NCBI RefSeq assembly: GCF_021391495.1
Contig: NZ_CP090063.1
Coordinates: 4,464,001 to 4,528,000, forward strand
Length of the DNA: 64,000 bases
DNA from: Amycolatopsis acidiphila
GTDB lineage: Bacteria; Actinomycetota; Actinomycetes; Mycobacteriales; Pseudonocardiaceae
Reading direction: 5' to 3'
Shown one piece after another: positions 1-64,000 of the stretch. The notes beneath the pieces are model-generated. The model was not told where the DNA came from, made no database searches, and saw only the letters and a list, made by a program, of their open reading frames with translations. Every line of letters begins with the position of its first letter. Positions within the stretch are counted from its first letter, which is position 1. The position numbers and the translations under genes were made by a program.

Positions 1-274
1 GCACGTCGGAGTGCTTCGCGGCGCCTTCGGCGATCTCCTCGTTCGACAGCGCCTGATGCCCGCTGAAGTACTCGATGTCCACCGTGAACACCACCGCACC
101 GATCCGGCGTTCCCGGTAGTACGCGGCGATTTCGTCCAGGGTCGGTCGTTTCGTGCCGGCGCCGAAGTGCTTCGAAGCCGCCTCGAGGAAGTCGTCGGGC
201 AGCGACAGGTGCCCGTGCTCGTCGGTCTCGATGTGCACGTGCACGTCGATCGCGTCGAGTTGCTGGTGATCCAC
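1..274 (-). CDS. Amidohydrolase family protein (N-terminal part, cut by window edge)
   Basis: Only the first ~91 residues are present; the gene runs off the left edge. The start is a GTG at 274-272, chosen because AAGGAG lies just upstream (281-290 read on the minus strand). The protein opens with a D-V-H-V-H stretch, the HxH metal ligand pair that follows beta-strand 1 in metal-dependent amidohydrolases of the amidohydrolase_2 (TIM-barrel) type. It lies 10 bp downstream of the SDR gene on the same strand, so the two are probably cotranscribed. Substrate cannot be told; family members near SDRs often decarboxylate or hydrolyse aromatic or acyl-CoA intermediates. Family call is good, function open. 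Confidence 0.75.
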   Translation of the reverse strand, partial: MDHQQLDAIDVHVHIETDEHGHLSLPDDFLEAASKHFGAGTKRPTLDEIAAYYRERRIGAVVFTVDIEYFSGHQALSNEEIAEGAAKHSDV

Positions 275-284
275 GATCTTCTCC

Positions 285-1169
285 TTATTCAGCCGGCAGG
301 TTCTCGCCCACGGTCTCGAGCTCGGCGCCGACCGTCGTGGGCCACGCTTCGGCGATCGCGTCCGCACTCCAGCCACCCTCGGCGTAGGCGGCGGCGACCT
401 GCTTCGGATGCGACCACAGCGAGAGCCGGTCACCGCCGATGCCGATGGCCTGCCCGGTGACGCCGGCGGCCGCGTCGGAGGCGAGGAACGCCACGAGCCC
501 GGCGGCGTCCTCGGGTGTGCCGAACGCCAGCGCCCTGCGCGCGAACGACGGCACCGGCTCACCGGCTCGCAGCGCGTCGACGTAGCCCTTGAGCCCGGGA
601 ATGGTCTCGGTCATCGCGGTGGCGGCGACCGGGACGACCGCGTTCACGGTGATCCGCGCCCTGGCCAGCTCCATCGACCAGGTCCGCGCGAACCCGACGA
701 TGCCGGCCTTGGCCGCGGAGTAGTTGGTCTGCCCGAAGTTGCCGCGCTGCCCGGCCGGGGAGCCGACCAGGATCAGCCTGCCGCCCTCGCCCTGCTCGCG
801 CATCCGCCGCACGGCCGCGCGGGCGCAGGTGAAGGTGCCGCGCAGGTGCACGTCGACGACCGTGTCGAAGTCGTCGTCGGTCATCTTCCACAGCACCTTG
901 TCGCGCAGCACGCCCGCGTTGGTGACCAGCACGTCGAGCCGGCCGAACTCCCCGACCGCGCGGCGCACGAGCGCTTCGGCCAGCGTGGTGCCGCCCACCG
1001 CACCGACCTCGGCGACCCCGCCGACCTCCTTGGCCGCCGCCTCGGCGGCGTCCGCGTCCACGTCGTTGACCACGACCTTCGCGCCGTTCGCGGCGAGCTC
1101 CCTGGCGTAGGCGAGGCCGAGGCCGCGCCCGCTGCCCGTCACGATCGCGACCTTGCCGGTCAGGTCCAT
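285..1169 (-). CDS. Short-chain dehydrogenase/reductase (SDR)
   Basis: A 294-residue classical SDR. The nucleotide-binding motif TGSGRGLG is at residues 11-18, NAG at 84-86, and the catalytic Ser137-Tyr150-x3-Lys154 set is complete, so an NAD(P)-dependent alcohol/ketone redox role is expected. An acidic residue after beta-2 (VVVNDVD) suggests NAD(H) preference. The ATG follows a GAGGAGG ribosome site. The C-terminal extension (about residues 240-294) is longer than in FabG-type SDRs and recalls SDRs acting on acyl-CoA or steroid-type substrates, but this is inference. First gene of an operon with the amidohydrolase and divergent from a MarR regulator. Confidence 0.85.
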   Translation of the reverse strand: MDLTGKVAIVTGSGRGLGLAYARELAANGAKVVVNDVDADAAEAAAKEVGGVAEVGAVGGTTLAEALVRRAVGEFGRLDVLVTNAGVLRDKVLWKMTDDDFDTVVDVHLRGTFTCARAAVRRMREQGEGGRLILVGSPAGQRGNFGQTNYSAAKAGIVGFARTWSMELARARITVNAVVPVAATAMTETIPGLKGYVDALRAGEPVPSFARRALAFGTPEDAAGLVAFLASDAAAGVTGQAIGIGGDRLSLWSHPKQVAAAYAEGGWSADAIAEAWPTTVGAELETVGENLPAE

Positions 1170-1207
1170 GGGTCGAGCCTCCTCGTCGAACGTTCTGCCG
1201 AGAAGTA

Positions 1208-1245
1208 GATGTACTCAACAATCGTTATAACTGTCAACCATTGTT
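1208..1245 (-). promoter_or_regulatory. Promoter of the SDR operon with two AAC-N4-GTT operator-like sites
   Basis: On the minus strand TTGACA (1232-1237) is followed after 18 bp by TACATC (1208-1213), a plausible sigma70-type promoter for the SDR/amidohydrolase operon. AACAATCGTT (1217-1226) and AACCATTGTT (1236-1245) are inverted near-copies of one another (9 of 10 positions match when one is reverse-complemented) and cover the spacer and the -35 box. That position suits repression by the divergent MarR regulator. Sites seen directly; the regulator assignment is inference. Confidence 0.55.
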
Positions 1246-1738
1246 TCCGTCATGTGGTTTGCTGGCAGAATGGGCTCGCAGCTCACGGGGAGGAGGAGTC
1301 ATCGGCACTTCGGGGAACGGCACCCGCCCCACGCTCGACACGGACGCGGGGTTCCTGCTGGCGCGCGCGGGGGGCAAGGCCATCCGGGCGGTCAACCGGG
1401 CGCTCGAGCCGTTCGGCCTGCGCACCCGGCACTTCACCGTGCTGATGGCGGCCGCGGAGCACGGCGGGCTGTCCCAGCGAGAGCTCGGCGACCTGCTGGG
1501 CATCGACCCGAGCGCGGTCGTGGCACTCGTGGACGACCTGCAGCGGGCGGGCCTCGTCCGCCGCGACCCGCACCCGGAGGACCGGCGCACCCGGCTAGTG
1601 GTGCTCACCGGCGTGGGCGAGAAGACGTTCGACCAGGCGACGGAGGTGGCGCTGAAGGTCGAGGACGAGGCCTTCGCCCCGCTCGACGCCGGCGAGCGCG
1701 CCACCCTGATCGAGCTGCTGCGGCGCATCGCGCGCTGA
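1241..1738 (+). CDS. MarR-family transcriptional regulator
   Basis: Winged-helix regulator of MarR type: the HTH runs through SQRELGDLLGIDPSAVVALV and the wing through a D-P-x-x-R-R-x-R segment (DPHPEDRRTRLV), both characteristic. Likely acts as a dimeric repressor responding to a small aromatic or lipophilic ligand, probably on the divergent SDR operon. The start is uncertain: the open frame has TTG codons at 1241 and 1259 but no ATG or GTG before the conserved region; the best purine-rich ribosome site (1287-1298) lies just before an in-frame ATC at 1301. A start near 1301 would give about 145 residues, the usual MarR length. Confidence 0.85.
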   Translation: MFPSCGLLAEWARSSRGGGVIGTSGNGTRPTLDTDAGFLLARAGGKAIRAVNRALEPFGLRTRHFTVLMAAAEHGGLSQRELGDLLGIDPSAVVALVDDLQRAGLVRRDPHPEDRRTRLVVLTGVGEKTFDQATEVALKVEDEAFAPLDAGERATLIELLRRIAR

Positions 1739-1803
1739 CCCGCCGTGTCTGCTGCGACATGGATCACGTCATCTCAATCGGTGAGCCTTGTCGCCCTATC
1801 GGG

Positions 1804-1848
1804 GGAAAATCAGTTAGCATAGGTCAACTAATTTTCCTCTTAGGTCAA
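1804..1848 (+). promoter_or_regulatory. Operator-like inverted and direct repeats upstream of the MFS gene
   Basis: GGAAAAT (1804-1810) and ATTTTCC (1831-1837) form an inverted repeat that also encloses TTAG (1814-1817) and CTAA (1828-1831). TAGGTCAA occurs twice as a direct repeat (1820-1827 and 1841-1848), 21 bp apart, two helical turns, so a protein could bind both on one face of the DNA. This AT-rich patch stands out from the surrounding sequence and lies about 30-75 bp before the MFS start. The binding protein is unknown; the upstream MarR is one candidate. Confidence 0.45.
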
Positions 1849-1877
1849 TGGCGACGTGAGCTTCCCTGGTTGGAGTG

Positions 1878-4493
1878 ATGGAAGTGCAGTCTGCCCAGCA
1901 GACGGTGGACGCCCCGGTCGAACCGCGCCGGCACAAGCGCACCTGGTCGGTCGACGAGCTCGGCCCGCGGTACAAGTGGATCGCGTTGTCGAACACGACG
2001 CTCGGCATGCTGATGGCCACGATCAACTCCTCGATCGTGCTCATCGCGCTGCCCGACATCTTCCGCGGCATCCACATCAACCCGCTCGAGTCGAGCAACA
2101 CCAGCTACCTGCTGTGGATGATGATGGGCTTCCTCGTCGTCACCGCCGTGCTGGTGGTGGGCTTCGGGCGGCTGGGCGACATGTACGGCCGCGTCCGGAT
2201 GTACAACCTCGGCTTCGCGGTCTTCGCGATCTCCTCGGTCCTGCTCGCGGTCACCTGGATGGACGGGAGTACCGCCGCGATCTGGCTGATCGGCTGGCGG
2301 GTGGTCCAGGGCATCGGCGGCGCGTTCCTGATGGCCAACTCCAGCGCCATCCTCACCGACGCCTTCCCGGTCCGCCAGCGCGGTCTGGCCCTGGGCATCA
2401 ACGGTGTCGCCGCGATCGCGGGCTCGTTCCTCGGCCTGGTCATCGGCGGGCTGCTCGGCCCGGTCGAGTGGCGGCTGGTCTTCCTCGTCTCGGTGCCGTT
2501 CGGCATCTTCGGCACCATCTGGGCCTACCTCAAGCTGCACGACACCAGTGAGCGCCACCGCGCCAAGATGGACTGGTGGGGCAACGTCACCTTCGCGGTG
2601 GGCCTGATCGCCCTGCTCGTCGGCATCACCTACGGCATCCAGCCCTACGGCGGCCACACCATGGGCTGGACCAGCCCGTTCGTGCTCTCCTGCCTCATCG
2701 GCGGCGCGGTCGTGCTGATCATCTTCGGGATCATCGAGACCAGGGTCGCCAACCCGCTGTTCAACCTGTCACTGTTCAAGATCCGCGCGTACAGCTTCGG
2801 CAACGCGGCGAACCTGCTCGCCTCGCTCGGCCGCGGCGGGCTGCAGTTCGTGCTGATCATCTGGCTGCAGGGCATCTGGCTGCCCCAGCACGGCTACAGC
2901 TTCGAGCAGACGCCCCTGTGGGCGGGTATCTACATGCTGCCGATGACGGTCGGCTTCCTCATCGCCGCACCGATCTCGGGCGTGGTCACCGACCGGATCG
3001 GCGGCCGCGCGCTGGCGACGGCGGGCATGATCGCGACCGCGGTGAGCTTCCTGCTGCTGGAGATGCTGCCGGTCAACTTCAGCTACTGGGCCTTCGCGGC
3101 GATCCTGCTGCTCAACGGACTCGGCATGGGCCTGTTCGCCTCACCGAACCGGGCCGACGTGATGAACAGCCTGCCCGCGAACGCCCGCGGTGCCGGCGCC
3201 GGTATGACGGCCACCTTCCAGAACTCCGCGATGGTGCTCTCGATCGGCTTCTTCTTCAGCCTGATGATCGCCGGGCTGTCCAACCACCTGCCCTCGGCGC
3301 TGCAGCAGGGCCTCACCGCGCACGGCGTGCCCGCCGCCGCGGCGAACGGGATCGCCGCGCTGCCGCCGGTCGGGGTGCTGTTCGCGGCGTTCCTGGGCTA
3401 CAACCCGATCCAGCAGCTGCTCGGGCCGGTGCTGGGCCAGCTGCCGCCCGACCAGGCCTCGTTCCTCACCGGCCGCAGCTTCTTCCCGAACCTGATCTCG
3501 CAGCCGTTCTCCGACGGTCTCACCGCCGCGTTCTGGTTCGCGATCGTCGTCTGCGTCGTCGCCGCCGTGGCCTCGTGGCTGGTCGGCAAGCCGAAGCCGG
3601 CGACGGCCGGGGTGCCGCAGGAGTCGGTGGGCTCCGAACTGGCCGCGGAGGCCGGCGAGCTGGTGAACGTCGCAGGCGGGCAAGCCGCGCCACGGCGCCC
3701 GGTGCGCGCGCCGGGACGGCCCGGTGAGATCAGCGGTCACCTGCGCACACCCGCGGGTTCCGGGGTCAGCGGCGCGGTGATCACCGTGACCGGGGTGGAC
3801 GGCATGCAGATCGGCCGCGCCCGCGCGGACGAGACCGGTGCCTACGCCCTCGACGGGGTCGCCACCGGCACCTACACGCTGATCGTGACCGCACCGGGCT
3901 TCCAGCCCGCCGCGGCCTCGGTCACCGTCAACGGCTTCGGCGCGGTGCACGACTTCGTGATCCTCGGCGGCGGCGTCGTCGCCGGCACCGTCCGGCGCTC
4001 CGGCGGTCTGCCGGTCGAGCACACCGCGGTGCTCGCCACCGACGCGAGCGGCCAGGTGGTCGGCCAGACCAGCACCGCGCACGACGGCAAGTTCCTGCTC
4101 ACCGGCCTGCCCGCGGGCGAGGTCACCATCACGGCGAACGTCGACAACCACCGCCCGCACGCGGTGACCGTGCTCGCCGGCGCGGCGGAGCCCGCCGAGG
4201 TCGAGCTCCTGGTCGAGGCCGTCGGCGTGCTGCACGGCACGGTCACCGGCCCGGACGGGCACGGCCTGGCCAACGCGACGGTGACCGTCAGCGACAGCCA
4301 GGGCCACCCGGTCGCCATGGCGCTCACCGGCGCCGACGGCGAGTACGAGTTACGCGACCTCGAGCCCGGCGAGTACACCGTCGTCACGAGCCTGTACGAG
4401 CCCGCGGTGCGGCAGGTGGACCTCACCACGGGTGAGTCCGCGAACGTCGACGTGGACCTGGCCTCCGGCGCACGAGCGGAAACCGCGTCGTGA
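1878..4493 (+). CDS. DHA2-type MFS transporter fused to C-terminal carboxypeptidase-regulatory-like repeats
   Basis: An 872-residue protein. Roughly the first 580 residues are a drug:H+ antiporter-type MFS permease with about 14 hydrophobic segments, a loop [15 protein letters not shown] matching the MFS motif A and [17 protein letters not shown] matching motif C of antiporters. After a hydrophilic linker (about 590-620) come three beta-sandwich repeats of carboxypeptidase-regulatory-like type with the pattern G-x-V, D-E-T-G-x-Y, G-T-Y-T-L. Such repeats are rare on MFS proteins; their side of the membrane is not clear. SD GGAG (1872-1875) fits a GTG at 1884 better than the ATG at 1878. An in-frame TTA codon (4350-4352) may link translation to bldA tRNA. 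Overlaps the next gene by 4 bp. Confidence 0.85.
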
Positions 4494-5272
4494 CGGACAA
4501 CGGGATCCCGCAGCAGAACCGGCACGCCGTCGAGGTCGCCGGACGCGTCTCCGACACCGACGGCGCGCCCATCCCCCGGGCCGCGGTCACCCTCGTCGAC
4601 TCGGCGGGCCGCCAGACCGGCCGCACCGCCGCCGACGAGACCGGCCGCTTCCGGCTCGCGGCACCGGGCGCGGGCGCGTACGTGCTGATCACGTCCGCAC
4701 CCGCGCACCAGCCCGAGGCCGCCACCGTCACGGTCACCGGCTCGCCGGTCCGGCTCGAGATCGCCCTGCGCGGCTCGGGCGGGCTGCGCGGCGTGGTCCG
4801 CGCGGCGACGACCGGCGTACCGATCATGGACGCCGCGGTCACCCTCACCGACGCGCGCGGCGACGTCGTCGACTCCCGGCTGTCCGGCCCCAGCGGCGAA
4901 TACGCCTTCACGTCCCTGCCGGCCGGCACGTACGTCCTCGCGGTCAACGCGTCCGGCTACCGGCCGACCGCGGCCGCGGTGACCACCGGCGAGACCGGTG
5001 CCGCGCAGCAGGACGTGGAGCTGGCCGACGGCGCGGTGATCCGGGGCTCGGTGAACGTGCCCGACCACCCGCGACCCACCGTGACCGTCACCTTGCTCGA
5101 CGACGGCGGGCACGTCGTGCGGACCACCGTCGCCGACGAGTCGGGCCGTTACTCCTTCCACGACCTCGATCCCGGCACGTATACCGTGGTCGCGACCAGC
5201 TACTCGCCCACGCGCACGACGGTGCGCATCGGTGACGGCGGTTGGACGCGGCACGACGTGCAGCTGGTGTAA
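4490..5272 (+). CDS. Carboxypeptidase-regulatory-like repeat protein
   Basis: A 260-residue protein made almost wholly of three carboxypeptidase-regulatory-like beta-sandwich repeats (roughly residues 14-90, 92-170 and 172-258), each with A-A-V-T-L, a D-E-T/S-G-R/E-Y/F step and a P-G-T/A-Y-V turn. No signal peptide, membrane segment or LPXTG-like anchor is visible, so it appears cytoplasmic unless exported by another route. Its GTG start overlaps the stop of the MFS fusion gene (GTGA), and its repeats resemble those at the transporter's C-terminus. A role as a binding partner or soluble extension of the transporter is inferred; no enzymatic residues are seen. Confidence 0.8.
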
Positions 5273-5354
5273 GCGCTTACTCCGAGCGCTGTAAGTAATT
5301 CCGGCATATACGCTGAGTAGATAAATTGTCACTGGCTGGACACGGCGGCCAGTG
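5270..5354 (+). promoter_or_regulatory. Palindrome over stop codon and hairpin between repeat protein and conservon
   Basis: TAAGCGCTTA (5270-5279) is a perfect palindrome that includes the stop codon of the preceding gene. Downstream, CACTGGC (5330-5336) and GCCAGTG (5348-5354) can form a hairpin, without a T-run. The AT-rich stretch between (5291-5330) is where a promoter for the conservon operon would be expected, but no clear -35/-10 pair was found. Confidence 0.35.
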
Positions 5355-5451
5355 TCTGATTGCATGATGCAGCCGGAGCGGGACCGAGGTCGGGGAGGTC
5401 ACCGCGCCGGGTGTCAGAGACCCGTATGCGACGAGAAAGCAGTGGTAGTAC

Positions 5452-6693
5452 ATGGCTACGCGGGCTCGGGAACTGCTCATCCGGTCGCGAGCACTGCTGG
5501 ACCGCTCACGTGAAGCGGCGGCACAGTTCCTCAACACCCCCCAGCACCCACCGCCCCGGTCACCGCTCGTGCTCGAGCCCGCCCCGGAGCGCACCGAACC
5601 CGTCGCCACCGGCGACACGCTGGCCGCGATCTGCGCCAACGTGGCGCTGCGCGACCTCAACCTGGTCGACTCCCTGCTCTCCCAGCTGGAGGAGATGGAG
5701 TCCAAGGAGGAGGACACCGACCGGCTGGCCGAGCTCTACAACCTCGACCACCTGGCCGCCCGGCTGCGGCGCAACGCGGAGAACCTGCGGGTGCTCGCCG
5801 GGCGCGACGCCAGCGACTCGGCACCGGAGACCTCCTCGCTCGTCGACGTGATCCGCGCGGCCATGTCCTCGATCGACCACTACTCGCGCGTCACGATCGG
5901 CCGCGTCGTCTCGCTCGGCGTCGTCGGCTTCGCCGCCGAGGACCTGAGCCGGCTGGTGGCCGAGCTGCTGGACAACGCGACGAAGTCCTCGCCGCCCAAC
6001 GCCCCGGTGCGCGTCAGCGCGCATCTGACCGAGCAGGGCAGCGTGCTGGTGCGGATCGAGGACGAGGGCATCGGCCTGCCGCCGGAGCGGCTGCACGAGC
6101 TCAACGACCGCCTCGCCGACGTGCCGGTCCTCGACGACTCGGCGGTCCGGCACATGGGCCTCGCCGTGGTGCGCCGGCTGGCCGCCCGGCACGAGCTGAA
6201 GGTGTGGCTGGACCGCCGTGTCCCGCACGGCACCACCGCCTCGGTGCTGCTGCCGGCCCCGGTCGTCAGCGAGCTGCCCGAGGCCAGCTGGTCCGGCGCG
6301 CAGACGGTGAGCTTCCCGGCGGCCGGCGGCGAGGGCGCGAGCTCCTTCTCCCCCGAGACGCCTGCGCACGCGATGGCCTCGGGCCTGCCCAAGCGCAGCG
6401 CGACCGCCACGGCGCCACCCGTGCCGCCGTCGCCGCGGCCCCGGCCGCCCGCCGAGCCGGTCATCGGCGGCACCACGCCCAGCGGGCTGCCCCGCCGGGT
6501 CTCGCACAGCATCAAGGGCCCCAACGGCCACCAGGCCCCGCCCGCGCCGACGGCCGACACCGACGCGGACCGCAAGGCCGGGCACGACAAGCTGCTCGCC
6601 GACCTCGGCGCGTTCTCCGACGGGGAGCGTGCCGCCAGGGAGGACCAGCAGGACCAGCACGACACGGATGCAGGCGAGGGAAAGCAGCAGTGA
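5452..6693 (+). CDS. Conservon histidine-kinase-like ATP-binding protein (CvnA-like)
   Basis: First gene of a four-gene conservon. The 413-residue protein has a phosphoacceptor-like helix with His100 (LDHLAARLRRNAENL), an N-box with Asn175 (ELLDNATKSSPP) and a G1 box at 204-210 (DEGIGLP) of the HATPase fold. Residues from about 290 are proline- and charge-rich and look disordered. Unlike classical CvnA and NIT-domain kinases, no membrane or extracellular sensor segment is present, so it is predicted to be soluble or recruited to the membrane by partners. Starts at ATG 5452, with only a weak upstream purine stretch; overlaps cvnB by 4 bp. In Streptomyces such operons form a membrane-associated, heterotrimeric-G-protein-like complex. 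Confidence 0.88.
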   Translation: MATRARELLIRSRALLDRSREAAAQFLNTPQHPPPRSPLVLEPAPERTEPVATGDTLAAICANVALRDLNLVDSLLSQLEEMESKEEDTDRLAELYNLDHLAARLRRNAENLRVLAGRDASDSAPETSSLVDVIRAAMSSIDHYSRVTIGRVVSLGVVGFAAEDLSRLVAELLDNATKSSPPNAPVRVSAHLTEQGSVLVRIEDEGIGLPPERLHELNDRLADVPVLDDSAVRHMGLAVVRRLAARHELKVWLDRRVPHGTTASVLLPAPVVSELPEASWSGAQTVSFPAAGGEGASSFSPETPAHAMASGLPKRSATATAPPVPPSPRPRPPAEPVIGGTTPSGLPRRVSHSIKGPNGHQAPPAPTADTDADRKAGHDKLLADLGAFSDGERAAREDQQDQHDTDAGEGKQQ

Positions 6694-7133
6694 CGTCGAG
6701 CGACCACCGGCAGCCCGACCAGGACTTCTCCTGGCTGATCAACGATTTCGTCCGCAAGGTGCACGGCGTCAGCCACGCCCTGATCATGTCCTCCGACGGG
6801 TTCCCGCTCACCGCGTCGGACGCCATGACCACCACCGAGAGCGAGCAGCTCGCGGCGATCGCCAGCGGCCTGCTCAGCCTCGCGGGCAACAGCGCGAGCC
6901 TGTTCGACAAGGGCAGCTGTGAGCAGATCATCATCCGGCTCTCGCAGGGCTACTTCCTGTTCATGGGCATCGACACCGGGGCGGGCCTGGCCGTGCTGAC
7001 CGGCTCCGACTGCGACATGAAGGTCGTCGCCTACGAGATGACCCAGTTCGTCACCAGCGCGGGACACGCGCTGACCCCCGAGACACGCGCCGATCTGCGT
7101 CGCGTGCTCACGGCCCGCCGCCCGCTCGGATAG
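6690..7133 (+). CDS. Roadblock/LC7 domain protein (CvnB-like)
   Basis: A 147-residue protein starting at a GTG that overlaps the cvnA-like stop (GTGA). A single Roadblock/LC7 domain spans about residues 12-130: VHGVSHALIMSSDGFPLTASD begins the fold and the helix with SGLLSLA follows. In conservons this subunit is thought to act on the GTPase CvnD as a regulatory partner, comparable to MglB acting on MglA; that role is from family knowledge. Conserved position between the kinase-like and DUF742 genes supports the call. Confidence 0.92.
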   Translation: MTSSDHRQPDQDFSWLINDFVRKVHGVSHALIMSSDGFPLTASDAMTTTESEQLAAIASGLLSLAGNSASLFDKGSCEQIIIRLSQGYFLFMGIDTGAGLAVLTGSDCDMKVVAYEMTQFVTSAGHALTPETRADLRRVLTARRPLG

Positions 7134-7164
7134 CCAGGCACTGCCCGAAAAGGAAGTGATCACG

Positions 7165-7545
7165 ATGTCCCAAGATCCGGGCCCGGGCCAGGCGGTGAAG
7201 AAGCCGCGCAGCAAGCGGATCCGCCCGTACACGCTCACCGGCGGGCGCACGCGTGGCCGGCACCAGCTGCTGGTGGAGACCCTGATCTCGGTGCCCCGCT
7301 ACGATCCGGCGCTGTCGGACAAGCTGATGCCCGAGTCGAAGGCGCTCTACGAACGCGCCCGGTCGCAGGTGTCGATCGCCGAGCTGTCGTCCCTGCTGTC
7401 CATCCCGCTGGGTGTCGTGCGGGTGCTGGTGAGCGACCTGGCCGCACAGGGCGCGGTGTTCATCCACCCGACCGCACACGCGTACCACCATGATCGGAAC
7501 GTGCTCGAGAGGATCCTCAATGGGCTCAAGCAGCTTCCCGTCTGA
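7165..7545 (+). CDS. DUF742 protein (CvnC-like)
   Basis: A 126-residue DUF742 protein. The core RIRPYTLTGGRTRG opens the domain, followed by a winged-helix-like part (SIAELSSLLSIPLGVVRVLVSDLAAQG). DUF742 is restricted to actinomycete conservons, where the protein is an adaptor of unknown biochemistry. ATG 7165 is chosen over the in-frame GTG 7156 because AAGGAAG sits 8 nt upstream. Its end overlaps the cvnD-like gene by 26 bp. Confidence 0.92.
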   Translation: MSQDPGPGQAVKKPRSKRIRPYTLTGGRTRGRHQLLVETLISVPRYDPALSDKLMPESKALYERARSQVSIAELSSLLSIPLGVVRVLVSDLAAQGAVFIHPTAHAYHHDRNVLERILNGLKQLPV

Positions 7546-8134
7546 TCCCGGCCTGCTCACGATCTCCGCGAAGATCGTGGTCGCCGGCGGGTTCGGCGTC
7601 GGTAAGACGACGCTCGTCGGGTCGGTGTCCGAGGTTCCCCCGCTCAACACCGAGGCCTGGATGACCGAGGCGAGCGAAGGCGTCGACGACCTGCCGCCCG
7701 ACGGCACCAAGACCACCACCACAGTCGCGATGGACTTCGGCCGGATCTCGCTGTACCCGGACCTGATGCTGTACCTGTTCGGCACGCCGGGCCAGTCGCG
7801 GTTCTGGTTCCTGTGGGACGACCTCTCGCGCGGCGCGCTCGGCGCGATCGTGCTGGTCGACACCCGCAGGCTCGACCAGTCCTTTGCTGCCATCAACTAC
7901 TTCGAGAACGATTCGGAGCTGCCGTTCATCGTGGCGGTCAACCTGTTCGACGGCGAGCTCGCCCACGACCTCGCCGAGGTCCGGGAGGCGCTCGCCCTGC
8001 GGCCCGAGATCCCGCTGATCACGTGCGACGCGCGCAAGCCCGCGTCCGCCGTCGCGGCCCTGCAGGAACTGGTGTCCCACACGCTCTCGCTGGCGGAGGT
8101 TTCGGAGTCCGGGAGGATTCGCGCGAATGCCTAA
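7520..8134 (+). CDS. Conservon small GTP/ATP-binding protein (CvnD-like)
   Basis: A 204-residue Ras-like P-loop protein. Walker A GGFGVGKT is at residues 23-30; a conserved T-T-T and MDFGRI follow (switch I region), then FGTPGQSRF as the G3-like element and VAVNLFDG as a degenerate G4. Likely the nucleotide switch of the conservon, with the Roadblock protein as partner. ATG 7520 lies inside the end of cvnC and is preceded by GAGAGGAT. The last 8 bp overlap the first monooxygenase gene, so the switch and the oxygenases are translated from one message. Confidence 0.92.
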   Translation: MGSSSFPSDPGLLTISAKIVVAGGFGVGKTTLVGSVSEVPPLNTEAWMTEASEGVDDLPPDGTKTTTTVAMDFGRISLYPDLMLYLFGTPGQSRFWFLWDDLSRGALGAIVLVDTRRLDQSFAAINYFENDSELPFIVAVNLFDGELAHDLAEVREALALRPEIPLITCDARKPASAVAALQELVSHTLSLAEVSESGRIRANA

Positions 8135-9365
8135 GGTCCTGATCGTGGGTGCCGGCCAGTCCGGCCTGCAGCTGGCGCTCACCCTGCGGGAGCACGACTA
8201 CGACGTGACAGTGATGTCGGCCCGCACGCCCGAGGAGATCCGCGGTGGCCGGGTGATGTCCACCCAGGCCATGTTCCACCAGGCGCTGCAGCACGAGCGC
8301 GACCACGGGATCAACCTGTGGGAGAAGGGCACGGTGCGCATCGAGGGGCTGGGCGTCTCGATCGGCGGCCCCGACGGCGACCGGGTGATGGACTGGTTCG
8401 GCCGCCTCGACCACTACGCGCAGTCGGTGGACCAGCGCGTCAAGATGGCGGGCTGGCTGGAGCTGCTGGAGTCCCGCGGCGGGAAGGTCGTCATCCACGG
8501 CGTCACCACCGCCGACCTCGACGCGCTGCCCCAGCACTACGACCTCGTGATCGTGGCGGCGGGCAAGGGCGAGCTGGTCCAGCTGTTCGACCGCGACCCC
8601 TCCCGGTCCCCCTACACACAGCCGCAACGCGCGCTGTCCGTGGCGTACGTGCACGGTGTCGGGCCGCGGCCGGAGCACCCGGACTCACCCGGCGTGCGGT
8701 TCAACATCGCACCGGGCGCGGGCGAGCTGTTCATGATCCCCGCGTACACCCTGAGCGGGAACTGCGACATCCTGTTCTTCGAAGGGATCCCCGGCGGCCC
8801 GCTCGACTGCTGGGGCGACCAGCCAGGACCGCAGGAGTTCCTCGACCGCATGCTCGGGCTGATCCGGCAGTACATGCCGTGGGAGTACGAGCGCTGCCGC
8901 AACGCGGAACTGACCGATGCGAAGGCCACGCTCGCCGGCGGCTACACGCCCGTCGTGCGCCGTCCGGTCGGGGAGCTGCCCTCGGGTGCGTTCGTGCTGG
9001 GCATGGCCGACGTCGTGGTGGCCAACGACCCGATCACCGGGCAGGGCTCGAACAACGCGTCCAAGTGCGCGGCGTCCTATTTGGACAGTATACTCGCGCA
9101 CGGGGACAAACCGTTCGACCGCGAATGGATGCAGGCCACGTTCGACAGTTACTGGGAGAACGCGCAGCACTCGACGGCCTGGACCAACGCGATGCTGCAG
9201 CCGCCGCCACCGCACGTGCAGCGGATCCTCGGTGCGGCACAGGCCAACGACGAGGTGGCCCGCAGGTTCGTCAACGGCTTCTCCGACCCGACCGACTACC
9301 AGCACTGGTTCCTGGACCCGGTGAAGGCCGACGAATACCTCACCGGTCTGGGCATTCCCTCGTAG
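8127..9365 (+). CDS. StyA-like FAD monooxygenase (styrene/indole monooxygenase family), copy 1
   Basis: A 412-residue flavoprotein with an N-terminal Rossmann motif GAGQSG (residues 7-12) and the C-terminal architecture of the styrene/indole monooxygenase oxygenase component. These enzymes epoxidise or hydroxylate small aromatics using FADH2 made by a separate StyB reductase; no StyB gene is seen here. The ATG is preceded by GGGAGGA and overlaps the conservon GTPase gene by 8 bp, an unusual coupling that suggests the oxygenase is an output or partner of the conservon. A second, clearly homologous copy follows. Substrate unknown. Confidence 0.85.
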   Translation: MPKVLIVGAGQSGLQLALTLREHDYDVTVMSARTPEEIRGGRVMSTQAMFHQALQHERDHGINLWEKGTVRIEGLGVSIGGPDGDRVMDWFGRLDHYAQSVDQRVKMAGWLELLESRGGKVVIHGVTTADLDALPQHYDLVIVAAGKGELVQLFDRDPSRSPYTQPQRALSVAYVHGVGPRPEHPDSPGVRFNIAPGAGELFMIPAYTLSGNCDILFFEGIPGGPLDCWGDQPGPQEFLDRMLGLIRQYMPWEYERCRNAELTDAKATLAGGYTPVVRRPVGELPSGAFVLGMADVVVANDPITGQGSNNASKCAASYLDSILAHGDKPFDREWMQATFDSYWENAQHSTAWTNAMLQPPPPHVQRILGAAQANDEVARRFVNGFSDPTDYQHWFLDPVKADEYLTGLGIPS

Positions 9366-9415
9366 CCGGCGCCGCCCGGGGGTAAGATCACCGCGGTCTC
9401 GGAAAGGGCTTTCTC

Positions 9416-10648
9416 ATGCGTAGAATCCTGATCGTCGGTGCCGGGCAGTCCGGGCTGCAGCTGGCCCTGACCCTGCGGGCCCACGACTACGACGTGACGC
9501 TGATGTCGGCGAAGACGCCCGACGAGATCCGCGGCGGCTGGGTCACCTCGACCCAGTGCATGTTCGCGGACTCGCTGAGCATCGAGCGCAAGCACGGGCT
9601 GAACCTGTGGGACGACGTGGCTCCCGCGGCCGGGGGCCAGGGCGTCTCGATGCCGGGCCCGGACGGCGAGCGCGCGCTCAACTGGCTGGGCAAGTGGGAG
9701 GCAGGCCCCGCGCAGTCGATAGACCAGCGGGTGAAGATGTCCACCTGGCTGGAGCTGCTGGAGGACCGCGGCGGCAACGTGATCATCCACGGGGTGACCA
9801 CCGCCGACCTCAACTCGCTCGCGCGGATGTACGACCTGGTGATCGTGGCGGCCGGCAAGGGCGAGCTGGTCCAGCTGTTCGACCGCGACCCGTCGCGATC
9901 CCCTTTCAGCAAGCCGCAACGCGCGCTGTCGGTGTCCTATGTGCACGGTACGGAGTCCCGGCCGGAGACGCCGGGCGCCGTGGACGTGTGGGTGAACCTG
10001 GTGCCCGGGATCGGCGAGCACATCTCGATTCCCGGCTACACGCTGTCCGGCCCGTGCCAGATCCTCTACGTGTCCGGGATTCCCGGCGGCCCCCTGGACG
10101 TGTTCTCGGACCGGCCCGCCGCCGACGAGCAGTTCCGGCGGCACCTGGAGCTGTTCAAGCAGTACCTTCCGTGGGAGTACGAGCGCTACCGCAACGCGGA
10201 GATCACCGACTCGAAGGGCGTCCTCACCGGCGGGTACGCCCCGGTGGTGCGGCACCCGGTCGGCGAGCTGCCCTCGGGTGGACTGGTGCTGGGCATGGCG
10301 GACGTGGTGGTGGCGAACGACCCGGTGAGCGGTCAGGGCGCCAACAACGCCGCGAAGTGTGCCGAGTCCTACCTCGCGAGCATCCTGGAGCACGGGGACA
10401 AACCGTTCGACCGCGAGTGGATGCAGACCACCTTCGACACGTACTGGGAGTACGCCCAGCACGTGACGCGGCTGACGAACACGATGCTCGTGCCGCCCCC
10501 CGAGCACATCCAGAAGATCCTCGGCGTGGCGCAGACGAACCAGAAGGTGGCCAACCGCTTCGCGAACGGCTTCAACAACCCGCCGGACATGGCGGACTGG
10601 TTCTTCGAGCCCGACAAGGCGGAGGCCTACCTGACGAGCGTCGCCTGA
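9416..10648 (+). CDS. StyA-like FAD monooxygenase, copy 2
   Basis: A 410-residue paralog of the preceding oxygenase, colinear over its full length with long identical blocks (for example AAGKGELVQLFDRDPSRSP and the HGDKPFDREWMQ region). GAGQSG is retained. A tandem duplication followed by divergence is the simplest explanation; the loops after residue 50 and around 190-220 differ most, so substrate or partner may differ. A GGAAAGG site precedes the ATG after a 50-bp gap. The gene ends 6 bp from the convergent ynfA-like gene. The pair could function as a heteromer, but nothing in the sequence proves this. Confidence 0.85.
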   Translation: MRRILIVGAGQSGLQLALTLRAHDYDVTLMSAKTPDEIRGGWVTSTQCMFADSLSIERKHGLNLWDDVAPAAGGQGVSMPGPDGERALNWLGKWEAGPAQSIDQRVKMSTWLELLEDRGGNVIIHGVTTADLNSLARMYDLVIVAAGKGELVQLFDRDPSRSPFSKPQRALSVSYVHGTESRPETPGAVDVWVNLVPGIGEHISIPGYTLSGPCQILYVSGIPGGPLDVFSDRPAADEQFRRHLELFKQYLPWEYERYRNAEITDSKGVLTGGYAPVVRHPVGELPSGGLVLGMADVVVANDPVSGQGANNAAKCAESYLASILEHGDKPFDREWMQTTFDTYWEYAQHVTRLTNTMLVPPPEHIQKILGVAQTNQKVANRFANGFNNPPDMADWFFEPDKAEAYLTSVA

Positions 10649-10654
10649 GCGCGC

Positions 10655-10984
10655 TCAGCGCGGGGCGTACATGATCACCGCCATCCCGGCGAGGCAGATG
10701 AGCGCGCCGAGCAGGTCGAACCGGTCGGGCCGGTACCCGTCCGCGACGACGCCCCACACCAGCGACCCGGCGACGAACACCCCGCCGTAGGCGGCGAGGA
10801 TCCGGCCGAAGTGCGCGTCGGGCTGCAGCGTGGCGACGAACCCGTAGACCCCGAGCGCCACCACTCCCCCGCCGGCCCACACCCAGCCCCGGTGTTCGCG
10901 CACCCCCTGCCAGACCAGCCACGCCCCGCCGATCTCGAACAACGCCGCGAGCACGAAGAGCCCCACCGAGCGAACGACCGTCAC
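10655..10984 (-). CDS. YnfA/UPF0060 family small membrane protein
   Basis: A 109-residue integral membrane protein with four predicted hydrophobic segments, starting at GTG 10984 ([20 protein letters not shown]) and matching the usual length of UPF0060 proteins. The family keeps an early [14 protein letters not shown] helix and an AYGGVFV segment, both present. Its fold resembles small multidrug resistance transporters, but no substrate is established. It lies convergent to the second monooxygenase and divergent from the HtrA-like gene. Confidence 0.9.
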
Positions 10985-11093
10985 GAGAGCATTGTCCTGG
11001 GCACCCGCAAGGCCCGCCTGCGCGCCCGCACTTCTCAGGTTTTTCATGGTTGCGCCGCAGCCGCCTCTCAGCCCCCGGGCGTTCACTGGTCAC

Positions 11094-12281
11094 ATGAGCT
11101 ACTACCCGCCGCCACCGCCGCAGCCGAGGCCCAGCCAGCCCGGCCCGCTGCGCACCCTCGGCCTCGTGCTCGGCGCGGTCCTCCTCACCGCGCTCGTCGG
11201 GTCCGCGTTCCTGGTCGGCAGCCTCCACCGCTCCCCCATGGCGCGCTCGCTCGACCTGTACTCCCAGGGCAACTCCGGCCAGAACAGCAACAGCAGCCAG
11301 TCGCTCGACGCGAACGCCGTCGCCGACAAGGTCGACCCCGGGCTCGTCGACGTCAACACGACGCTCGGCTACGAGAACGCCCAGGCCGCGGGCACCGGCA
11401 TGGTGCTCAGCCCGAACGGCGAAGTGCTCACCAACAACCACGTCGTCGAGGGCGCGACCAGCATCTCGGTCACCGACATCGGCAACGGCCGGACCTACAA
11501 GGCGACCGTCGTCGGCTACGACCGGACCGAGGACGTCGCGGTGCTGCAGCTGCAGAACGCCTCCGGTCTGGCCACCGTCACCACCGGCGACTCCTCGAAG
11601 GTCGCCGTCGGCGACAAGGTCGTCGGCATCGGCAACGCCGGCGGCACCGGCGGCGACCCGAGCGTCGCGCCCGGCAGCGTGACCGCGCTGAACCAGTCGA
11701 TCACCGCGAGCGACGAGTCGAGCGGCAGCTCCGAGCAGCTGCAGGGCCTCATCCAGGTGAACGCGAACATCCAGTCGGGCGACTCCGGCGGCGCGCTCGC
11801 CAACAGCGGCGGCCAGGTCGTCGGGATGAACACCGCCGCCTCCACCGGCTACCAGTTCGGCGGCCGGGGCGGCCGCGGCGGCACCGGCGGCACGGGTGAG
11901 CGCCAGGGCCAGAGCGCCGGCGGCACCGGCTTCGCCATCCCGATCGACCAGGCGCTGGGCATCGCCAAGCAGATCGAGGCGAAGACCGCGTCCTCGACGG
12001 TGCACATCGGCGGCTCAGCCTTCCTGGGCGTCTCGGTGTCCGACAGCGGGCAGGGCGCAGTCGTCCGGCAGACCGTAGCCGGCGCTCCCGCCGCGCAAGC
12101 GGGCTTGTCGGCAGGTGACACGCTGACCGGCGTGAACGGCCGGACAGTCGACTCGGCCACCACGCTCACCACCCTGATGGACGGCTTCCACCCCGGCGAC
12201 AAGGTCACGCTGAGCTGGCTCGACCAGTCCGGGCAGCAGCAGTCCGCGAGCGTCACCCTCGCCGAAGGCCCGGTGGGCTGA
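11094..12281 (+). CDS. HtrA/DegP-like membrane-anchored serine protease with PDZ domain
   Basis: A 395-residue trypsin-like protease of the HtrA (S1C) family. A short proline-rich cytoplasmic tail is followed by one membrane segment (about residues 20-42); the protease domain faces outside, with catalytic His116 (LTNNHVVEG), Asp147 (TEDVAVLQL) and Ser231 (SGDSGGAL). A Gly-rich linker (about 255-275) is followed by a PDZ domain at about 305-395 that would recognise substrate C-termini. Likely role is envelope protein quality control. ATG 11094 is chosen because the protein aligns from there; upstream codons have no coding character. No clear Shine-Dalgarno sequence. A perfect hairpin follows the stop. 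Confidence 0.92.
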   Translation: MSYYPPPPPQPRPSQPGPLRTLGLVLGAVLLTALVGSAFLVGSLHRSPMARSLDLYSQGNSGQNSNSSQSLDANAVADKVDPGLVDVNTTLGYENAQAAGTGMVLSPNGEVLTNNHVVEGATSISVTDIGNGRTYKATVVGYDRTEDVAVLQLQNASGLATVTTGDSSKVAVGDKVVGIGNAGGTGGDPSVAPGSVTALNQSITASDESSGSSEQLQGLIQVNANIQSGDSGGALANSGGQVVGMNTAASTGYQFGGRGGRGGTGGTGERQGQSAGGTGFAIPIDQALGIAKQIEAKTASSTVHIGGSAFLGVSVSDSGQGAVVRQTVAGAPAAQAGLSAGDTLTGVNGRTVDSATTLTTLMDGFHPGDKVTLSWLDQSGQQQSASVTLAEGPVG

Positions 12282-12295
12282 GCGAAAGCGCCCTT

Positions 12296-12340
12296 CCGGA
12301 GTGCCGTCGCGGACTGAGCTCGTCCGCGACGGCACTCCGG
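12296..12340 (+). terminator. Perfect 19-bp hairpin after the protease gene
   Basis: The arms 12296-12314 and 12322-12340 are exact inverted copies enclosing the 7-nt loop TGAGCTC. There is no T-run after it, as is common for actinomycete terminators. It begins 15 bp after the htrA-like stop and ends just before the ribosome site of the lipoprotein gene, so it may serve as a terminator or as a processing/attenuation structure. Confidence 0.7.
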
Positions 12341-12352
12341 GAGGGGGGGCCC

Positions 12353-12795
12353 ATGCGCGGACCCATCCCGGCGCCGGCCTGCTGCCTGCTCGTCGCGGCC
12401 TGTTCGGCTCCCCCGGCCGGCCCGGACCCGGCGGCGTCCTGCACGCTCACCACCGGCCCCCTTCCCGAATGGGCCCGCACCGGCTTCAGCCCGCCCGACC
12501 AATCGGTGCCGTACGTGCTCGGCGCGCGAGGGGAGATCCTCGGCGTGGTGTTCGCCCGCCCGCTGCAGGTGCCATCCGCGCCCGACCGGAACAACAAGAT
12601 CCTCTGGGTGTCCGAAGAGGACTCGACCGGCCCGTTGCGGATCGACGCGACACTGGCTGGCTCCGGCCGAACCGAGACCCGCGAGGTGCCGGACGGCCCG
12701 TCGACGGTCGATCTGCCCGCCCCGGCTGCTGGTCGTTCGAGCTGTCCTGGCCCGGCCACCACGACCGCGTTCCCGTGGCGTACCAACGGGGTTGA
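12353..12795 (+). pseudogene. Small lipoprotein gene with a frameshift near its 3' end
   Basis: The reading frame starts at ATG 12353 after a GGGAGGGGGGG site and begins with a short signal peptide and a lipobox (LVAAC, modified Cys17). The body shows EWARTGFSPPD, GVVFARPLQ and DRNNKILWV segments and a normal continuation to VDLPAP at about 12722. The expected C-terminal segment GCWSFELSWPGHHDRVPVAY then lies in the next frame (12724-12795, stop TGA). One missing base near 12722-12724 explains this. In the uncorrected frame the ORF reads through and fuses to the downstream SDR, which is probably an artefact of the shift. Decay or sequencing error are both possible. Function unknown. Confidence 0.65.
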
Positions 12796-12814
12796 GCCCT
12801 CCGGCCACGGGTAT
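12791..12814 (+). promoter_or_regulatory. SigmaB-like promoter before the stress-type SDR
   Basis: GTTG (12791-12794), 14 bp, GGGTAT (12809-12814) matches the actinomycete sigmaB-type pattern GNNT-like -35 with GGGTA(T/C) -10 only partly at the -35 but well at the -10. The start codon lies 10 bp after the -10, so the message would be leaderless or nearly so. Supported by sequence resemblance only. Confidence 0.4.
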
Positions 12815-12823
12815 GCGGGAGGC

Positions 12824-13651
12824 ATGACGCATACCGCACCCCTACCCCAGGACCAGGCGGGCCGGCCCTACCGGGCGATCGTGACCGGTTCCGACTCCGG
12901 CATCGGCCGCGCGATCGCCGTCGCCCTCGGCGGTGGCGGGGTCGACGTCGGCATCACCTTCCACTCCGACGCCGAAGGCGCGCAGCAGACCGCCGAGGAG
13001 GTCCGTTCCCTCGGCGCGCGCGCCGAGGTCCGCAAGCTCGACCTGACCGACCTGCCCACCTCGGCCGCGGCCATCGACGAGCTCGCCGAGGCACTCGGCG
13101 GCGTGGACGTGCTGGTCAACTGCGCCGGTACCGGCACCAGGACGCCCGCGATGGAGATGGACTTCGACACCTGGCGCGAGGTCGTGGGCGTCGACCTCGA
13201 CGGGACGTTCGTCTGCACGCAGCGCGCCGCCCGCCGCATGATCGACGCCGGCACCGGCGGCCGGATCGTGAACATCACCAGCGTGCACGAGCACGCGCCC
13301 CGGGTGGGCGCCGCGCCGTACTGCGCGGCCAAGGCCGGGGTCGGCATGCTGACCAAGGTCCTCGCACTCGAGCTCGCCGAGCACGGCATCACCGTCAACT
13401 CCGTCGCGCCGGGCGAGATCTCGACCCCGATGACCGGCCAGACCGACGCCGACCCGCGCGAGCAGCAGCGGCCGGGCGTGCCGCTGGGCCGCACCGGCGA
13501 CGCGCGCGAGGTCGCCGCCGTCGTCGCGTTCCTGACCACCCCCGCGGCGAGCTACGTGACCGGCGCGTCCTACGTCGTCGACGGCGGAATGCTGCTGATG
13601 GGGCCGCAGGGCGCGAGCGCGCTCGGCGACGACTCCTGGCGCAAGGGGTGA
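12824..13651 (+). CDS. SDR family oxidoreductase (general-stress-protein-39-like)
   Basis: A 275-residue SDR with TGSDSGIG at residues 21-28, N-C-A-G at 99-102 and the Ser153-Tyr166-Lys170 catalytic set. The N-terminal extension before the Rossmann fold (about 17 residues containing [17 protein letters not shown]) and the C-terminal end with [14 protein letters not shown] resemble glucose-dehydrogenase/YhdF-type stress SDRs. ATG 12824 is chosen because a sigmaB-like promoter lies just upstream and GCGGGAGG could serve as ribosome site if the transcript starts earlier. Role in a stress response is inferred; the substrate is not known. Confidence 0.85.
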
Positions 13652-13730
13652 TCCGCGCAAGATTGGAGAAGACGCTCACCGCCCGTGGCCCTTAGGTTGG
13701 GTGCACCACCAGGTGGAAGGAGCGCGGGAG

Positions 13731-14846
13731 ATGAGCGGCGTACGAGTACTGGTCGGCACCCGCAAGGGCGCGTTCGTGCTGAGCTCGGACGGCACCCGCG
13801 CGGAGTGGGAGGTCGACGGGCCCCACTTCCCCGGCTGGGAGATCTACCACTTCACCGGCTCCCCCGCGGATCCGCGGCGGCTGTTCCTGTCGCAGACCAC
13901 GAGCTGGTTCGGCCAGCTGATCCAGCGGTCCGACGACGGGGGCCGCACCTGGACGGCGATGGGCAACAAGTTCGAGTACGAGGGCACGCCGGGCACCCAC
14001 CAGTGGTACGACGGCACCCCCCATCCGTGGGAGTTCGCCCGGGTCTGGCACCTGGAGCCCTCCCCGGCCGATCCGGACCTGGTCTACGCCGGCGTGGAGG
14101 ACGCCGCGCTGTTCCGGTCCGTCGACGGTGCGCAGTCCTGGCAGGAGCTGCCGGGACTGCGCACCCACGGCTCGGGGTCCAGCTGGCAGCCGGGCGCGGG
14201 CGGCATGTGCCTGCACACGATCAAGCTCGACCCGCGCGACCCGGAGCGGATCTACACCGCGATCTCGGCCGCGGGCGCGTTCCGCAGCGACGACACGGGC
14301 AAGACGTGGCAGCCGATCAACCACGGCCTGCAGTCCGACGGCATTCCCGATCCCGACGCCGAGGTCGGGCACTGCGTGCACCGGCTCGCGCAGCATCCCG
14401 AACGCCCGGACACGCTGTACATGCAGAAGCACTGGGACGTGATGCGCACCGACGACGCCGGGGAGAACTGGCGCGAGATCAGCGGGGACCTGCCCACGGA
14501 CTTCGGCTTCGCGATCGACGTGCACGCGCACGAGCCCGACACGGTGTACGTGGTGCCGATCAAGAGCGACTCCGAGCACTTCCCGCCCGAGGGCAAGCTG
14601 CGCGTGTACCGCAGCCGCAGCGGCGGCGATGAGTGGGAGCCGCTGACCGCGGGGCTGCCCCAGGCCAACTGCTACGTCAACGTCCTGCGCGACGCCATGG
14701 CGGTGGACCGGCTCGACGAGTGCGGGGTGTACTTCGGCACCACCGGCGGTCAGGTGTACGCCTCCAGCGACGCCGGGGACAGCTGGGCGCCGATCGTGCG
14801 CGACCTGCCCGCGGTCCTGTCGGTCGAAGTCCAGACGCTGCGATGA
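13731..14846 (+). CDS. BNR/sialidase-like beta-propeller protein
   Basis: A 371-residue protein built of BNR/Asp-box repeats: S-x-D-G/D-G-x-x-W type motifs recur ([59 protein letters not shown]), as in VPS10/sialidase/photosystem-assembly propellers. No signal peptide or catalytic sialidase residues are evident, so a cytoplasmic binding or scaffold role is more likely than hydrolysis. ATG 13731 is used because the protein has [13 protein letters not shown] from there and GGAG lies upstream. It overlaps the MoaD-like gene by ATGA. Confidence 0.85.
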
Positions 14847-15139
14847 TCCGCGTGGTGCTGCCGGCGCATCTGCGCACCCTCGCGCGGATCGACGGCGAGG
14901 TGAAGATCGAGCTGGACGGCCCGGTCACCCAGCGGGCCGTGCTCGACGAGCTGGAGTCGCGGTACCCGATGCTGCGCGGGACGATCCGCGACCAGTCGAC
15001 GTACGCACGGCGGGCCTTCGTGCGGTTCTTCGCCTGCGAAGAGGATCTTTCGCACGAAGCGCCCGACGCGCCGTTGCCCGAGCGGGTCGTCAGCGGGCAC
15101 GAGCCGTTCCTCGTCGTGGGCGCCATGGCCGGGGGTTAG
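14843..15139 (+). CDS. MoaD/ThiS-like ubiquitin-fold protein
   Basis: A 98-residue protein of the MoaD/ThiS beta-grasp family ending exactly in the diglycine AGG-stop, the tail that is adenylated and thiocarboxylated by E1-like enzymes in sulfur transfer. [20 protein letters not shown] and the [12 protein letters not shown] helix fit the fold. No MoaE, MoaB or ThiF gene lies nearby; the immediate partner is the BNR propeller gene with which it shares a 4-bp overlap. A sulfur-carrier or protein-modifier role is possible, specific to this pair and unproven. Confidence 0.85.
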
Positions 15140-15148
15140 GCTGGCTTC

Positions 15149-15682
15149 GTGCCAAGGCCCAACAGCACCGTGGTGATCGTCGTGGGCACCGACGCCGAGA
15201 AGGTCGTGCCGCGCCTCGAAGGACTGGCCAATGTCCGCGCTGCGACGGTGAAGGACGAGGATTCCGCGCGCGGACTGGTCGCGCAGTCACATGCCGCGTA
15301 CGTCGTGCACGACGCCGACCCGCTCGCCGATCTCGCGACCGCGTGGACGGGTTTCTTCGATCGCGCCGACACCCCGGGCACGCTCGAGGTCGCGGTCGAG
15401 GCCACGCTGGCCGCCCTGCGCCGGGGAAGCGTCCAGCTGCCGGACTACTACGTCGTGCTCGACCCGGAATCCCTGCCGGAGACCCGGAAGCACTGGTGGC
15501 TCGGCGTGCTCGCCGGCGTCTCGCCGAACCGGGTCATCCCGGCGAAAGCGAGCGCGGCGGCGGTCGCGGCCGTCCTTTCGCGCCTGCCGTCGGGCCGCTG
15601 GTGGCCCGATCCGCCGGACGACTGGCTGCGCGGCCTCGGGCGCGCGGTACCGGACCGGGTGGGCGTGCCGGGCAGCACCTGA
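15149..15682 (+). CDS. Conserved hypothetical protein
   Basis: A 177-residue soluble protein starting at GTG 15149, 9 bp after the MoaD-like gene. It shows an alternating hydrophobic beta/alpha pattern (VVIVVGTDAEKV, AAYVVHDADPLADL), a W-W-containing segment (RKHWWLGVLAGVSPNRVIP) and a conserved tail PSGRWWPDPPDDWLRGL. The N-terminal half looks like a small Rossmann-like or GTPase-unlike nucleotide-independent fold. I do not recognise the family. The position suggests it may belong to the BNR/MoaD transcription unit. Confidence 0.65.
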   Translation: MPRPNSTVVIVVGTDAEKVVPRLEGLANVRAATVKDEDSARGLVAQSHAAYVVHDADPLADLATAWTGFFDRADTPGTLEVAVEATLAALRRGSVQLPDYYVVLDPESLPETRKHWWLGVLAGVSPNRVIPAKASAAAVAAVLSRLPSGRWWPDPPDDWLRGLGRAVPDRVGVPGST

Positions 15683-15769
15683 AGGCCCGCGCACGCCGCT
15701 CGCGGATGTCCACCCGGTCCGTCACCGTCCACTTTCGACACAATCCGTCCGACGAGGGAACTCGGCACC

Positions 15770-16909
15770 ATGGACCCGATGTGCACGCCGTTCCGGATCG
15801 ACGTCCCCGAAGCCGAGCTGCGCGAGCTTCGCGACCGGCTCCGCCGCACCCGCTGGCCCGAAGCCGAGACCGTCGACGACTGGTCGCAGGGCGTTCCGCT
15901 CGGCTACGTACAGGACCTGTGCCGGTACTGGGCCGAGGAGTACGACTGGCGCGCCACGCAGGCCCGGCTCAACGCGCTTCCCCAGTACCGCACGGAGATC
16001 GACGGCCTCGGCATCTCCTTCTTCCACGTCCGCTCACCGCATCCGGGGGCACTCCCGCTGGTGCTCACCAACGGCTGGCCCGGCTCGATCATCGAGTACC
16101 TCGACGTCATCGAGCCGCTCACCGACCCGCCCGACCCCGCCGACGCCTTCCACCTCGTGCTGCCGACGCTGCCCGGCTACGGCTTCAGCGACAAGCCGGC
16201 GCGGCCGGGATGGGGCGTGCAGCGGATCGCGCGGGCCTGGGCCGAGCTGATGGCACGCCTGGGCTACGAGCGCTACGGCGCGCAGGGCAGTGACTGGGGC
16301 ACCAGCGTCACCACCAGCCTCGGCCAGCAGGACGCCGCGCACCTCGCCGGCATCCACGTGGTGCCGCCGATCGCCGCGCCCGACCCCGCCACCTTCGACG
16401 ACCTGACGCCGCAGGAGCAGGAGACCCTGGCGGAGCTGCGGCACGCCGAGGACTGGGAGTCGGGCTACGCCGCGGAGCAGTCGAGCAAGCCGCAGACGAT
16501 CGGTTACGGCCTGGTCGACTCCCCTGCCGCCCTGTGCGCGTGGATCGTGGAGAAGTTCCACGCCTGGACCGACCGTCCCGAGGACGTGCTCACGCGCGAC
16601 CGGTTGCTGGACAACGTGATGCTGTACTGGCTGCCGGGCAGCGGCGCGTCCTCGGCGCGGCTGTACTGGGAGAGCTTCCGGCAGGTGTCGGAGTGGTTCA
16701 CCCGCAGCACCGACGACGTCGTCCCGGTGCCCACCGGCTGCTCGATCTTCCCGCGGGAGCTGCCCCGCCCGTCCCGCCGGTGGGCCGCGCGGCGCTACCC
16801 CGACATCCGCTGGTGGCACGAGCTGGACAGGGGCGGGCACTTCGCCGCCCTCGAACAGCCCGAGCTGTTCACCGGCGAGCTGCGCTCGTTCTTCCGCCTC
16901 GTGCGCTGA
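15770..16909 (+). CDS. Epoxide hydrolase (N-terminal EHN domain, alpha/beta hydrolase)
   Basis: A 379-residue protein with the EHN domain (residues 5-105: FRIDVPEAELRELRDRLRRTRWPE) and an alpha/beta-hydrolase core. The nucleophile Asp175 sits in GSDWG, and the general-base His lies in RGGHFAALEQPELF (about residue 361). The oxyanion-hole HGxP motif of the family is N-G-W-P here (residues 101-104), an Asn in place of the usual His. Lid tyrosines (Y-W around 50-60 and ALC/AWI region) are present. Likely hydrolyses an epoxide, perhaps one made by the upstream StyA-like enzymes, though the two are 5 kb apart. ATG 15779 is an alternative start. Confidence 0.85.
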   Translation: MDPMCTPFRIDVPEAELRELRDRLRRTRWPEAETVDDWSQGVPLGYVQDLCRYWAEEYDWRATQARLNALPQYRTEIDGLGISFFHVRSPHPGALPLVLTNGWPGSIIEYLDVIEPLTDPPDPADAFHLVLPTLPGYGFSDKPARPGWGVQRIARAWAELMARLGYERYGAQGSDWGTSVTTSLGQQDAAHLAGIHVVPPIAAPDPATFDDLTPQEQETLAELRHAEDWESGYAAEQSSKPQTIGYGLVDSPAALCAWIVEKFHAWTDRPEDVLTRDRLLDNVMLYWLPGSGASSARLYWESFRQVSEWFTRSTDDVVPVPTGCSIFPRELPRPSRRWAARRYPDIRWWHELDRGGHFAALEQPELFTGELRSFFRLVR

Positions 16910-16994
16910 GCGCTCACCATCTGGACCTGGTTGCGCGGCCGCGCGGACGGCGGTGCACTCAGGGCGAAGAGCCCACGAGCCGAGGAGCGCACCG

Positions 16995-17483
16995 ATGTCC
17001 GTGACCGACGAACTGCTCGCGAACAACGCCCGCTATGCCGAGACCTTCTCCGGCCCGCTGCCGCTCCCGCCCGCCAGGCACGTCGCCGTCGTGGCGTGCA
17101 TGGACGCGCGGATCAACGTCTACGGGGTGCTGGGCCTGCGGGAGGGCGACGCGCACGTGATCCGCAACGCCGGCGGCGTGATCACCGAGGACGCGATCCG
17201 CTCGCTCGCGATCAGCCAGCGGCTGCTGGGCACCGAGGAGATCATCCTCATCCACCACACCGACTGCGGCATGCTCACCTTCACCGACGACGGGTTCAGG
17301 AAGTCCATCGAGAACGAGGTGGGCATCAAGCCGGCGTGGGCGGCGGAGGCGTTCGACGACCTGGCCACGGACGTCCGGCAGTCGATCGCGCGGATCAAGG
17401 CCAGCCCGTTCGTGCCGAAGAAGGACTCCGTGCGCGGGTTCGTGTTCGACGTCGCCAGCGGCAGGCTCGACGAGGTCTGCTGA
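16995..17483 (+). CDS. Beta-class carbonic anhydrase
   Basis: A 162-residue beta-carbonic anhydrase: Cys35-x-Asp37-x-Arg39 (CMDAR) and His88-x-x-Cys91 (HTDC) supply the zinc ligands and the Asp/Arg dyad. The family reversibly hydrates CO2 to bicarbonate in the cytoplasm. Start at ATG 16995 after CGAGGAG, length normal for the actinomycete type. Converges with the ROK gene, with 1 bp between stop codons. Confidence 0.93.
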   Translation: MSVTDELLANNARYAETFSGPLPLPPARHVAVVACMDARINVYGVLGLREGDAHVIRNAGGVITEDAIRSLAISQRLLGTEEIILIHHTDCGMLTFTDDGFRKSIENEVGIKPAWAAEAFDDLATDVRQSIARIKASPFVPKKDSVRGFVFDVASGRLDEVC

Positions 17484-17484
17484 C

Positions 17485-18663
17485 TCACCAGTCCGACAGC
17501 ACGGTCTCGAAGGCCAGTTCGGCGGCGCCGAGCAGCTTCGCGTCCGAACCCAGTGAGGACGTGCAGACCCGGGTGCCGCCGAGCGCACGGCTGACCAGGC
17601 TGCGCTCCCGCACGATCTCCTCGACCCGGTCGACGACCGGGGCGGGCAGTGCGGTGAACAGGTCGCCCAGCACGACCAGCTGCGGGCACAGCAGGTTGAC
17701 GACGTTTCCCAGGCCCAGCGCGAGCCATTCGACGAACTCGTCGAGCCGCTCCAGCGCGCCGCCCCCGGCCGCGCCCAGCTCCCGCAGCTCCGCGACGATC
17801 GCGCCGACCGGGGAGTCCTCGTCGATGCCGAGGGCACGGCAGAGGGCGCGCTCGCCGACCTCGGTCTCCCAGCAGCCGCGCGCCCCGCAGTAGCAGGGAT
17901 GCCCACCGGGCTTGACCACCATGTGCCCGACCTCGCCGATGTGGTGCCCGCCCGCGGCCCGCAGGGACAGGCCATTGGAGATCACGCCGCCGCCCACGCC
18001 GACGTCCGCGCTGATGTACACCACGTCGTCGGCGCGGCGGGCGGCGCCGCGCAGGTGTTCGGCCAGCGCGCCGAGCTCGGCGTCGTTGCCCATGTGCACG
18101 GGCAGCTTGAGCGCGTGCGAGAGCCAGCCGCCCAGCGGCACGTCCGTCCAGTGCAGGTTGGGCGCCTCGTGCACGTACCCGTCGGCGCGGCGCACCACCC
18201 CGGGCACGGACACGCCGACCGCGACCGGGCCGACCTCCTGCTCGGCGACCAGCGGGCCCACGTAGTCCATGATCTTCGTGAAGACCTCGGTGGGCTGGCG
18301 GTTGCCGCCGCGCACCCGCCAGCTGTCCCGGCCCAGGATCTGCCCGCCGATGCCGACCAGCGCCATCGCGGCGCGTTCCACCCGGATGTCGATCGCCAGC
18401 ACCACCGCGGCCTGCGGCTGCGGCAGCACCAGCAGCGACGGGCGGCCCGCCCCGCTGCGCTGGGCGGGCACCCGTTCCTCGACGACGCCGTCCTCGGCGA
18501 GCCCGTCCACCAGTGCCTTGATGGTGCTGCGGTTGAGCCCGAGCGCCGTGGCGAGCGTGGCCCTGGTGGAGGGACCGTCCACGTGGAGCCGGCGCAGCAG
18601 GGCCGCCCGGTTGTGGCGACGAACGTCGTCCGGGCGCGTCCCGGAGGTCGATGTTGTCGTCAC
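17485..18663 (-). CDS. ROK-family transcriptional regulator (XylR-like)
   Basis: A 392-residue ROK protein: N-terminal winged helix-turn-helix (RRHNRAALLRRLHVDGPSTRATLATALGLNRSTIKALVDGL) and a C-terminal sugar-kinase-like domain with the zinc motif C-Y-C-G-A-R-G-C-W-E. A single GVSVPGVV-type and a DVGVGGGVI-type ATP-like motif are degenerate, as in regulators. It follows the xylose-type ABC genes by 46 bp on the same strand, so it probably regulates them, most likely as a repressor released by the sugar. Two palindromes upstream of the binding-protein gene are the expected operators. GTG start. Confidence 0.9.
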   Translation of the reverse strand: MTTTSTSGTRPDDVRRHNRAALLRRLHVDGPSTRATLATALGLNRSTIKALVDGLAEDGVVEERVPAQRSGAGRPSLLVLPQPQAAVVLAIDIRVERAAMALVGIGGQILGRDSWRVRGGNRQPTEVFTKIMDYVGPLVAEQEVGPVAVGVSVPGVVRRADGYVHEAPNLHWTDVPLGGWLSHALKLPVHMGNDAELGALAEHLRGAARRADDVVYISADVGVGGGVISNGLSLRAAGGHHIGEVGHMVVKPGGHPCYCGARGCWETEVGERALCRALGIDEDSPVGAIVAELRELGAAGGGALERLDEFVEWLALGLGNVVNLLCPQLVVLGDLFTALPAPVVDRVEEIVRERSLVSRALGGTRVCTSSLGSDAKLLGAAELAFETVLSDW

Positions 18664-18709
18664 CTATGGCTTCCCTGCTGCGGTCGTCTCCTCGTCCGGC
18701 ACCACGCGG

Positions 18710-20134
18710 TCAGCGCGCGGCCGCGGCGCGCCTGCGCGACAGGGCGTCGACGGCCGCCGCGACGAGCAGCACGAGCCCGGTGATGATGTTAACCGTGTCC
18801 GCCTGGTAGCCGAGCAGGCCGAGTCCGTTCTGGACGGTCGCGAGCACGAGGCCACCGATGACCGCGTCCCGCAGGCGGCCCCGGCCGCCGAACAGCGACG
18901 TGCCGCCGATGACCGCGGCGCCGACCGCGAACAGCAGGGTGTTGCCGTTACCGGCGTTGCCGTCGACCGAACCGACCTTCGAGCTGTAGACGATCGCGCC
19001 GATCGCCGCGACCGACGAGCAGATCACGAACACGCTCATCCGGATCTTGTCGACCTTCACACCGGCCCGGCGCGCGGCCTCCTTGTTGCCGCCGACCGCG
19101 TAGACGTGCCGGCCGTAGCGGGTGCGGTCGAGCACGAACGTGCCGACCACGAGCAGCACCAGGATGATCGGCACCACCCACGGGATGCCCTCGATCGTGG
19201 TCAGCGCCGGGTTCGGCGAGCGGTTGAGGGTCAGCAGGTAGGTGGCCACCGCGCCCAGCACGACCACGGCCGCGACCTTGATCGCGATGAGCGTGGTCGG
19301 CTGCGCGACCAGCCCGTGCCGCAGCCGGGAGAAGTGCCGGAACAGCACCACGAGCGCGTAGCCGCCGGCGGCCACGACGAGCATGACCCAGCTGGCGGCC
19401 ACGCCGAGGTTGCCGTTGGCCACGTCGAACAGCACGTGGCTGTCGCGGATCGGGATGGTGCCGCCCTCGCCGACCAGGGCGAGCACGACGCCGTACCACG
19501 CGATGAACAGTGCCAGCGTCACCACGAACGACGGGATGCCGATCTTGGAGACCAGCGCGCCGGTGATGCTGCCGATCACGGTGCCGATGGTGATCGCGAG
19601 GAGGATCTCGACCCACGGGTTCGCGGCGAAGCCGATCAGCAAGATCAGCAGCGACACCGCGGACAGCGCCACGCCGATCCAGACCCGCATCCAGGCGCAC
19701 AGCGCGATCGCGATCACGGCGCCGACGATGAAGCCGTAGAACATCGTCGGGCCCATGGCGCCCAGCAGGTTGCCGTGCTGGGTCCAGTGCAGGGCGAGCA
19801 CCGACGCGCAGACGCCGGACGCGGTGCCCGCGGACAGGTCGATCTCGCCCAGCAGCAGCACCGGCACGATGCCCATCGCGATGATGGTCTGCCCGCCGCC
19901 CTGTGCGAACAGGTTCGCGATGTTGTTCAGCGTCAGGAACGAGTCCGACAGGCTGGTGAACACCACGACCAGCAGGAGCAGGCCGAGCAGCGCGGGCACC
20001 GCGCCGAGCTCGCCGCCACGCAGCCGGCGGAAGTAGTCGCCGACCGCCTCGGAGGTGGTGCGCGAGGTGGTGTCGATCCCGAAGTCGGCGATCGCCGAGT
20101 CGGGGTCGGAAGGCTTGATGGGTGTCTCAGTCAT
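18710..20134 (-). CDS. Sugar ABC transporter permease (XylH/RbsC-like)
   Basis: A 474-residue membrane protein of the branched/BPD_transp_2 sugar permease family: about ten hydrophobic segments, with the conserved GEIDLSAGT, FVVTLA and AAVIGGTSLFGGRG-like stretches. It carries a cytoplasmic N-terminal extension of about 40 residues and is somewhat longer than typical XylH. It forms the membrane channel with the downstream-encoded or upstream-encoded ATPase. Translation begins at ATG 20134, 15 bp after the ATPase stop. Confidence 0.92.
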   Translation of the reverse strand: MTETPIKPSDPDSAIADFGIDTTSRTTSEAVGDYFRRLRGGELGAVPALLGLLLLVVVFTSLSDSFLTLNNIANLFAQGGGQTIIAMGIVPVLLLGEIDLSAGTASGVCASVLALHWTQHGNLLGAMGPTMFYGFIVGAVIAIALCAWMRVWIGVALSAVSLLILLIGFAANPWVEILLAITIGTVIGSITGALVSKIGIPSFVVTLALFIAWYGVVLALVGEGGTIPIRDSHVLFDVANGNLGVAASWVMLVVAAGGYALVVLFRHFSRLRHGLVAQPTTLIAIKVAAVVVLGAVATYLLTLNRSPNPALTTIEGIPWVVPIILVLLVVGTFVLDRTRYGRHVYAVGGNKEAARRAGVKVDKIRMSVFVICSSVAAIGAIVYSSKVGSVDGNAGNGNTLLFAVGAAVIGGTSLFGGRGRLRDAVIGGLVLATVQNGLGLLGYQADTVNIITGLVLLVAAAVDALSRRRAAAAR

Positions 20135-20149
20135 TTCTGTTTCCTCGCC

Positions 20150-20923
20150 CTACACGGCCGCGACTTCGGGGCGGGCCAGGCCGAGATCGCCCGACCGGCC
20201 GGCGGTGATCAGCTCGACCACCTGGTTGTTGGTGACGTCCTTGGTCGCGACATCGGCGGCCAGCCGCCCGAGGTAGAGCACGGCGATCCGGTCGGCGACC
20301 TCGAACACGTCGTTCATGTTGTGGCTGATCAGCACGACGCCCAGGCCCTGCTCGGCCAGCCTGCGCACCAGGTCGAGCACCTGGCGGGTCTGCGCCACGC
20401 CGAGCGCGGCGGTGGGCTCGTCGAGCAGCACGACCTTGCTGTTCCACAGCACGGCCTTGGCGATCGCGACGGTCTGCCGCTGGCCGCCGGACAGCGACGC
20501 GACGGGCGTGCGCACGGACTTGACGGTGCGCACGGACAGCGAAGCCAGTGTCTTGCGCGCGTCGAGCTCCATCGACGCCTCGTCCAGCAGCCCGCTCCTG
20601 GTGCGTTCCCGGCCGAGGAACATGTTCTGGACGATGTCCAGGTTGTCGGCGAGCGCGAGGTCCTGGTAGACGACCTCGATGCCCAGCGCGGCAGCGTCAC
20701 GCGGGTTGTGGATATGCACGGGCTCGCCGTTGAACAGCACTTCGCCGCTGTCCGTGCCGTGGATGCCGGCGATGCACTTGACCAGCGTCGACTTGCCGGC
20801 GCCGTTGTCGCCGACGAGCGCGGTCACCTCCCCCGCGCGCACCGTCAGGTCCACGTCGTGCAGCACGTGGACCGGGCCGAAACTCTTGTTCACACCGCGC
20901 AGCGCGAGGATCGGCTCGTTCAC
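20150..20923 (-). CDS. Sugar ABC transporter ATP-binding protein, single-domain (XylG-like)
   Basis: A 257-residue ABC ATPase: Walker A GDNGAGKST, signature LSGGQRQTVAIAK, Walker B VVLLDEPTA and H-loop VVLISHNMNDV are all present. Xylose/ribose ATPases of enterobacteria have two fused ATPase domains (about 500 residues); here only one domain is present, so two copies are expected to pair. It lies between the binding-protein gene and the permease gene. ATG start; the 79-bp gap to the binding-protein gene contains a strong stem-loop. Confidence 0.93.
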   Translation of the reverse strand: MNEPILALRGVNKSFGPVHVLHDVDLTVRAGEVTALVGDNGAGKSTLVKCIAGIHGTDSGEVLFNGEPVHIHNPRDAAALGIEVVYQDLALADNLDIVQNMFLGRERTRSGLLDEASMELDARKTLASLSVRTVKSVRTPVASLSGGQRQTVAIAKAVLWNSKVVLLDEPTAALGVAQTRQVLDLVRRLAEQGLGVVLISHNMNDVFEVADRIAVLYLGRLAADVATKDVTNNQVVELITAGRSGDLGLARPEVAAV

Positions 20924-20947
20924 CGCGGTACCTCCACATCGTTGGGG

Positions 20948-20997
20948 GCACCACTGCGGGGAAGCACCGCCTCGGCGGCACTTCCCCGCGGTGGTGC
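20948..20997 (-). promoter_or_regulatory. Intercistronic stem-loop between binding-protein and ATPase genes
   Basis: Arms 20948-20964 and 20981-20997 pair over 17 positions with one mismatch, and the inner 16 nt can extend the stem. In the message it lies just after the binding-protein stop. Such structures commonly stabilise the upstream part and reduce readthrough, giving more binding protein than ATPase/permease. Role inferred from position. Confidence 0.6.
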
Positions 20998-21002
20998 GAG
21001 GG

Positions 21003-22127
21003 TCAGGAAATACCCAGCTGGGTGCACGCCGCGGCGACGTCGGCGGTGCAGATCTCGCTGGCCTTGACGTAGCCCTGGTCGACCACGGTCTTCACGTTCT
21101 GCTTGGTGATCGACTGCGGCTGGAGCAGCACGGACTTCACCGTACGGTTGCCCTTGGGGTCCGTCGAGGAGTCCTTGGCGACCGCGTCGGCACCGGCGGT
21201 GTCGCCCTTGATCAGCGCGGCGGCCAGCTGCGCGGCGGCGTCGGCCTCCTGCTGGATCGGCTTGAACACCGTCGAGTACTGGCTGCCCTGCAGGATGGCC
21301 GTCAGGCCCGCGGCGCTGGCGTCCTGGCCGGTCACCGGGACCTTGCCGGCGAGGCCGTTCTTCTGCAGCACGGTGATGATCGCGCCGGCGAGGCCGTCGT
21401 TGGCCGCGAGCACGCCGTCCACCTTGCCGCCGTTGGCCGAGAGCAGCTGCTCGAAGGTCGCGCCGCCCTTCTGGTTGTCCCAGCCGTCGATGGCCTGGCT
21501 GGCGACCTTCTTCAGCGCGCCCGAGGTGTAGAGCGGGCCGACGATGTTCTCCTGCCCGTTGTGGAACAGGGTCGCGTTGTTGTCCGTCGGCGAGCCCTCG
21601 ATCTCGATGACCTGCGCACCGGGCTTGCTCGCGAGCGCGTCCTTGAGCGCGGTGCCCTGCAGTTCGCCGACCTTGGTGTTGTCGAAGCTGACGTAGTAGT
21701 TGGCGCTGCCGCCGAGGTTGAGCCGGTCGTAGTCGATGACCGGGACGCCCTGCTGCGCGGCCTTCTGCTCGACCGTCGCGCCGACGTCACCGCTGGGCGC
21801 GGCGATGATGAGCACCTTCACGCCCTGGCTGAGCATGCTGTCGGCGTACTGCGAGAACTTCTGGTTGTCACCCTGCGCGTTCTCGATGATCGGGGTCATG
21901 CCCGCCTTCGTCAGCGCCGACTGCAGCATGGGCTGGTCGAACCCGGCCCACCGCGCGGAGGTGGCGGTCTCCGGGAGGATGACGCCCACCTTCGGGCCGC
22001 CGTTGCTCGCGGCGCCGGACTGGTCACCGCTGCTCGAGCCGCCCGAGCTGTTGGCCCCACAGGCCGTCAGAGCGAGGGCAACGCCCGTGCCGGCGGCCAG
22101 CAGGGCAAGGGTCTTTCTCCGCTTCAT
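21003..22127 (-). CDS. Xylose-type sugar-binding lipoprotein (XylF-like)
   Basis: A 374-residue periplasmic-binding-protein-like lipoprotein. The signal peptide ends with a lipobox (LALTAC, Cys23), followed by a Ser/Gly-rich tether. The core has VPVIDYDRL and an EGSPTDNNA segment as in XylF-type binding proteins, and LAANDGLAGA of the two-lobed fold. Delivers sugar (probably a pentose such as xylose) to the ATPase/permease encoded just downstream. An AGGGG site precedes the ATG and two operator palindromes lie in the promoter. Confidence 0.92.
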   Translation of the reverse strand: MKRRKTLALLAAGTGVALALTACGANSSGGSSSGDQSGAASNGGPKVGVILPETATSARWAGFDQPMLQSALTKAGMTPIIENAQGDNQKFSQYADSMLSQGVKVLIIAAPSGDVGATVEQKAAQQGVPVIDYDRLNLGGSANYYVSFDNTKVGELQGTALKDALASKPGAQVIEIEGSPTDNNATLFHNGQENIVGPLYTSGALKKVASQAIDGWDNQKGGATFEQLLSANGGKVDGVLAANDGLAGAIITVLQKNGLAGKVPVTGQDASAAGLTAILQGSQYSTVFKPIQQEADAAAQLAAALIKGDTAGADAVAKDSSTDPKGNRTVKSVLLQPQSITKQNVKTVVDQGYVKASEICTADVAAACTQLGIS

Positions 22128-22142
22128 TGCGTCCCCTAGGGA

Positions 22143-22163
22143 AATGTTGTGGTCGGCAACATT
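22143..22163 (-). promoter_or_regulatory. ROK-type operator 1
   Basis: AATGTTG-N7-CAACATT is a perfect inverted repeat 16 bp upstream of the binding-protein start codon. Its AATGTTG half-site recurs in operator 2, centred 23 bp upstream. The likely ligand is the ROK regulator of the operon; the pair would overlap the promoter of the sugar importer genes. Sites seen directly, regulator inferred. Confidence 0.65.
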
Positions 22164-22166
22164 TGA

Positions 22167-22185
22167 ATGTTGTGTGCGACAACAT
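22167..22185 (-). promoter_or_regulatory. ROK-type operator 2
   Basis: ATGTTGT-N5-ACAACAT is a perfect inverted repeat and shares its half-site ATGTTG with operator 1. The two centres are 23 bp apart, about two helical turns, so adjacent dimers could bind one face of the DNA. Confidence 0.65.
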
Positions 22186-22241
22186 ACGTCCCCGGACGGC
22201 GTAACGGAAGGTTTCCGTACCGATTCAGTCCGAAGGACTGT

Positions 22242-23144
22242 TCACGTTCTGGTAACAGCGTCCCGACCGGGCCTCGAGAGGGTGGTGTCGAGGAACGCCT
22301 GGGTCGCCGCCGTGATGGGCCCCGACCTGTGCACGAGCCACTGCGGGAGCCGTTCGGGCGGGGCGAACCGGTACACCTGCGCACCCGCCCGGCGGGCCAG
22401 CTCCGCCCAGCCGTCGGGCATCAGCCCGGCCCCGATCCCCCGCAGCACCATCGGCAGCACGACACTGCGGTCGCCCACCTCGGCCGCGATCACGACGTCC
22501 CCGACGCTCGCGGCCAGCCGGTCGAACAGCGCGCGCACGGCGGTGGCCGGCTTGGTCACCACGAACCGCATCCCCGCCAGGTCCTCACGCGCCACGGCGC
22601 CGTCCCGGCCGACCTCCGTGCCGGGCGGCGCGACCAGCAGGAACTCCTCGTCGCGCAGGTGGTGGGCGAGCAGCCCCCGCCCCGCCGGGCGCTCCGCGCT
22701 GCCGCACACGCCCGCCTCGCAGCGGCCCTGCACGACCATGGCCACCACCTCGGCCGCCGAGAGTGCCGAGGAGGTGCTGACGAGCACGCCGGGATGCCGC
22801 TCCCGCAACTCGGCGATGATGCTGATGACCGGTTCGAGCGCGGACGAGGAGGTCGCCGCGATGTCGACCCGGCCGACCGGGCCGTCCCCGACGGCACGGG
22901 CCGCAGCCCGCAGGGCGTCCAGGTCGCGCAGCACGAGCCGGGCACGGTCGGCCATGATCTCCCCCGCGTTCGACAGCACGGCGTTACGGCCCACCCGGTG
23001 GAAGAGCGCGACCCCCAGCTCGTGCTCCAGCTTGGCGATGGCGCGCGACAGCGACGGCTGGGCCACCCGCAGCGCCTTCGCGGCGTGGGTGAACCCGCCG
23101 TGCTCGACGATCGCGACGAAGTACTCGAGCTGACGTCGTTCCAT
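22242..23144 (-). CDS. LysR-family transcriptional regulator
   Basis: A 300-residue LysR regulator: N-terminal HTH (RRQLEYFVAIVEHGGFTHAAKALRVAQPSLSRAIAKLEHELGV) followed by a two-lobed effector-binding domain. Divergent from the gamma-glutamyltransferase-like gene with 71 bp between start codons, a classic LysR arrangement, so that gene is the probable target. Its own effector is not deducible. Confidence 0.9.
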   Translation of the reverse strand: MERRQLEYFVAIVEHGGFTHAAKALRVAQPSLSRAIAKLEHELGVALFHRVGRNAVLSNAGEIMADRARLVLRDLDALRAAARAVGDGPVGRVDIAATSSSALEPVISIIAELRERHPGVLVSTSSALSAAEVVAMVVQGRCEAGVCGSAERPAGRGLLAHHLRDEEFLLVAPPGTEVGRDGAVAREDLAGMRFVVTKPATAVRALFDRLAASVGDVVIAAEVGDRSVVLPMVLRGIGAGLMPDGWAELARRAGAQVYRFAPPERLPQWLVHRSGPITAATQAFLDTTLSRPGRDAVTRT

Positions 23145-23215
23145 AGCCGGACGCTATCGGAACGGTGTCGCAGATGTCTTGGACGCCTGCCGCCCGCACG
23201 CGGGACACTGCGGGG

Positions 23216-25000
23216 ATGTTCCAGACCCGCCCCACGCTGCAGGGCACCTTCGGCATGGTGTCGTCCACCCACTGGCTCGCCTCGGCCACGGCGATGGCCG
23301 TCCTCGAGGACGACGGCAACGCCTACGACGCGGCTGTCGCCGCCGCCTTCGTGCTGCACGTCGCGGAGCCGCACCTCAACGGCCCCGCCGGCGAGGTGCC
23401 GATGATCGTCGCGCCCGCGGGCGCCGCGCCGAAGGTCCTTTGTGGACAGGGTCCGGCGCCGGCCGGCGCGACGATCGCCCACTACACCTCGCTCGGCCTC
23501 GACCTCGTCCCCGGCACCGGCCCGCTGGCGGCCGCCGTCCCCGGCGCGTTCGACGCCTGGCTGCTGCTGTTGCGCGACCACGGCACGAAGTCGCTGGCCG
23601 GGGTGCTGAAGTACGCGATCGGCTACGCCGAGCACGGCGTCCCGGCGGTGGAGCGGATCGGCGCGACGGTCGAGACCGTGCGCGAGCTGTTCGAGACCGA
23701 GTGGACCACCTCGGCCGAGGTCTACCTGCGGGGCGGGAAGGCACCCGCGCCCGGCGAGCTGCTGAAGAACCCCGCGCTCGCGGACACCTGGCGCCGCCTG
23801 CTCGCGGAGGCCGCCGCGGCGGGCGCCGGCCGGGAGACCCAGATCGAGGCCGCGCGGAAGGTGTGGCGCGAAGGGTTCATCGGCGAGGCGATCGCCGGGT
23901 TCGCGGCGAAGCCGACCATGGACACCTCCGGCGAGCGGCACGCGGGCACCCTCGCCGGCGACGACCTGGCGGCGTTCTCGGCAGGCTACGAGGATCCCGT
24001 CACGTTCACCTGGAACGGCTGGACCATCGCGAAGGCGGGCCTGTGGAGCCAGGGGCCGGTGTTCCTGCAACAGCTCGCCCTGCTGCCCGGCGAGCTGGAC
24101 CACGGCAGCCCGGACTATTACCACACGCTCATCGAGGGCACGAAGCTCGCGATGGCCGACCGCGAGGCGTGGTACGGCGACAGCACCGACGTCTCGCTCC
24201 AGACGCTGCTTTCCCCGGCCTACAACGAATCCCGCCGTGCGCTCATCGGCGGCCAGGCCTCGTACGAGCTGCGCCCCGGCAGCCCGGACGGCCGCGAGCC
24301 GCGGCTGAGCGAGCACGCCGAGCTCGTCGCCGCCGGTGGCACGATCGGCATCCCCGCGGGCGCGGGCGAGCCGACGGTCGCCGAGGACGGCGCTACCCGG
24401 GGCGACACCTGCCACCTCGACGTGGTCGACCGCTGGGGCAACATGATCGCCGCGACCCCGAGCGGCGGCTGGCTGCAGTCCAACCCCGTCGTCCCCGGCC
24501 TCGGCTTCCCGCTCGGCACCCGGCTGCAGATGGCCTGGCTCGACCCCGGCCTGCCCAACTCGCTCGCGCCGGGCAAGCGCCCGCGCACCACGCTGAGCCC
24601 CTCGCTGGCGCTTCGGGACACCGTGCCGGTGCTGGCCTTCGGCACTCCCGGCGGCGATCAGCAGGATCAGTGGAGCACGCATTTCTTCCTCGCCGTCGCA
24701 TTGGGCGGAAAAGTGCGGGGCGGGCTCGACCTGCAGGGCGCGATCGACGCCCCGAACTGGCACACCGACAGTTTCCCGAGCTCGTTCTACCCGCGCGCGA
24801 TGGTGCCTGGCGCGGTCACCGTGGAATCGCGGATCGGGGCCGAGGTCGTGGCGGCGCTGGAAGGCCGCGGGCATGCCGTGACTGTCGCGGATCCCTGGTC
24901 GGAAGGGCGGTTGTGCGCTGTCGCGCGTGACCCGGAGACCGGTGTGCTCTCGGCTGCGGCCAACCCGCGGGGAATGCAGGGATACGCCGCCGGCAGATGA
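23216..25000 (+). CDS. Gamma-glutamyltransferase-family Ntn hydrolase
   Basis: A 594-residue protein of the gamma-glutamyltranspeptidase family. The catalytic N-terminal nucleophile of the small subunit is expected at Thr398 in GDTCHLDVVDRWGNM; self-cleavage before it would give the two subunits. The Gly-rich TPSGGW loop follows. No signal peptide is seen, so it appears cytoplasmic, unlike secreted GGTs, and may be one of the acylase or oxamate-amidohydrolase-like members. ATG 23216 is chosen since homology starts at MFQTRPTLQGTFG. Regulated probably by the divergent LysR. A strong terminator follows. Confidence 0.88.
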   Translation: MFQTRPTLQGTFGMVSSTHWLASATAMAVLEDDGNAYDAAVAAAFVLHVAEPHLNGPAGEVPMIVAPAGAAPKVLCGQGPAPAGATIAHYTSLGLDLVPGTGPLAAAVPGAFDAWLLLLRDHGTKSLAGVLKYAIGYAEHGVPAVERIGATVETVRELFETEWTTSAEVYLRGGKAPAPGELLKNPALADTWRRLLAEAAAAGAGRETQIEAARKVWREGFIGEAIAGFAAKPTMDTSGERHAGTLAGDDLAAFSAGYEDPVTFTWNGWTIAKAGLWSQGPVFLQQLALLPGELDHGSPDYYHTLIEGTKLAMADREAWYGDSTDVSLQTLLSPAYNESRRALIGGQASYELRPGSPDGREPRLSEHAELVAAGGTIGIPAGAGEPTVAEDGATRGDTCHLDVVDRWGNMIAATPSGGWLQSNPVVPGLGFPLGTRLQMAWLDPGLPNSLAPGKRPRTTLSPSLALRDTVPVLAFGTPGGDQQDQWSTHFFLAVALGGKVRGGLDLQGAIDAPNWHTDSFPSSFYPRAMVPGAVTVESRIGAEVVAALEGRGHAVTVADPWSEGRLCAVARDPETGVLSAAANPRGMQGYAAGR

Positions 25001-25019
25001 TTCCCGCGTTTCCCGCGAG

Positions 25020-25048
25020 AGCGGGCCGGAATTCCCGGCCCGCTTTTT
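25020..25048 (+). terminator. Rho-independent terminator after the GGT-like gene
   Basis: AGCGGGCCG (25020-25028) and CGGCCCGCT (25036-25044) form a 9-bp stem around a 7-nt loop, followed at once by TTTTT. This is the clearest classical terminator in the window. Confidence 0.85.
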
Positions 25049-25056
25049 CCCATGCG

Positions 25057-25101
25057 ATTTCCGAAAATAACGATATTAACACGTCTTAACGCATCGGAAA
25101 T
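25057..25101 (+). promoter_or_regulatory. AT-rich promoter region of the peptide ABC operon with inverted repeat
   Basis: ATTTCCGA (25057-25064) and TCGGAAAT (25094-25101) are perfect inverted copies flanking an AT-rich core that contains TTAAC twice (25076-25080 and 25086-25090). The block lies between the terminator of the preceding gene and the binding-protein start and is the probable promoter/operator. No exact -35/-10 pair can be assigned. Confidence 0.45.
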
Positions 25102-25135
25102 GGTGTCGGGGAAAAACCGTCGTACCTTGTTCCGC

Positions 25136-26767
25136 ATGTCCCCCCGGTCTCTTTCCGCCGCGCTTGCGGTGCTGGCGACGGTGGCGCTGAGCGCGTGCGT
25201 GCCGGTGCAGCACGCGAGCGGACGCGGCGCGCACGTCGACGACTTCGGCACACCAGTGGGCGACCAGCAGGTCGCCCAGGGCGGCGAGCTCGTGATGGGC
25301 CTGTCGTCCGAGCCCGACCGCCTCGACCCGACCACGTCCAGCTCGCTCTACACGCGCTACGTGATGAGCACGATCTGCGAGAAGCTCTACGACATCGACG
25401 CGACCAGCAACATCGTGCCGCAGCTGGCGACCGCCCTGCCGACGGTCTCGCCCGACGGCCTCACGGTGACCATCCCGGTCCGCACCGGGATCGTGTTCGC
25501 CGACGGCACGCCGTTCGACGCCCAGGCCGTGGCGACCAGCCTGCAGCGGCACTTCTCGCTCAAGACCTCCCAGCGCACCAGCGAAATGGGGCCGGTCAAG
25601 AACATCGAGGCGACGGACGCGAGCCACGTCGCCATCTCCTACAAGCGGCCCTTCGCGCCCATCACCGCCGCGCTGGCCGACCGCGCCGGGATGATCATGT
25701 CCCCGGCGGCGCTGGCGAAGGAGGGCGACAACTTCGGCGACCACCCGGTGTGCGTGGGGCCGTTCGAGTTCGTCAAGCGGGTGCCGCAGACCTCGATCAC
25801 CGTGACGCGCGACCCGCTGTACTACGACGCGAAGGACGTCCACCTCGACACGATCACCTACCGGATCATGTCGGACGCGAACATCCGCGCGGCGAACCTG
25901 CGCTCGGGCGACATCCAGGTCGCCGACACGATCTCGCCACAGGACGTGGACGCGCTGGCCAAGGACCCGGACCTGCGGGTGCTGCAGTCGCCGTCGCTGG
26001 GCTACCAGGGCATCACGCTCAACACCGGCAACGTCGACGGCGTCGGCAAGCCCACCAAGCCGATCGGCACCCCGATCGCGCAGGACCCGCGTGTCCGCGA
26101 GGCGTTCTCCCTCGCGATCGACCGGCAGACGCTGGTGGACACGGTCTTCAACAACTGGTTCGACCCCACCTGCTCCCCCGTCGCGCCGCAGACCCCGTAC
26201 GCCTCGCCCGCCGCCAACGCCTGTCCGGCGTTCGACCCGCAGAGGTCGCGGCAGCTGCTGGCCGAGGCGGGGGTCCGGATCCCCTATCCGGTTTCGATGC
26301 AGGTGTCCAACACCCAGGACCAGCTGCGCTACGCCCAGGCACTGCAGGCGAGTGTCGCGGAGGGCGGGTTCGACCTGAAGGTCGTGCCGGTCGAGTACTC
26401 GACGCTGCTGGACGTGCAGAAGCGGGGCACCTTCGAGGCGCTGATGCTCGGCTGGTCCGGCCGGATCGACCCGGACGCCAACACCTCGCGGTTCCTCTCC
26501 ACCGGCGCGGGCGGCAACTACGGCGGGTTCAGCTCGTCCACTTTGGACAAACTGCTGGCTTCGGCCTCCCGCACCACCGACGTCGGGCAGCGGGCCACCC
26601 TGTACGGCCAGGCCGTGCAGCTCATCCATCAGCAGAACCCCATCGTGTACACCTACCGGCTGCGCAACCTCACCGTGGAGTCCACCCGCGTCGCGGGCGT
26701 CGAGGTGTACTCCGACGGCGTGGTCCGGCTCGGCAAGGCCGCGTTCGTGAAGAACCAGGAGGGCTGA
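25136..26767 (+). CDS. Peptide/nickel ABC transporter substrate-binding lipoprotein
   Basis: A 543-residue family-5 binding protein (DppA/OppA type). The signal peptide ends in lipobox VALSAC (Cys20). The conserved SEPDRLDPTTSS and the GLTVTIPVRTGIVFADGTPFDA segment identify the family. It captures oligopeptides or related compounds outside the membrane for the permeases encoded next. The start at 25136 is preferred since the upstream extension lacks signal-peptide character, although no good ribosome site is seen. First gene of a four-gene operon. Confidence 0.92.
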   Translation: MSPRSLSAALAVLATVALSACVPVQHASGRGAHVDDFGTPVGDQQVAQGGELVMGLSSEPDRLDPTTSSSLYTRYVMSTICEKLYDIDATSNIVPQLATALPTVSPDGLTVTIPVRTGIVFADGTPFDAQAVATSLQRHFSLKTSQRTSEMGPVKNIEATDASHVAISYKRPFAPITAALADRAGMIMSPAALAKEGDNFGDHPVCVGPFEFVKRVPQTSITVTRDPLYYDAKDVHLDTITYRIMSDANIRAANLRSGDIQVADTISPQDVDALAKDPDLRVLQSPSLGYQGITLNTGNVDGVGKPTKPIGTPIAQDPRVREAFSLAIDRQTLVDTVFNNWFDPTCSPVAPQTPYASPAANACPAFDPQRSRQLLAEAGVRIPYPVSMQVSNTQDQLRYAQALQASVAEGGFDLKVVPVEYSTLLDVQKRGTFEALMLGWSGRIDPDANTSRFLSTGAGGNYGGFSSSTLDKLLASASRTTDVGQRATLYGQAVQLIHQQNPIVYTYRLRNLTVESTRVAGVEVYSDGVVRLGKAAFVKNQEG

Positions 26768-26770
26768 ACG

Positions 26771-27727
26771 GTGCTGCGCTACCTGTGCCACCGGCTGTGG
26801 CAGTCCGCGGTGACGCTCGTGCTCGCCTCGATCGTCGTGTTCGTCGGCGTGCGTGCGCTGCCGGGCGACCCCGCGACCGCGATGGCGGGCGAGCAGGCCG
26901 ACCCGGCGGCGATCGCCGCGGTCCGGGCGCAGCTCGGCCTGGACGAGCCGTTGCCGGTGCAGTACCTCAAGTTCGCCGGGCACGCGCTCACCGGCGACTT
27001 CGGCCGCTCGGCCCGCACCGGGACCCCGGTGCGCGAGATGATCGGCGCGACGCTGCCGGTCACCGTGCAGCTCGCGGTGTACGCGATGCTCATCGCGGTG
27101 CTCGCCGGGATGGCCGGTGGTGTCGTCGCCGCGGTGTTCCGCGGGCGCTGGCCGGAGTGGGCGGCCAACGGCTTCTCGCTGTTCGCGCTGTCGGTGCCGA
27201 CGTTCTGGCTCGGCATCCTCGCGGTGCTCTACCTTTCGGTGCAACTGGGCTGGTTCCCCGCGTCGGGCTACGTCTCCCCGTTCGACCATCCGCTGCGCGG
27301 GCTCTACTACCTGACGCTGCCCGCGGTGATCCTCGGCCTGGCGCACGCCGCGGTGGTGCAGCGGCAGACGCGCTCGTCGATGGTCGAGACGCTGACCGCA
27401 GACTTCGTGCGCACCGCGCGGGCGAAGGGGCTCGGCCGGGGCGCGGTGGTCTTCCGCTACGGGCTGCGCAACAGCCTCATCGTGGTCACCACGATCGTCG
27501 GGCTGCAGCTCGGCGGGCTCATCGCGGGCGCGGTGGTCACCGAGCGGATCTTCAGCCTGCCCGGCATCGGGAAGCTGACCCTGGACTCGGTGTTCAGCCG
27601 CGACTACCCGGTGATCCAGGCCGTCGTGCTGGTGATCACCACCTCCTACATCGTGATCAACCTGCTCGTCGACCTCCTCTACACGGTCATCGACCCACGC
27701 CTGCGAGTGTCCGGGAGGACCCGATGA
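26771..27727 (+). CDS. Peptide ABC transporter permease (DppB-like)
   Basis: A 318-residue permease with six hydrophobic segments and the EAA-loop region RTARAKGLGRGAVVFRYGLRNSLI that contacts the ATPase. The N-terminal MLRYLCHRLWQSAVTLVLAS is typical of DppB/OppB. GTG start 3 bp after the binding-protein stop; ATGA overlap with the next permease gene. Confidence 0.93.
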   Translation: MLRYLCHRLWQSAVTLVLASIVVFVGVRALPGDPATAMAGEQADPAAIAAVRAQLGLDEPLPVQYLKFAGHALTGDFGRSARTGTPVREMIGATLPVTVQLAVYAMLIAVLAGMAGGVVAAVFRGRWPEWAANGFSLFALSVPTFWLGILAVLYLSVQLGWFPASGYVSPFDHPLRGLYYLTLPAVILGLAHAAVVQRQTRSSMVETLTADFVRTARAKGLGRGAVVFRYGLRNSLIVVTTIVGLQLGGLIAGAVVTERIFSLPGIGKLTLDSVFSRDYPVIQAVVLVITTSYIVINLLVDLLYTVIDPRLRVSGRTR

Positions 27728-28596
27728 CGATCGTCGCCGAGAGCCCCGCTCCCCTGGCCCGGGTGCGCGGGCGGGCGCTGCGCAAGGTGGTGCGCAACCC
27801 GATGGGCGTGGTCGGCGGCGCGCTGCTGCTGATCGTGGTCGTCGCCGGGGTGTTCGCGCCGCTGCTGGCGCCGTACCCGCCGACCGAGGTGCACTTCTCC
27901 ACCCCGTTCCAGCAGCCCGGCACGATCGGGTTCGCGCTCGGCACCGACGACCTCGGCCGCGACATCCTCTCCCGCGTGCTGTACGGGACACGGGCCTCGC
28001 TCGAGGTCGGCGCGCTGTCGGTGCTGCTCGCGATCGTCGTCGGCGTGCCGCTGGGGCTGTTCTCGGGCTACTGGCGCCGGCTCGACGCGCTGGTGTCCAG
28101 GCTGGCGGACCTCATGCTCGCCTTCCCGTTCCTGATCCTCGCGGTGGGGCTGGCCGCGATCAACGGTGGCGGGCTGACCAACGCTGCCATCGCACTGGGC
28201 ATCGCGCAGATCCCGACCATGGTCCGGGTGGTGCGGGCGGACACGTTGCGGCTCAAGGAGACCGACTTCGTGCTCGCGGCGCACACCATGCACGCCGGAC
28301 CGTGGCGCATCCTCGGCCAGCACGTCCTGCCGAACGCGCTGCCGGTGATCATCGTGCAGGCCACCGTGATCATGCCGACGGCCGTCATCGGCGAGGCGAT
28401 CCTGTCGTTCCTGGGCCTGGGCATCCAGCCGCCCGACCCGAGTCTGGGCATCATGCTGTCGGACGCCCAGCAGTACCTGTTCCGCACGCCGTGGCCCGGC
28501 ATCTTCCCCGGCATCGCGCTCGCCGTGATCTGCCTGGGCTTCAACCTGTTCGGCGACGCGCTGCGCGACGCCCTCGACCCGCGGAGTGCCGCATGA
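27724..28596 (+). CDS. Peptide ABC transporter permease (DppC-like)
   Basis: A 290-residue DppC/OppC permease. The N-terminal cytoplasmic stretch and first helix, the GTDDLGRDILSRVLYGTRASLEVG motif and SFLGLGIQPPDPSLGIML are all hallmarks. Forms a heterodimeric channel with the DppB-like protein. ATG overlaps the upstream stop (ATGA) and its own stop overlaps the ATPase start in the same way, so equal translation is likely. Confidence 0.93.
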   Translation: MTIVAESPAPLARVRGRALRKVVRNPMGVVGGALLLIVVVAGVFAPLLAPYPPTEVHFSTPFQQPGTIGFALGTDDLGRDILSRVLYGTRASLEVGALSVLLAIVVGVPLGLFSGYWRRLDALVSRLADLMLAFPFLILAVGLAAINGGGLTNAAIALGIAQIPTMVRVVRADTLRLKETDFVLAAHTMHAGPWRILGQHVLPNALPVIIVQATVIMPTAVIGEAILSFLGLGIQPPDPSLGIMLSDAQQYLFRTPWPGIFPGIALAVICLGFNLFGDALRDALDPRSAA

Positions 28597-30179
28597 CGTC
28601 ACCGTTGCTCGAAGTCGACGACCTCGGGGTGGCCTTCCGCGACGCCGCGGCCGTGCGTGGCGCGAGCCTGCACATCGCGCCCGGTGAACGCGTCGCCGTC
28701 GTCGGCCAGTCCGGTTCCGGGAAGTCCACCACCGCGCACGCGATCATCGGCCTGCTGCCCGGCTCGGGGCGGATCACCGGCGGCGCGATCCGCTGGCGCG
28801 GCGAGGACATCACGCACGCCGGGGAGAAGCGGCTGCGCCGCCTGCGCGGCCGGGAGATCGGCCTGGTACCCCAGGACCCGATGGCCAACCTGAACCCGGT
28901 GTCGCGGGTGGGCCGCCAGGTGGCGGAAACCCTGCTGGCACACCGGATGTGCGGGCGCCGCGAAGCCTGGGCGCGGGCGGTCGAGCTGCTCGGGCAGGCG
29001 GGGCTCGGCGAGCCCGCCCGCCGGGCCCGCCAGTACCCGCACGAGTTCTCCGGCGGGATGCGCCAGCGCGTGCTGATCGCCATCGCGCTGGCCTGCAAGC
29101 CGGACCTGCTGATCGCCGACGAGCCGACGTCCGCGCTCGACGTGACCGTGCAGCGGCAGATCCTCGACCACCTCGACAAGCTGACCCGCGAGCTGGGCAC
29201 GGCGCTGCTGCTGGTCACCCACGACCTGGGGCTCGCGGCGGACCGGGCAGACCGGGTCGTGGTGATGTCCGGGGGCGAGGTCGTCGAGACGGGGTCCGCG
29301 CGGCAGGTGCTGACCGAGCCGCGGGAGGGCTACACGCAACGGCTCGTGGCCGCCGCGCCCTCGCTCAGCGGGCCGAAGCACACGGCGGTGTCCACTTCGG
29401 ACGTCGTGCTCGAGGTGTCGAACGTGTCCAAGGAGTACCGCGTCCGTGGCCGCGGCGGGATCCTGCGCGCGGTGGACGACGTCTCGTTCACCGTCGGACG
29501 CGGCCGCACGACCGCGATCGTCGGCGAGTCCGGTTCGGGCAAGACCACCATCGCGCGCATGGTGCTGGGCCTGGTGCCGGCGACGTCGGGCACGATCCGG
29601 CTCGACGGCGTGGAGGTCGTCGGGCTGCGCGGTGCCCGGTTGAAGGCCGCCCGCAAGGCGATGCAGCCGGTGTTCCAGGACCCGTACGCCTCGCTCGATC
29701 CGATGTGGACGGTCGAGCGGCTGATCACCGAGCCGCTGCGCACGTTCGGTGTCGGCGACCGGTCGTCGCGGCGGGCGAAGGTCGCGGAGCTGCTCGACCA
29801 GGTCGCCTTGCCGGCGAACCTCGCGCAGCGTTATCCGAACGAGCTGTCGGGCGGGCAGCGCCAGCGCGTCGCGATCGCCCGCGCACTCGCGCTCGACCCA
29901 CGGCTGGTGGTGTGCGACGAGGCGGTGTCCGCTTTGGACGTGCTCGTGCAGGACCAGATCCTGAGCCTGCTGGAGTCGCTGCAACAGGAGCTGGGGCTGA
30001 GCTACCTGTTCATCTCCCACGATCTGGCCGTGGTGCGCTCGCTCGCGCACGATGTGCTGGTGATGCGGGAGGGCCGCGTCGTGGAGCACGGGCCGGTGGG
30101 CGACGTGCTCACCTCACCCGCCGACCCCTACACCCGTCAGTTGCTGGACGCCGTGCCCGGGACGTCGGTCTCCAGCTGA
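28593..30179 (+). CDS. Peptide ABC transporter ATPase, fused DppD-DppF
   Basis: A 528-residue protein with two complete ABC ATPase domains in one chain. The first (about 1-260) has GQSGSGKST and the signature FSGGMRQRVLIAIAL; the second (about 275-528) has GESGSGKTT and LSGGQRQRVAIARAL. It replaces the separate DppD and DppF subunits of enteric bacteria, a fusion common in actinomycetes. Walker B (LLIADEPTSALD and LVVCDEAVSALD) is intact in both, the second with Glu-Ala in place of Glu-Pro. Powers the importer encoded upstream; ATGA overlap with dppC. Confidence 0.92.
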   Translation: MTSPLLEVDDLGVAFRDAAAVRGASLHIAPGERVAVVGQSGSGKSTTAHAIIGLLPGSGRITGGAIRWRGEDITHAGEKRLRRLRGREIGLVPQDPMANLNPVSRVGRQVAETLLAHRMCGRREAWARAVELLGQAGLGEPARRARQYPHEFSGGMRQRVLIAIALACKPDLLIADEPTSALDVTVQRQILDHLDKLTRELGTALLLVTHDLGLAADRADRVVVMSGGEVVETGSARQVLTEPREGYTQRLVAAAPSLSGPKHTAVSTSDVVLEVSNVSKEYRVRGRGGILRAVDDVSFTVGRGRTTAIVGESGSGKTTIARMVLGLVPATSGTIRLDGVEVVGLRGARLKAARKAMQPVFQDPYASLDPMWTVERLITEPLRTFGVGDRSSRRAKVAELLDQVALPANLAQRYPNELSGGQRQRVAIARALALDPRLVVCDEAVSALDVLVQDQILSLLESLQQELGLSYLFISHDLAVVRSLAHDVLVMREGRVVEHGPVGDVLTSPADPYTRQLLDAVPGTSVSS

Positions 30180-30249
30180 GCGCTCGCCGCAGTCCGGCGC
30201 GACCGCCGCCGTTCTCAATGACGCTGCGTCACACCCGTGTTCGACACCG

Positions 30250-30290
30250 CGGACAAGTTGACGACTGTCCGTAATGGAAACCGGACAAGT
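30250..30290 (+). promoter_or_regulatory. CGGACA repeats upstream of the flavohemoglobin gene
   Basis: CGGACAAGT occurs at 30250-30258 and 30282-30290, 32 bp apart (three helical turns). CGGACA (30250-30255) and TGTCCG (30266-30271) also form an inverted repeat. The block lies about 120-160 bp before the flavohemoglobin start and is a candidate operator, possibly for an NO- or redox-responsive regulator. No regulator is assigned. Confidence 0.35.
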
Positions 30291-30407
30291 GACTTTTTCC
30301 CACCCGCCGCAAACTCTTGAATGCAAATTGCGGTGACATTACGCTGCTGCCTCGACCACCTCAGCGACAACGTTTTCGGGCCCGCACGAAGGGAAGCACG
30401 ATCTCCG

Positions 30408-31556
30408 GTGGACACCGCTCGGCTGCGCAGCAGCTGGAATACGGTCGCGGGTTTCGGCGGCGGAGTGCCGTTGTTCTTCTATTCGACCTTGTTCCTGACC
30501 CATCCGCACCTGCGGGAGATGTTCCCCGCCGGGATGTCGGCCCAACGCGACAAGCTCGTGCGTGCGCTGGGCAAGGTCGTCGCCTCGGTCGACGAGCTCG
30601 AGGCCGCCGTCCCGTTCCTGCGGCAACTCGGCCGCGATCACCGCAAGTTCACGGTCCCCGCGGACCACTACCCCGCGGTCGGCCAGGCCCTGCTCGCCAC
30701 GCTCGAGCACTTCCTGGGCGACGAATGGAACCCCGACCTTGCCGCTGATTGGTCGGCCGCATACAAGCTGGTTGCGGACGTGATGATCGCCGCCGCCGGC
30801 GAAAGCGCGCACACCGCACCACCGTGGTGGCCCGCGGAAGTTGTCAGGCACGAACGCCGCAGCCTCGAGACCGCCGTGCTCACGTTGCGCACGGACCGGC
30901 CGCTGGGCTACCGCCCGGGGCAGAGCGTCTCGCTGGAGACCTCGCTGCGGCCGAAGATCTGGCGGTACTACTCCCCCGCCACGGCGCCCCGCGAGGACAA
31001 CCTCCTGGAACTGCACGTCCGCATGGTCGACGGCGGCGCGGTCAGTTCCGCGCTCGTGCAGGCGATCCGCCCCGGGGACCTGCTGCGGCTCGGCGCGCCG
31101 ATCGGCGGCCGGCTCACGCTCGACCACCCGCACGATCTCGTCCTGATCTCGGGCGGCACCGGGCTCGCCCCGCTCAAGGCGCTGCTCGGCCAGATCGCGA
31201 ACGAGCCGCGGCCCCGGCGCGTCGACCTGTTCGTCGGCGCCCGCACGGCACGCGACCTCTACGACATGCCGGCACTGCAGGCGCTCGGTGCCGCCGTGCC
31301 GAACCTGCGCGTGGTGCCGGTCGTCTCCGACGACCCGCGCTTCGCCGGGCCGCAGGGCGCGGTCGGCGAAGTGGCGCTGTGCCACGGGTCGTGGCAGAAC
31401 CGGAAGGTCTACGTCTGTGGATCGCCGGCGATGGTGACCGCGACGCGGAACCTGCTCTACGGCGCCGGAGTTCCGGACGAGCACGTCCACTGGGAGGACT
31501 TCGCCGGCTACCAGGACCCGGCCGAGGCCGGGATCGGCTTCTTGACGAGGGGATGA
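30408..31556 (+). CDS. Flavohemoglobin-like protein (globin + FAD/NAD reductase)
   Basis: A 382-residue protein with a globin domain (about 1-135) and a ferredoxin-reductase-like FAD/NAD(P)H module (about 145-382). The proximal haem ligand is His78 in LGRDHRKF; Tyr25 fits the B10 position. The FAD motif is WRYYSPAT (usual RxYS), the nicotinamide motif ISGGTGLAPLKALL and the C-terminal VYVCGSPAMV. Typical activity would be NO dioxygenation to nitrate. GTG 30408 is chosen since the globin fold begins there. Forms an operon with a DivIVA-like protein and a truncated hemoglobin. Confidence 0.85.
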   Translation: MDTARLRSSWNTVAGFGGGVPLFFYSTLFLTHPHLREMFPAGMSAQRDKLVRALGKVVASVDELEAAVPFLRQLGRDHRKFTVPADHYPAVGQALLATLEHFLGDEWNPDLAADWSAAYKLVADVMIAAAGESAHTAPPWWPAEVVRHERRSLETAVLTLRTDRPLGYRPGQSVSLETSLRPKIWRYYSPATAPREDNLLELHVRMVDGGAVSSALVQAIRPGDLLRLGAPIGGRLTLDHPHDLVLISGGTGLAPLKALLGQIANEPRPRRVDLFVGARTARDLYDMPALQALGAAVPNLRVVPVVSDDPRFAGPQGAVGEVALCHGSWQNRKVYVCGSPAMVTATRNLLYGAGVPDEHVHWEDFAGYQDPAEAGIGFLTRG

Positions 31557-31569
31557 GGACTACCCGGTT

Positions 31570-32193
31570 ATGACACTGCAGGCCGACAACCCGCGCCAGC
31601 CCACCGTACGGCGGATCCTCACCCCAGAGCGGATCCGCAGCATCACCTTCAGCAAGTCCCCCCTGGGCCGCCGGGGCATCGACCCGGACGAGGTCGAGCT
31701 GTTCCAGCGCCGGCTCGCCGAGGAGATGGCCGCCGGGGAGGCGGAGAACGCCCGGCTGCGCGCGGAGGTCGAGCGGTTGCGCGACTGGTACCGCAGCCAC
31801 AACGAGAACATCGACCCGGCGCTGGTCACCGCACAGGTGAACGTCGAGGCGGTGAACCTGCTGTCCGAGGCGCAGCTGCAGGCGGAGGCCTACATCGCGC
31901 AGGCGGAGGCGCACTGCCGCCGGCTCACCGGCGACGCGCGGCGCCAGGCCACCACCCTGCTGCGCGACGCGGAGCAGCAGGCCGAGGTGGCCGCGCAGCA
32001 GGCGGTGCGCGCCTACCGGGACGGCGCCGGGGCGGACCACGCGGCGGAGATCGAGGACATGGAACGCCGGCTCGCGTGGCTGCGCGCGTTCTGCCACGCC
32101 GTGCAGGTCCAGCTCCACGCCGCGTCGGACGCGTTCGCGCAGGAGATCGACAAGCTCACCCAGTTCACCCCACCCGACCGGAGGCAGCCATGA
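31570..32193 (+). CDS. DivIVA-domain coiled-coil protein
   Basis: A 207-residue protein with an N-terminal DivIVA-like segment (ITFSKSPLGRRGIDPDEVELFQRRLAEEM) followed by long alpha-helical coiled coil rich in Ala/Glu/Gln (about residues 30-160). DivIVA/Wag31 proteins bind negatively curved membrane and guide polar growth or septation. Lying between two haemoglobin genes (13 bp after the first, ATGA with the second), it may place the globins at a membrane site; this is conjecture. No catalytic motifs. Confidence 0.8.
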   Translation: MTLQADNPRQPTVRRILTPERIRSITFSKSPLGRRGIDPDEVELFQRRLAEEMAAGEAENARLRAEVERLRDWYRSHNENIDPALVTAQVNVEAVNLLSEAQLQAEAYIAQAEAHCRRLTGDARRQATTLLRDAEQQAEVAAQQAVRAYRDGAGADHAAEIEDMERRLAWLRAFCHAVQVQLHAASDAFAQEIDKLTQFTPPDRRQP

Positions 32194-32570
32194 CGAGCAT
32201 CTACGACCAGATCGGTGGCGACGAGGCCATCAGCGCGGTCGTCGACGACTTCTACGACCGGGTGCTGGCCGATCCCGGGCTCGCGGGTTACTTCGCCGGG
32301 ACGAACCTGAACCGGCTCAAGGGCAGGCAGGTCGAGTTCTTCGCCGGCGCGCTCGGTGGCCCGGACCACTACCGGGGGCAGACCATGAAGGAGGCGCACC
32401 GCGGGCGCGGGATCGGCCGGCCGCAGTTCGACCGGGTCGCACAGCTGCTGGCGGAGTCGCTGCGGGACGCGGGCGTGCCGCCGGAGCTGGTCGGCCAGAT
32501 CCTGACCGCGATCGCCCCGCTGGCCGAGGACATCGTCTCGCCCGCCGCCACCGCCGCGCCTCAGGTCTGA
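32190..32570 (+). CDS. Truncated hemoglobin, group I (trHbN-like)
   Basis: A 126-residue 2-on-2 globin. The start S-I-Y-D-Q-I-G-G is diagnostic of truncated hemoglobins, Tyr22 in DDFYDRV fits B10, and proximal His70 lies in MKEAHRGRGI. Group I members bind O2 and detoxify NO. Overlaps the DivIVA-like gene by ATGA and its last 10 bp overlap the convergent lyase gene. Having both a flavohemoglobin and a trHb in one operon supports a NO/haem-linked role. Confidence 0.92.
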   Translation: MTSIYDQIGGDEAISAVVDDFYDRVLADPGLAGYFAGTNLNRLKGRQVEFFAGALGGPDHYRGQTMKEAHRGRGIGRPQFDRVAQLLAESLRDAGVPPELVGQILTAIAPLAEDIVSPAATAAPQV

Positions 32571-33487
32571 GAAAGTCCTGCCGCGGCAAGGAGTTCGCGG
32601 ACCGCGGCCTGCTCGGTGCCGTGCAGTGGGGCCATCGGCAGGCTCGTGGTGCCGTGGGCGAGGACGCCGCGCGCGACGAGCGCGTATTTGAAGGCGCCGA
32701 TGGCTGAGGCGTAGGGGCCGATCCGGCCACCGCCGACCGTGATCATCCGCCACAGCTCGCGCAGGCGCCGCTGCTCGGTGGCGGCGGCTTTCCAGTCGCC
32801 GCGTCGGGCGGCTTCGTAGAGGCGGACGTAGCCGTGCGGGTCGACGTTGCCCAGGCCGGGGACGAGCCCGTGCGCGCCGAGGAACATGGCGATGTCGGCC
32901 ATCGTCTCGGAGCCGGTGAACACGCGGAAGTGTGGTGTGCCAACGCTTTCCAGTACGGTGCGGAGGCCGTCCAGGTCGCCGCTGGAGTCCTTGAGGCCGT
33001 CGAGCGTGCCGTCCTGCGCGAGCCCGGCGAGGACCTCCGCGGGGAGTTTCGCGTGCACCGAGCCGGGGATGTCGTAGGCGATGAGCGGCAGGTCGACGGC
33101 GGCGCGGATCGCGCGGAAGTGGGTGGGGAACTCGCTCGGCGCGGTGGGCGCGTAGAACGGGGCGGTGGCCACCAGCGCTTGTGCGCCATGGGTTTCGGCC
33201 GCGTGGGCGTGGGCGAGCACGCGGGGCGTGGTGGTGTCGACGATGCCGGCGAGGACGGGTACCTGCCCGGCGGCGCATCGGACGACGACGTCGAGCGCGC
33301 GGTGGCGGAGGTCGTCGGGGAGGTAGGCGACCTCTCCCGTCGAGCCGGTGACGAAGAGGCCGTGCACGCCCGCGTCGAGGAGGAACCCGGTGAGCCGCTC
33401 CAGCGACGGCACGTCCAGCTCGCGCTCGGGCGTGAGCGGTGTGCACAGCGGCGGCACGACACCGTGGTCAAGGACGGGGACAGGCAT
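32561..33487 (-). CDS. Dihydrodipicolinate synthase / N-acetylneuraminate lyase family protein
   Basis: A 308-residue TIM-barrel aldolase. The family motifs G-S-T-G-E (48-52), Tyr138 (LIAYDIPGS) and the Schiff-base Lys166 (GLKDSSGD) are present. Such enzymes make or split 2-oxo acids: DHDPS, sialate lyase, 2-keto-3-deoxygluconate or KDG dehydratase/aldolase types. The neighbouring GntR regulator and MFS transporter suggest a catabolic role with an imported sugar acid or sialic acid rather than lysine synthesis. ATG 33487 is preferred (GAGGGAG upstream). A perfect palindrome 25 bp before the start is the likely operator. Confidence 0.85.
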   Translation of the reverse strand: MPVPVLDHGVVPPLCTPLTPERELDVPSLERLTGFLLDAGVHGLFVTGSTGEVAYLPDDLRHRALDVVVRCAAGQVPVLAGIVDTTTPRVLAHAHAAETHGAQALVATAPFYAPTAPSEFPTHFRAIRAAVDLPLIAYDIPGSVHAKLPAEVLAGLAQDGTLDGLKDSSGDLDGLRTVLESVGTPHFRVFTGSETMADIAMFLGAHGLVPGLGNVDPHGYVRLYEAARRGDWKAAATEQRRLRELWRMITVGGGRIGPYASAIGAFKYALVARGVLAHGTTSLPMAPLHGTEQAAVRELLAAAGLSQT

Positions 33488-33511
33488 GACACTCCCTCGC
33501 ACTGGGCTGAT

Positions 33512-33538
33512 GACATAGGACGTTGGACGTCCTATGTC
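33512..33538 (-). promoter_or_regulatory. GntR-type operator upstream of the lyase gene
   Basis: GACATAGGACGT and its exact inverted copy ACGTCCTATGTC are separated by TGG, a 27-bp perfect palindrome. The core AGGACGTTGGACGTC recurs between the GntR gene and the MFS gene. Its position just before the lyase start fits repression by the FCD-GntR protein. Confidence 0.75.
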
Positions 33539-33890
33539 GGGACGATAGGCCTGCCGGGTCGGTGGGTCAAGGCGAGGTGACGTGCGGGGCGGTGGGGTGT
33601 GGGGGGCGGGGGCGGGGGCGGGGGTGAACCTCCTCCGCCACAGGCACGCGTCAGCCGGTGCGCGAATCTCATCGCCACAGCCGAGTCGCCCGCCTACCGC
33701 CGCCAGCGCCGAACCGCCCGCCGCCGCCAGGCGTCAGGCGTCAGGCGTCCCCGAACCGCCCGCCTCCGCCAGCGCCGAACCGCCCGCCCGCCGCCGCGAG
33801 GCGTCAGCGCCCGCTGCCAGCCGTCACCCACCCCCGAAACCGCCCGCCCGCCGGCCGCCCCCAGGCGCGCCGCCACCCCCACACCCGACC
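33539..33890. repeat. Gene-free GC-rich stretch with short direct and tandem repeats
   Basis: This 352-bp stretch holds no credible gene. A 22-bp unit is repeated exactly at 33701-33722 and 33767-33788, and AGGCGTC is tandemly repeated three times at 33729-33749 with a further copy near 33799. G- and C-runs are frequent (33599-33626). It lies between gntR and the lyase gene, which is read on the same strand. No palindromic repeat/spacer regularity is seen, so it is not CRISPR. Possibly a decayed intergenic repeat; no function assigned. Confidence 0.6.
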
Positions 33891-34601
33891 TCAACCAGCC
33901 GCGATGCGTTTGCGGATCTCGTCGAAGTGCTCGCTCACGGCTTCGCCGACGGCGGCCCCGTCGCTGGTCGCGATCGCCTCCACGATCCGGCGGTGCTTCG
34001 CCTCCAGCCCGTCCGGCCGCGACGTCGGCGTGCCGATCAGCGACTCCGTCTGCCGGTACACGTCCCAGAACAGCCGGATCAGCTCGAGCGCCAGCTCGTT
34101 GCCCGCCGCCTCGCCGATGAGCTCGTGGAACCGGCGATCGGCCACCGACGCGGTCGCCGGGTCGGCCATCCGGTCCACGCACTCGCCCAGCGCCGCCAGC
34201 AGCTGCCCGTTCCCGACGACCTTGCGCGTCAGCTCGGTCTCCAGGATCTGCCGCACCTCCAGCAGATCGCTGAGCCCGCGCAGATCCTGCCGCGACCGGG
34301 CCCGCGTCCGGAACAGCAGCGACGGGCTCAGCGCGGCCATGCTCGCATCCCCGACGAAGGTCCCGTAGCCATGCCGGATCTCGACGATCCCCAGCGCCTG
34401 CAAGGTCCGCAGCGCCTCCCGCACCGAGTTCCGCGCGACCCCGAACTCCTCCATCAGCCGCGGTTCCGGCGGCAGCGGGTCGCCGGCCCGCAGCCTTCGC
34501 CGGTCGATCAGCTCGAGGATGGAGTCGACCAGCTCCTGGCCGCGTGTGACCCGCACTCTTGCCCTCGCTTCGATCTGTGAGCTAGCGTACCGGCGCATCA
34601 T
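33891..34601 (-). CDS. FCD-domain GntR-family (FadR-subfamily) transcriptional regulator
   Basis: A 236-residue regulator with an N-terminal winged HTH (residues about 20-85, EPRLMEEFGVARNSVREALRTLQALGIVEIRHGYGTFV) and a C-terminal FCD domain (about 95-225) with metal-binding His/Asp positions (RRFHELIGEAAGNE, EAKHRRIVEAI). Binds a small carboxylate as a rule. Two sites with the same core lie upstream of the lyase gene and directly before its own start/opposite the MFS start, so it probably controls both. The ATGs 34601 and 34598 are both possible; the operator abuts the first. Confidence 0.88.
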   Translation of the reverse strand: MMRRYASSQIEARARVRVTRGQELVDSILELIDRRRLRAGDPLPPEPRLMEEFGVARNSVREALRTLQALGIVEIRHGYGTFVGDASMAALSPSLLFRTRARSRQDLRGLSDLLEVRQILETELTRKVVGNGQLLAALGECVDRMADPATASVADRRFHELIGEAAGNELALELIRLFWDVYRQTESLIGTPTSRPDGLEAKHRRIVEAIATSDGAAVGEAVSEHFDEIRKRIAAG

Positions 34602-34618
34602 ACGACGTCCAACGTCCT
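34602..34618. promoter_or_regulatory. GntR-type operator between gntR and the MFS gene
   Basis: ACGACGT-CCA-ACGTCCT is an imperfect palindrome; read on the minus strand it gives AGGACGTTGGACGTCGT, sharing the 15-bp core with the site at 33512-33538. It directly precedes the gntR start and lies 28 bp before the MFS start, fitting control of both divergent genes. Confidence 0.7.
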
Positions 34619-34645
34619 ACGAGTTTCCTCGACGAAGAGGGGAAC

Positions 34646-36065
34646 ATGGCTGCCACGCCGACCCGCGTTCCCTGGTACCGGCAGATCGGCCCGGGCCAGT
34701 GGAAGGCGTTCAGCGCCGCCTAGCGGCTACCTGCTCGACGGCTTCGACTTCGTGATCATCACGCTCGTCCTGACCGAGATCCGCACCGAGTTCCACCTGT
34801 CGCTGGCCGGTGCCGCGACGCTGGTGTCGGCGGCGTTCGTCTCCCGGTGGTTCGGCGGCCTCGCCCTCGGCGCCTTCGGCGCCCGCTTCGGCCGCCGCCC
34901 GGCGATGATCCTCAGCATCCTCTGCTACGCCGTCGGCACCGCCCTGTGCGGGTTCGCCTGGAGCTACTGGTCGCTGTTCGTCTTCCGGGCGGTCGTCGGC
35001 ATCGGCATGGCCGGCGAGTACGGCTCCAGCAGCACCTACGGGATGGAAAGCTGGCCCAAGACCCTGCGCAACCGCGCGAGCGGCTTCCTGCTCTCGGCGT
35101 ACCCGGTCGGCACGATCCTCGCCGCCCGCGCCTACGACCTCGTCGTCCCGCACCTGGGCTGGCGCCGGCTGTTCTGGATCGGGATCGTGCCGGTGCTCGT
35201 CGCGCTGTGGCTGCGCCGCGCGCTGCCCGAGGCGAAGGACTGGACCAAGGAGGTCGCCGCCCGCGGCGAGGGCTCCACCAGCGCGACCGCACTGCTGAAC
35301 CGGAGGTGGACCGTGGCCAACGTCGTCATCGGCCTGGTCGTCGCGGTCAGCCTCGTGCTCGTCTTCTCCGGTAACGCCGGCTCGCTCTACCCGCTCTACA
35401 TCGCGCTCTGCGTGCTCGGCTTCGCCGCGTTCGCCGTGCAGGTCAGCGGCCGTGCCTGGCCGATGGCGGTCGGGCTGATGGCCAGGGTGTTCTGCGCCTT
35501 CCTGTACTCGTGGCCGATCCAGTCGCTGCTGCCGACCTACCTCAAGACCGACCTGCACTACAACGCAGGCCAGGTCGCGAACGCGCTGACCTGGGCCGGG
35601 CTCGGCTACGCCCTGGGCTCGTGCCTCGCGGGCACCCTCGGCGACCGGTTCGGCACCCGGACCACCTACGTCGGCGGCCTGGTGCTGTCGCTGGTGTTCG
35701 TGTTCCCGGCGTTCGCCCTCGGCCGGGGCGGCAGCGTCGTCGCGGTCTGGGTGCTGCTGTTCGCCTTGCAGGGGACCAGCTCCGGCATCTCCGGGCTGCT
35801 GCCGAAGTACATCGGCGACCACTTCCCCGTCCGGCTGCGCGCGGCCGGCCTCGGCTTCACGTACAACGTCGGAGCACTGGGCGGCGCGGTCGCCCCGCTC
35901 GCGGGCGCGCAGGTCGCCGCGCACGTCGGGCTCGGCCCCGCGCTGGTCTGGCTCGCCGGCGGGCTGACGCTGGTCACGGCGCTCCTGGTCGGGTTCGACG
36001 TGCCGGCCCGGCTCGGCAGGCTCACCGGCCGGGCGCAGGAGCCCGCGGACGCCGCCGCCGGATGA
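34646..36065 (+). pseudogene. MFS transporter (sialate/sugar-acid symporter-like) with N-terminal frameshift
   Basis: Starts at ATG 34646 after GAGGGGA, reads 25 codons (MAATPTRVPWYRQIGPG to AFSAA) and hits TAG at 34721-34723. The next frame continues at once with G-Y-L-L-D-G-F-D-F-V, the expected TM1 of a 12-14-helix MFS symporter, through to 36065. Loss of two bases near 34720 (or gain of one) restores one frame. The remaining ORF is long and undamaged, with GxxxDRFGTR loops. The transport partner of the neighbouring lyase is implied. Without a sequencing error the gene would be inactive, unless GTG 34752 gives a truncated form. Confidence 0.7.
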
Positions 36066-36123
36066 AGCCCGGCGGCGATCACTGCGCGGGGATGCCCGGC
36101 GAACCGGCGGTAGCATTCCCGGC

Positions 36124-37068
36124 GTGCGTGATATCGCCGTCTTCAGCGGTAGTGCCCATCCCGAGCTCGCCGCGGAGATCTGCGCGCAGCTCGGCGTCGA
36201 CCTCTACCCGGTCAGCGTGCGCCGGTTCGCCAACGACTGCCTCGAGGTCCAGCTGCAGGCCAACTGCCGCGAGCGCGACGTGTTCCTCATCCAGCCGATC
36301 GTCGCGCCGGTGCAGGAGCACCTGGTCGAGCTGCTGCTGATGCTCGACGCCGCACGCGGCGCGTCGGCGGCCCGCACGACCGTCGTGATGCCGCACTACG
36401 CCTACGCCCGGTCCGACAAGAAGGACGCACCGCGCATCTCGATCGGCGGCAGGCTGGTCGCGGACCTGCTGGTGACCGCCGGGGCGAACCGGGTGCTGGC
36501 GATGACGCTGCACTCGCCGCAGGTGCACGGGTTCTTCAGCGTCCCGGTCGACCATCTGCACGCCCTGCGCGAGCTGGCCGGGCACTTCCGCCGCTACGAC
36601 CTGAGCAACACCACGGTCGTCTCCCCCGACCTGGGCAACGCCAAGCCCGCCTCGCACTTCGCGCGGCTGCTCGGGGTGCCGGTCGCGGCCGGGGCCAAGG
36701 AGCGCTTCGCCGACGACAGGGTCGCCATCAGCTCGATCATCGGCGAGGTCGCCGGGCGCGACGTGATCGTGCTCGACGACGAGATCGCCAGGGGCAGCAC
36801 GGTACTGGAGCTGCTGACGCGGTTGCGCGAGTTCGGCGTCCGGTCGATCCGCGTGGCCTGCACGCACGGGCTGTTCGCGGGCGGCGCGCTCAAGCGCATC
36901 GGCGACCAGCCGGACGTGCTGGAGATCGTGTGCACGAACACGGTTCCGGTGCACCCGGAGGAGTCGGCACCGAAGCTCACGGTGCTGTCGATCGCGCCGG
37001 CGCTGGCGGAGGCGATGCGCCGCATCCACAACGGCGAGTCGGTCAGCGCCCTGTTCGACGCCCAGTAG
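36124..37068 (+). CDS. Ribose-phosphate diphosphokinase (PRPP synthetase) paralog
   Basis: A 314-residue protein of the Prs family. The pyrophosphate-binding MTLHSPQVHGFF region and YARSDKKDAPRISI are kept; the PRPP-binding loop reads DDEIARGST in place of the usual DDxIDTAGT, and the catalytic flexible loop retains Lys-x-Arg in AKERF. Canonical Prs proteins are very well conserved, so this is a divergent copy, possibly specialised for a secondary pathway. GTG start. It is downstream of the MFS gene but no operon link is evident. Confidence 0.85.
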   Translation: MRDIAVFSGSAHPELAAEICAQLGVDLYPVSVRRFANDCLEVQLQANCRERDVFLIQPIVAPVQEHLVELLLMLDAARGASAARTTVVMPHYAYARSDKKDAPRISIGGRLVADLLVTAGANRVLAMTLHSPQVHGFFSVPVDHLHALRELAGHFRRYDLSNTTVVSPDLGNAKPASHFARLLGVPVAAGAKERFADDRVAISSIIGEVAGRDVIVLDDEIARGSTVLELLTRLREFGVRSIRVACTHGLFAGGALKRIGDQPDVLEIVCTNTVPVHPEESAPKLTVLSIAPALAEAMRRIHNGESVSALFDAQ

Positions 37069-37095
37069 CCGCGCAAGCCCCCAGGAAGCGTCCTC

Positions 37096-38019
37096 CTAGG
37101 CCAGGTGCTGTCTGCTGAGGAAGTCCCACATGATCGTCGCCGCGCCCGCCTGCTCCCCCACGTACGTCGTGTAGGGCGCTTTCGTTCGGGTGGCCGTCGG
37201 CCAGAAGTGCGTCAGTCCTGAGTAGACGGCCGCCGAGAGTTGCGTGCCGCCCCGGCAGCCGGTCCACGACGTGAGCGTCAGCGGGCCCGTGCGGGTGGTG
37301 GCGCCCGCACCCGTACAGCCGTTGCGGGACTGCCACTGCGCGACCGCCTGGTCCAGCGCGATCGTCGCGGTCGGCGAGAAGTGCTCGCTGCGCACCACCG
37401 AGTCGTTGGTGCCGCTGGCCATCAGCGCCGAGATCGGTTTCCCGCCGCCGCACGGGGCGAGCGGAACCGCACCATAGGTCGCGAGTGCGGCGAAAACGTC
37501 CGGATGCTCGCAAACCTCTTCGAACGACAGTTTCGCCCCATTGCTGTACCCGACGAGATAAATCCGGCGCAGGTCGCTTTCGAAATAATGTGACGCGTCG
37601 GCGGCGAGCCGGGTCAGGAATTCCGTGTCGTGCACGCCCTCCTTCGCCGCGACCCCACAGCAGCCGTGCCCGGCGTTCCAGGACTGGGAGATCCCCAGCG
37701 GGTAGACGATGTTCACCAGCCCGCGCTCGGCGTAGGGCAGGAACCCCGTGCGGGCCGACTCCTGCTGCGCGGTGATGCCGCGCCCGTGCAGCATTATCAG
37801 CAACGGAAGTCCCTTGTGTCGCACCGAAGACCCGACCGCGAGGTACGTCCGCTTCATCCCGTCCACGGTCAGCTGCCGCTGCACCGTCGTGGTGCCGTCG
37901 GTGCTCGCCGGGGCCGCCGTCGCCGCATGTCCCTCCGACACGACGGGCTCACTGACAGTCGGCGCCGAGCAGGCGGCTAATGTGAGGAACGCGCCAACAA
38001 CGAGGAACAACCGTCTCAT
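37096..38019 (-). CDS. Secreted lipoprotein esterase (PHB-depolymerase/LpqC-like)
   Basis: A 307-residue alpha/beta hydrolase of the poly(3-hydroxybutyrate)-depolymerase/esterase group. A lipobox (TLAAC, Cys17) makes it a surface lipoprotein. The nucleophile elbow is GYSNGAK, with an oxyanion HGRG segment upstream (LLIMLHGRG) and late His in THFWPTA. Cys pairs (GHGCCG, NGCTG, TGCRG) fit disulfides outside the cell. ATG 38019 is preferred over ATG 38064. Related enzymes hydrolyse feruloyl/acetyl esters or short polyesters; exact substrate not known. Stands alone and divergent from the ligase operon. Confidence 0.85.
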   Translation of the reverse strand: MRRLFLVVGAFLTLAACSAPTVSEPVVSEGHAATAAPASTDGTTTVQRQLTVDGMKRTYLAVGSSVRHKGLPLLIMLHGRGITAQQESARTGFLPYAERGLVNIVYPLGISQSWNAGHGCCGVAAKEGVHDTEFLTRLAADASHYFESDLRRIYLVGYSNGAKLSFEEVCEHPDVFAALATYGAVPLAPCGGGKPISALMASGTNDSVVRSEHFSPTATIALDQAVAQWQSRNGCTGAGATTRTGPLTLTSWTGCRGGTQLSAAVYSGLTHFWPTATRTKAPYTTYVGEQAGAATIMWDFLSRQHLA

Positions 38020-38206
38020 TTGTCCAGTTGTCCGGGAAACGCGCTGCTGGCGCCACAACTTCATGTGGACATTGTGCCCGCTGGACCGGGAAAAGCGGCG
38101 TGAAACCGCGAGTCTTCTCAGGTCTCTCTCATGATGGTGCCAGCGCGTACATAGGAACGTTGACCAGACTCGGCATGTGTTCGGCGAAAAGCGTGTGGAG
38201 GGTTTT

Positions 38207-39694
38207 ATGGCGATTGTGTCCCGGTTGCTGTCCGCCCGGGCGCAGGAGCGGGGGGACGCGCTCGCGTTCCTGTCCGGGGCGGACGAGCGGGCACTGACCT
38301 GGCGTGCGGTCGCCGAGCACGCCGCGCACTGGCGGCACGAGGTGGCGCCGGGCAGCAGGGTCGGCCTGGTGATCGCCGATCCGCTCACGTTCACCGCGGC
38401 CTACCTGGGCTGCCTGTCCGCAGGGCTGACCGCGGCGCCGATCGACCCGCGGCTGACCGCCCCGGAGCTGGCCGAGGTGCTCGCCCGGCTGCGGGTGGAC
38501 GTGCTCGCGACCGACCAGGAGGAGCCGGTCATCTCCGCCGACCTGGACATCGTGGCGGTCGATCTCGCCGGCCCGCGCCGGATCTGGTCGGCCACGACGG
38601 CGAACCGGCCCAGCGACGGCGCCGCGTTGCGGCCCGCGGTGCTGCTCACCAGCTCCGGCACGACCGGGCGCCCCAAGGGGGTCCCGCTCACCGAGTGGCA
38701 GCTGATGCACGCCGCCGGGCGCGTCGCGCGGCACCACCGGTTCGGCCCCGGCGAGCGCGGCTACACCCCGCTCCCGCTGTTCCACGTCAACGCCCAGGTG
38801 ATGGGCCTGCTGGCGACCGTCGCCGGCGGTGCCTCGCTGGTCATCGACCGCCGCTTCGAGACCGACGAGTACTGGTCGCGCGTGGAGCGGCACTCCCCCA
38901 CCTGGCTCAACGCCGTCCCCGCCATCCTCACCTCACTGGCCCAGCGGCCCGCGCCGCCCGCGCACGTGGTGGACCGGGTGCGGTTCGCGCGCTCGGCCTC
39001 GGCGCCGTTGCCGCCCGGGACGGCCCTGGCCTTCACCGAGCGCACCGGGCTGGGCGTGCTCGAGACCTACGGCATGTCCGAAGCCGCGGGCCAGATCACC
39101 TCGAACCCGCTGGACCCCCGGCTGCGCCGGGCCGGCTCGGTCGGCCTGCCGGTCGAGGTGGAGCTGATCGTCGCCGGGCCCGACGGCCGCGAGGCGCGCC
39201 CCGGCGAGGAGGGCGAGGTGCTGCTGCGCGGGCCGCAGATCGTCGGCGAGTACCTCGAGCTCGACGCGGACGGGCCCGAGCGGACCCGGTCCGCGCGCAC
39301 CGCGGAGGGCTGGCTGCGCACCGGTGACGTCGGCGTCCGCGACGAGGCCGGGTTCCTGCGCCTGGCCGGCCGCGCGGACGACGTGATCAACCGCGGCGGC
39401 GAGAAGATCTACCCGCAGGAGGTGGAGAACGTCCTGCTGGCGCATCCCGGCGTCGCGGCGGTCGCCGTCGTCGGCGCGCCGCACGAGCGGCTCGGCCAGG
39501 TGCCGGTCGCGTTCGTGACCACCCGCCGGTCGGACCCCGAGGAGCTCAAGGAGTCGCTGCGGGCCTGGTGCGAGCAGCGGCTGACCCGCTACAAGCGCCC
39601 GACCGTCGTCGAGGTCACCGACGCGCTGCCGGTCGGCCCGACCGGGAAGGTGCTGCGGCGCGCACTGCGGTCCGAGCTGGCGGGCAGCCAGTGA
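38207..39694 (+). CDS. AMP-dependent acyl-CoA ligase / adenylating enzyme
   Basis: A 495-residue ANL-superfamily ligase. The A3 phosphate loop LLTSSGTTGRPKGVP, the YGMSEA core, the A7-like LRTGDVG and the C-terminal lysine in PTGKVLRRAL are all present. Activates a carboxylic acid as an acyl-adenylate and, if CoA-dependent, forms the thioester. ATG 38207 follows GGAGGG. First gene of a five-gene, partly overlapping operon with a membrane acyltransferase, a ComA-like synthase, a VOC protein and a histidine phosphatase. Product of the pathway unknown; oxalyl-CoA-synthetase-like enzymes are also close in length. Confidence 0.88.
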   Translation: MAIVSRLLSARAQERGDALAFLSGADERALTWRAVAEHAAHWRHEVAPGSRVGLVIADPLTFTAAYLGCLSAGLTAAPIDPRLTAPELAEVLARLRVDVLATDQEEPVISADLDIVAVDLAGPRRIWSATTANRPSDGAALRPAVLLTSSGTTGRPKGVPLTEWQLMHAAGRVARHHRFGPGERGYTPLPLFHVNAQVMGLLATVAGGASLVIDRRFETDEYWSRVERHSPTWLNAVPAILTSLAQRPAPPAHVVDRVRFARSASAPLPPGTALAFTERTGLGVLETYGMSEAAGQITSNPLDPRLRRAGSVGLPVEVELIVAGPDGREARPGEEGEVLLRGPQIVGEYLELDADGPERTRSARTAEGWLRTGDVGVRDEAGFLRLAGRADDVINRGGEKIYPQEVENVLLAHPGVAAVAVVGAPHERLGQVPVAFVTTRRSDPEELKESLRAWCEQRLTRYKRPTVVEVTDALPVGPTGKVLRRALRSELAGSQ

Positions 39695-40851
39695 GCAAAC
39701 GCGGGGAGCACCTGTACTACGTCGACCTGATCCGCGTGCTGACCGTCGGCCTCGTCATCGGCACGCACGTCCTCGCGTTCGCCCCGGTGCCGCCGACCGT
39801 GCTCGTCGGTGCGCTCGGCATGGTGTTCCACGTCAGCCGCGAGGTGTTCTTCCTGCTCACCGCCTTCGTGCTGACCTACAGCACCGGGCGCAAGAAGGTC
39901 CGGTGGCCGAAGTTCTGGGCGCGGCGCTACCTGTTCGTCGTCGTGCCGTACCTGGTCTGGACCGTCGCGTACTTCTTCGCCAACGGCGGCCCGTTCTTCG
40001 GCGAGGCGTTCGTGCAGCAGCTGCTCACCGGCACCGCGCGCTACCACCTGTACTTCCTGCTCGTCTCGATGCAGATCTACCTGGTGTTCCCGCTGATCCG
40101 CGCGCTGCTGCGGGCGACGGAACGGTGGCACGGGCCGCTGCTGGGGCTGGCCGTGCTGTTCCAGCTCGCGTTCGCCTACGCCGTGCAGCACCAGTGGGAC
40201 CTCGGCCCGCTCTCGGGCTGGGTGCGGGCGCCGGACGCGCTGCTGCCCAGCTACCTCGGCTACGTCCTGGCCGGCTCCATCGCCGCCTGGCACCGGGACG
40301 CGCTCGTCGGGTGGACCCGGCAGCACGTGCGGCTGGTGTTCGGCGGCGCGGCGAGCGTGGTCGCGCTCTCGGTCGTCGTCTACCTGGTGCAGGTCTGGGG
40401 CGACGGCCAGCCCCCGCTGCAGGCGAGCATGGTGTTCCAGCCGGTGGTGGCGGTGGAGAGCGCCGCGATCGCGTGGACCTTCCTCGCCACGGGCCTGCTG
40501 TGGCAGGAGCGGCGGCGGTTCGGCGAGAAGCTCGTCACCGCCACCTCCGACGCCTCGTTCGGCATCTACCTGCTGCACCCGCTGGTGCTGCAGGGCGCGC
40601 TGCTCGGCGCCGGCGCGACCGGGCTGGTCGACTTCGCCCAGACCGTGCCGAACGCGCTGGTGCTGGTCGTGCTCGTGGTGGTGTTCCTGCCGCTGCTCTA
40701 CCTCGTGTCGGGGCTGCTCACCGCGGCCGCCCGGCGCACCCCGGTCAGCCTCGCGCTCACCGGCCGGCCGTGGTCGCGGCCCGTCCGGCGCAGCGTGCCC
40801 GCCCGCGGCAGCGAAGACCTCGCGCTCGCGAACACAGGAGGAGCCCGATGA
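39691..40851 (+). CDS. Membrane acyltransferase (acyltransferase-3/OafA-like)
   Basis: A 386-residue integral membrane protein with about ten hydrophobic segments. Arg15 in LIRVLTVGLVIGTHV and the later FEVFF/REVFFLLTAFVL and FGIYLLHPLV motifs are typical of the acyltransferase-3 family, which moves acyl groups from acyl-CoA across or at the membrane to sugars or lipids. GTG start overlaps the ligase stop (GTGA), so the ligase may supply its acyl donor. It ends overlapping the ComA-like gene by 4 bp. Acceptor unknown. Confidence 0.88.
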   Translation: MSKRGEHLYYVDLIRVLTVGLVIGTHVLAFAPVPPTVLVGALGMVFHVSREVFFLLTAFVLTYSTGRKKVRWPKFWARRYLFVVVPYLVWTVAYFFANGGPFFGEAFVQQLLTGTARYHLYFLLVSMQIYLVFPLIRALLRATERWHGPLLGLAVLFQLAFAYAVQHQWDLGPLSGWVRAPDALLPSYLGYVLAGSIAAWHRDALVGWTRQHVRLVFGGAASVVALSVVVYLVQVWGDGQPPLQASMVFQPVVAVESAAIAWTFLATGLLWQERRRFGEKLVTATSDASFGIYLLHPLVLQGALLGAGATGLVDFAQTVPNALVLVVLVVVFLPLLYLVSGLLTAAARRTPVSLALTGRPWSRPVRRSVPARGSEDLALANTGGAR

Positions 40852-41606
40852 GCCGTACCACGATGATGATCGACCCGGGCCTGCCGACCGGCCTGTTCAC
40901 CGACGTGATCAGCAGTCACGGCCAGTACGTCGGGCTGGTCAAGTTCGGCTGGGGCACCGCGCTGGTGACCCGCGACCTCGACCGCAAGCTGGGTGTCCTG
41001 CGCGAAGCCGGGATCGGCTTCTACTTCGGCGGCACGCTGTTCGAGTGGTACCTGGTGCAGGACCGCCTCGACGACTACCTCGCGCTCGTCGAGCGCACCG
41101 GTGCGACGCACATCGAGGTGTCCAACGGCACGATCCCGCTCGATCAGCCCGCCAAGGCCGGGTACGTGCGGCGGATGGCGCAGTACCGGCCGGTGCTCTC
41201 GGAGGTCGGGTACAAGGACGCCGAGCGCTCGGCGCAGCTGTCCCCCGCCGACTGGGTCGGCGCGATCCGCGAGGACCTCGACGCCGGTGCCGAGCTGGTG
41301 ATCACCGAGACCCGCGAGAGCGGCCGCAGCGGGATGGCGCGTCCGGACGGGCACCTGCGCGACGACGTGCTGCGGGCCGTGCTCGCCCGGGTGGACGCCG
41401 GGCGCCTGCTGTTCGAGGCCCCCACGAAGGACCTGCAGGTCGAGCTGATCCGGGAGCTGGGGCCCGAGGTCAACCTCGGCAACATCGCCGCCGCCGACCT
41501 GGTCGGGGTGGAGACGCTGCGCCGCGGCCTGCGCGGCGACACCCTGCTGCAGATGACCCCCTGCGCGGCCGGATTCCCGCTGCCGCGCACCGTTTCCGTC
41601 GCCTGA
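40848..41606 (+). CDS. Phosphosulfolactate synthase-like protein (ComA family)
   Basis: A 252-residue TIM-barrel protein of the ComA family. It keeps GLVKFGWGT, FYFGGTLFEW, ATHIEVSNGT and the SEVGYKD loop (about 118-124), followed by AELVITETRESG. Family enzymes add sulfite to phosphoenolpyruvate to give phosphosulfolactate, the first step of coenzyme M synthesis in methanogens and of spore sulfolactate in bacilli. An actinomycete does not make coenzyme M, so another sulfonate end-product is likely. ATG with AGGAGGAG site; overlaps the acyltransferase gene by ATGA. No ComB phosphatase homologue is present; the operon's histidine phosphatase may substitute. Confidence 0.85.
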   Translation: MSRTTMMIDPGLPTGLFTDVISSHGQYVGLVKFGWGTALVTRDLDRKLGVLREAGIGFYFGGTLFEWYLVQDRLDDYLALVERTGATHIEVSNGTIPLDQPAKAGYVRRMAQYRPVLSEVGYKDAERSAQLSPADWVGAIREDLDAGAELVITETRESGRSGMARPDGHLRDDVLRAVLARVDAGRLLFEAPTKDLQVELIRELGPEVNLGNIAAADLVGVETLRRGLRGDTLLQMTPCAAGFPLPRTVSVA

Positions 41607-41629
41607 GGACAGTCCACAAAGGAGCATTG

Positions 41630-42028
41630 ATGCGCGACACGCACGACGCCTGCCACATCGCGGTCCCCGCCAGGGACCTCGACGAGGCGGTGGAGTTCTA
41701 CGTCTTCGGCCTCGGCGCGAAGATGGCCCGCCGCTACGACGACCGGGTGACCTTCGACTTCTTCGGCGACCAGCTGGTGTGCCACCTGTCCGACGACGTC
41801 CCGGCCGAGCCGGTGATGTACCCGCGGCACTTCGGGGTGAGCTTCGCCCGCGCCGAGGACTTCGACCGCCTCGTGCGGCTGGTGGAGAACCGCAAGCTGC
41901 GCACGCTGGCCGGGCCCGCGGTGCGGTTCGAGGGCACCGCCGAGCAGCACCGCACGATCGCGCTCGCCGACCCGTCGAACAACGTGATCGAGTTCAAGAA
42001 CTACGACGACCCGCGGCTGCAGTACTGA
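41630..42028 (+). CDS. VOC-family protein (glyoxalase/bleomycin-resistance fold)
   Basis: A 132-residue vicinal-oxygen-chelate protein with a two-module beta-alpha-beta-beta-beta fold; metal-binding candidates are His9 (DACHIAV), a His in the middle strand and the Glu in NNVIEFKNY. These proteins act as metal-dependent lyases, isomerases, epimerases or antibiotic-binding proteins. Within the operon it could act on a sulfolactate or oxo-acid intermediate; this is conjecture. GGAG site before ATG; its stop overlaps the next start (TGATG). Confidence 0.88.
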   Translation: MRDTHDACHIAVPARDLDEAVEFYVFGLGAKMARRYDDRVTFDFFGDQLVCHLSDDVPAEPVMYPRHFGVSFARAEDFDRLVRLVENRKLRTLAGPAVRFEGTAEQHRTIALADPSNNVIEFKNYDDPRLQY

Positions 42029-42627
42029 TGGCCGTTCTGCACCTGGTGCGCCACGGCGAGAGCGAGTGGAACCTCGCCGGGCGCGTGCAGGGCCAGTCGC
42101 CCGAGGCCGGTGCGCTCACCGCGCGCGGGCTCGACCAGGCGGCGCGCACGGCGGCCCTGCTCGCCGAGCGCCACCCGGACGCGGCGGCGATCTTCAGCAG
42201 CGACCTGCCGCGGGCCAGGCAGACCGCGGACGTCATCGCCGGGGTGCTCGGCCTGCCGGTGCACACCGATCCGCGGCTGCGCGAGCAGGATCTGGGCTCC
42301 CTGGAGGGTTTGCGGTTCGCCGACCCGCTGGACGGGGGCATCGTGCAGGACGCGATCGACCGGCTGTGGCGGGAGCCCTGGCGGCGCCCCGGCGGCGGGG
42401 AGAGCATCACCGACCTGTACGAACGGATCCACGCCACGCTCGACCGGTACGCCGGGGAGCACGAGGGACGCGAGCTGGTCCTCGTCACCCACGGCGGTCC
42501 GGTCCGGGTGGCCACCACCACGGCCGACCCACGGCTGCGCGAGCCGGTCCCACGGGTCGAGGTGGGCAACGCTACGGTGACCACACTGGACCGGTCGGGC
42601 CGGTACTCGCCGGACGCTTCGCGCTGA
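42028..42627 (+). CDS. Histidine phosphatase superfamily protein
   Basis: A 199-residue phosphatase. The phosphohistidine motif is R-H-G-E (residues 8-11), the second His lies in VTHGG, and the two Arg positions for phosphate binding are present (LVRHGESEWN, SSDLPRARQTA). A phosphoglycerate-mutase-like fold with phosphatase activity on small phosphorylated acids is expected, which would match removal of the phosphate from a ComA product. Last gene of the operon, one base overlapping the VOC gene. Confidence 0.9.
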   Translation: MAVLHLVRHGESEWNLAGRVQGQSPEAGALTARGLDQAARTAALLAERHPDAAAIFSSDLPRARQTADVIAGVLGLPVHTDPRLREQDLGSLEGLRFADPLDGGIVQDAIDRLWREPWRRPGGGESITDLYERIHATLDRYAGEHEGRELVLVTHGGPVRVATTTADPRLREPVPRVEVGNATVTTLDRSGRYSPDASR

Positions 42628-42765
42628 TCCCGGCGCGGCGGGCGAGCCGCTCCACCGCCCATGACCGGCCCGCCCGGGTCGCCGCCACGAGCGGCACCCC
42701 GGACCGATCGGGCTGTTGCTGAACAGTCATCCTGCGGCGGCGCGGGCTATGGGAAAGTTACCGCG

Positions 42766-45024
42766 ATGTCGTTCGAGACGGGAAGCAGAGCGTGGCGCGT
42801 CCTCGGCGCGGTGGCGGCGGCCGCGGTCGCCGTGGCCGCCGGGCTGCTCACCAGCCAGGGCAGGCTGCCCGCGGCGGTGGGCTGGACGGTCGAGGTGGTG
42901 GCCGCGGCCGCCACGGGCCTCCTCGTGCTGCTGGTGTTCCTGCCCCGGCGACGCGGACAGCGTGCCGAGCCGCCGCCCGGCGCGGCCCCGGCACGACCGG
43001 AGCTCGGCGGTACGGGGGCGATCCACATCCTGCGGATCAGTGAGCTGGACCCGATCCGGCTGGGCGTGCACCCGGCCTGGAAGCTGCCGGGCGGGGCGGC
43101 GATGCCGCCGTACGTGCCGCGCACGGCCGACGCCGAGCTCGACCGCGCGCTCGCCCGCGGCGGGCTCGTCCTCGTCCAGGGCGACGCGGCCGCGGGCAAG
43201 ACCCGCACCGCCTACGAAGCCGTGCTGCGCAACGCGGCCCGGCTCGGCTGGGAGGCGGTGGTCGTGCCGCAGGACGAGACGGCCCTGCGCGAGCTCGCGC
43301 GCACCCCGCCGCCGCGGGCCGTGGTGTGGCTCGACGACATCGAGCGCTACCTGACCACCGACAGCCTCGACGACAACCTGCTGACGGCGTTGTGCCCGCG
43401 GATGCGTTCCGACAGCGTCGTGCTGGCCACCCTGCGCACCCGCGCCCGCGAGGACCTGGGCATCGACGCCGAGGGCACCGGCGGCCGCTCGCGCCGGGTA
43501 CTCACCCGCGTCACCCCGGTCCACCTGGAGCGGCGCCTCGACCGCGCCGAGACCGCGGCGGCCCACCGGCACCGCACCGACGCCCGCATCGCGGGCGCGA
43601 TCGTCGGGGACACCGGCGGCGGGCTGGCGGAGTACGTCGCCGCGGGCCCGCAGGCGGTGCAACGCTGGCGCTCCGGGCGCGAGGGCGAGAACGAACCGGG
43701 CGCCGCGCTCGTCAGCGCGGCGGTGGACCTGCGCCGCGCGGGATATCTCGACCCCGTGCCGCTGGACTGGCTGATGACGCTGCACCCGGTGTACCTCTCG
43801 GATCGTTTCCGCGCCAGGTTCGGCGAGACGGACCTGGCGGGCGCGCTCGACTGGGCGGTGCAGCCCGTGCGCGGGGCGAGCTCGTGCCTGATCCCGGCCG
43901 GGCCGAACCGCTACGTCGCGTTCGACTACCTCGTCGACTCGGTGGACCCCGGCGACGAGGTGCCGGAGGCGATCTGGCAGCGGCTGCTGGGCACGCACCT
44001 GCTCACCGCGGACCAGATGTTCCGCATCGCGCGGGCGGCGGTCCGGTTCGAGCGGCTGAGCGAGGCCACCCGGCTGTGGACGGGGCTCGCGCGGGGGCGC
44101 GACCAGTTCGCGATGTTCAACCTGGGCTGGGCCGCGCAGGCGAGCGGGGACGAGGCGAGCGCCGAGCAGTGGTACCTGCGGGCGGCCGAGGCCGGCAACA
44201 GCTGGGCGATGTCCAGCCTGGGCACGCTGGCGGAGAACCGGGACGACGTCGCGATGGCGGAGCTGTGGTACCGGCGCGCGGGTGAGGCCGGGGACACGAC
44301 CGGCATGACCAACCTGGGCGGGCTGTTCGCGCAGACCGGGCGGATCGACCAGGCACGGGAGGCCTACCGGCAGGCGGCGGCGGCGGGCGATCCCAACGGG
44401 TCGCGCAAGGAGGCCGTGCTGGAGTTGCTGCACGGGGACCGCAAGCGCGGGGCGGACCTGCTGCGGCGGGTCGCGCTCGCCGGGGACCCGGCCGCGGTGC
44501 GGTTGATGGGGCTGCTGTCGCAGACCGACGAGCAGGAGCCGCACCGCCCGGACGTGGAGGCGCTGCGGCGGCTGGCGGCGGAGATGGGCGACGGCGAGGC
44601 GGCGCTGGACCTGGCGCGGAACCTGTGGAACCAGGGCGATCTGGACGCGGCGGAGACGTGGTTCCGGCGGGCCGCCGAGGGCGAGAACGGGCGGGTCGCC
44701 GAGTTCGGGCTCGCGGTGCTGCTGGAGCAGCGTGGCCGCGGCGGGGACGCCGAGCAGTGGTACCGGCACTCGGCCGAGCACGGCCTGCCGGAGGCGATGC
44801 TCAACCTCGGCACGCTGCTGCAGGAGCGCGGCGAGTACGACGAGGCGGAGAGCTGGTACTACCGCGCGCTGCGGTCCGGGCACCTGCCGGCGGAGGTGAA
44901 CCTGGGGGCGCTGCACTGGCGGCGCGGCAACCTCGAGGAGGGCCGCAGCTGGTACCAGCGCGCCGCCGACCGCGGTGACGCGCTGGCGAAGCAGGCGCTG
45001 GAGAACCTCGAAGCGCGGGGCTGA
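42766..45024 (+). CDS. Membrane-anchored P-loop NTPase with C-terminal TPR/Sel1-like repeats
   Basis: A 752-residue protein with two N-terminal membrane helices (about 10-30 and 38-60), then a cytoplasmic P-loop domain with Walker A GDAAAGKT (139-146) and Walker B VVWLDD (186-191), and from about residue 460 a run of TPR/Sel1-like helical repeats with A-E-x-W-Y-x-R-A-A-E-x-G signatures. The layout is that of STAND-type switches: sensor repeats, NTPase, effector; here the effector may be the membrane segment or an unseen partner. The upstream ORF extension lacks coding signal. Function is not known; a signalling or stress/defence role is possible but unproven. Confidence 0.8.
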   Translation: MSFETGSRAWRVLGAVAAAAVAVAAGLLTSQGRLPAAVGWTVEVVAAAATGLLVLLVFLPRRRGQRAEPPPGAAPARPELGGTGAIHILRISELDPIRLGVHPAWKLPGGAAMPPYVPRTADAELDRALARGGLVLVQGDAAAGKTRTAYEAVLRNAARLGWEAVVVPQDETALRELARTPPPRAVVWLDDIERYLTTDSLDDNLLTALCPRMRSDSVVLATLRTRAREDLGIDAEGTGGRSRRVLTRVTPVHLERRLDRAETAAAHRHRTDARIAGAIVGDTGGGLAEYVAAGPQAVQRWRSGREGENEPGAALVSAAVDLRRAGYLDPVPLDWLMTLHPVYLSDRFRARFGETDLAGALDWAVQPVRGASSCLIPAGPNRYVAFDYLVDSVDPGDEVPEAIWQRLLGTHLLTADQMFRIARAAVRFERLSEATRLWTGLARGRDQFAMFNLGWAAQASGDEASAEQWYLRAAEAGNSWAMSSLGTLAENRDDVAMAELWYRRAGEAGDTTGMTNLGGLFAQTGRIDQAREAYRQAAAAGDPNGSRKEAVLELLHGDRKRGADLLRRVALAGDPAAVRLMGLLSQTDEQEPHRPDVEALRRLAAEMGDGEAALDLARNLWNQGDLDAAETWFRRAAEGENGRVAEFGLAVLLEQRGRGGDAEQWYRHSAEHGLPEAMLNLGTLLQERGEYDEAESWYYRALRSGHLPAEVNLGALHWRRGNLEEGRSWYQRAADRGDALAKQALENLEARG

Positions 45025-45046
45025 GCTTCCCGCCCTGCACAACGGG

Positions 45047-45084
45047 CCACCTCCTTGTACCATGTACTTGATACAAGGAGGTGG
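45047..45084 (+). promoter_or_regulatory. 13-bp perfect palindrome whose right arm holds the Shine-Dalgarno sequence
   Basis: CCACCTCCTTGTA (45047-45059) and TACAAGGAGGTGG (45072-45084) are exact inverted copies around a 12-nt loop. The right arm contains AAGGAGG, the ribosome site of the membrane-protein gene (ATG 45089). As DNA it fits a GntR/YtrA-type operator for the regulator encoded in this operon; as RNA it would bury the ribosome site. Both uses are inferred. Confidence 0.7.
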
Positions 45085-45088
45085 CTGC

Positions 45089-45805
45089 ATGAAACTCGGC
45101 AGCATACTGGGCCTCGCCTTGATCCTCGGGCTCTTCGGGCTCGTGATCCTCGTAGTCCTGTGGCCGGGCCGCAAGCACGGCGTGCGGCTGCTGCGCCGCT
45201 GGGGTGTACCCGATCCGTCCGAAGTGGACGTCGAGACCGCGGTGCGCTACCTCAAGCGCCGACGGTTCTGGTACCCGTGGCTGTTCTTCGTCCTCCCCCT
45301 GCTGAGCGAGGCGGTCGGGGCGAGCGGCGATGACGACTCCTGGACGGTGGCCTGGACCGTCCTGCTCGGCGGCATGCTGGGCGAGCTCCTCGCCTGGCGC
45401 CGGCCCGGCCGGGGGCGCAGGGAGGCGATGCTCGCCTACCGCGGCGTCACCGATCTCGTCCCGGTCTGGGCGCTGGTCCTGCTCGCGCTGGCGATCGCCG
45501 GCGGCGTGGTCCGGGCCATCCTCACCCACGTCTGGCCGCAGCTCGGCGTCACGCTCGGCTGCGCGGCCGTCGCAGCCGTGGTCGTCGCGCTGGCGCTGCG
45601 CCGTCCCGTCGCCGGGGACGCCGCGGTCGACCTCGTGCTGCGCGCCCGCAGCGCGCGGGTCGCCACCGGGCTCGCGATCATCCTGCCCGCCGCGCTGCCG
45701 CAGCCGGTGCTGAGCTTCGGCGCGGTGCTGGTGTTCGTGCTCAGCGTGGCCGCGGGCATCGCGGTGGTGACCCCGGACCCGCACCTCGCAGCCACTCTCA
45801 CGTGA
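45089..45805 (+). CDS. Polytopic membrane protein of a YtrA-type operon
   Basis: A 238-residue protein with about six hydrophobic segments (for example LGSILGLALILGLFGLVILVVLW at the N-terminus). No transport or enzymatic motif is recognised. The conserved RRWGVPDPSEVDVETAVRYLKRRR loop follows the first helix. ATG 45089 with AAGGAGG 5 bp upstream. Its stop overlaps the GntR start (GTGA), so it is likely controlled by that regulator, as YtrA-type regulators often govern small membrane/ABC operons. Function unknown. Confidence 0.7.
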   Translation: MKLGSILGLALILGLFGLVILVVLWPGRKHGVRLLRRWGVPDPSEVDVETAVRYLKRRRFWYPWLFFVLPLLSEAVGASGDDDSWTVAWTVLLGGMLGELLAWRRPGRGRREAMLAYRGVTDLVPVWALVLLALAIAGGVVRAILTHVWPQLGVTLGCAAVAAVVVALALRRPVAGDAAVDLVLRARSARVATGLAIILPAALPQPVLSFGAVLVFVLSVAAGIAVVTPDPHLAATLT

Positions 45806-46176
45806 GCGCACTGCGCGTCGTCGTCGACGCCGGGAGCGGGCTCGCACCGTGGCGCCAGGTGCAGGACCAGATCATCCGGCTCATCGCCCGCGGCGCGCTC
45901 GCCCCGGGCACCCGCCTGCCGCCGATCCGGCAGCTGGCCGGCGACCTCGGCCTCGCCTCGGGCACGATCGCCCGGGTCTACCGCGAGCTGGAGGCCGCGG
46001 GCTGGGTCGTCACCGCCCGCGCCCGGGGCACGGTCGTCGCGGAGGCGGCGGCCCGGTCCGACCCGGCCGCGCTGCTGCGGGCCGCTGCGGCGGAGTTCGC
46101 GACCTCGGCGAAGGAGCTGGGCGCCGACGAGGAGGCGGCCGTGGCCGCGGTACGCGCCGTCTGGAGCCCACCCTAA
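45802..46176 (+). CDS. GntR-family regulator, YtrA subfamily
   Basis: A 124-residue protein with the YtrA-type N-terminal HTH (PWRQVQDQIIRLIARGALAPGTRLPPIRQLAGDLGLASGTIARVYRELEAAGWV) and a short C-terminal dimerisation tail. These small GntR proteins bind palindromes at their own operon's promoter and respond to cell-wall stress or transport signals. Overlaps the membrane-protein gene by GTGA. The palindrome at 45047-45084 is the natural operator. Confidence 0.92.
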   Translation: MSALRVVVDAGSGLAPWRQVQDQIIRLIARGALAPGTRLPPIRQLAGDLGLASGTIARVYRELEAAGWVVTARARGTVVAEAAARSDPAALLRAAAAEFATSAKELGADEEAAVAAVRAVWSPP

Positions 46177-46185
46177 GCTCGGCGC

Positions 46186-46806
46186 ATGGCGAAGTACTTC
46201 GACGTGCATCCGGACAACCCCCAGCGCCGCTCGATCGACCAGGTGGTGGGGATCGTCCGGGAAGGCGGGCTCGTCGCGTACCCGACCGACTCGTGCTTCG
46301 CGCTGGGCTGCCAGCTGGGCAACAAGGACGGCATCGACCGCATCCGCTCGATCCGCCACCTCGACGACCGGCACCACTTCACCCTCGTCTGCCGCGACTT
46401 CGCCCAGCTGGGCCAGTTCGTGCACATCAACAACACGGTCTTCCGCGCGATCAAGGCCTCCACCCCGGGCAGCTACACCTTCATCCTGCCCGCCACCAAG
46501 GAGGTCCCGCGGCGCCTGCTGCACCCGAAGAAGAAGACCGTCGGCGTGCGCATCCCCGACCACGTCGTCGCGCAGGCGCTGCTCGCCGAGCTCGGCGAGC
46601 CGATGCTCTCGAGCACCCTGCTGCTGCCGGACCAGCAGGAGCCGCTGACGCAGGGCTGGGAGATCAAGGAGGAGCTCGACCACGTGCTCGACGCGGTGAT
46701 CGACTCCGGCGACTGCGGCACCGAGCCGACCACCGTGGTCGACTTCTCCGAGGACGAGCCGGAGATCATCCGGCGTGGCGCCGGGGACCCGTCCCGCTTC
46801 GAGTGA
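46186..46806 (+). CDS. Sua5/YciO/YrdC family protein (threonylcarbamoyl-AMP synthase-like)
   Basis: A 206-residue single-domain YrdC-fold protein of YciO type. The conserved LVAYPTDSCFALGC, K-x-R-like RHLDDRHHFTLVCRD and TFILPATKEVP stretches are present. YrdC/Sua5 enzymes make threonylcarbamoyl-adenylate for tRNA t6A; YciO-type members are less well understood and may be RNA-binding. Starts at ATG 46186, 9 bp after the GntR stop, possibly in that operon. Confidence 0.85.
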   Translation: MAKYFDVHPDNPQRRSIDQVVGIVREGGLVAYPTDSCFALGCQLGNKDGIDRIRSIRHLDDRHHFTLVCRDFAQLGQFVHINNTVFRAIKASTPGSYTFILPATKEVPRRLLHPKKKTVGVRIPDHVVAQALLAELGEPMLSSTLLLPDQQEPLTQGWEIKEELDHVLDAVIDSGDCGTEPTTVVDFSEDEPEIIRRGAGDPSRFE

Positions 46807-46891
46807 CCAGCCGCTGCACCACTCGGTGGTTCGTGCCGCTGCACAAAGATTTCGGTCAGGGCGCCGCGCTCGTCTGCTAGAGTCCGAACGG

Positions 46892-46911
46892 TACTTAGCG
46901 ATCGATAAGTA
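46892..46911. promoter_or_regulatory. TetR-type operator upstream of the tetR gene
   Basis: TACTTA (46892-46897) and TAAGTA (46906-46911) form a perfect inverted repeat with 8 bp between, and the inner CGATCG extends the symmetry apart from one pair. It lies 16 bp before the tetR start, so autoregulation of the TetR/AtuA operon is likely. Seen directly; ligand unknown. Confidence 0.7.
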
Positions 46912-46927
46912 AGGGCGGCTCGACGGC

Positions 46928-47605
46928 GTGCCTGACACCGGCTGGCGGCACTACGAACCGCTCGAGCTCTCGCCGATCCTGACCAGTGCGCTGGATGCCT
47001 TCTACGAGCAGGGTTTCCACGGCACGGCGGTCCGCGACATCGCGCGACGCGTCGGCGTGACCGTGCCTGCGCTGTACTACTACCACGAGAACAAGGAAGC
47101 CATCCTCGTCGCGCTGCTGGAGACCGCGACGAAGGACGTGGCATCCCGCGCGTTCGCCGCGGCCGAGGAGGGCGGGGGCGACCCGGCCGCGGAGTTCGCG
47201 AACGTCGTCGAAGCAGTCGTGCTGCACATGACGCACCGGGTCCGCCTCGCCGCGCTCGACTCCGAACTGCGGTATCTCCAGCCTGCCAACCGCAAGCACT
47301 ACGCGCAGACCCGCAAACAGCTCGAGGACCTGCTCACCGGCATCATCGCCGACGGGGTGCGCGGCGGCGTCTTCGCGGTCACCGAGCCCGCCGAGACCAG
47401 CCGTGCGCTGCTCGGCATGTGCCAGGCCGTCGCGACCTGGTACCACGACGGCGGCCCGCTGGGCCCTGAGGAACTCGCCGCCCGCTATGTGGAAATCGCA
47501 CTACGAACCGTGGGAGCCAACGGTGGCCAGACCAGTTCGGATCGCCAACTTCTCCGGCTACCTCGGCGACCGGTTCACCGCGATCGACGAGGGGATGGCC
47601 GGTGA
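46928..47605 (+). CDS. TetR-family transcriptional regulator
   Basis: A 225-residue TetR protein starting at GTG 46928. The HTH is typical (ILTSALDAFYEQGFHGTAVRDIARRVGVTVPALYYYHENKEAIL), followed by an all-helical ligand domain. The normal family end would be near the RTVGAN segment (about residue 197); here the frame runs on about 28 residues with low-complexity Arg-rich sequence, overlapping the AtuA-like gene by 83 bp. This tail looks non-native, so a frameshift or a late stop mutation is possible. Probably represses the operon downstream. Confidence 0.85.
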   Translation: MPDTGWRHYEPLELSPILTSALDAFYEQGFHGTAVRDIARRVGVTVPALYYYHENKEAILVALLETATKDVASRAFAAAEEGGGDPAAEFANVVEAVVLHMTHRVRLAALDSELRYLQPANRKHYAQTRKQLEDLLTGIIADGVRGGVFAVTEPAETSRALLGMCQAVATWYHDGGPLGPEELAARYVEIALRTVGANGGQTSSDRQLLRLPRRPVHRDRRGDGR

Positions 47606-49269
47606 TCCGGTGGACGTCCTGGTCGGCGACTACCTCGCCGAGGTCACGCTCGCCGCGCTGGCGGCCCGCTACCGCAAGGACCCTTCGCGCGGCTACGTCG
47701 AGTACTTCCTCGACCAGATCCGCCCGCACCTGGGCGCGATCGCCGACCGGGGCATGAAGGTGGTCACCAACGCGGGCGGCTTCCATCCGGCCGGACTCGC
47801 CGCGGCCCTGCGCGAGCTGAACCCGGGCCTGCGGATCGCGCACGTCGAAGGCGACAACGTCATCACGCGCCTCGCCGAGTACCAGGATTCGGGGCACGCA
47901 CTGGAAAATCTCGACACCGGGCAGCCGTTGTCCTCGTGGGGCGTGGCTCCGATGGCGGCCAACGCCTACCTCGGCGGCTGGGGCATCGCGGCGGCGCTGG
48001 CCGAGGACGCGGACATCGTCGTCTGCGGCCGCGTCACCGACGCCTCGCTCACCACCGGCCCCGCGGCGTGGTGGCACGGCTGGGCCCGCGACGACTGGGA
48101 CGCGCTCGCCGGAGCCGTCGCCGCGGGACACGTCATCGAGTGCGGACCGCATGCGGTCGGCGGGAACTTCTCCGGCTTCACCCGCATCGCGAACATGCTC
48201 ACGCCCGGCTTCCCGATCGCGGAGGTCGCCGCGGACGGCAGCAGCGTCATCACCAAGCACGCCCGCGACGGCGGCGAGGTCACCGTCGATACCGTCACCG
48301 CGCAGCTGGTGTACGAGATCCAGGGTCCGCGATACCTCAATCCGGACGTCACCGTGCACCTGGACAGCCTGCGGCTGAGCCAGGACGGCCGCGACCGCGT
48401 CGCCCTGTCCGGCACCACCGGCTCGCCGCCCCCGCCGACCACGAAGGTCGCGGTGTTCGGTCAGCTCGGCCACACCATCGTCAACACGGTCTACGTCACC
48501 GCGCCCGAGGTCGGCGCCAAGGTCGAGCTCCTGCGCGCGCAGATCGGCAAGGACCTTCCAGCCGGGGCGGACGATCTCGACATCACCCCGCTGGGCACCG
48601 CGGCCGAGGATCCCGAAACCCAGTGGCAGGCCACGGTTCCCGTGCGTGTCATGGCCACCGCGCGCGACCGGCAGGCGCTGCTCGAGCTGGACCTGCCGGG
48701 CCGGCTGAGCAGCTTGTACCTGCAGAGCGTCCCCGGCTTCTTCCACGACGGCGGCACCAACCTGGTCGCCACACCACGGGGACGCATCGACTACTGGCCC
48801 GCGCTGCTGCCGATGAGCGCGGTGCCGCATCAGGTGGTGCTCGAGGACGGCCGCACCCTCGACATCGCGCCACCTCCCGAAACCGCGGTCGGCGCCCAGC
48901 CCGTGCACCCGGAGCCGGCGGAGGCACCGGCCGCCGCGAAGGTCCGCAAGGCGCCGCTGGGTTCGGTCGCCCATGCCCGCAGCGGGGACAAGGGCGGCAA
49001 CTCCAACGTCGGCGTGTGGGTGCCCGACGAGCGGGCCTGGCCATGGCTGCGCGACACCTTGTCCACGACCGGGCTCCGGCGGCTGCTGCCCGAGGTGAAG
49101 GACCTCGACATCGTCCGGCACGAGTTCCCGCACCTGCGGGCCGTGCACTTCGTGCTGCGCGGGCTGCTGGGCACCGGCGGCTCGTCCAACCTGCGCGTGG
49201 ACCAGGTGGGCAAGGCGGTCGGCGAGTACCTGCGCGCCAAGCACGTGCTGATCCCCGAGGAGCTGACCG

Positions 49270-49283
<14 letters not shown>
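47523..49283 (+). CDS. AtuA-family (acyclic terpene utilization) protein
   Basis: A 586-residue DUF1446/AtuA protein. The core has VPVRIANFSGYLGDR-type start, VTNAGGFHPAG, MAANAYLGGWGIA and a C-terminal AtuA-like domain (about 480-586) with GSVAHARSGDKGGNSNVGVW. In pseudomonads the atu genes degrade citronellol/geraniol acids; biochemical role of AtuA itself is unknown. GTG 47523 is used because homology starts at VARPVRIANFSG. Followed by CaiB-like, nitronate-monooxygenase-like and MpaB-like genes with 14-, 1- and 4-bp overlaps, one operon. Confidence 0.88.
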
Positions 49284-52543
<3,260 letters not shown>

Positions 52544-52606
52544 CCGCGACGCGACTCCCCAGGGACTCGGCGGCCCCACGCAACCAGGACGCCCACACCC
52601 CCGCGC

Positions 52607-53053
52607 TCAGTTGAGCATCGGGTTCGCGGGCAGCTGCACGGCGAGCCGCGACCACGGCGCGACCGGGTGCCCGTGGGCGGGCATCGGCAGCGTCAGGTAG
52701 GCCCAGATACCCATGTTCTGCTCGCGGTAGTTGACACCCCAGCCGGCCGCTCCGGCGTCCTCGCCGCGGTCCATGAAGCCCGGGCGGCCGGGCGCGGCGA
52801 GCTCCGGGCCGTCGATGTCGACGCGCAGGTAGTGCGGGTCGACGCCGCGCACCAGGCACACCTCGATCGGGAACGCGCCCCGCTCCGACGCGGTGCTGCA
52901 CACCTCGTCGACGAAGAGCAGCACGCTGACGACGGTCTCCGCGGCGCAGTCGAACAGCAGTCCGCAGATGGCGTTGCGCAACCGGTTGAGGTCGGAGAAG
53001 CCGGTCACCCTTCGCCAGACGATGTGCTCCCGATGAACTCGATCCAGGGTCAT
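52607..53053 (-). CDS. Anti-sigma-like ATP-binding protein (HATPase_c, RsbW/SpoIIAB-like fold)
   Basis: A 148-residue protein with the HATPase-type order seen in small actinomycete ATP-binding regulators: LRNAICGLLFDCA helix, a degenerate N-box LLFVDEVCSTASERG (usual E-L-x-x-N-A), then LRVDIDGPELAAPG for the G1 region. The typical Asn is missing, so ATP binding or kinase activity may be lost. A sigmaB-like promoter precedes it and the GAF-ANTAR gene diverges from it, so it likely belongs to the general stress network. ATG 53053 after GAGGAG. Confidence 0.7.
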   Translation of the reverse strand: MTLDRVHREHIVWRRVTGFSDLNRLRNAICGLLFDCAAETVVSVLLFVDEVCSTASERGAFPIEVCLVRGVDPHYLRVDIDGPELAAPGRPGFMDRGEDAGAAGWGVNYREQNMGIWAYLTLPMPAHGHPVAPWSRLAVQLPANPMLN

Positions 53054-53094
53054 GCCGGACTCCTCCGCTGTTTCTCAACGGCCGGTTCCGGCGG

Positions 53095-53119
53095 ATACCC
53101 GGATTCCGCCGCGGCAAAC
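53095..53119 (-). promoter_or_regulatory. SigmaB-like promoter of the anti-sigma-like gene
   Basis: Read on the minus strand: GTTT (53119-53116), 15 bp, GGGTAT (53100-53095). This matches the actinomycete sigmaB/stress-sigma consensus of GTTT-N14-16-GGGTAT closely. It lies about 42 bp before the start codon of the ATP-binding gene on the same strand. Confidence 0.65.
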
Positions 53120-53176
53120 CACCCGATGGGACCCCGGCGGTGGCGGCGACCCCGCGGGGGGACGAGACTGGGCGGC

Positions 53177-53899
53177 ATGACCGAGCGCGTGGCACCACCG
53201 AGGGACAACCCGGAGGAGAGCGAGCTGGGCATCGCCGCCGCGCTGGGCTCGGTCGTGCGCACCCTGGAGGCCGAGCCGGACGTCGACAGCACGGTCGAGC
53301 ACATCGTCACCGCGGTCGTGAGCGCCGTGCCCGGCACCGAGGACGCCGGGGTCTCGCTGCTGGAGCAGGGCCGGATGCGCTCGGTCGCGCCGACCAGCGA
53401 GGTCGTCGCCAAGCTCGACCTGCTGCAGCACGAGCTGCGGCAGGGGCCCTGCGTCGACGCCGTGTTCGACGACCCGGCCTACCGCACCGGCGACCTCGCC
53501 ACCGACCCCCGCTGGCCCGACTTCGCCGCCGCCGCGACCAAGCTCGGCATCGTGTCGATGCTCGGCGTGCGGCTGTTCACCAGCTCCACGAACCTCGGCG
53601 CGCTCAACCTCTACTCGACCAAGCCGCAGGCGTTCGACGCCGAGGCCGAGCAGGTCACCGGGCTGTTCGCCGCCCACGCGGCCGTGGCGCTGGCGGGCTC
53701 GCGGCGCCAGGAGCAGCTGCGCGAGGCGCTGCGCACCCGCGACACGATCTCCACGGCCAAGGGCATTCTCATGCAGCGGCACAAGGTCGGCCACGACGAG
53801 GCGTTCCACCTGCTGGTCAAGGTCTCGCAGCGGTCCAACCGCAAGCTGCACGAGGTCGCGAGCTGGCTCGTGCAGGAGGTCTCCCAGGGCCGGGACTGA
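53177..53899 (+). CDS. GAF and ANTAR domain-containing regulator
   Basis: A 240-residue protein with a GAF sensor (about residues 25-165, TVEHIVTAVVSAVPGTEDAGVSLLEQGR) and a C-terminal ANTAR RNA-binding domain (about 178-235, LREALRTRDTISTAKGILMQRHKVGHDEAFHLLVKVSQRSN). ANTAR proteins bind paired RNA hairpins and prevent transcription termination. ATG 53177 is the sensible start. Divergent from the anti-sigma-like gene. Confidence 0.92.
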   Translation: MTERVAPPRDNPEESELGIAAALGSVVRTLEAEPDVDSTVEHIVTAVVSAVPGTEDAGVSLLEQGRMRSVAPTSEVVAKLDLLQHELRQGPCVDAVFDDPAYRTGDLATDPRWPDFAAAATKLGIVSMLGVRLFTSSTNLGALNLYSTKPQAFDAEAEQVTGLFAAHAAVALAGSRRQEQLREALRTRDTISTAKGILMQRHKVGHDEAFHLLVKVSQRSNRKLHEVASWLVQEVSQGRD

Positions 53900-53917
53900 C
53901 ACCACCGGCCGCGTCGC

Positions 53918-54382
53918 TCAGGCGGCGTCCTCGGCCAGCTTCGCCAGCACCTGTTCCGAGATCTCCCGCAGGGTCTCGACCTGCTCGGGCGTCAGCACGT
54001 CGAACACCAGGCGGCGCACGGTCTCCACGTGCCGCGGCGCGGCGTCCTCGATCGCCGCCCTGCCCTCGGCGGTCAGCACGATGAACGCCCCGCGGGCGTC
54101 CGACGGGCACTCCTCGCGCGCGACCAGCCCGCGCTTCTGCATCCGCGCCAGGTGGTGGGAAAGGCGGCTCTTCTCCCACTGCAGCTGCCTGGCCAGCTCG
54201 AACACGCGCACCCGGCCGTCGGGCACGTCGGTCAGCTGCACGAGCACCGCGAAGTCCGCGTGCGAAAGCTCCGAGTCCGCCTGCAGCTGCCTGCCCAGCC
54301 GGGCGGTGAGGCGCGCCTGCATGGTCACGTAGCCGCGCCAGGCGCGCTGCTCGGCATCGGTCAGCCAACGAGTCTCGGTCAC
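53918..54382 (-). CDS. MarR-family transcriptional regulator (YceI-linked)
   Basis: A 154-residue MarR protein from GTG 54382. The winged helix with FELARQLQWEKSRLSHHLARMQKRGLV and the ARGAFIVLT wing is typical. Divergent from yceI; two copies of TGACACGTCACC in the intervening DNA are the probable operators, so it likely represses both genes. Several such MarR proteins respond to oxidative or organic-solvent stress; the ligand is unknown here. Confidence 0.9.
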   Translation of the reverse strand: MTETRWLTDAEQRAWRGYVTMQARLTARLGRQLQADSELSHADFAVLVQLTDVPDGRVRVFELARQLQWEKSRLSHHLARMQKRGLVAREECPSDARGAFIVLTAEGRAAIEDAAPRHVETVRRLVFDVLTPEQVETLREISEQVLAKLAEDAA

Positions 54383-54405
54383 GCCGTCGAGTATAGCGGG
54401 AATAG

Positions 54406-54448
54406 TTGACACGTCACCCTGGTTGGCTAGGCTGGATGACACGTCACC
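54406..54448 (+). promoter_or_regulatory. yceI promoter with duplicated MarR-type operators
   Basis: TTGACA (54406-54411), 16 bp, TAGGCT (54428-54433) form a plausible promoter. TGACACGTCACC is repeated exactly at 54407-54418 and 54437-54448, 30 bp apart; each contains the short inverted repeat TGAC-AC-GTCA. The first covers the -35, the second the transcription start, an arrangement that suits repression by the divergent MarR. Confidence 0.7.
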
Positions 54449-54467
54449 GACCCCAAGGAGGCATCCG

Positions 54468-55025
54468 ATGACCGCTCCCGCGAAGTACGCGGACCTGACC
54501 GGCACCTACACCCTCGACCCGGCGCACACCCGGATCGGGTTCGTCGCGCGGCACGCGATGGTGACCAAGGTGCGCGGCGCGTTCAACGAGTTCAGCGGTA
54601 CCGCCGAGATCGACGGGGCCAACCCGGAGAAGTCGAGCGCGACGGTGACCATCAACGTGCACAGCATCGACACCCGCAACGCCGACCGCGACGGTCACCT
54701 GCGCAGCAACGACTTCCTGCAGATGGACGAGTACCCGGAGATCACCTTCGTCTCGACGGAGGTCGCGCGGAGCGGGGACGACACGTTCGACGTGACCGGC
54801 GACCTGACGATCAAGGGCGTGACCAGGACGCTGACGATCCCGTTCAGCTACGAGGGCACGGCGCAGGACCCGTTCGGCAACACCCGGATCGGGTTCGAGG
54901 GCTCCGTGGTGATCAACCGCAAGGACTTCGGCATCACCTGGAACGCGGCGCTGGAGACCGGCGGCGTGCTGGTGAGCGACAAGGTGACCCTGGAGTTCGA
55001 GGTCTCGGCGGTCAAGAACGCCTGA
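54468..55025 (+). CDS. YceI-family polyisoprenoid-binding-like protein
   Basis: A 185-residue lipocalin-like YceI protein: YTLDPAHTRIGFVARHAMVTKVRGAFNEFSG, VTINVHSIDTRNADRDGHLRSNDFLQMDEYPEITF and LTIKGVTRTLTIPF are the family signature. No signal peptide is present, so it is cytoplasmic, unlike periplasmic E. coli YceI. Binds isoprenoid or quinone-like lipids in known members. AAGGAGG precedes ATG 54468. Controlled by the MarR encoded divergently. Confidence 0.93.
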   Translation: MTAPAKYADLTGTYTLDPAHTRIGFVARHAMVTKVRGAFNEFSGTAEIDGANPEKSSATVTINVHSIDTRNADRDGHLRSNDFLQMDEYPEITFVSTEVARSGDDTFDVTGDLTIKGVTRTLTIPFSYEGTAQDPFGNTRIGFEGSVVINRKDFGITWNAALETGGVLVSDKVTLEFEVSAVKNA

Positions 55026-55040
55026 GCCCCGGCACCGGTG

Positions 55041-55074
55041 AAGGAGGGCCCCGCCACCCGGCAGGGCCCCCTTT
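55041..55074. terminator. Terminator between yceI and the Cox-like operon
   Basis: AAGGAGGGCCCCGCC (55041-55055) and GGCAGGGCCCCCTTT (55060-55074) pair over most of 15 positions with a 4-nt loop. It lies between the convergent yceI and coxM-like genes and may stop transcription from both sides. Confidence 0.6.
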
Positions 55075-55080
55075 CGCGCG

Positions 55081-55893
55081 TCAGGCCGCGGCGGACTCCA
55101 GAGCCCGCTTCGTCAGCACCCGCGCCAGATGGGACCGGTACTCGGCGCTCGCGTGCGGCTCGGTGACCGGGCTGGCGTCCTGCGCGGCCAGTGCCGCGGC
55201 GTCGGCGACGGACGCTCCCGAGGCGAGCGCCTGCTCCGTCGCCGTGGCGCGGATCGGGGTGCCCGCCATGTTGACCAGCCCCACGGCCTGCCCGACGACC
55301 GCGACCCCGACGATCGCCCAGTCGATGGAGCGGCGGGTGAACTTCTCGAAGCCCCAGCCGACCCCGGCCCGCGCCGGCACGCGGACCTCGGTGATCAGCT
55401 CGTCCGGCTCCAGTGGCGTGGTGAACGGCCCCAGGAAGAACTCCGCCGCGGGGATCTCCCGCTGCCCGCCCGGGCCGCGCACGACGAGCGTCCCCTCCGA
55501 CGCCAGCAGCGCGGCGGGCAGGTCGGCCGCCGCGTCGGCGTGCGCGAGCGAGCCGCCGATCGTGCCGCGGTGGCGCACCTGCTGGTCGCCGATCGCTCCC
55601 GCCACGTGCGCCAGCAGCGGCGCGTGCTCGCGCAGGACCTCGTCGTGGTGCAGGTCGTGGTACCGCGACAGCGCGCCGATCGCGACCGTCCCGTCCTCGA
55701 CCCGCACGTAGCGCAACTCCTCCAGCGGCGCGACATCCACCACGATCTCGGGCGTGGCGAAGCGCAGCTTCATCAGCGGCAGCAGGGAGTGCCCGCCGGC
55801 GAGGACCTTGGCTTCGTCACCGTGCTCGCCGAGCACCGTCAGCGCTTCGTCCACAGTGGACACTCGCCGGTAGCTGAACTGGGCCGGGATCAC
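55081..55893 (-). CDS. CoxM-like FAD subunit of a xanthine-oxidase-family molybdenum hydroxylase
   Basis: A 270-residue FAD-binding subunit (CO-dehydrogenase/nicotine-dehydrogenase type M). It keeps [13 protein letters not shown] and [10 protein letters not shown] for FAD binding. GTG 55893 overlaps the small-subunit stop by 4 bp. Carries electrons from the 2Fe-2S clusters to the acceptor. Third gene of the L-S-M transcribed order. Confidence 0.92.
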
Positions 55894-56360
55894 CGGTCGA
55901 CCTCCTGTCCCGACGCGTCGATCACGGCGCTGACGATGTTGTGGTACCCCGTGCAGCGGCACAGGTTGCCTTCCAGGCCCTCGCGCACCTCTTCGCGCGT
56001 GGGCTTGGGGTTGTGCGCCAGCAGCGACACCGACGCCATCATCATGCCCGGCGTGCAGAACCCGCACTGCAGCCCGTGCTGTTCGCGGAACGCCCGCTGC
56101 ACGGGGTGCAGCTCGCCGTCCTCGCCCGCCAGGCCCTCGACGGTCATCACCCGGTGCCCGTCGGCCTGCGCGGCCAGCACCGTGCACGACTTCACCGACT
56201 CGCCGTCGAGCAGGACGGTGCACGCACCGCACGAGGTCGTGTCACAGCCGATGTTGGTGCCGGTCAGCCCGGCGTTCTCCCGCAGGTAGTGCACCAGCAG
56301 CGTGCGGTCCTCGACCTCCTCGGTCACCGCCTTGCCGTTGACCTCGATGGAGACCTTCAC
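55890..56360 (-). CDS. CoxS-like 2Fe-2S subunit
   Basis: A 156-residue small subunit with two [2Fe-2S] clusters: the plant-type cluster in [11 protein letters not shown]12-C and the second in C-G-F-C-x32-C-R-C. The sequence is intact. Overlaps the large-subunit and M-subunit genes by 4 bp each. Transfers electrons from the molybdenum site to FAD. Confidence 0.95.
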
Positions 56361-58651
56361 TTCGCCTCACCTTTCGCAGAAAGCGCTTCCCACACCCGCT
56401 GCGGGGTCGTGGGCATGTCCAGGTGGCGCACGCCGAGGTGCGCCAGCGCGTCCACCACGGCGTTGTGCACCGCGGGGGTGGAACCGATCGTCGCCGCCTC
56501 GCCGATCCCCTTGACGCCCAGCAGGTTGCGCGTCGTCGGCGTGGCCGAGTCGACCAGCTCGAAGTCCGGCAGCTCGGTCGCCGTGATGAACGAGTAGTCG
56601 GCCAGCGTGGCCGTGGTCGGGTTGCCGTCGGGGTCGTAGGCCATGACCTCCAGCAGCGCCTGCGCGACGCCCTGGCCGAGCCCGCCGTGCCGCTGCCCGC
56701 GGAACGCCAGCGGGTTGATCACCGGCCCGGCGTCGTCGGCGGCGATGACGCGGCGCACCACGACCTTGCCGGTCTCGGTGTCGACGTCGACGACCGCGAG
56801 GTGCGCGCCGAACGGGAACGTCGGCGAGCCCTCGCCGAACCACACGTCCGCCGAGAGAACGCCCTGCTCGGCCCGCGCCGCGAGCTGCACCCAGTCGACC
56901 GAGCCGCTCGCCGGCGCGCCGCGGACCTGCCAGGCGCCTTCGTCGACGTTCAGCTCCAGGTCCTCGGGCGCCGCTTCGAGCATGTCGGCGGCGATCTCCC
57001 TGGCGTTCGCGATCACCTTGTCCGCGGCCTGGCGCACGGCGGACCCGCCCAGCTGCAGCGACCGCGAGCCGAAGGTGCCGATCGCCTTGGGCACCTCGTC
57101 GGTGTCGCCGTGCCTGATGCTGATCCGCTCCATCGGGATGCCGAGCTGGTCCGACAGCAGCATCGTCAGCGACGTGTCGAGCCCCTGCCCGTGCGGGGAG
57201 CTGCCGGTGTACGCGGTGACCGTACCGTCCGGGTTGATGTCCACCCGGCCGCTCTCGCCGCCGGAGTCGCCGCCGGTGATCTCGACGTAGCTGGCGATGC
57301 CCAGCCCGAGCACGACCGGCTCCCCGGCCTCGCGCCGCCGCCGCTGCTCGGCACGCAGCCCGGCGTAGCCGGCCGCGTCGAGCACCTTGTCCAGTGCCTG
57401 GGCGTACTCACCGGTGTCGTAGTTCGCGCCGGACTTCGTCTTGTACGGGAACTCCTCGGGCCGGATGAAGTTGGCCTTGCGGACCTCCGCCGGGTCCATC
57501 CCGATCTCGGTGGCGAACAGGTCCATCGCGCGCTCGATCGCGGCTGTCGCCTCGGGACGGCCCGCGCCCCGGTACGCCGCGATCGGCGTGGTCGTGGTGA
57601 CGACCCCGCGGCTGCGCGTCTCGATCTTCGGGAAGTGGTAGACGCCCGACGCCATCAGCTCGGTCAGCGTCGGCAGGAACAGCGTACGCGGGTAGGCGCC
57701 CGCGTCCTGGACGACGTCGAGCCGGAACACCTCGACCGTGCCGTCGCGGCGGCCGCCGACGGTGACGGTGTTCTGCTGGGCGCGCCCGTGCGTCATGGAG
57801 GTCAGGTTCTCGCTGCGCGTCTCGGTCCAGCGGATGGGACGCCCCGCGCGCTGCGCGGCCCAGCCCAGCACGACCGGCTCGGGGTCGGAGCCGATCTTGG
57901 CGCCGAAGCCGCCGCCGACGTCCGGGGTGATCACCCGGACCTTCTCCTCGCCCACGCCGAGCCCGGCGGCGAGCAGGGTGCGGCCGATCTGCGCGTTCTG
58001 GGTGGACAGCCAGACCGTGAGCCTGTCGTCCTCGCCCCACGCGCACGCGGCGCCGCGCACCTCCAGCGGAGCGGGCGCGACCCGCTGGTTCACGATGGTC
58101 TGGGTGACCACGACCTCGCAGCCGTCGAAGGTGTCCGCGGGAAACTCGGGCATCCCGTTGACCTGGACGACATTGGAACCCATGTCGGGGAACACCAGCG
58201 TCTCGTCCGACAGTGCGGCGTCGATGCTCGCGACGGCGTCGAGCGGGTCGTAGTCGATGTCGATCAGCTCGGCGGCGTCCGCGAGCTGGTAGCGGTGCTC
58301 GGTGAGCACCAGCGCGACCGGCTCGCCGACGTAGCGCACCACGTCGGACGCGAGCCACGGTTCCACGACCGGCCCCGCCTGGCGCGGCCCGAGATCCAGG
58401 TCCGCCGCGGTGTAGACCGCCACGACGCCGGGCGCCGCGAGCGCCTCGGCCGTGTCGATCGAGGTGATCCGGGCGTGTGCGATGGGACTACGCACGAACA
58501 TGGCGTGCACGGCGCCGGTCAGCGCCTCCTCGCGCACGTCCTCGACGTACGTGCCGCCCTTGGTGATCAGTTTCTGGTCCTCGATCCGGACCACCCTGGT
58601 ACCGACGATGCTCAACTCTGGGCCTCCAACTCCGGGTACCTGGAAGATCAT
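56357..58651 (-). CDS. CoxL-like molybdopterin subunit (form II, xanthine-oxidase family)
   Basis: A 764-residue catalytic subunit of the molybdenum-hydroxylase family. The active-site loop at Tyr360 reads AYRGAGR, the form II pattern, not the AYRCSFR of true aerobic CO dehydrogenase; CO oxidation is therefore uncertain and other aldehydes or heterocycles are possible. Moco-binding stretches VGGGFGAK and the C-terminal GVKGIGEA are present. ATG 58651 is used; the gene is 60 bp downstream of the TauE-like gene on the same strand. First gene of L-S-M. Confidence 0.93.
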
Positions 58652-58711
58652 GCCTCACCGAAGGCCCAACATACCCTCAGGACTTTTGTCTTCGTGCATG
58701 CGGAATCTCTG

Positions 58712-59476
58712 TCACGCGGTGAAGGCCTGCCAGCCGAGCGCCGCCGCGAGGCCGAGCCCGGCGAGCCCGATCGCGATCCGCAGCGGGGTGGCGGGCAGCC
58801 GCCGGACGATCGCCGGGCCGATCCACGAACCGAGCACGGATCCCAGGCACAGCACCACGACCGCCGGCCAGACGACCTTGCCGGTGCAGGCGAACACGAC
58901 GGCGGCGACGAGGTTGGCCGCGCCGGTGGCGAGGTTCTTCGCCGCGTTCGACCGGGCCAGCGACTGCGCCCACACGGTCGACAGCAGTGCGAGCATCAGA
59001 ACTCCTGCCGCGGCACCGAAGTAGCCGCCGTAGATCGCGACGGCGAACGCCGCCACGCCGGCGGCCGGGCTGAGCCCGTGTGCGTTCGCGTGCTCGGCGT
59101 ACTTCCGCAGACGCGGACCGAGGAACAACAGTACCGACGCGCCTGCGATCAGAAACGGGACTATGACGGTGAATGTGCCGGAGGGGGTCAGCAGCAGCAG
59201 CGCGGCCCCGAACGCCCCGCCGACCGCGGTGATGAGGCAGAGGACCTTGAGGCGGGCGCGCTGGCCGGCCAGCTCGGGCCGCGACCCCGCGGTGGCGCCG
59301 ACGGTCGTGCCGAGCATCGCGATGGTGTTGGTGACGTTGGCGGACACCGGCGGCAGCCCGACGGCGAGCAGCGCGGGATAGGAGACCAGCGACGCCAGGC
59401 CGGCGATCGACCCGGTGAGCCCGGCCCCGGCACCGGCGACGAACAGCAACAGCAGGGCAGGCAGGTGCGGGGTCAC
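58712..59476 (-). CDS. TauE/SafE-family sulfite-exporter-like membrane protein
   Basis: A 254-residue protein with about eight hydrophobic segments from GTG 59476 (TPHLPALLLLFVAGAGAGLTGSIAGLASLVSYPALL). The two-fold repeat of the TauE/SafE family is seen (GSIAGLASLVSYPALLAVGL and GGYFGAAAGVLMLALL). Exports sulfite or organosulfonates in known members. Same strand and only 60 bp before the CoxL-like gene, so possibly cotranscribed. Confidence 0.85.
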   Translation of the reverse strand: MTPHLPALLLLFVAGAGAGLTGSIAGLASLVSYPALLAVGLPPVSANVTNTIAMLGTTVGATAGSRPELAGQRARLKVLCLITAVGGAFGAALLLLTPSGTFTVIVPFLIAGASVLLFLGPRLRKYAEHANAHGLSPAAGVAAFAVAIYGGYFGAAAGVLMLALLSTVWAQSLARSNAAKNLATGAANLVAAVVFACTGKVVWPAVVVLCLGSVLGSWIGPAIVRRLPATPLRIAIGLAGLGLAAALGWQAFTA

Positions 59477-59792
59477 GATGATCCATTGTCGCCGATGGGC
59501 CGATCGGCCCAGCCGCCGGGCGTGGTGGGGCGCGCACGGGACCGCCGTCGTGGCGGGGATGTTCCCACCGCGGCGGCGCCGGTTCGGCATTGTGCGAGTA
59601 GGGCACCAAGGCCCGGACCGCGGCGAGTGGCGCCGTCGTGCGTGAGCACCGGACCGTGCCGGGGGCCGTGGTGGCGGAGGCGGCCACGGCCGGGACCGAG
59701 GCGCCCGGCGGAAATCGCCAGCCCGCGTTTCCCCGCACGACCGTCGCCACAGCCGAACTCTGCCCGGGCCGGAAAATACCTACCTAAGTCCC
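59477..59792. other. Gene-free stretch between tauE-like and GH16 genes
   Basis: About 316 bp with no credible ORF with codon bias or ribosome site. It holds the 5' side of the GH16 promoter region at its right end and GC-rich, non-repetitive sequence elsewhere. I see no RNA gene or repeat. Confidence 0.5.
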
Positions 59793-59823
59793 TTGAAGGT
59801 CTGGACCACTAGCTCCATACTTT
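59793..59823 (+). promoter_or_regulatory. GH16 promoter with DasR-like site
   Basis: TTGAAG (59793-59798) and TACTTT (59818-59823) or ATACTT (59817-59822) are plausible -35/-10 boxes with an 18-19-bp spacer. GAAGGTCTGGACCACT (59795-59810) matches 12 of 16 positions of the DasR-responsive element consensus ACTGGTCTAGACCACT and covers the spacer. This suggests GlcNAc-linked repression of the glucanase gene. Confidence 0.55.
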
Positions 59824-59858
59824 TGTTTCCGCTGACAACAAAGTGCTGAGAGGCAGTG

Positions 59859-60680
59859 ATGTCGATGAAGACCTCCACCCGCCTGTCCCGCCTCCTGCGG
59901 CTGACCGCGCCCGCGCTCGCGGTGGCCGCCATGCTGGTGGCGCCTGGCAACGCCGGCGCCGCCACGGTGTTCAGCGACGACTTCAACGGACCCGCCGGCG
60001 CGGCCGCCGACGCCTCCAAGTGGACGATGGAGACCGGGGACAACGTCAACAACCACGAGCTGGAGTGGTACACCCCGGGCGCGCAGAACGCCGCGCTCGA
60101 CGGCCAGGGCCACCTGGTGATCACCGCACGCCAGGAGGGCGGGCACACCTGCTGGTACGGCCCGTGCACCTACACCTCCGCGCGGCTGAACACCTCCGGG
60201 AAGTTCACCCAGACCTACGGGCACTTCGAGGCGCGGATGAAGCTGCCGCGCGGGCAGGGTATGTGGCCGGCGTTCTGGGCACTGGGCAACGACATCGGCT
60301 CCAACGGCTGGCCGAACTGCGGCGAGATCGACTTCATGGAGAACGTCGGGTTCGAGCCGAACACCGTGCACGGCACGATCCACGGCCCGGGCTACTCGGG
60401 CGCGAACGGGATCGGCGCGGCCTACAACGGCCCGAACTTCTCCGACGACTTCCACACCTACGCCGTCGACTGGTCGCCGAACAGCATCAAGTGGTACGTC
60501 GACGGGAACCTGTACCAGACCCGCACCCCCGCCGACCTCGGCGGCAACCGCTGGGTCTTCGACCACCCGTTCTTCCTGATCCTCAACCTCGCCGTCGGCG
60601 GGGACTGGCCGGGCTCCCCGAACGGCAGCACGCAGTTCCCGCAGCAGCTGGTGGTGGACTACGTGCACGTGACGGCCTGA
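59859..60680 (+). CDS. Secreted GH16 beta-1,3-glucanase
   Basis: A 273-residue protein with an N-terminal signal peptide (about 35 residues, ending GNAGA-A) and a GH16 catalytic domain. The active site is GEIDFMENVG, the E-I-D-x-x-E laminarinase/lichenase motif, with aromatic sugar-binding residues around (MWPAFWALG, WYVDGN). No CBM is attached. Hydrolyses beta-1,3-glucan of fungal or algal walls outside the cell. ATG 59859 or 59865 follows GAGAGG. A DasR-like site in the promoter and a hairpin after the stop. Confidence 0.93.
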   Translation: MSMKTSTRLSRLLRLTAPALAVAAMLVAPGNAGAATVFSDDFNGPAGAAADASKWTMETGDNVNNHELEWYTPGAQNAALDGQGHLVITARQEGGHTCWYGPCTYTSARLNTSGKFTQTYGHFEARMKLPRGQGMWPAFWALGNDIGSNGWPNCGEIDFMENVGFEPNTVHGTIHGPGYSGANGIGAAYNGPNFSDDFHTYAVDWSPNSIKWYVDGNLYQTRTPADLGGNRWVFDHPFFLILNLAVGGDWPGSPNGSTQFPQQLVVDYVHVTA

Positions 60681-60688
60681 GGCCGCGG

Positions 60689-60723
60689 CCCTGCCGGCGA
60701 GGCGTCCCGCCTCGCCGGCAGGG
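60689..60723 (+). terminator. Hairpin terminator after the glucanase gene
   Basis: Perfect 15-bp arms (60689-60703 and 60709-60723) with a 5-nt loop begin 8 bp after the glucanase stop. No T-run follows, as is usual in this genome. Confidence 0.75.
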
Positions 60724-60746
60724 CGCACGTGCTCGCCAAGCCTGGG

Positions 60747-60764
60747 TAGAACGTGTTCTAATCT
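60747..60764 (+). promoter_or_regulatory. KstR-like box and -10 element of the LLM gene
   Basis: TAGAACGTGTTCTA (60747-60760) fits the KstR motif TnnAACnnGTTnnA at every fixed position. TAATCT (60759-60764) is a good -10; initiation would fall on or next to ATG 60770, so the transcript is probably leaderless. The box covers the -10. KstR is the TetR repressor of cholesterol catabolism in mycolic-acid-type actinomycetes. Confidence 0.65.
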
Positions 60765-60769
60765 AGCCC

Positions 60770-61645
60770 ATGCGCCACGGCATCGTGTTGTTCACCAGCG
60801 ACCGCGGGATCACCCCCGCTCACGCCGCGAAAGCGGCCGAGGAGACGGGGTTCGACTCCTTCAACGTGCCCGAGCACACGCACATCCCGGTCAAGCGCGA
60901 GGCGGCGCACCCGCGCACCGGCGACGCGACCCTGCCCGACGACCGCTACCTGCGCACCCTCGACCCGTGGGTCGCGCTCGCCACCGCCGCGGCGGTCACC
61001 ACCCGGATCCGGCTCTCCACCGCCGTCGCGCTGCCGGTCGAGCACGACCCGATCACGCTCGCGAAGACCATTGCCTCCCTCGACCACCTCTCGGGCGGGC
61101 GGGTGACGCTCGGCGTCGGGTTCGGCTGGAACGTCGACGAGCTGACCGACCACGGCGTGCCGTCCGGGCGGCGCCGGACGATGCTGCGCGAGTACCTGGC
61201 GGCGATGCGTGCACTGTGGACGGACGAGGAAGCCGCCTACGAGGGCGAGTTCGTGAAGTTCGGCCCGTGCTGGGCGTGGCCGAAGCCGGCGGGCGAGGTG
61301 CCGGTCGTGGTCGGCGCCGCGGGCACCGAGAAGACCTTCGGCTGGATCAGCCGGTCCGCCGACGGCTGGCTGACCACCCCGATGGAGGACGAGCTGCCCA
61401 AGAAGATCGCGCTACTGCACCGGATGTGGCGCGACGCGGGGCGGGACGGCGCGCCCGAGGTCGTCGTGCTCGCGGGGAAGCCGCAACCGGAAACCCTTGC
61501 CGACTACGAGGAACTGGGCGTCACCGAACTCCTTTTCGGACTTCCCGACCGCTCGCCCGAGGACGTCGTCGGGTACCTCGCCCGGCTGGCCGGGAAGCTC
61601 GGCCTTCACTCCGAAGCCACCTCCGCCACCGGAAGCAGCACCTGA
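60770..61645 (+). CDS. LLM-class F420-dependent oxidoreductase-like protein
   Basis: A 291-residue luciferase-like monooxygenase family protein of the F420-dependent subtype (TIGR03619-type order): PEHTHIPVKREAAHP, SLDHLSGGRVTLGVGFGWNVDEL and a cofactor-phosphate-binding region with PVVVGAAG. The KstR-like box directly before the gene places it in a possible steroid-catabolism regulon. The last 40 bp overlap the convergent histidine-kinase gene. Which redox step it performs is unknown. Confidence 0.85.
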   Translation: MRHGIVLFTSDRGITPAHAAKAAEETGFDSFNVPEHTHIPVKREAAHPRTGDATLPDDRYLRTLDPWVALATAAAVTTRIRLSTAVALPVEHDPITLAKTIASLDHLSGGRVTLGVGFGWNVDELTDHGVPSGRRRTMLREYLAAMRALWTDEEAAYEGEFVKFGPCWAWPKPAGEVPVVVGAAGTEKTFGWISRSADGWLTTPMEDELPKKIALLHRMWRDAGRDGAPEVVVLAGKPQPETLADYEELGVTELLFGLPDRSPEDVVGYLARLAGKLGLHSEATSATGSST

Positions 61646-63030
61646 AACCGGGTGTTCCCCGGCTGCGAGCGGACCCGCAGGTCACCGTGGTGGCGTTCCA
61701 CCACGATCCGCCACGAGATGTCCAGCCCCAGCCCCGTGCCCTGCCCCACCGGCTTGGTGGTGAAGAACGGCTCGAAGATCCGCTGGCGGATCTCCTCCGG
61801 GATGCCCGGCCCGGTGTCGCCGATCTCCACGCACACCTGGTCCTCGACCAGTGCGGTGTGGACGGTCAGCGTGCCGGTGCCGCCCATCGCGCCGAGGGCG
61901 TTGTCGATCAGGTTGGTCCACACCTGGTTCAGCTCGCCCGGGTACGCCGGCACCTCGGGCAGCGTGCGGTCGTAGTCCTTGACGACCTTCACCCCGGGCC
62001 CGATCTTGCTGCTGAGCATCACCAGCGTGGAGCCGAGCCCGTCGTGCACGTCGATCCACTGGTGCGGGGCGCGGTCCATCTGGGAGTACTGCTTGGCCGC
62101 GCCGACGAGCGCGGAGATCCGGGTGGTCGAGTCCTCGATCTCGCCCATCAGCATCTCGGTCTCCAGCGCGTAGGCGAGCCAGCGCACGGCACCGTCGATG
62201 AGCGAGTCGCCGACCGAGTCCAGGACCTCGTCGAGGTTCTGCCCGGACAGCCCGGCGCTGACGAAGATCGGCGCGAGGTCCCAGCCCTGTTCCAGCCCGT
62301 GCTCCTCGAGCCAGTCGCCGACCTCGTCCTCGCGGTCGGACTGCTGCATCGCGGTCAGCGGCGGTGCCGCGGCCACCTGCTTGACGAGCTGCTCCTGCAC
62401 GTCGAGCAGCTGTTCCAGCAGGTTGGGGTCGATGTCCTTCTTCGCCAGTATCGCCAGCTTGTGCCGCATGCCCGCGACGCGCTCGCGCAGCGCCGCGGTC
62501 GCCCGGACCGCCGCGGCCGCCGGGTTGTTCAGCTCGTGCGTCAGGCCCGCGGACACCTGGCCCAGCGCCAGCAGCCGCCGCCGGGACCCGATGAGCGCGT
62601 CGGAGTTGCGCCAGCCGAGGTAGGAGCCCTCGAGCAGGTGCGTCGCCATCGGGAACCAGCCGCGGAACTGGTCGGCGAACTCGGCCGCGGGCAGGGTCAG
62701 GAACGTCAGGTCGCTCAGCGCGTAGACCGAAGCCGCGTAGCGCTGCTGGTTCTGCCCGTAGAAGAACTGGGTGGCACCGCAGTACGCGCCGCGCTGGTCC
62801 GAGCGGGTGGTCTCGACCTCGCCGCCGGAGTCCTGCTTGGTCATCCGCAGCGCGCCCGAGAGCAGCACGTAGAAGCAGGTGGCCGGCTCGCCCTCGGTGA
62901 TCACCTTGGCCCCGCCCGGATAGTGCTCGACCGAGGCGTGCGCGAGGATCCAGTCCAGCTGGGCGTCGGAGAGGCTGGTGAACAGGAACAGGTCCCGGAG
63001 GAACTCCCGGGTCACGACGGGGTCGGTCAT
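61606..63030 (-). CDS. Sensor histidine kinase with N-terminal cyclic-nucleotide-binding domain
   Basis: A 474-residue soluble kinase. An N-terminal Crp-like cyclic-nucleotide/effector-binding domain (about 12-130, [47 protein letters not shown]) is followed by a HisKA segment with His165 (LTHELNNP) and a HATPase domain with [11 protein letters not shown] and DTGPGIP. No membrane part. ATG 63030 overlaps the upstream flavoprotein gene by 4 bp, so the two are one transcription unit. A matching response regulator probably lies beyond the window. Confidence 0.88.
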
Positions 63031-64000
63031 TGCTGCTCCAGGTATCGATGCACCAGCGTGACCGCCATCGCGCCCTCGCCGACCGCCGAGGCGACACGCT
63101 TCACTGACTGCGAGCGTACGTCTCCGGCGACGAACACACCCGGGATCGAGGACTCCAGGTGCTGCGGGTCGCGGTCGAGGGACCAGCCCGGCGGCCGCCG
63201 CCCCTCGACCAGCAGGTCCGGCCCGGTGCAGACGAACCCGTGCTCGTCGCGGACCACCTGCTCGCCCAGCCACTCCGTGCGCGGCGCCGCGCCGATGAAG
63301 ACGAAGAGGTGACCGGCTTCGACCGTCTCCCGGTTGCCCTGCTGGTCGCACAGCGTGAGCTTCTCCAGGTGCTCCTCGCCGTGCGCCTGCACGACCGAGG
63401 TGTGCGTGCGGACGTCGACGTTCTTGATCTGCTCGAGCTGCTCGATCAGGTAGTGCGACATCGACGCGTGCAGAGACGGCCCGCGCACCAGGATCGTCAC
63501 CTCGCTCGCGTAGCGGGAGAAGAACACCGCGGCCTGGCCGGCGGAGTTCGCGCCGCCGACGATGTAGACGTGCTGGTCCGAGCACTCGGGCGCCTCGGTG
63601 GCGGCGGACCCGTAGTAGACGCCGCGGCCGGTGAGCGGTGCGCAGCCCTCGGCCTGCAGCGCCCGGTAGGACACGCCGGTGGCGAGCACGACCGAGTGCG
63701 CGGCCAGCTCGGAGCCGTCCCCGAACTTGATCACCCGGGCCGAGCCGCGCGCCTCGAGGCCGACGACGTCGCGGGCGGTGAGCACCTCCGCGCCGAACTT
63801 CTGGGCCTGACGGCGGGCGCGGTCGGTCAGCTGCGCGCCGGAGACGCCGTCCGGGAAGCCGAGGTAGTTCTCGATGCGGGAGCTCTGCCCGGCCTGGCCG
63901 CCGGTCGCCTTGCGCTCGACGAGCACCGTGCGCAGCCCTTCGGACGCGCCGTACACCGCGGCGCCGAGGCCGGCGGGACCGCCGCCGACGACGATGAGGT
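63027..64000 (-). CDS. Thioredoxin-reductase-like FAD flavoprotein (N-terminus cut by window edge)
   Basis: About 324 residues of a TrxR-like oxidoreductase; the start lies beyond 64000. The first residues contain the FAD motif GGGPAG and end-region [23 protein letters not shown] of the family. The central CxxC of thioredoxin reductase is missing: the position reads [16 protein letters not shown](P)-binding [11 protein letters not shown] is present. Without the redox pair it cannot reduce thioredoxin in the normal way and may instead act as an NAD(P)H-driven sensor or oxidase. Coupled to the kinase by a 4-bp overlap. Confidence 0.85.

Follow-up and report, generated by a model that had tools for sequence, protein, structure and literature searches.

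A conserved ComA-linked gene set in Amycolatopsis acidiphila and its possible role in forming a C3 sulfonate ester

Gene content of the locus

The window analyzed here is a 64,000-nt stretch of contig NZ_CP090063.1 (positions 4,464,001 to 4,528,000) from A. acidiphila, a soil actinomycete. Five of its open reading frames (LIG, AT, COMA, VOC, and HP) follow one another on the plus strand, overlapping or 23 bases apart, and a sixth gene, EST, lies divergently upstream:

37096..38019, minus strand: EST, predicted lipoprotein and putative esterase resembling extracellular short-chain PHA depolymerases, divergent from LIG (NF050058, 7.5e-32)
38207..39694, plus strand: LIG, AMP-forming acid-CoA ligase (PF00501, 6.5e-58; PF13193)
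39691..40851, plus strand: AT, membrane acyltransferase-3 (AT3), GTG start, 4-base overlap with the LIG stop (PF01757, Acyl_transf_3, 3.8e-28)
40848..41606, plus strand: COMA, phosphosulfolactate synthase family, 4-base overlap with AT (PF02679, 1.7e-69)
41630..42028, plus strand: VOC, probable metal-binding vicinal-oxygen-chelate protein, 23-base gap after COMA (Glyoxalase, 1.6e-11)
42028..42627, plus strand: HP, histidine phosphatase branch 1, 1-base overlap with VOC (PF00300, His_Phos_1, 1.5e-44)

All five plus-strand proteins exceeded their Pfam cut-offs, and the positions and families that an earlier note on this DNA had given for these genes are borne out by the open reading frames and these matches. 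Purine-rich stretches precede LIG, COMA, and VOC. EST was absent from that note's gene list. It falls below cut-off for NF050058 (110.9 bits; cut-off 150) and TIGR01840 (38; 107.85) and just above it for Esterase_PHB (23.2; 23.0; 4.5e-05), and has a lipoprotein-like start (MRRLFLVVGAFLTLAAC, with the start codon picked by eye) and a GYSNG motif.

Two further neighbors, a PRPP synthetase (36124-37068) and a TPR/STAND-like protein (42766-45024), were considered as pathway members and set aside: across 22 genome loci, they follow the cassette solely in Amycolatopsis.

Conservation of the gene set

The cassette is seen in other Amycolatopsis, in Micromonosporaceae, and in uncultured Actinomycetota, partly with altered gene orders. 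LIG, AT, COMA, and VOC occur together in Amycolatopsis, Planosporangium, Winogradskya, and metagenome-assembled genomes (MAGs); the order is rearranged at two loci (L018 and L021), and is COMA-VOC-LIG-AT at two others (L093 and L095). The search in relatives that the earlier note had proposed thus found the genes together in related genera, in rearranged form as well. Since the arrangement is conserved at the protein level in these genera, it is not a matter of chance, and since it recurs even where the order has changed, it is a real unit: judged by these comparisons, the LIG-AT-COMA-VOC-HP set is a genuine conserved one.

Partners were counted in 23 VOC-linked loci with full flanks, window included, all picked for having VOC. 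LIG is present in 21 of these and AT in 18 (all three Kutzneria loci lack it), while an HP relative is found in 16. The proposal of a five-gene unit therefore stands as to conserved co-location, but five genes are not the minimum, given the counts for HP and AT. The sixth gene that travels with the cassette is EST, or in some lineages a GDSL hydrolase; one or the other is present at 17 of the 23 loci, with an EST relative no more than 7.5 kb from ComA at 14.

Two loci are simpler: L014 has ComA-VOC-HP without LIG or AT, and the Nostoc locus L019 has ComA-VOC alone. LIG and AT thus appear to represent one fate of the ComA-VOC product among others. These two loci are also what one would expect if free sulfolactate, or a VOC derivative of it, were a compatible solute or sulfur store, with LIG, AT, and the esterase a separate envelope-acylation system carried along. 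In the same direction, VOC and ComA are found on common contigs in Bacillota (a match at the contig level, not adjacency), and passages in PMC517825 put sulfolactate at 5% of the dry weight of B. subtilis spores. We nevertheless consider this explanation quite unlikely, as the presence of LIG with ComA-VOC at nearly all the loci counted, in several gene orders, exceeds what accidental neighbors would be expected to give.

A mobile origin was also considered and rejected. The ComA profile (A3) has no relative in viral contigs and the VOC profile (A2) just two distant matches, the better at 43%, which argues against a phage source. A plasmid source is disfavored because the ComAs in 20 plasmid records differ in kind, none of them reaching 60% identity.

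The ComA homologue

COMA, the sole ComA in the A. acidiphila genome, matches PF02679 over its full length (234.4 bits; cut-off 25.2). Its closest solved relative is 1u83 from B. subtilis (2.3e-60), with 1qwg also matched (3e-44). In an alignment of 16 diverse ComAs, all columns with agreement in 15 or 16 sequences are kept in COMA except position 29; K123 aligns with M. jannaschii K137, which we take to be catalytic. The ComA-like identity given in the earlier note is thus upheld by homology and by the near-invariant residues, and membership of COMA in the ComA family is well supported.

Two features could point to a different reaction. COMA scores 209.6 bits against the NCBIfam archaeal ComA equivalog TIGR03849, below the cut-off of 280, and its position 29 is Gly, where the other 15 aligned sequences have Asp (D40 in M. 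jannaschii). Among the 120 closest homologues listed, this position is D in 95, G in 17, E in 4, S in 2, and T and N in 1 each. The VOC-linked ComAs also form a clade with its own partner (below), and a plant ComA homologue, HSA32, has a different role. On these grounds the clade might have given up the PEP/sulfite reaction and make a different acid, either C3 or derived from enolpyruvate, with the new chemistry finished by VOC. We regard this as very improbable: the remaining near-invariant residues are kept, K123 included, and the closest solved relative comes from a sulfolactate producer (B. subtilis, according to part of PMC517825).

VOC as a partner of ComA

The association was also examined in a sample independent of VOC, 396 Actinomycetota genomes including the source genome. 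VOC proteins of this subfamily occur in 6 of these, in all six less than 100 bases from ComA; 32 of the 38 genomes with a ComA lack this VOC. The VOC-linked ComAs form a single clade with support of 100/100, in which 36 of 41 rows are linked (35 of 40 in another tree). Two ComA paralogues without VOC (L017 and L101) fall inside it, and the ComAs of coenzyme M clusters (L090, L091, and L092) fall outside. Within this clade VOC is the steadiest ComA partner, more so than HP or AT. Contigs that carry both VOC and ComA also occur in Bacillota and in MAGs.

The VOC protein has an invariant residue set rich in Arg and Lys, and belongs to the fold group of the fosfomycin resistance enzymes FosA, FosB, and FosX. 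It is 16-22% identical to these, from which it differs in an additional invariant His (H52) and in having ComA as its genetic partner. A role in fosfomycin resistance was rejected on NCBIfam scores: 22.3 bits for the Fos model (cut-off 295), and 19.6 for the Nostoc relative (cut-off 180).

On a Geminocystis plasmid, a VOC protein (42.5%) lies in a stretch whose 10 annotated features include no ComA, and that plasmid is absent from the 20 plasmid ComA records. The protein is a member of a sister VOC group with matches in 54 of 146 Cyanobacteriota genomes (E <= 1e-25); among Cyanobacteriota matches, the ComA-linked Nostoc copy scores 218.8 bits and all others 138 or less. An apparent ComA-VOC fusion (P0113, 376 aa) was not counted, its tail resembling, by eye, VOC in a shifted frame.

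Comparison with known ComA pathways

To our knowledge few biosynthetic routes that begin with ComA are known: coenzyme M synthesis in methanogens and in bacteria, and that of Bacillus spores. The methanogen ComA-ComB pathway shares with this locus the ComA family and its near-invariant residues (38% identity between M. jannaschii ComA and COMA). In B. subtilis, the ComA homologue of the yitCD operon (1u83) is 45% identical to COMA over 229 aligned positions, and the operon is inferred, in passages of PMC517825, to make phosphosulfolactate. The A. acidiphila locus differs from yitCD in having LIG, AT, VOC, and EST.

Both the methanogen pathway and B. subtilis have ComB (PF04029), whereas the whole A. 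acidiphila genome gave no match to it in a search that was positive in 7 of 14 genomes as a control. This lack is consistent with a substitute phosphatase. HP, with an RHG motif at residues 8-10, is a candidate phosphosulfolactate phosphatase; the earlier suggestion that it stands in for ComB fits the genome, but not the seven of 23 loci from which HP is missing. Two of the loci without HP (L096 and L097) have related HAD hydrolases beside the cassette.

The bacterial coenzyme M pathway (xcbB1-xcbE1, in Xanthobacter, Mycolicibacterium, and Nocardioides) likewise starts with ComA, and some actinomycetes have it. ComA is found on plasmids of Mycolicibacterium and Nocardioides, the Mycolicibacterium copy with adjoining lyase genes, and coenzyme M genes are described in both (PMC8727900, in part). 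For some actinomycetes, the earlier note is accordingly wrong in denying them coenzyme M synthesis. No XcbC1 or XcbD1 lyase and no XcbE1 was found among the ten cassette and neighbor proteins scanned. Searchable literature, most subscription journals lying outside it, yielded no description of a ComA-linked cassette and no joint mention of phosphosulfolactate synthase with the VOC family or glyoxalase.

The ligase and acyltransferase

AT matches PF01757 at 98.9 bits (cut-off 31) and has eight clusters of hydrophobic segments. R15 and H26 are invariant across 11 aligned AT rows, with the spacing of what we take to be the AT3 R-x10-H motif. According to passages in PMC9558356, AT3 proteins use acyl-CoA as donor, with succinyl groups possible; they acylate extracytoplasmic acceptors, mostly sugars; and a separate SGNH protein can receive acyl groups from them. 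The AT3 envelope acyltransferases OafA, MdoC/OpgC, and ExoH go with SGNH or other extracytoplasmic partners. The cassette resembles them in having an AT3 membrane protein whose gene lies close to that of a predicted secreted hydrolase, but it adds an acid-CoA ligase and ComA, and the proposed acyl group is a sulfonate.

Among solved structures, LIG is nearest to oxalate-CoA ligases (5ie0, 2.4e-66; also 6qjz), which is weak ground for a putative substrate size. Because of this likeness, and because AT3 acceptors are extracytoplasmic, the acyl group may be sulfolactate, which would then not be the acceptor. The acylated sulfolactate product of the earlier note is then one of two readings. It would have LIG activate a fatty or hydrophobic acid and AT3 acylate the sulfolactate hydroxyl, giving a sulfonolipid-like acyl-sulfolactate with the esterase for turnover. 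The same gene set would serve; among NCBIfam models, LIG comes closest to those for long-chain acyl-CoA ligases (PRK06187, 9.5e-90; 301 bits, cut-off 476), with none over its own cut-off among the 25 of 104 matches listed; and AT3 proteins can handle longer acyl groups, such as isovaleryl for CarE (PMC9558356, in part). Against it are the solved LIG relatives, the mostly sugar acceptors of AT3 outside the cytoplasm where sulfolactate would be expected, and the lack of any recurring acyl carrier or lipid gene at the cassette loci examined. We judge it unlikely.

A proposed pathway

We tentatively favor, at a little under even confidence, an operon for synthesis and deployment of a C3 sulfonic acid, ester-linked to an extracytoplasmic acceptor. 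By homology, ComA would convert PEP and sulfite to 2-phospho-3-sulfolactate. VOC, with a metal, may act on this C3 polyanion or a product of it, as its observed association with ComA suggests. HP, or a different phosphatase in other lineages, would remove the phosphate to give sulfolactate, which LIG would activate and AT3 transfer to the extracytoplasmic acceptor. Outside the cell, EST, or elsewhere a GDSL hydrolase, might help in the transfer that forms the ester or take the ester off again. Counted against this model are G29, the missed archaeal cut-off, the long-chain LIG models, the HP and AT gaps, the simpler loci L014 and L019, the clade's paralogues without VOC, and the 32 ComA genomes that lack this VOC. 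Of the earlier note as a whole, gene identities, ComA homology, and co-location hold, while the generalization on coenzyme M, the five-gene unit, and the acylated product are not supported as worded.

A broader version, which we think unlikely, would make VOC, as a metalloenzyme of the Fos fold, the general second enzyme after ComA in a sulfonate pathway widespread among bacteria, replacing both ComB and the XcbC1 lyase by dephosphorylating or rearranging phosphosulfolactate. Actinomycetota would then activate the sulfonic acid and show it as an ester on their surface, an envelope modification that would be new and bring strong negative charge.

VOC is in any case a steady ComA partner, and the structure of a VOC protein from Alicyclobacillus acidocaldarius (3rri), public since 2011, has a title that names no specific function. 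C3 sulfonates such as sulfolactate are part of sulfur cycling in the environment. If the favored model is correct, the cassette would represent another ComA-initiated route, tying sulfonate synthesis to envelope acylation.

The operon and its ComA

The five gene types that an earlier note had named are borne out: each product matches its Pfam family over the cut-off, and the genes are tightly packed on one strand (38207-42627), with mutual overlaps or a gap of 23 bases.

Features of the locus (window positions)
37096-38019, opposite strand, upstream of the operon: EST, predicted lipoprotein esterase, extracellular PHA-depolymerase type
Within 38207-42627, + strand: LIG, acid-CoA ligase (AMP-binding)
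Within 38207-42627, + strand: AT, membrane acyltransferase (Acyl_transf_3)
Within 38207-42627, + strand: COMA, phosphosulfolactate synthase (ComA)
Within 38207-42627, + strand: VOC, vicinal-oxygen-chelate protein (Glyoxalase)
Within 38207-42627, + strand: HP, histidine phosphatase (His_Phos_1)

The A. acidiphila genome (8.18 Mb, one contig) has one ComA, and the nearest loci are those of Amycolatopsis. Just after the operon (42766-45024) lies a gene for a large protein with TPR repeats and a weak nSTAND3 match, which among the 22 genome loci adjoins the operon in Amycolatopsis only.

The nearest solved structures to the window ComA are B. subtilis 1u83 (2.3e-60; 45% identity over aligned positions) and M. 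jannaschii 1qwg (3e-44; 38%). Columns with at least 15/16 agreement among 16 diverse ComAs are all kept except position 29, Asp in that alignment and G here; among the 120 closest ComA homologues listed, it is D in 95, G in 17, E in 4, S in 2, T in 1, and N in 1. The protein falls short of the archaeal ComA equivalog cut-off. Weighed together, these sequence features make activity with PEP and sulfite likely.

Association of VOC with ComA

In 396 Actinomycetota genomes not chosen by VOC (own genome counted), ComA is present in 38 and this VOC, at E <= 1e-38, in 6 (among the matches listed, with up to 10 first-look candidates scored per genome). In all six, the VOC match begins at most 100 bases from the end of a ComA match; none was found apart from ComA in this sample, and VOC is absent from the remaining 32 of the 38 ComA genomes. 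ComA thus also occurs in settings other than this pairing. An order-wide sample has ComA in 19 of 397 genomes. This VOC is absent from the stretch or genome of other Actinomycetota ComAs (L054-L069, L071, L074, L076, L078-L083).

Outside Actinomycetota, 120 listed of 1072 relatives of the Nostoc VOC were compared with 120 listed of 2670 ComA relatives. Longest contigs >3 kb of equal size coincided 20 times among the matches listed, Nostoc itself being one, vs. 0.175 on average with one list shifted by 1-60. Nine are <=20 kb; three are >2 Mb, and therefore show just VOC and ComA in one genome. Named sharers are Anoxybacteroides, Bacillus songklensis, Halalkalibacterium, and Alkalihalobacillus, with Evansella coinciding on a whole-chromosome contig. 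VOC and ComA there share contigs, which is sharing and not measured adjacency. The 120 listed VOC relatives of 1072 also include Legionella londiniensis and Sulfurimonas aquatica. Cyanobacteriota have a sister VOC subfamily (L045-L053). It was matched at E <= 1e-25 in 54 of 146 genomes, that of Nostoc among them, and its members retain the His/Glu set and lack R39/D38.

In a 72-row ComA tree, VOC-linked rows form one clade (support 100/100) with 36 of 41 rows linked, five Bacillota rows being counted from matching contig size and name only; the first tree, lacking L073, gave 35 of 40. The other five rows are two on contigs that stop at ComA (L030, L033), two paralogues without VOC whose genomes have a VOC-linked ComA as well (L017, L101), and one Alicyclobacillus ComA. 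L090, L091, and L092, whose ComAs belong to clusters of the coenzyme-M type, were outside this clade in the first tree.

Gene order and membership

Window proteins were mapped onto 22 loci from one scan of GTDB genomes. The gene set recurs in other genera with variation in order and membership, AT or HP being absent in some. Amycolatopsis loci have EST divergent from LIG-AT-COMA-VOC, with HP in most; Planosporangium and Winogradskya have LIG-AT-COMA-VOC-EST, three Kutzneria loci LIG-COMA-VOC-HP without AT, and Nostoc COMA-VOC only. Other orders are AT-LIG-COMA-VOC (L018), LIG-COMA-AT-VOC (L021), and COMA-VOC-LIG-AT with HP on the opposite strand (L093, L095). A GDSL/SGNH-type hydrolase lies close to the cassette in L020/L100, L021, L093, L096, and L097; of three scanned against Pfam, those of L096 and L020 are above a GDSL cut-off and that of L093 slightly below.

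Thirty-one loci, window included, were picked for holding VOC, and 23 have full flanks (our limit: 3.9 kb before and 3.6 kb after the ComA midpoint); L018, with LIG and AT only, was left out by 5 bases. The 23 VOC-chosen loci have LIG in 21, AT in 18, HP in 16, EST in 14, GDSL in 5, and either hydrolase in 17. An operon copy in the same genus (G334, L041/L042) has ComA, AT, and HP each matching in two pieces, as if through decay or bad sequencing, and the A. acididurans LIG (L006 7419-8856) is two adjoining pieces in different frames.

ComB and other phosphatases

No ComB family member was found in a search of the whole A. acidiphila genome. PF04029 was tested in 20 different genomes with VOC-linked ComA (a 21st, G405, with ComA places identical to G734, was treated as a copy): it is absent from 14, in five the matches are weaker (E 1e-8 to 2e-19) though they pass the Pfam cut-off, and in Nostoc the match is strong (2.9e-88). 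HP is in turn absent from 7 of the 23 full-flank loci, with related HAD hydrolases adjoining the cassette in two (L096 4234-5349; L097 8768-9334). No one known phosphatase, then, accompanies all VOC-linked ComAs, while VOC does, and for this reason VOC might act on phosphosulfolactate in place of ComB. The argument here is one from absence; these genomes may hold phosphatases elsewhere. On a Legionella lytica plasmid (L089 3802-6714), an annotated gene of 2913 bases contains ComA, and a 2-phosphosulfolactate phosphatase (ComB) gene comes immediately after it.

Proposed pathway and product

ComA would make phosphosulfolactate, to be processed by VOC and a phosphatase; LIG would form a CoA thioester, AT3 would move the acyl group onto an extracytoplasmic acceptor, and EST or GDSL would work on the ester outside the cell. 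Sulfolactate has precedent in PMC517825, as do AT3 proteins with acyl-CoA donors, succinyl groups, and transfer to a separate SGNH protein in PMC9558356. Sulfolactate could be the acyl group itself, or LIG could activate a fatty acid with which AT3 acylates sulfolactate. The best NCBIfam matches of LIG are long-chain models, under their cut-offs, which speaks for the latter. Among solved structures, the closest to LIG are oxalate-CoA ligases; this points to a small polar acid as substrate, so that sulfolactate may be the acyl group.

ComA chemistry is already known, and in the portions of the literature searched we found no description of a ComA-VOC pairing, or of a ligase-AT3-esterase branch with ComA. 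The premise that coenzyme M is not made by actinomycetes is wrong for some of them: ComA is encoded on plasmids in both Mycolicibacterium chubuense NBB4 and Nocardioides JS614 (with adjoining lyase genes in NBB4), and PMC8727900 describes coenzyme M biosynthesis genes in both. None of the lyase-type coenzyme M genes lies at the window locus, so coenzyme M is still unlikely to be what it makes.
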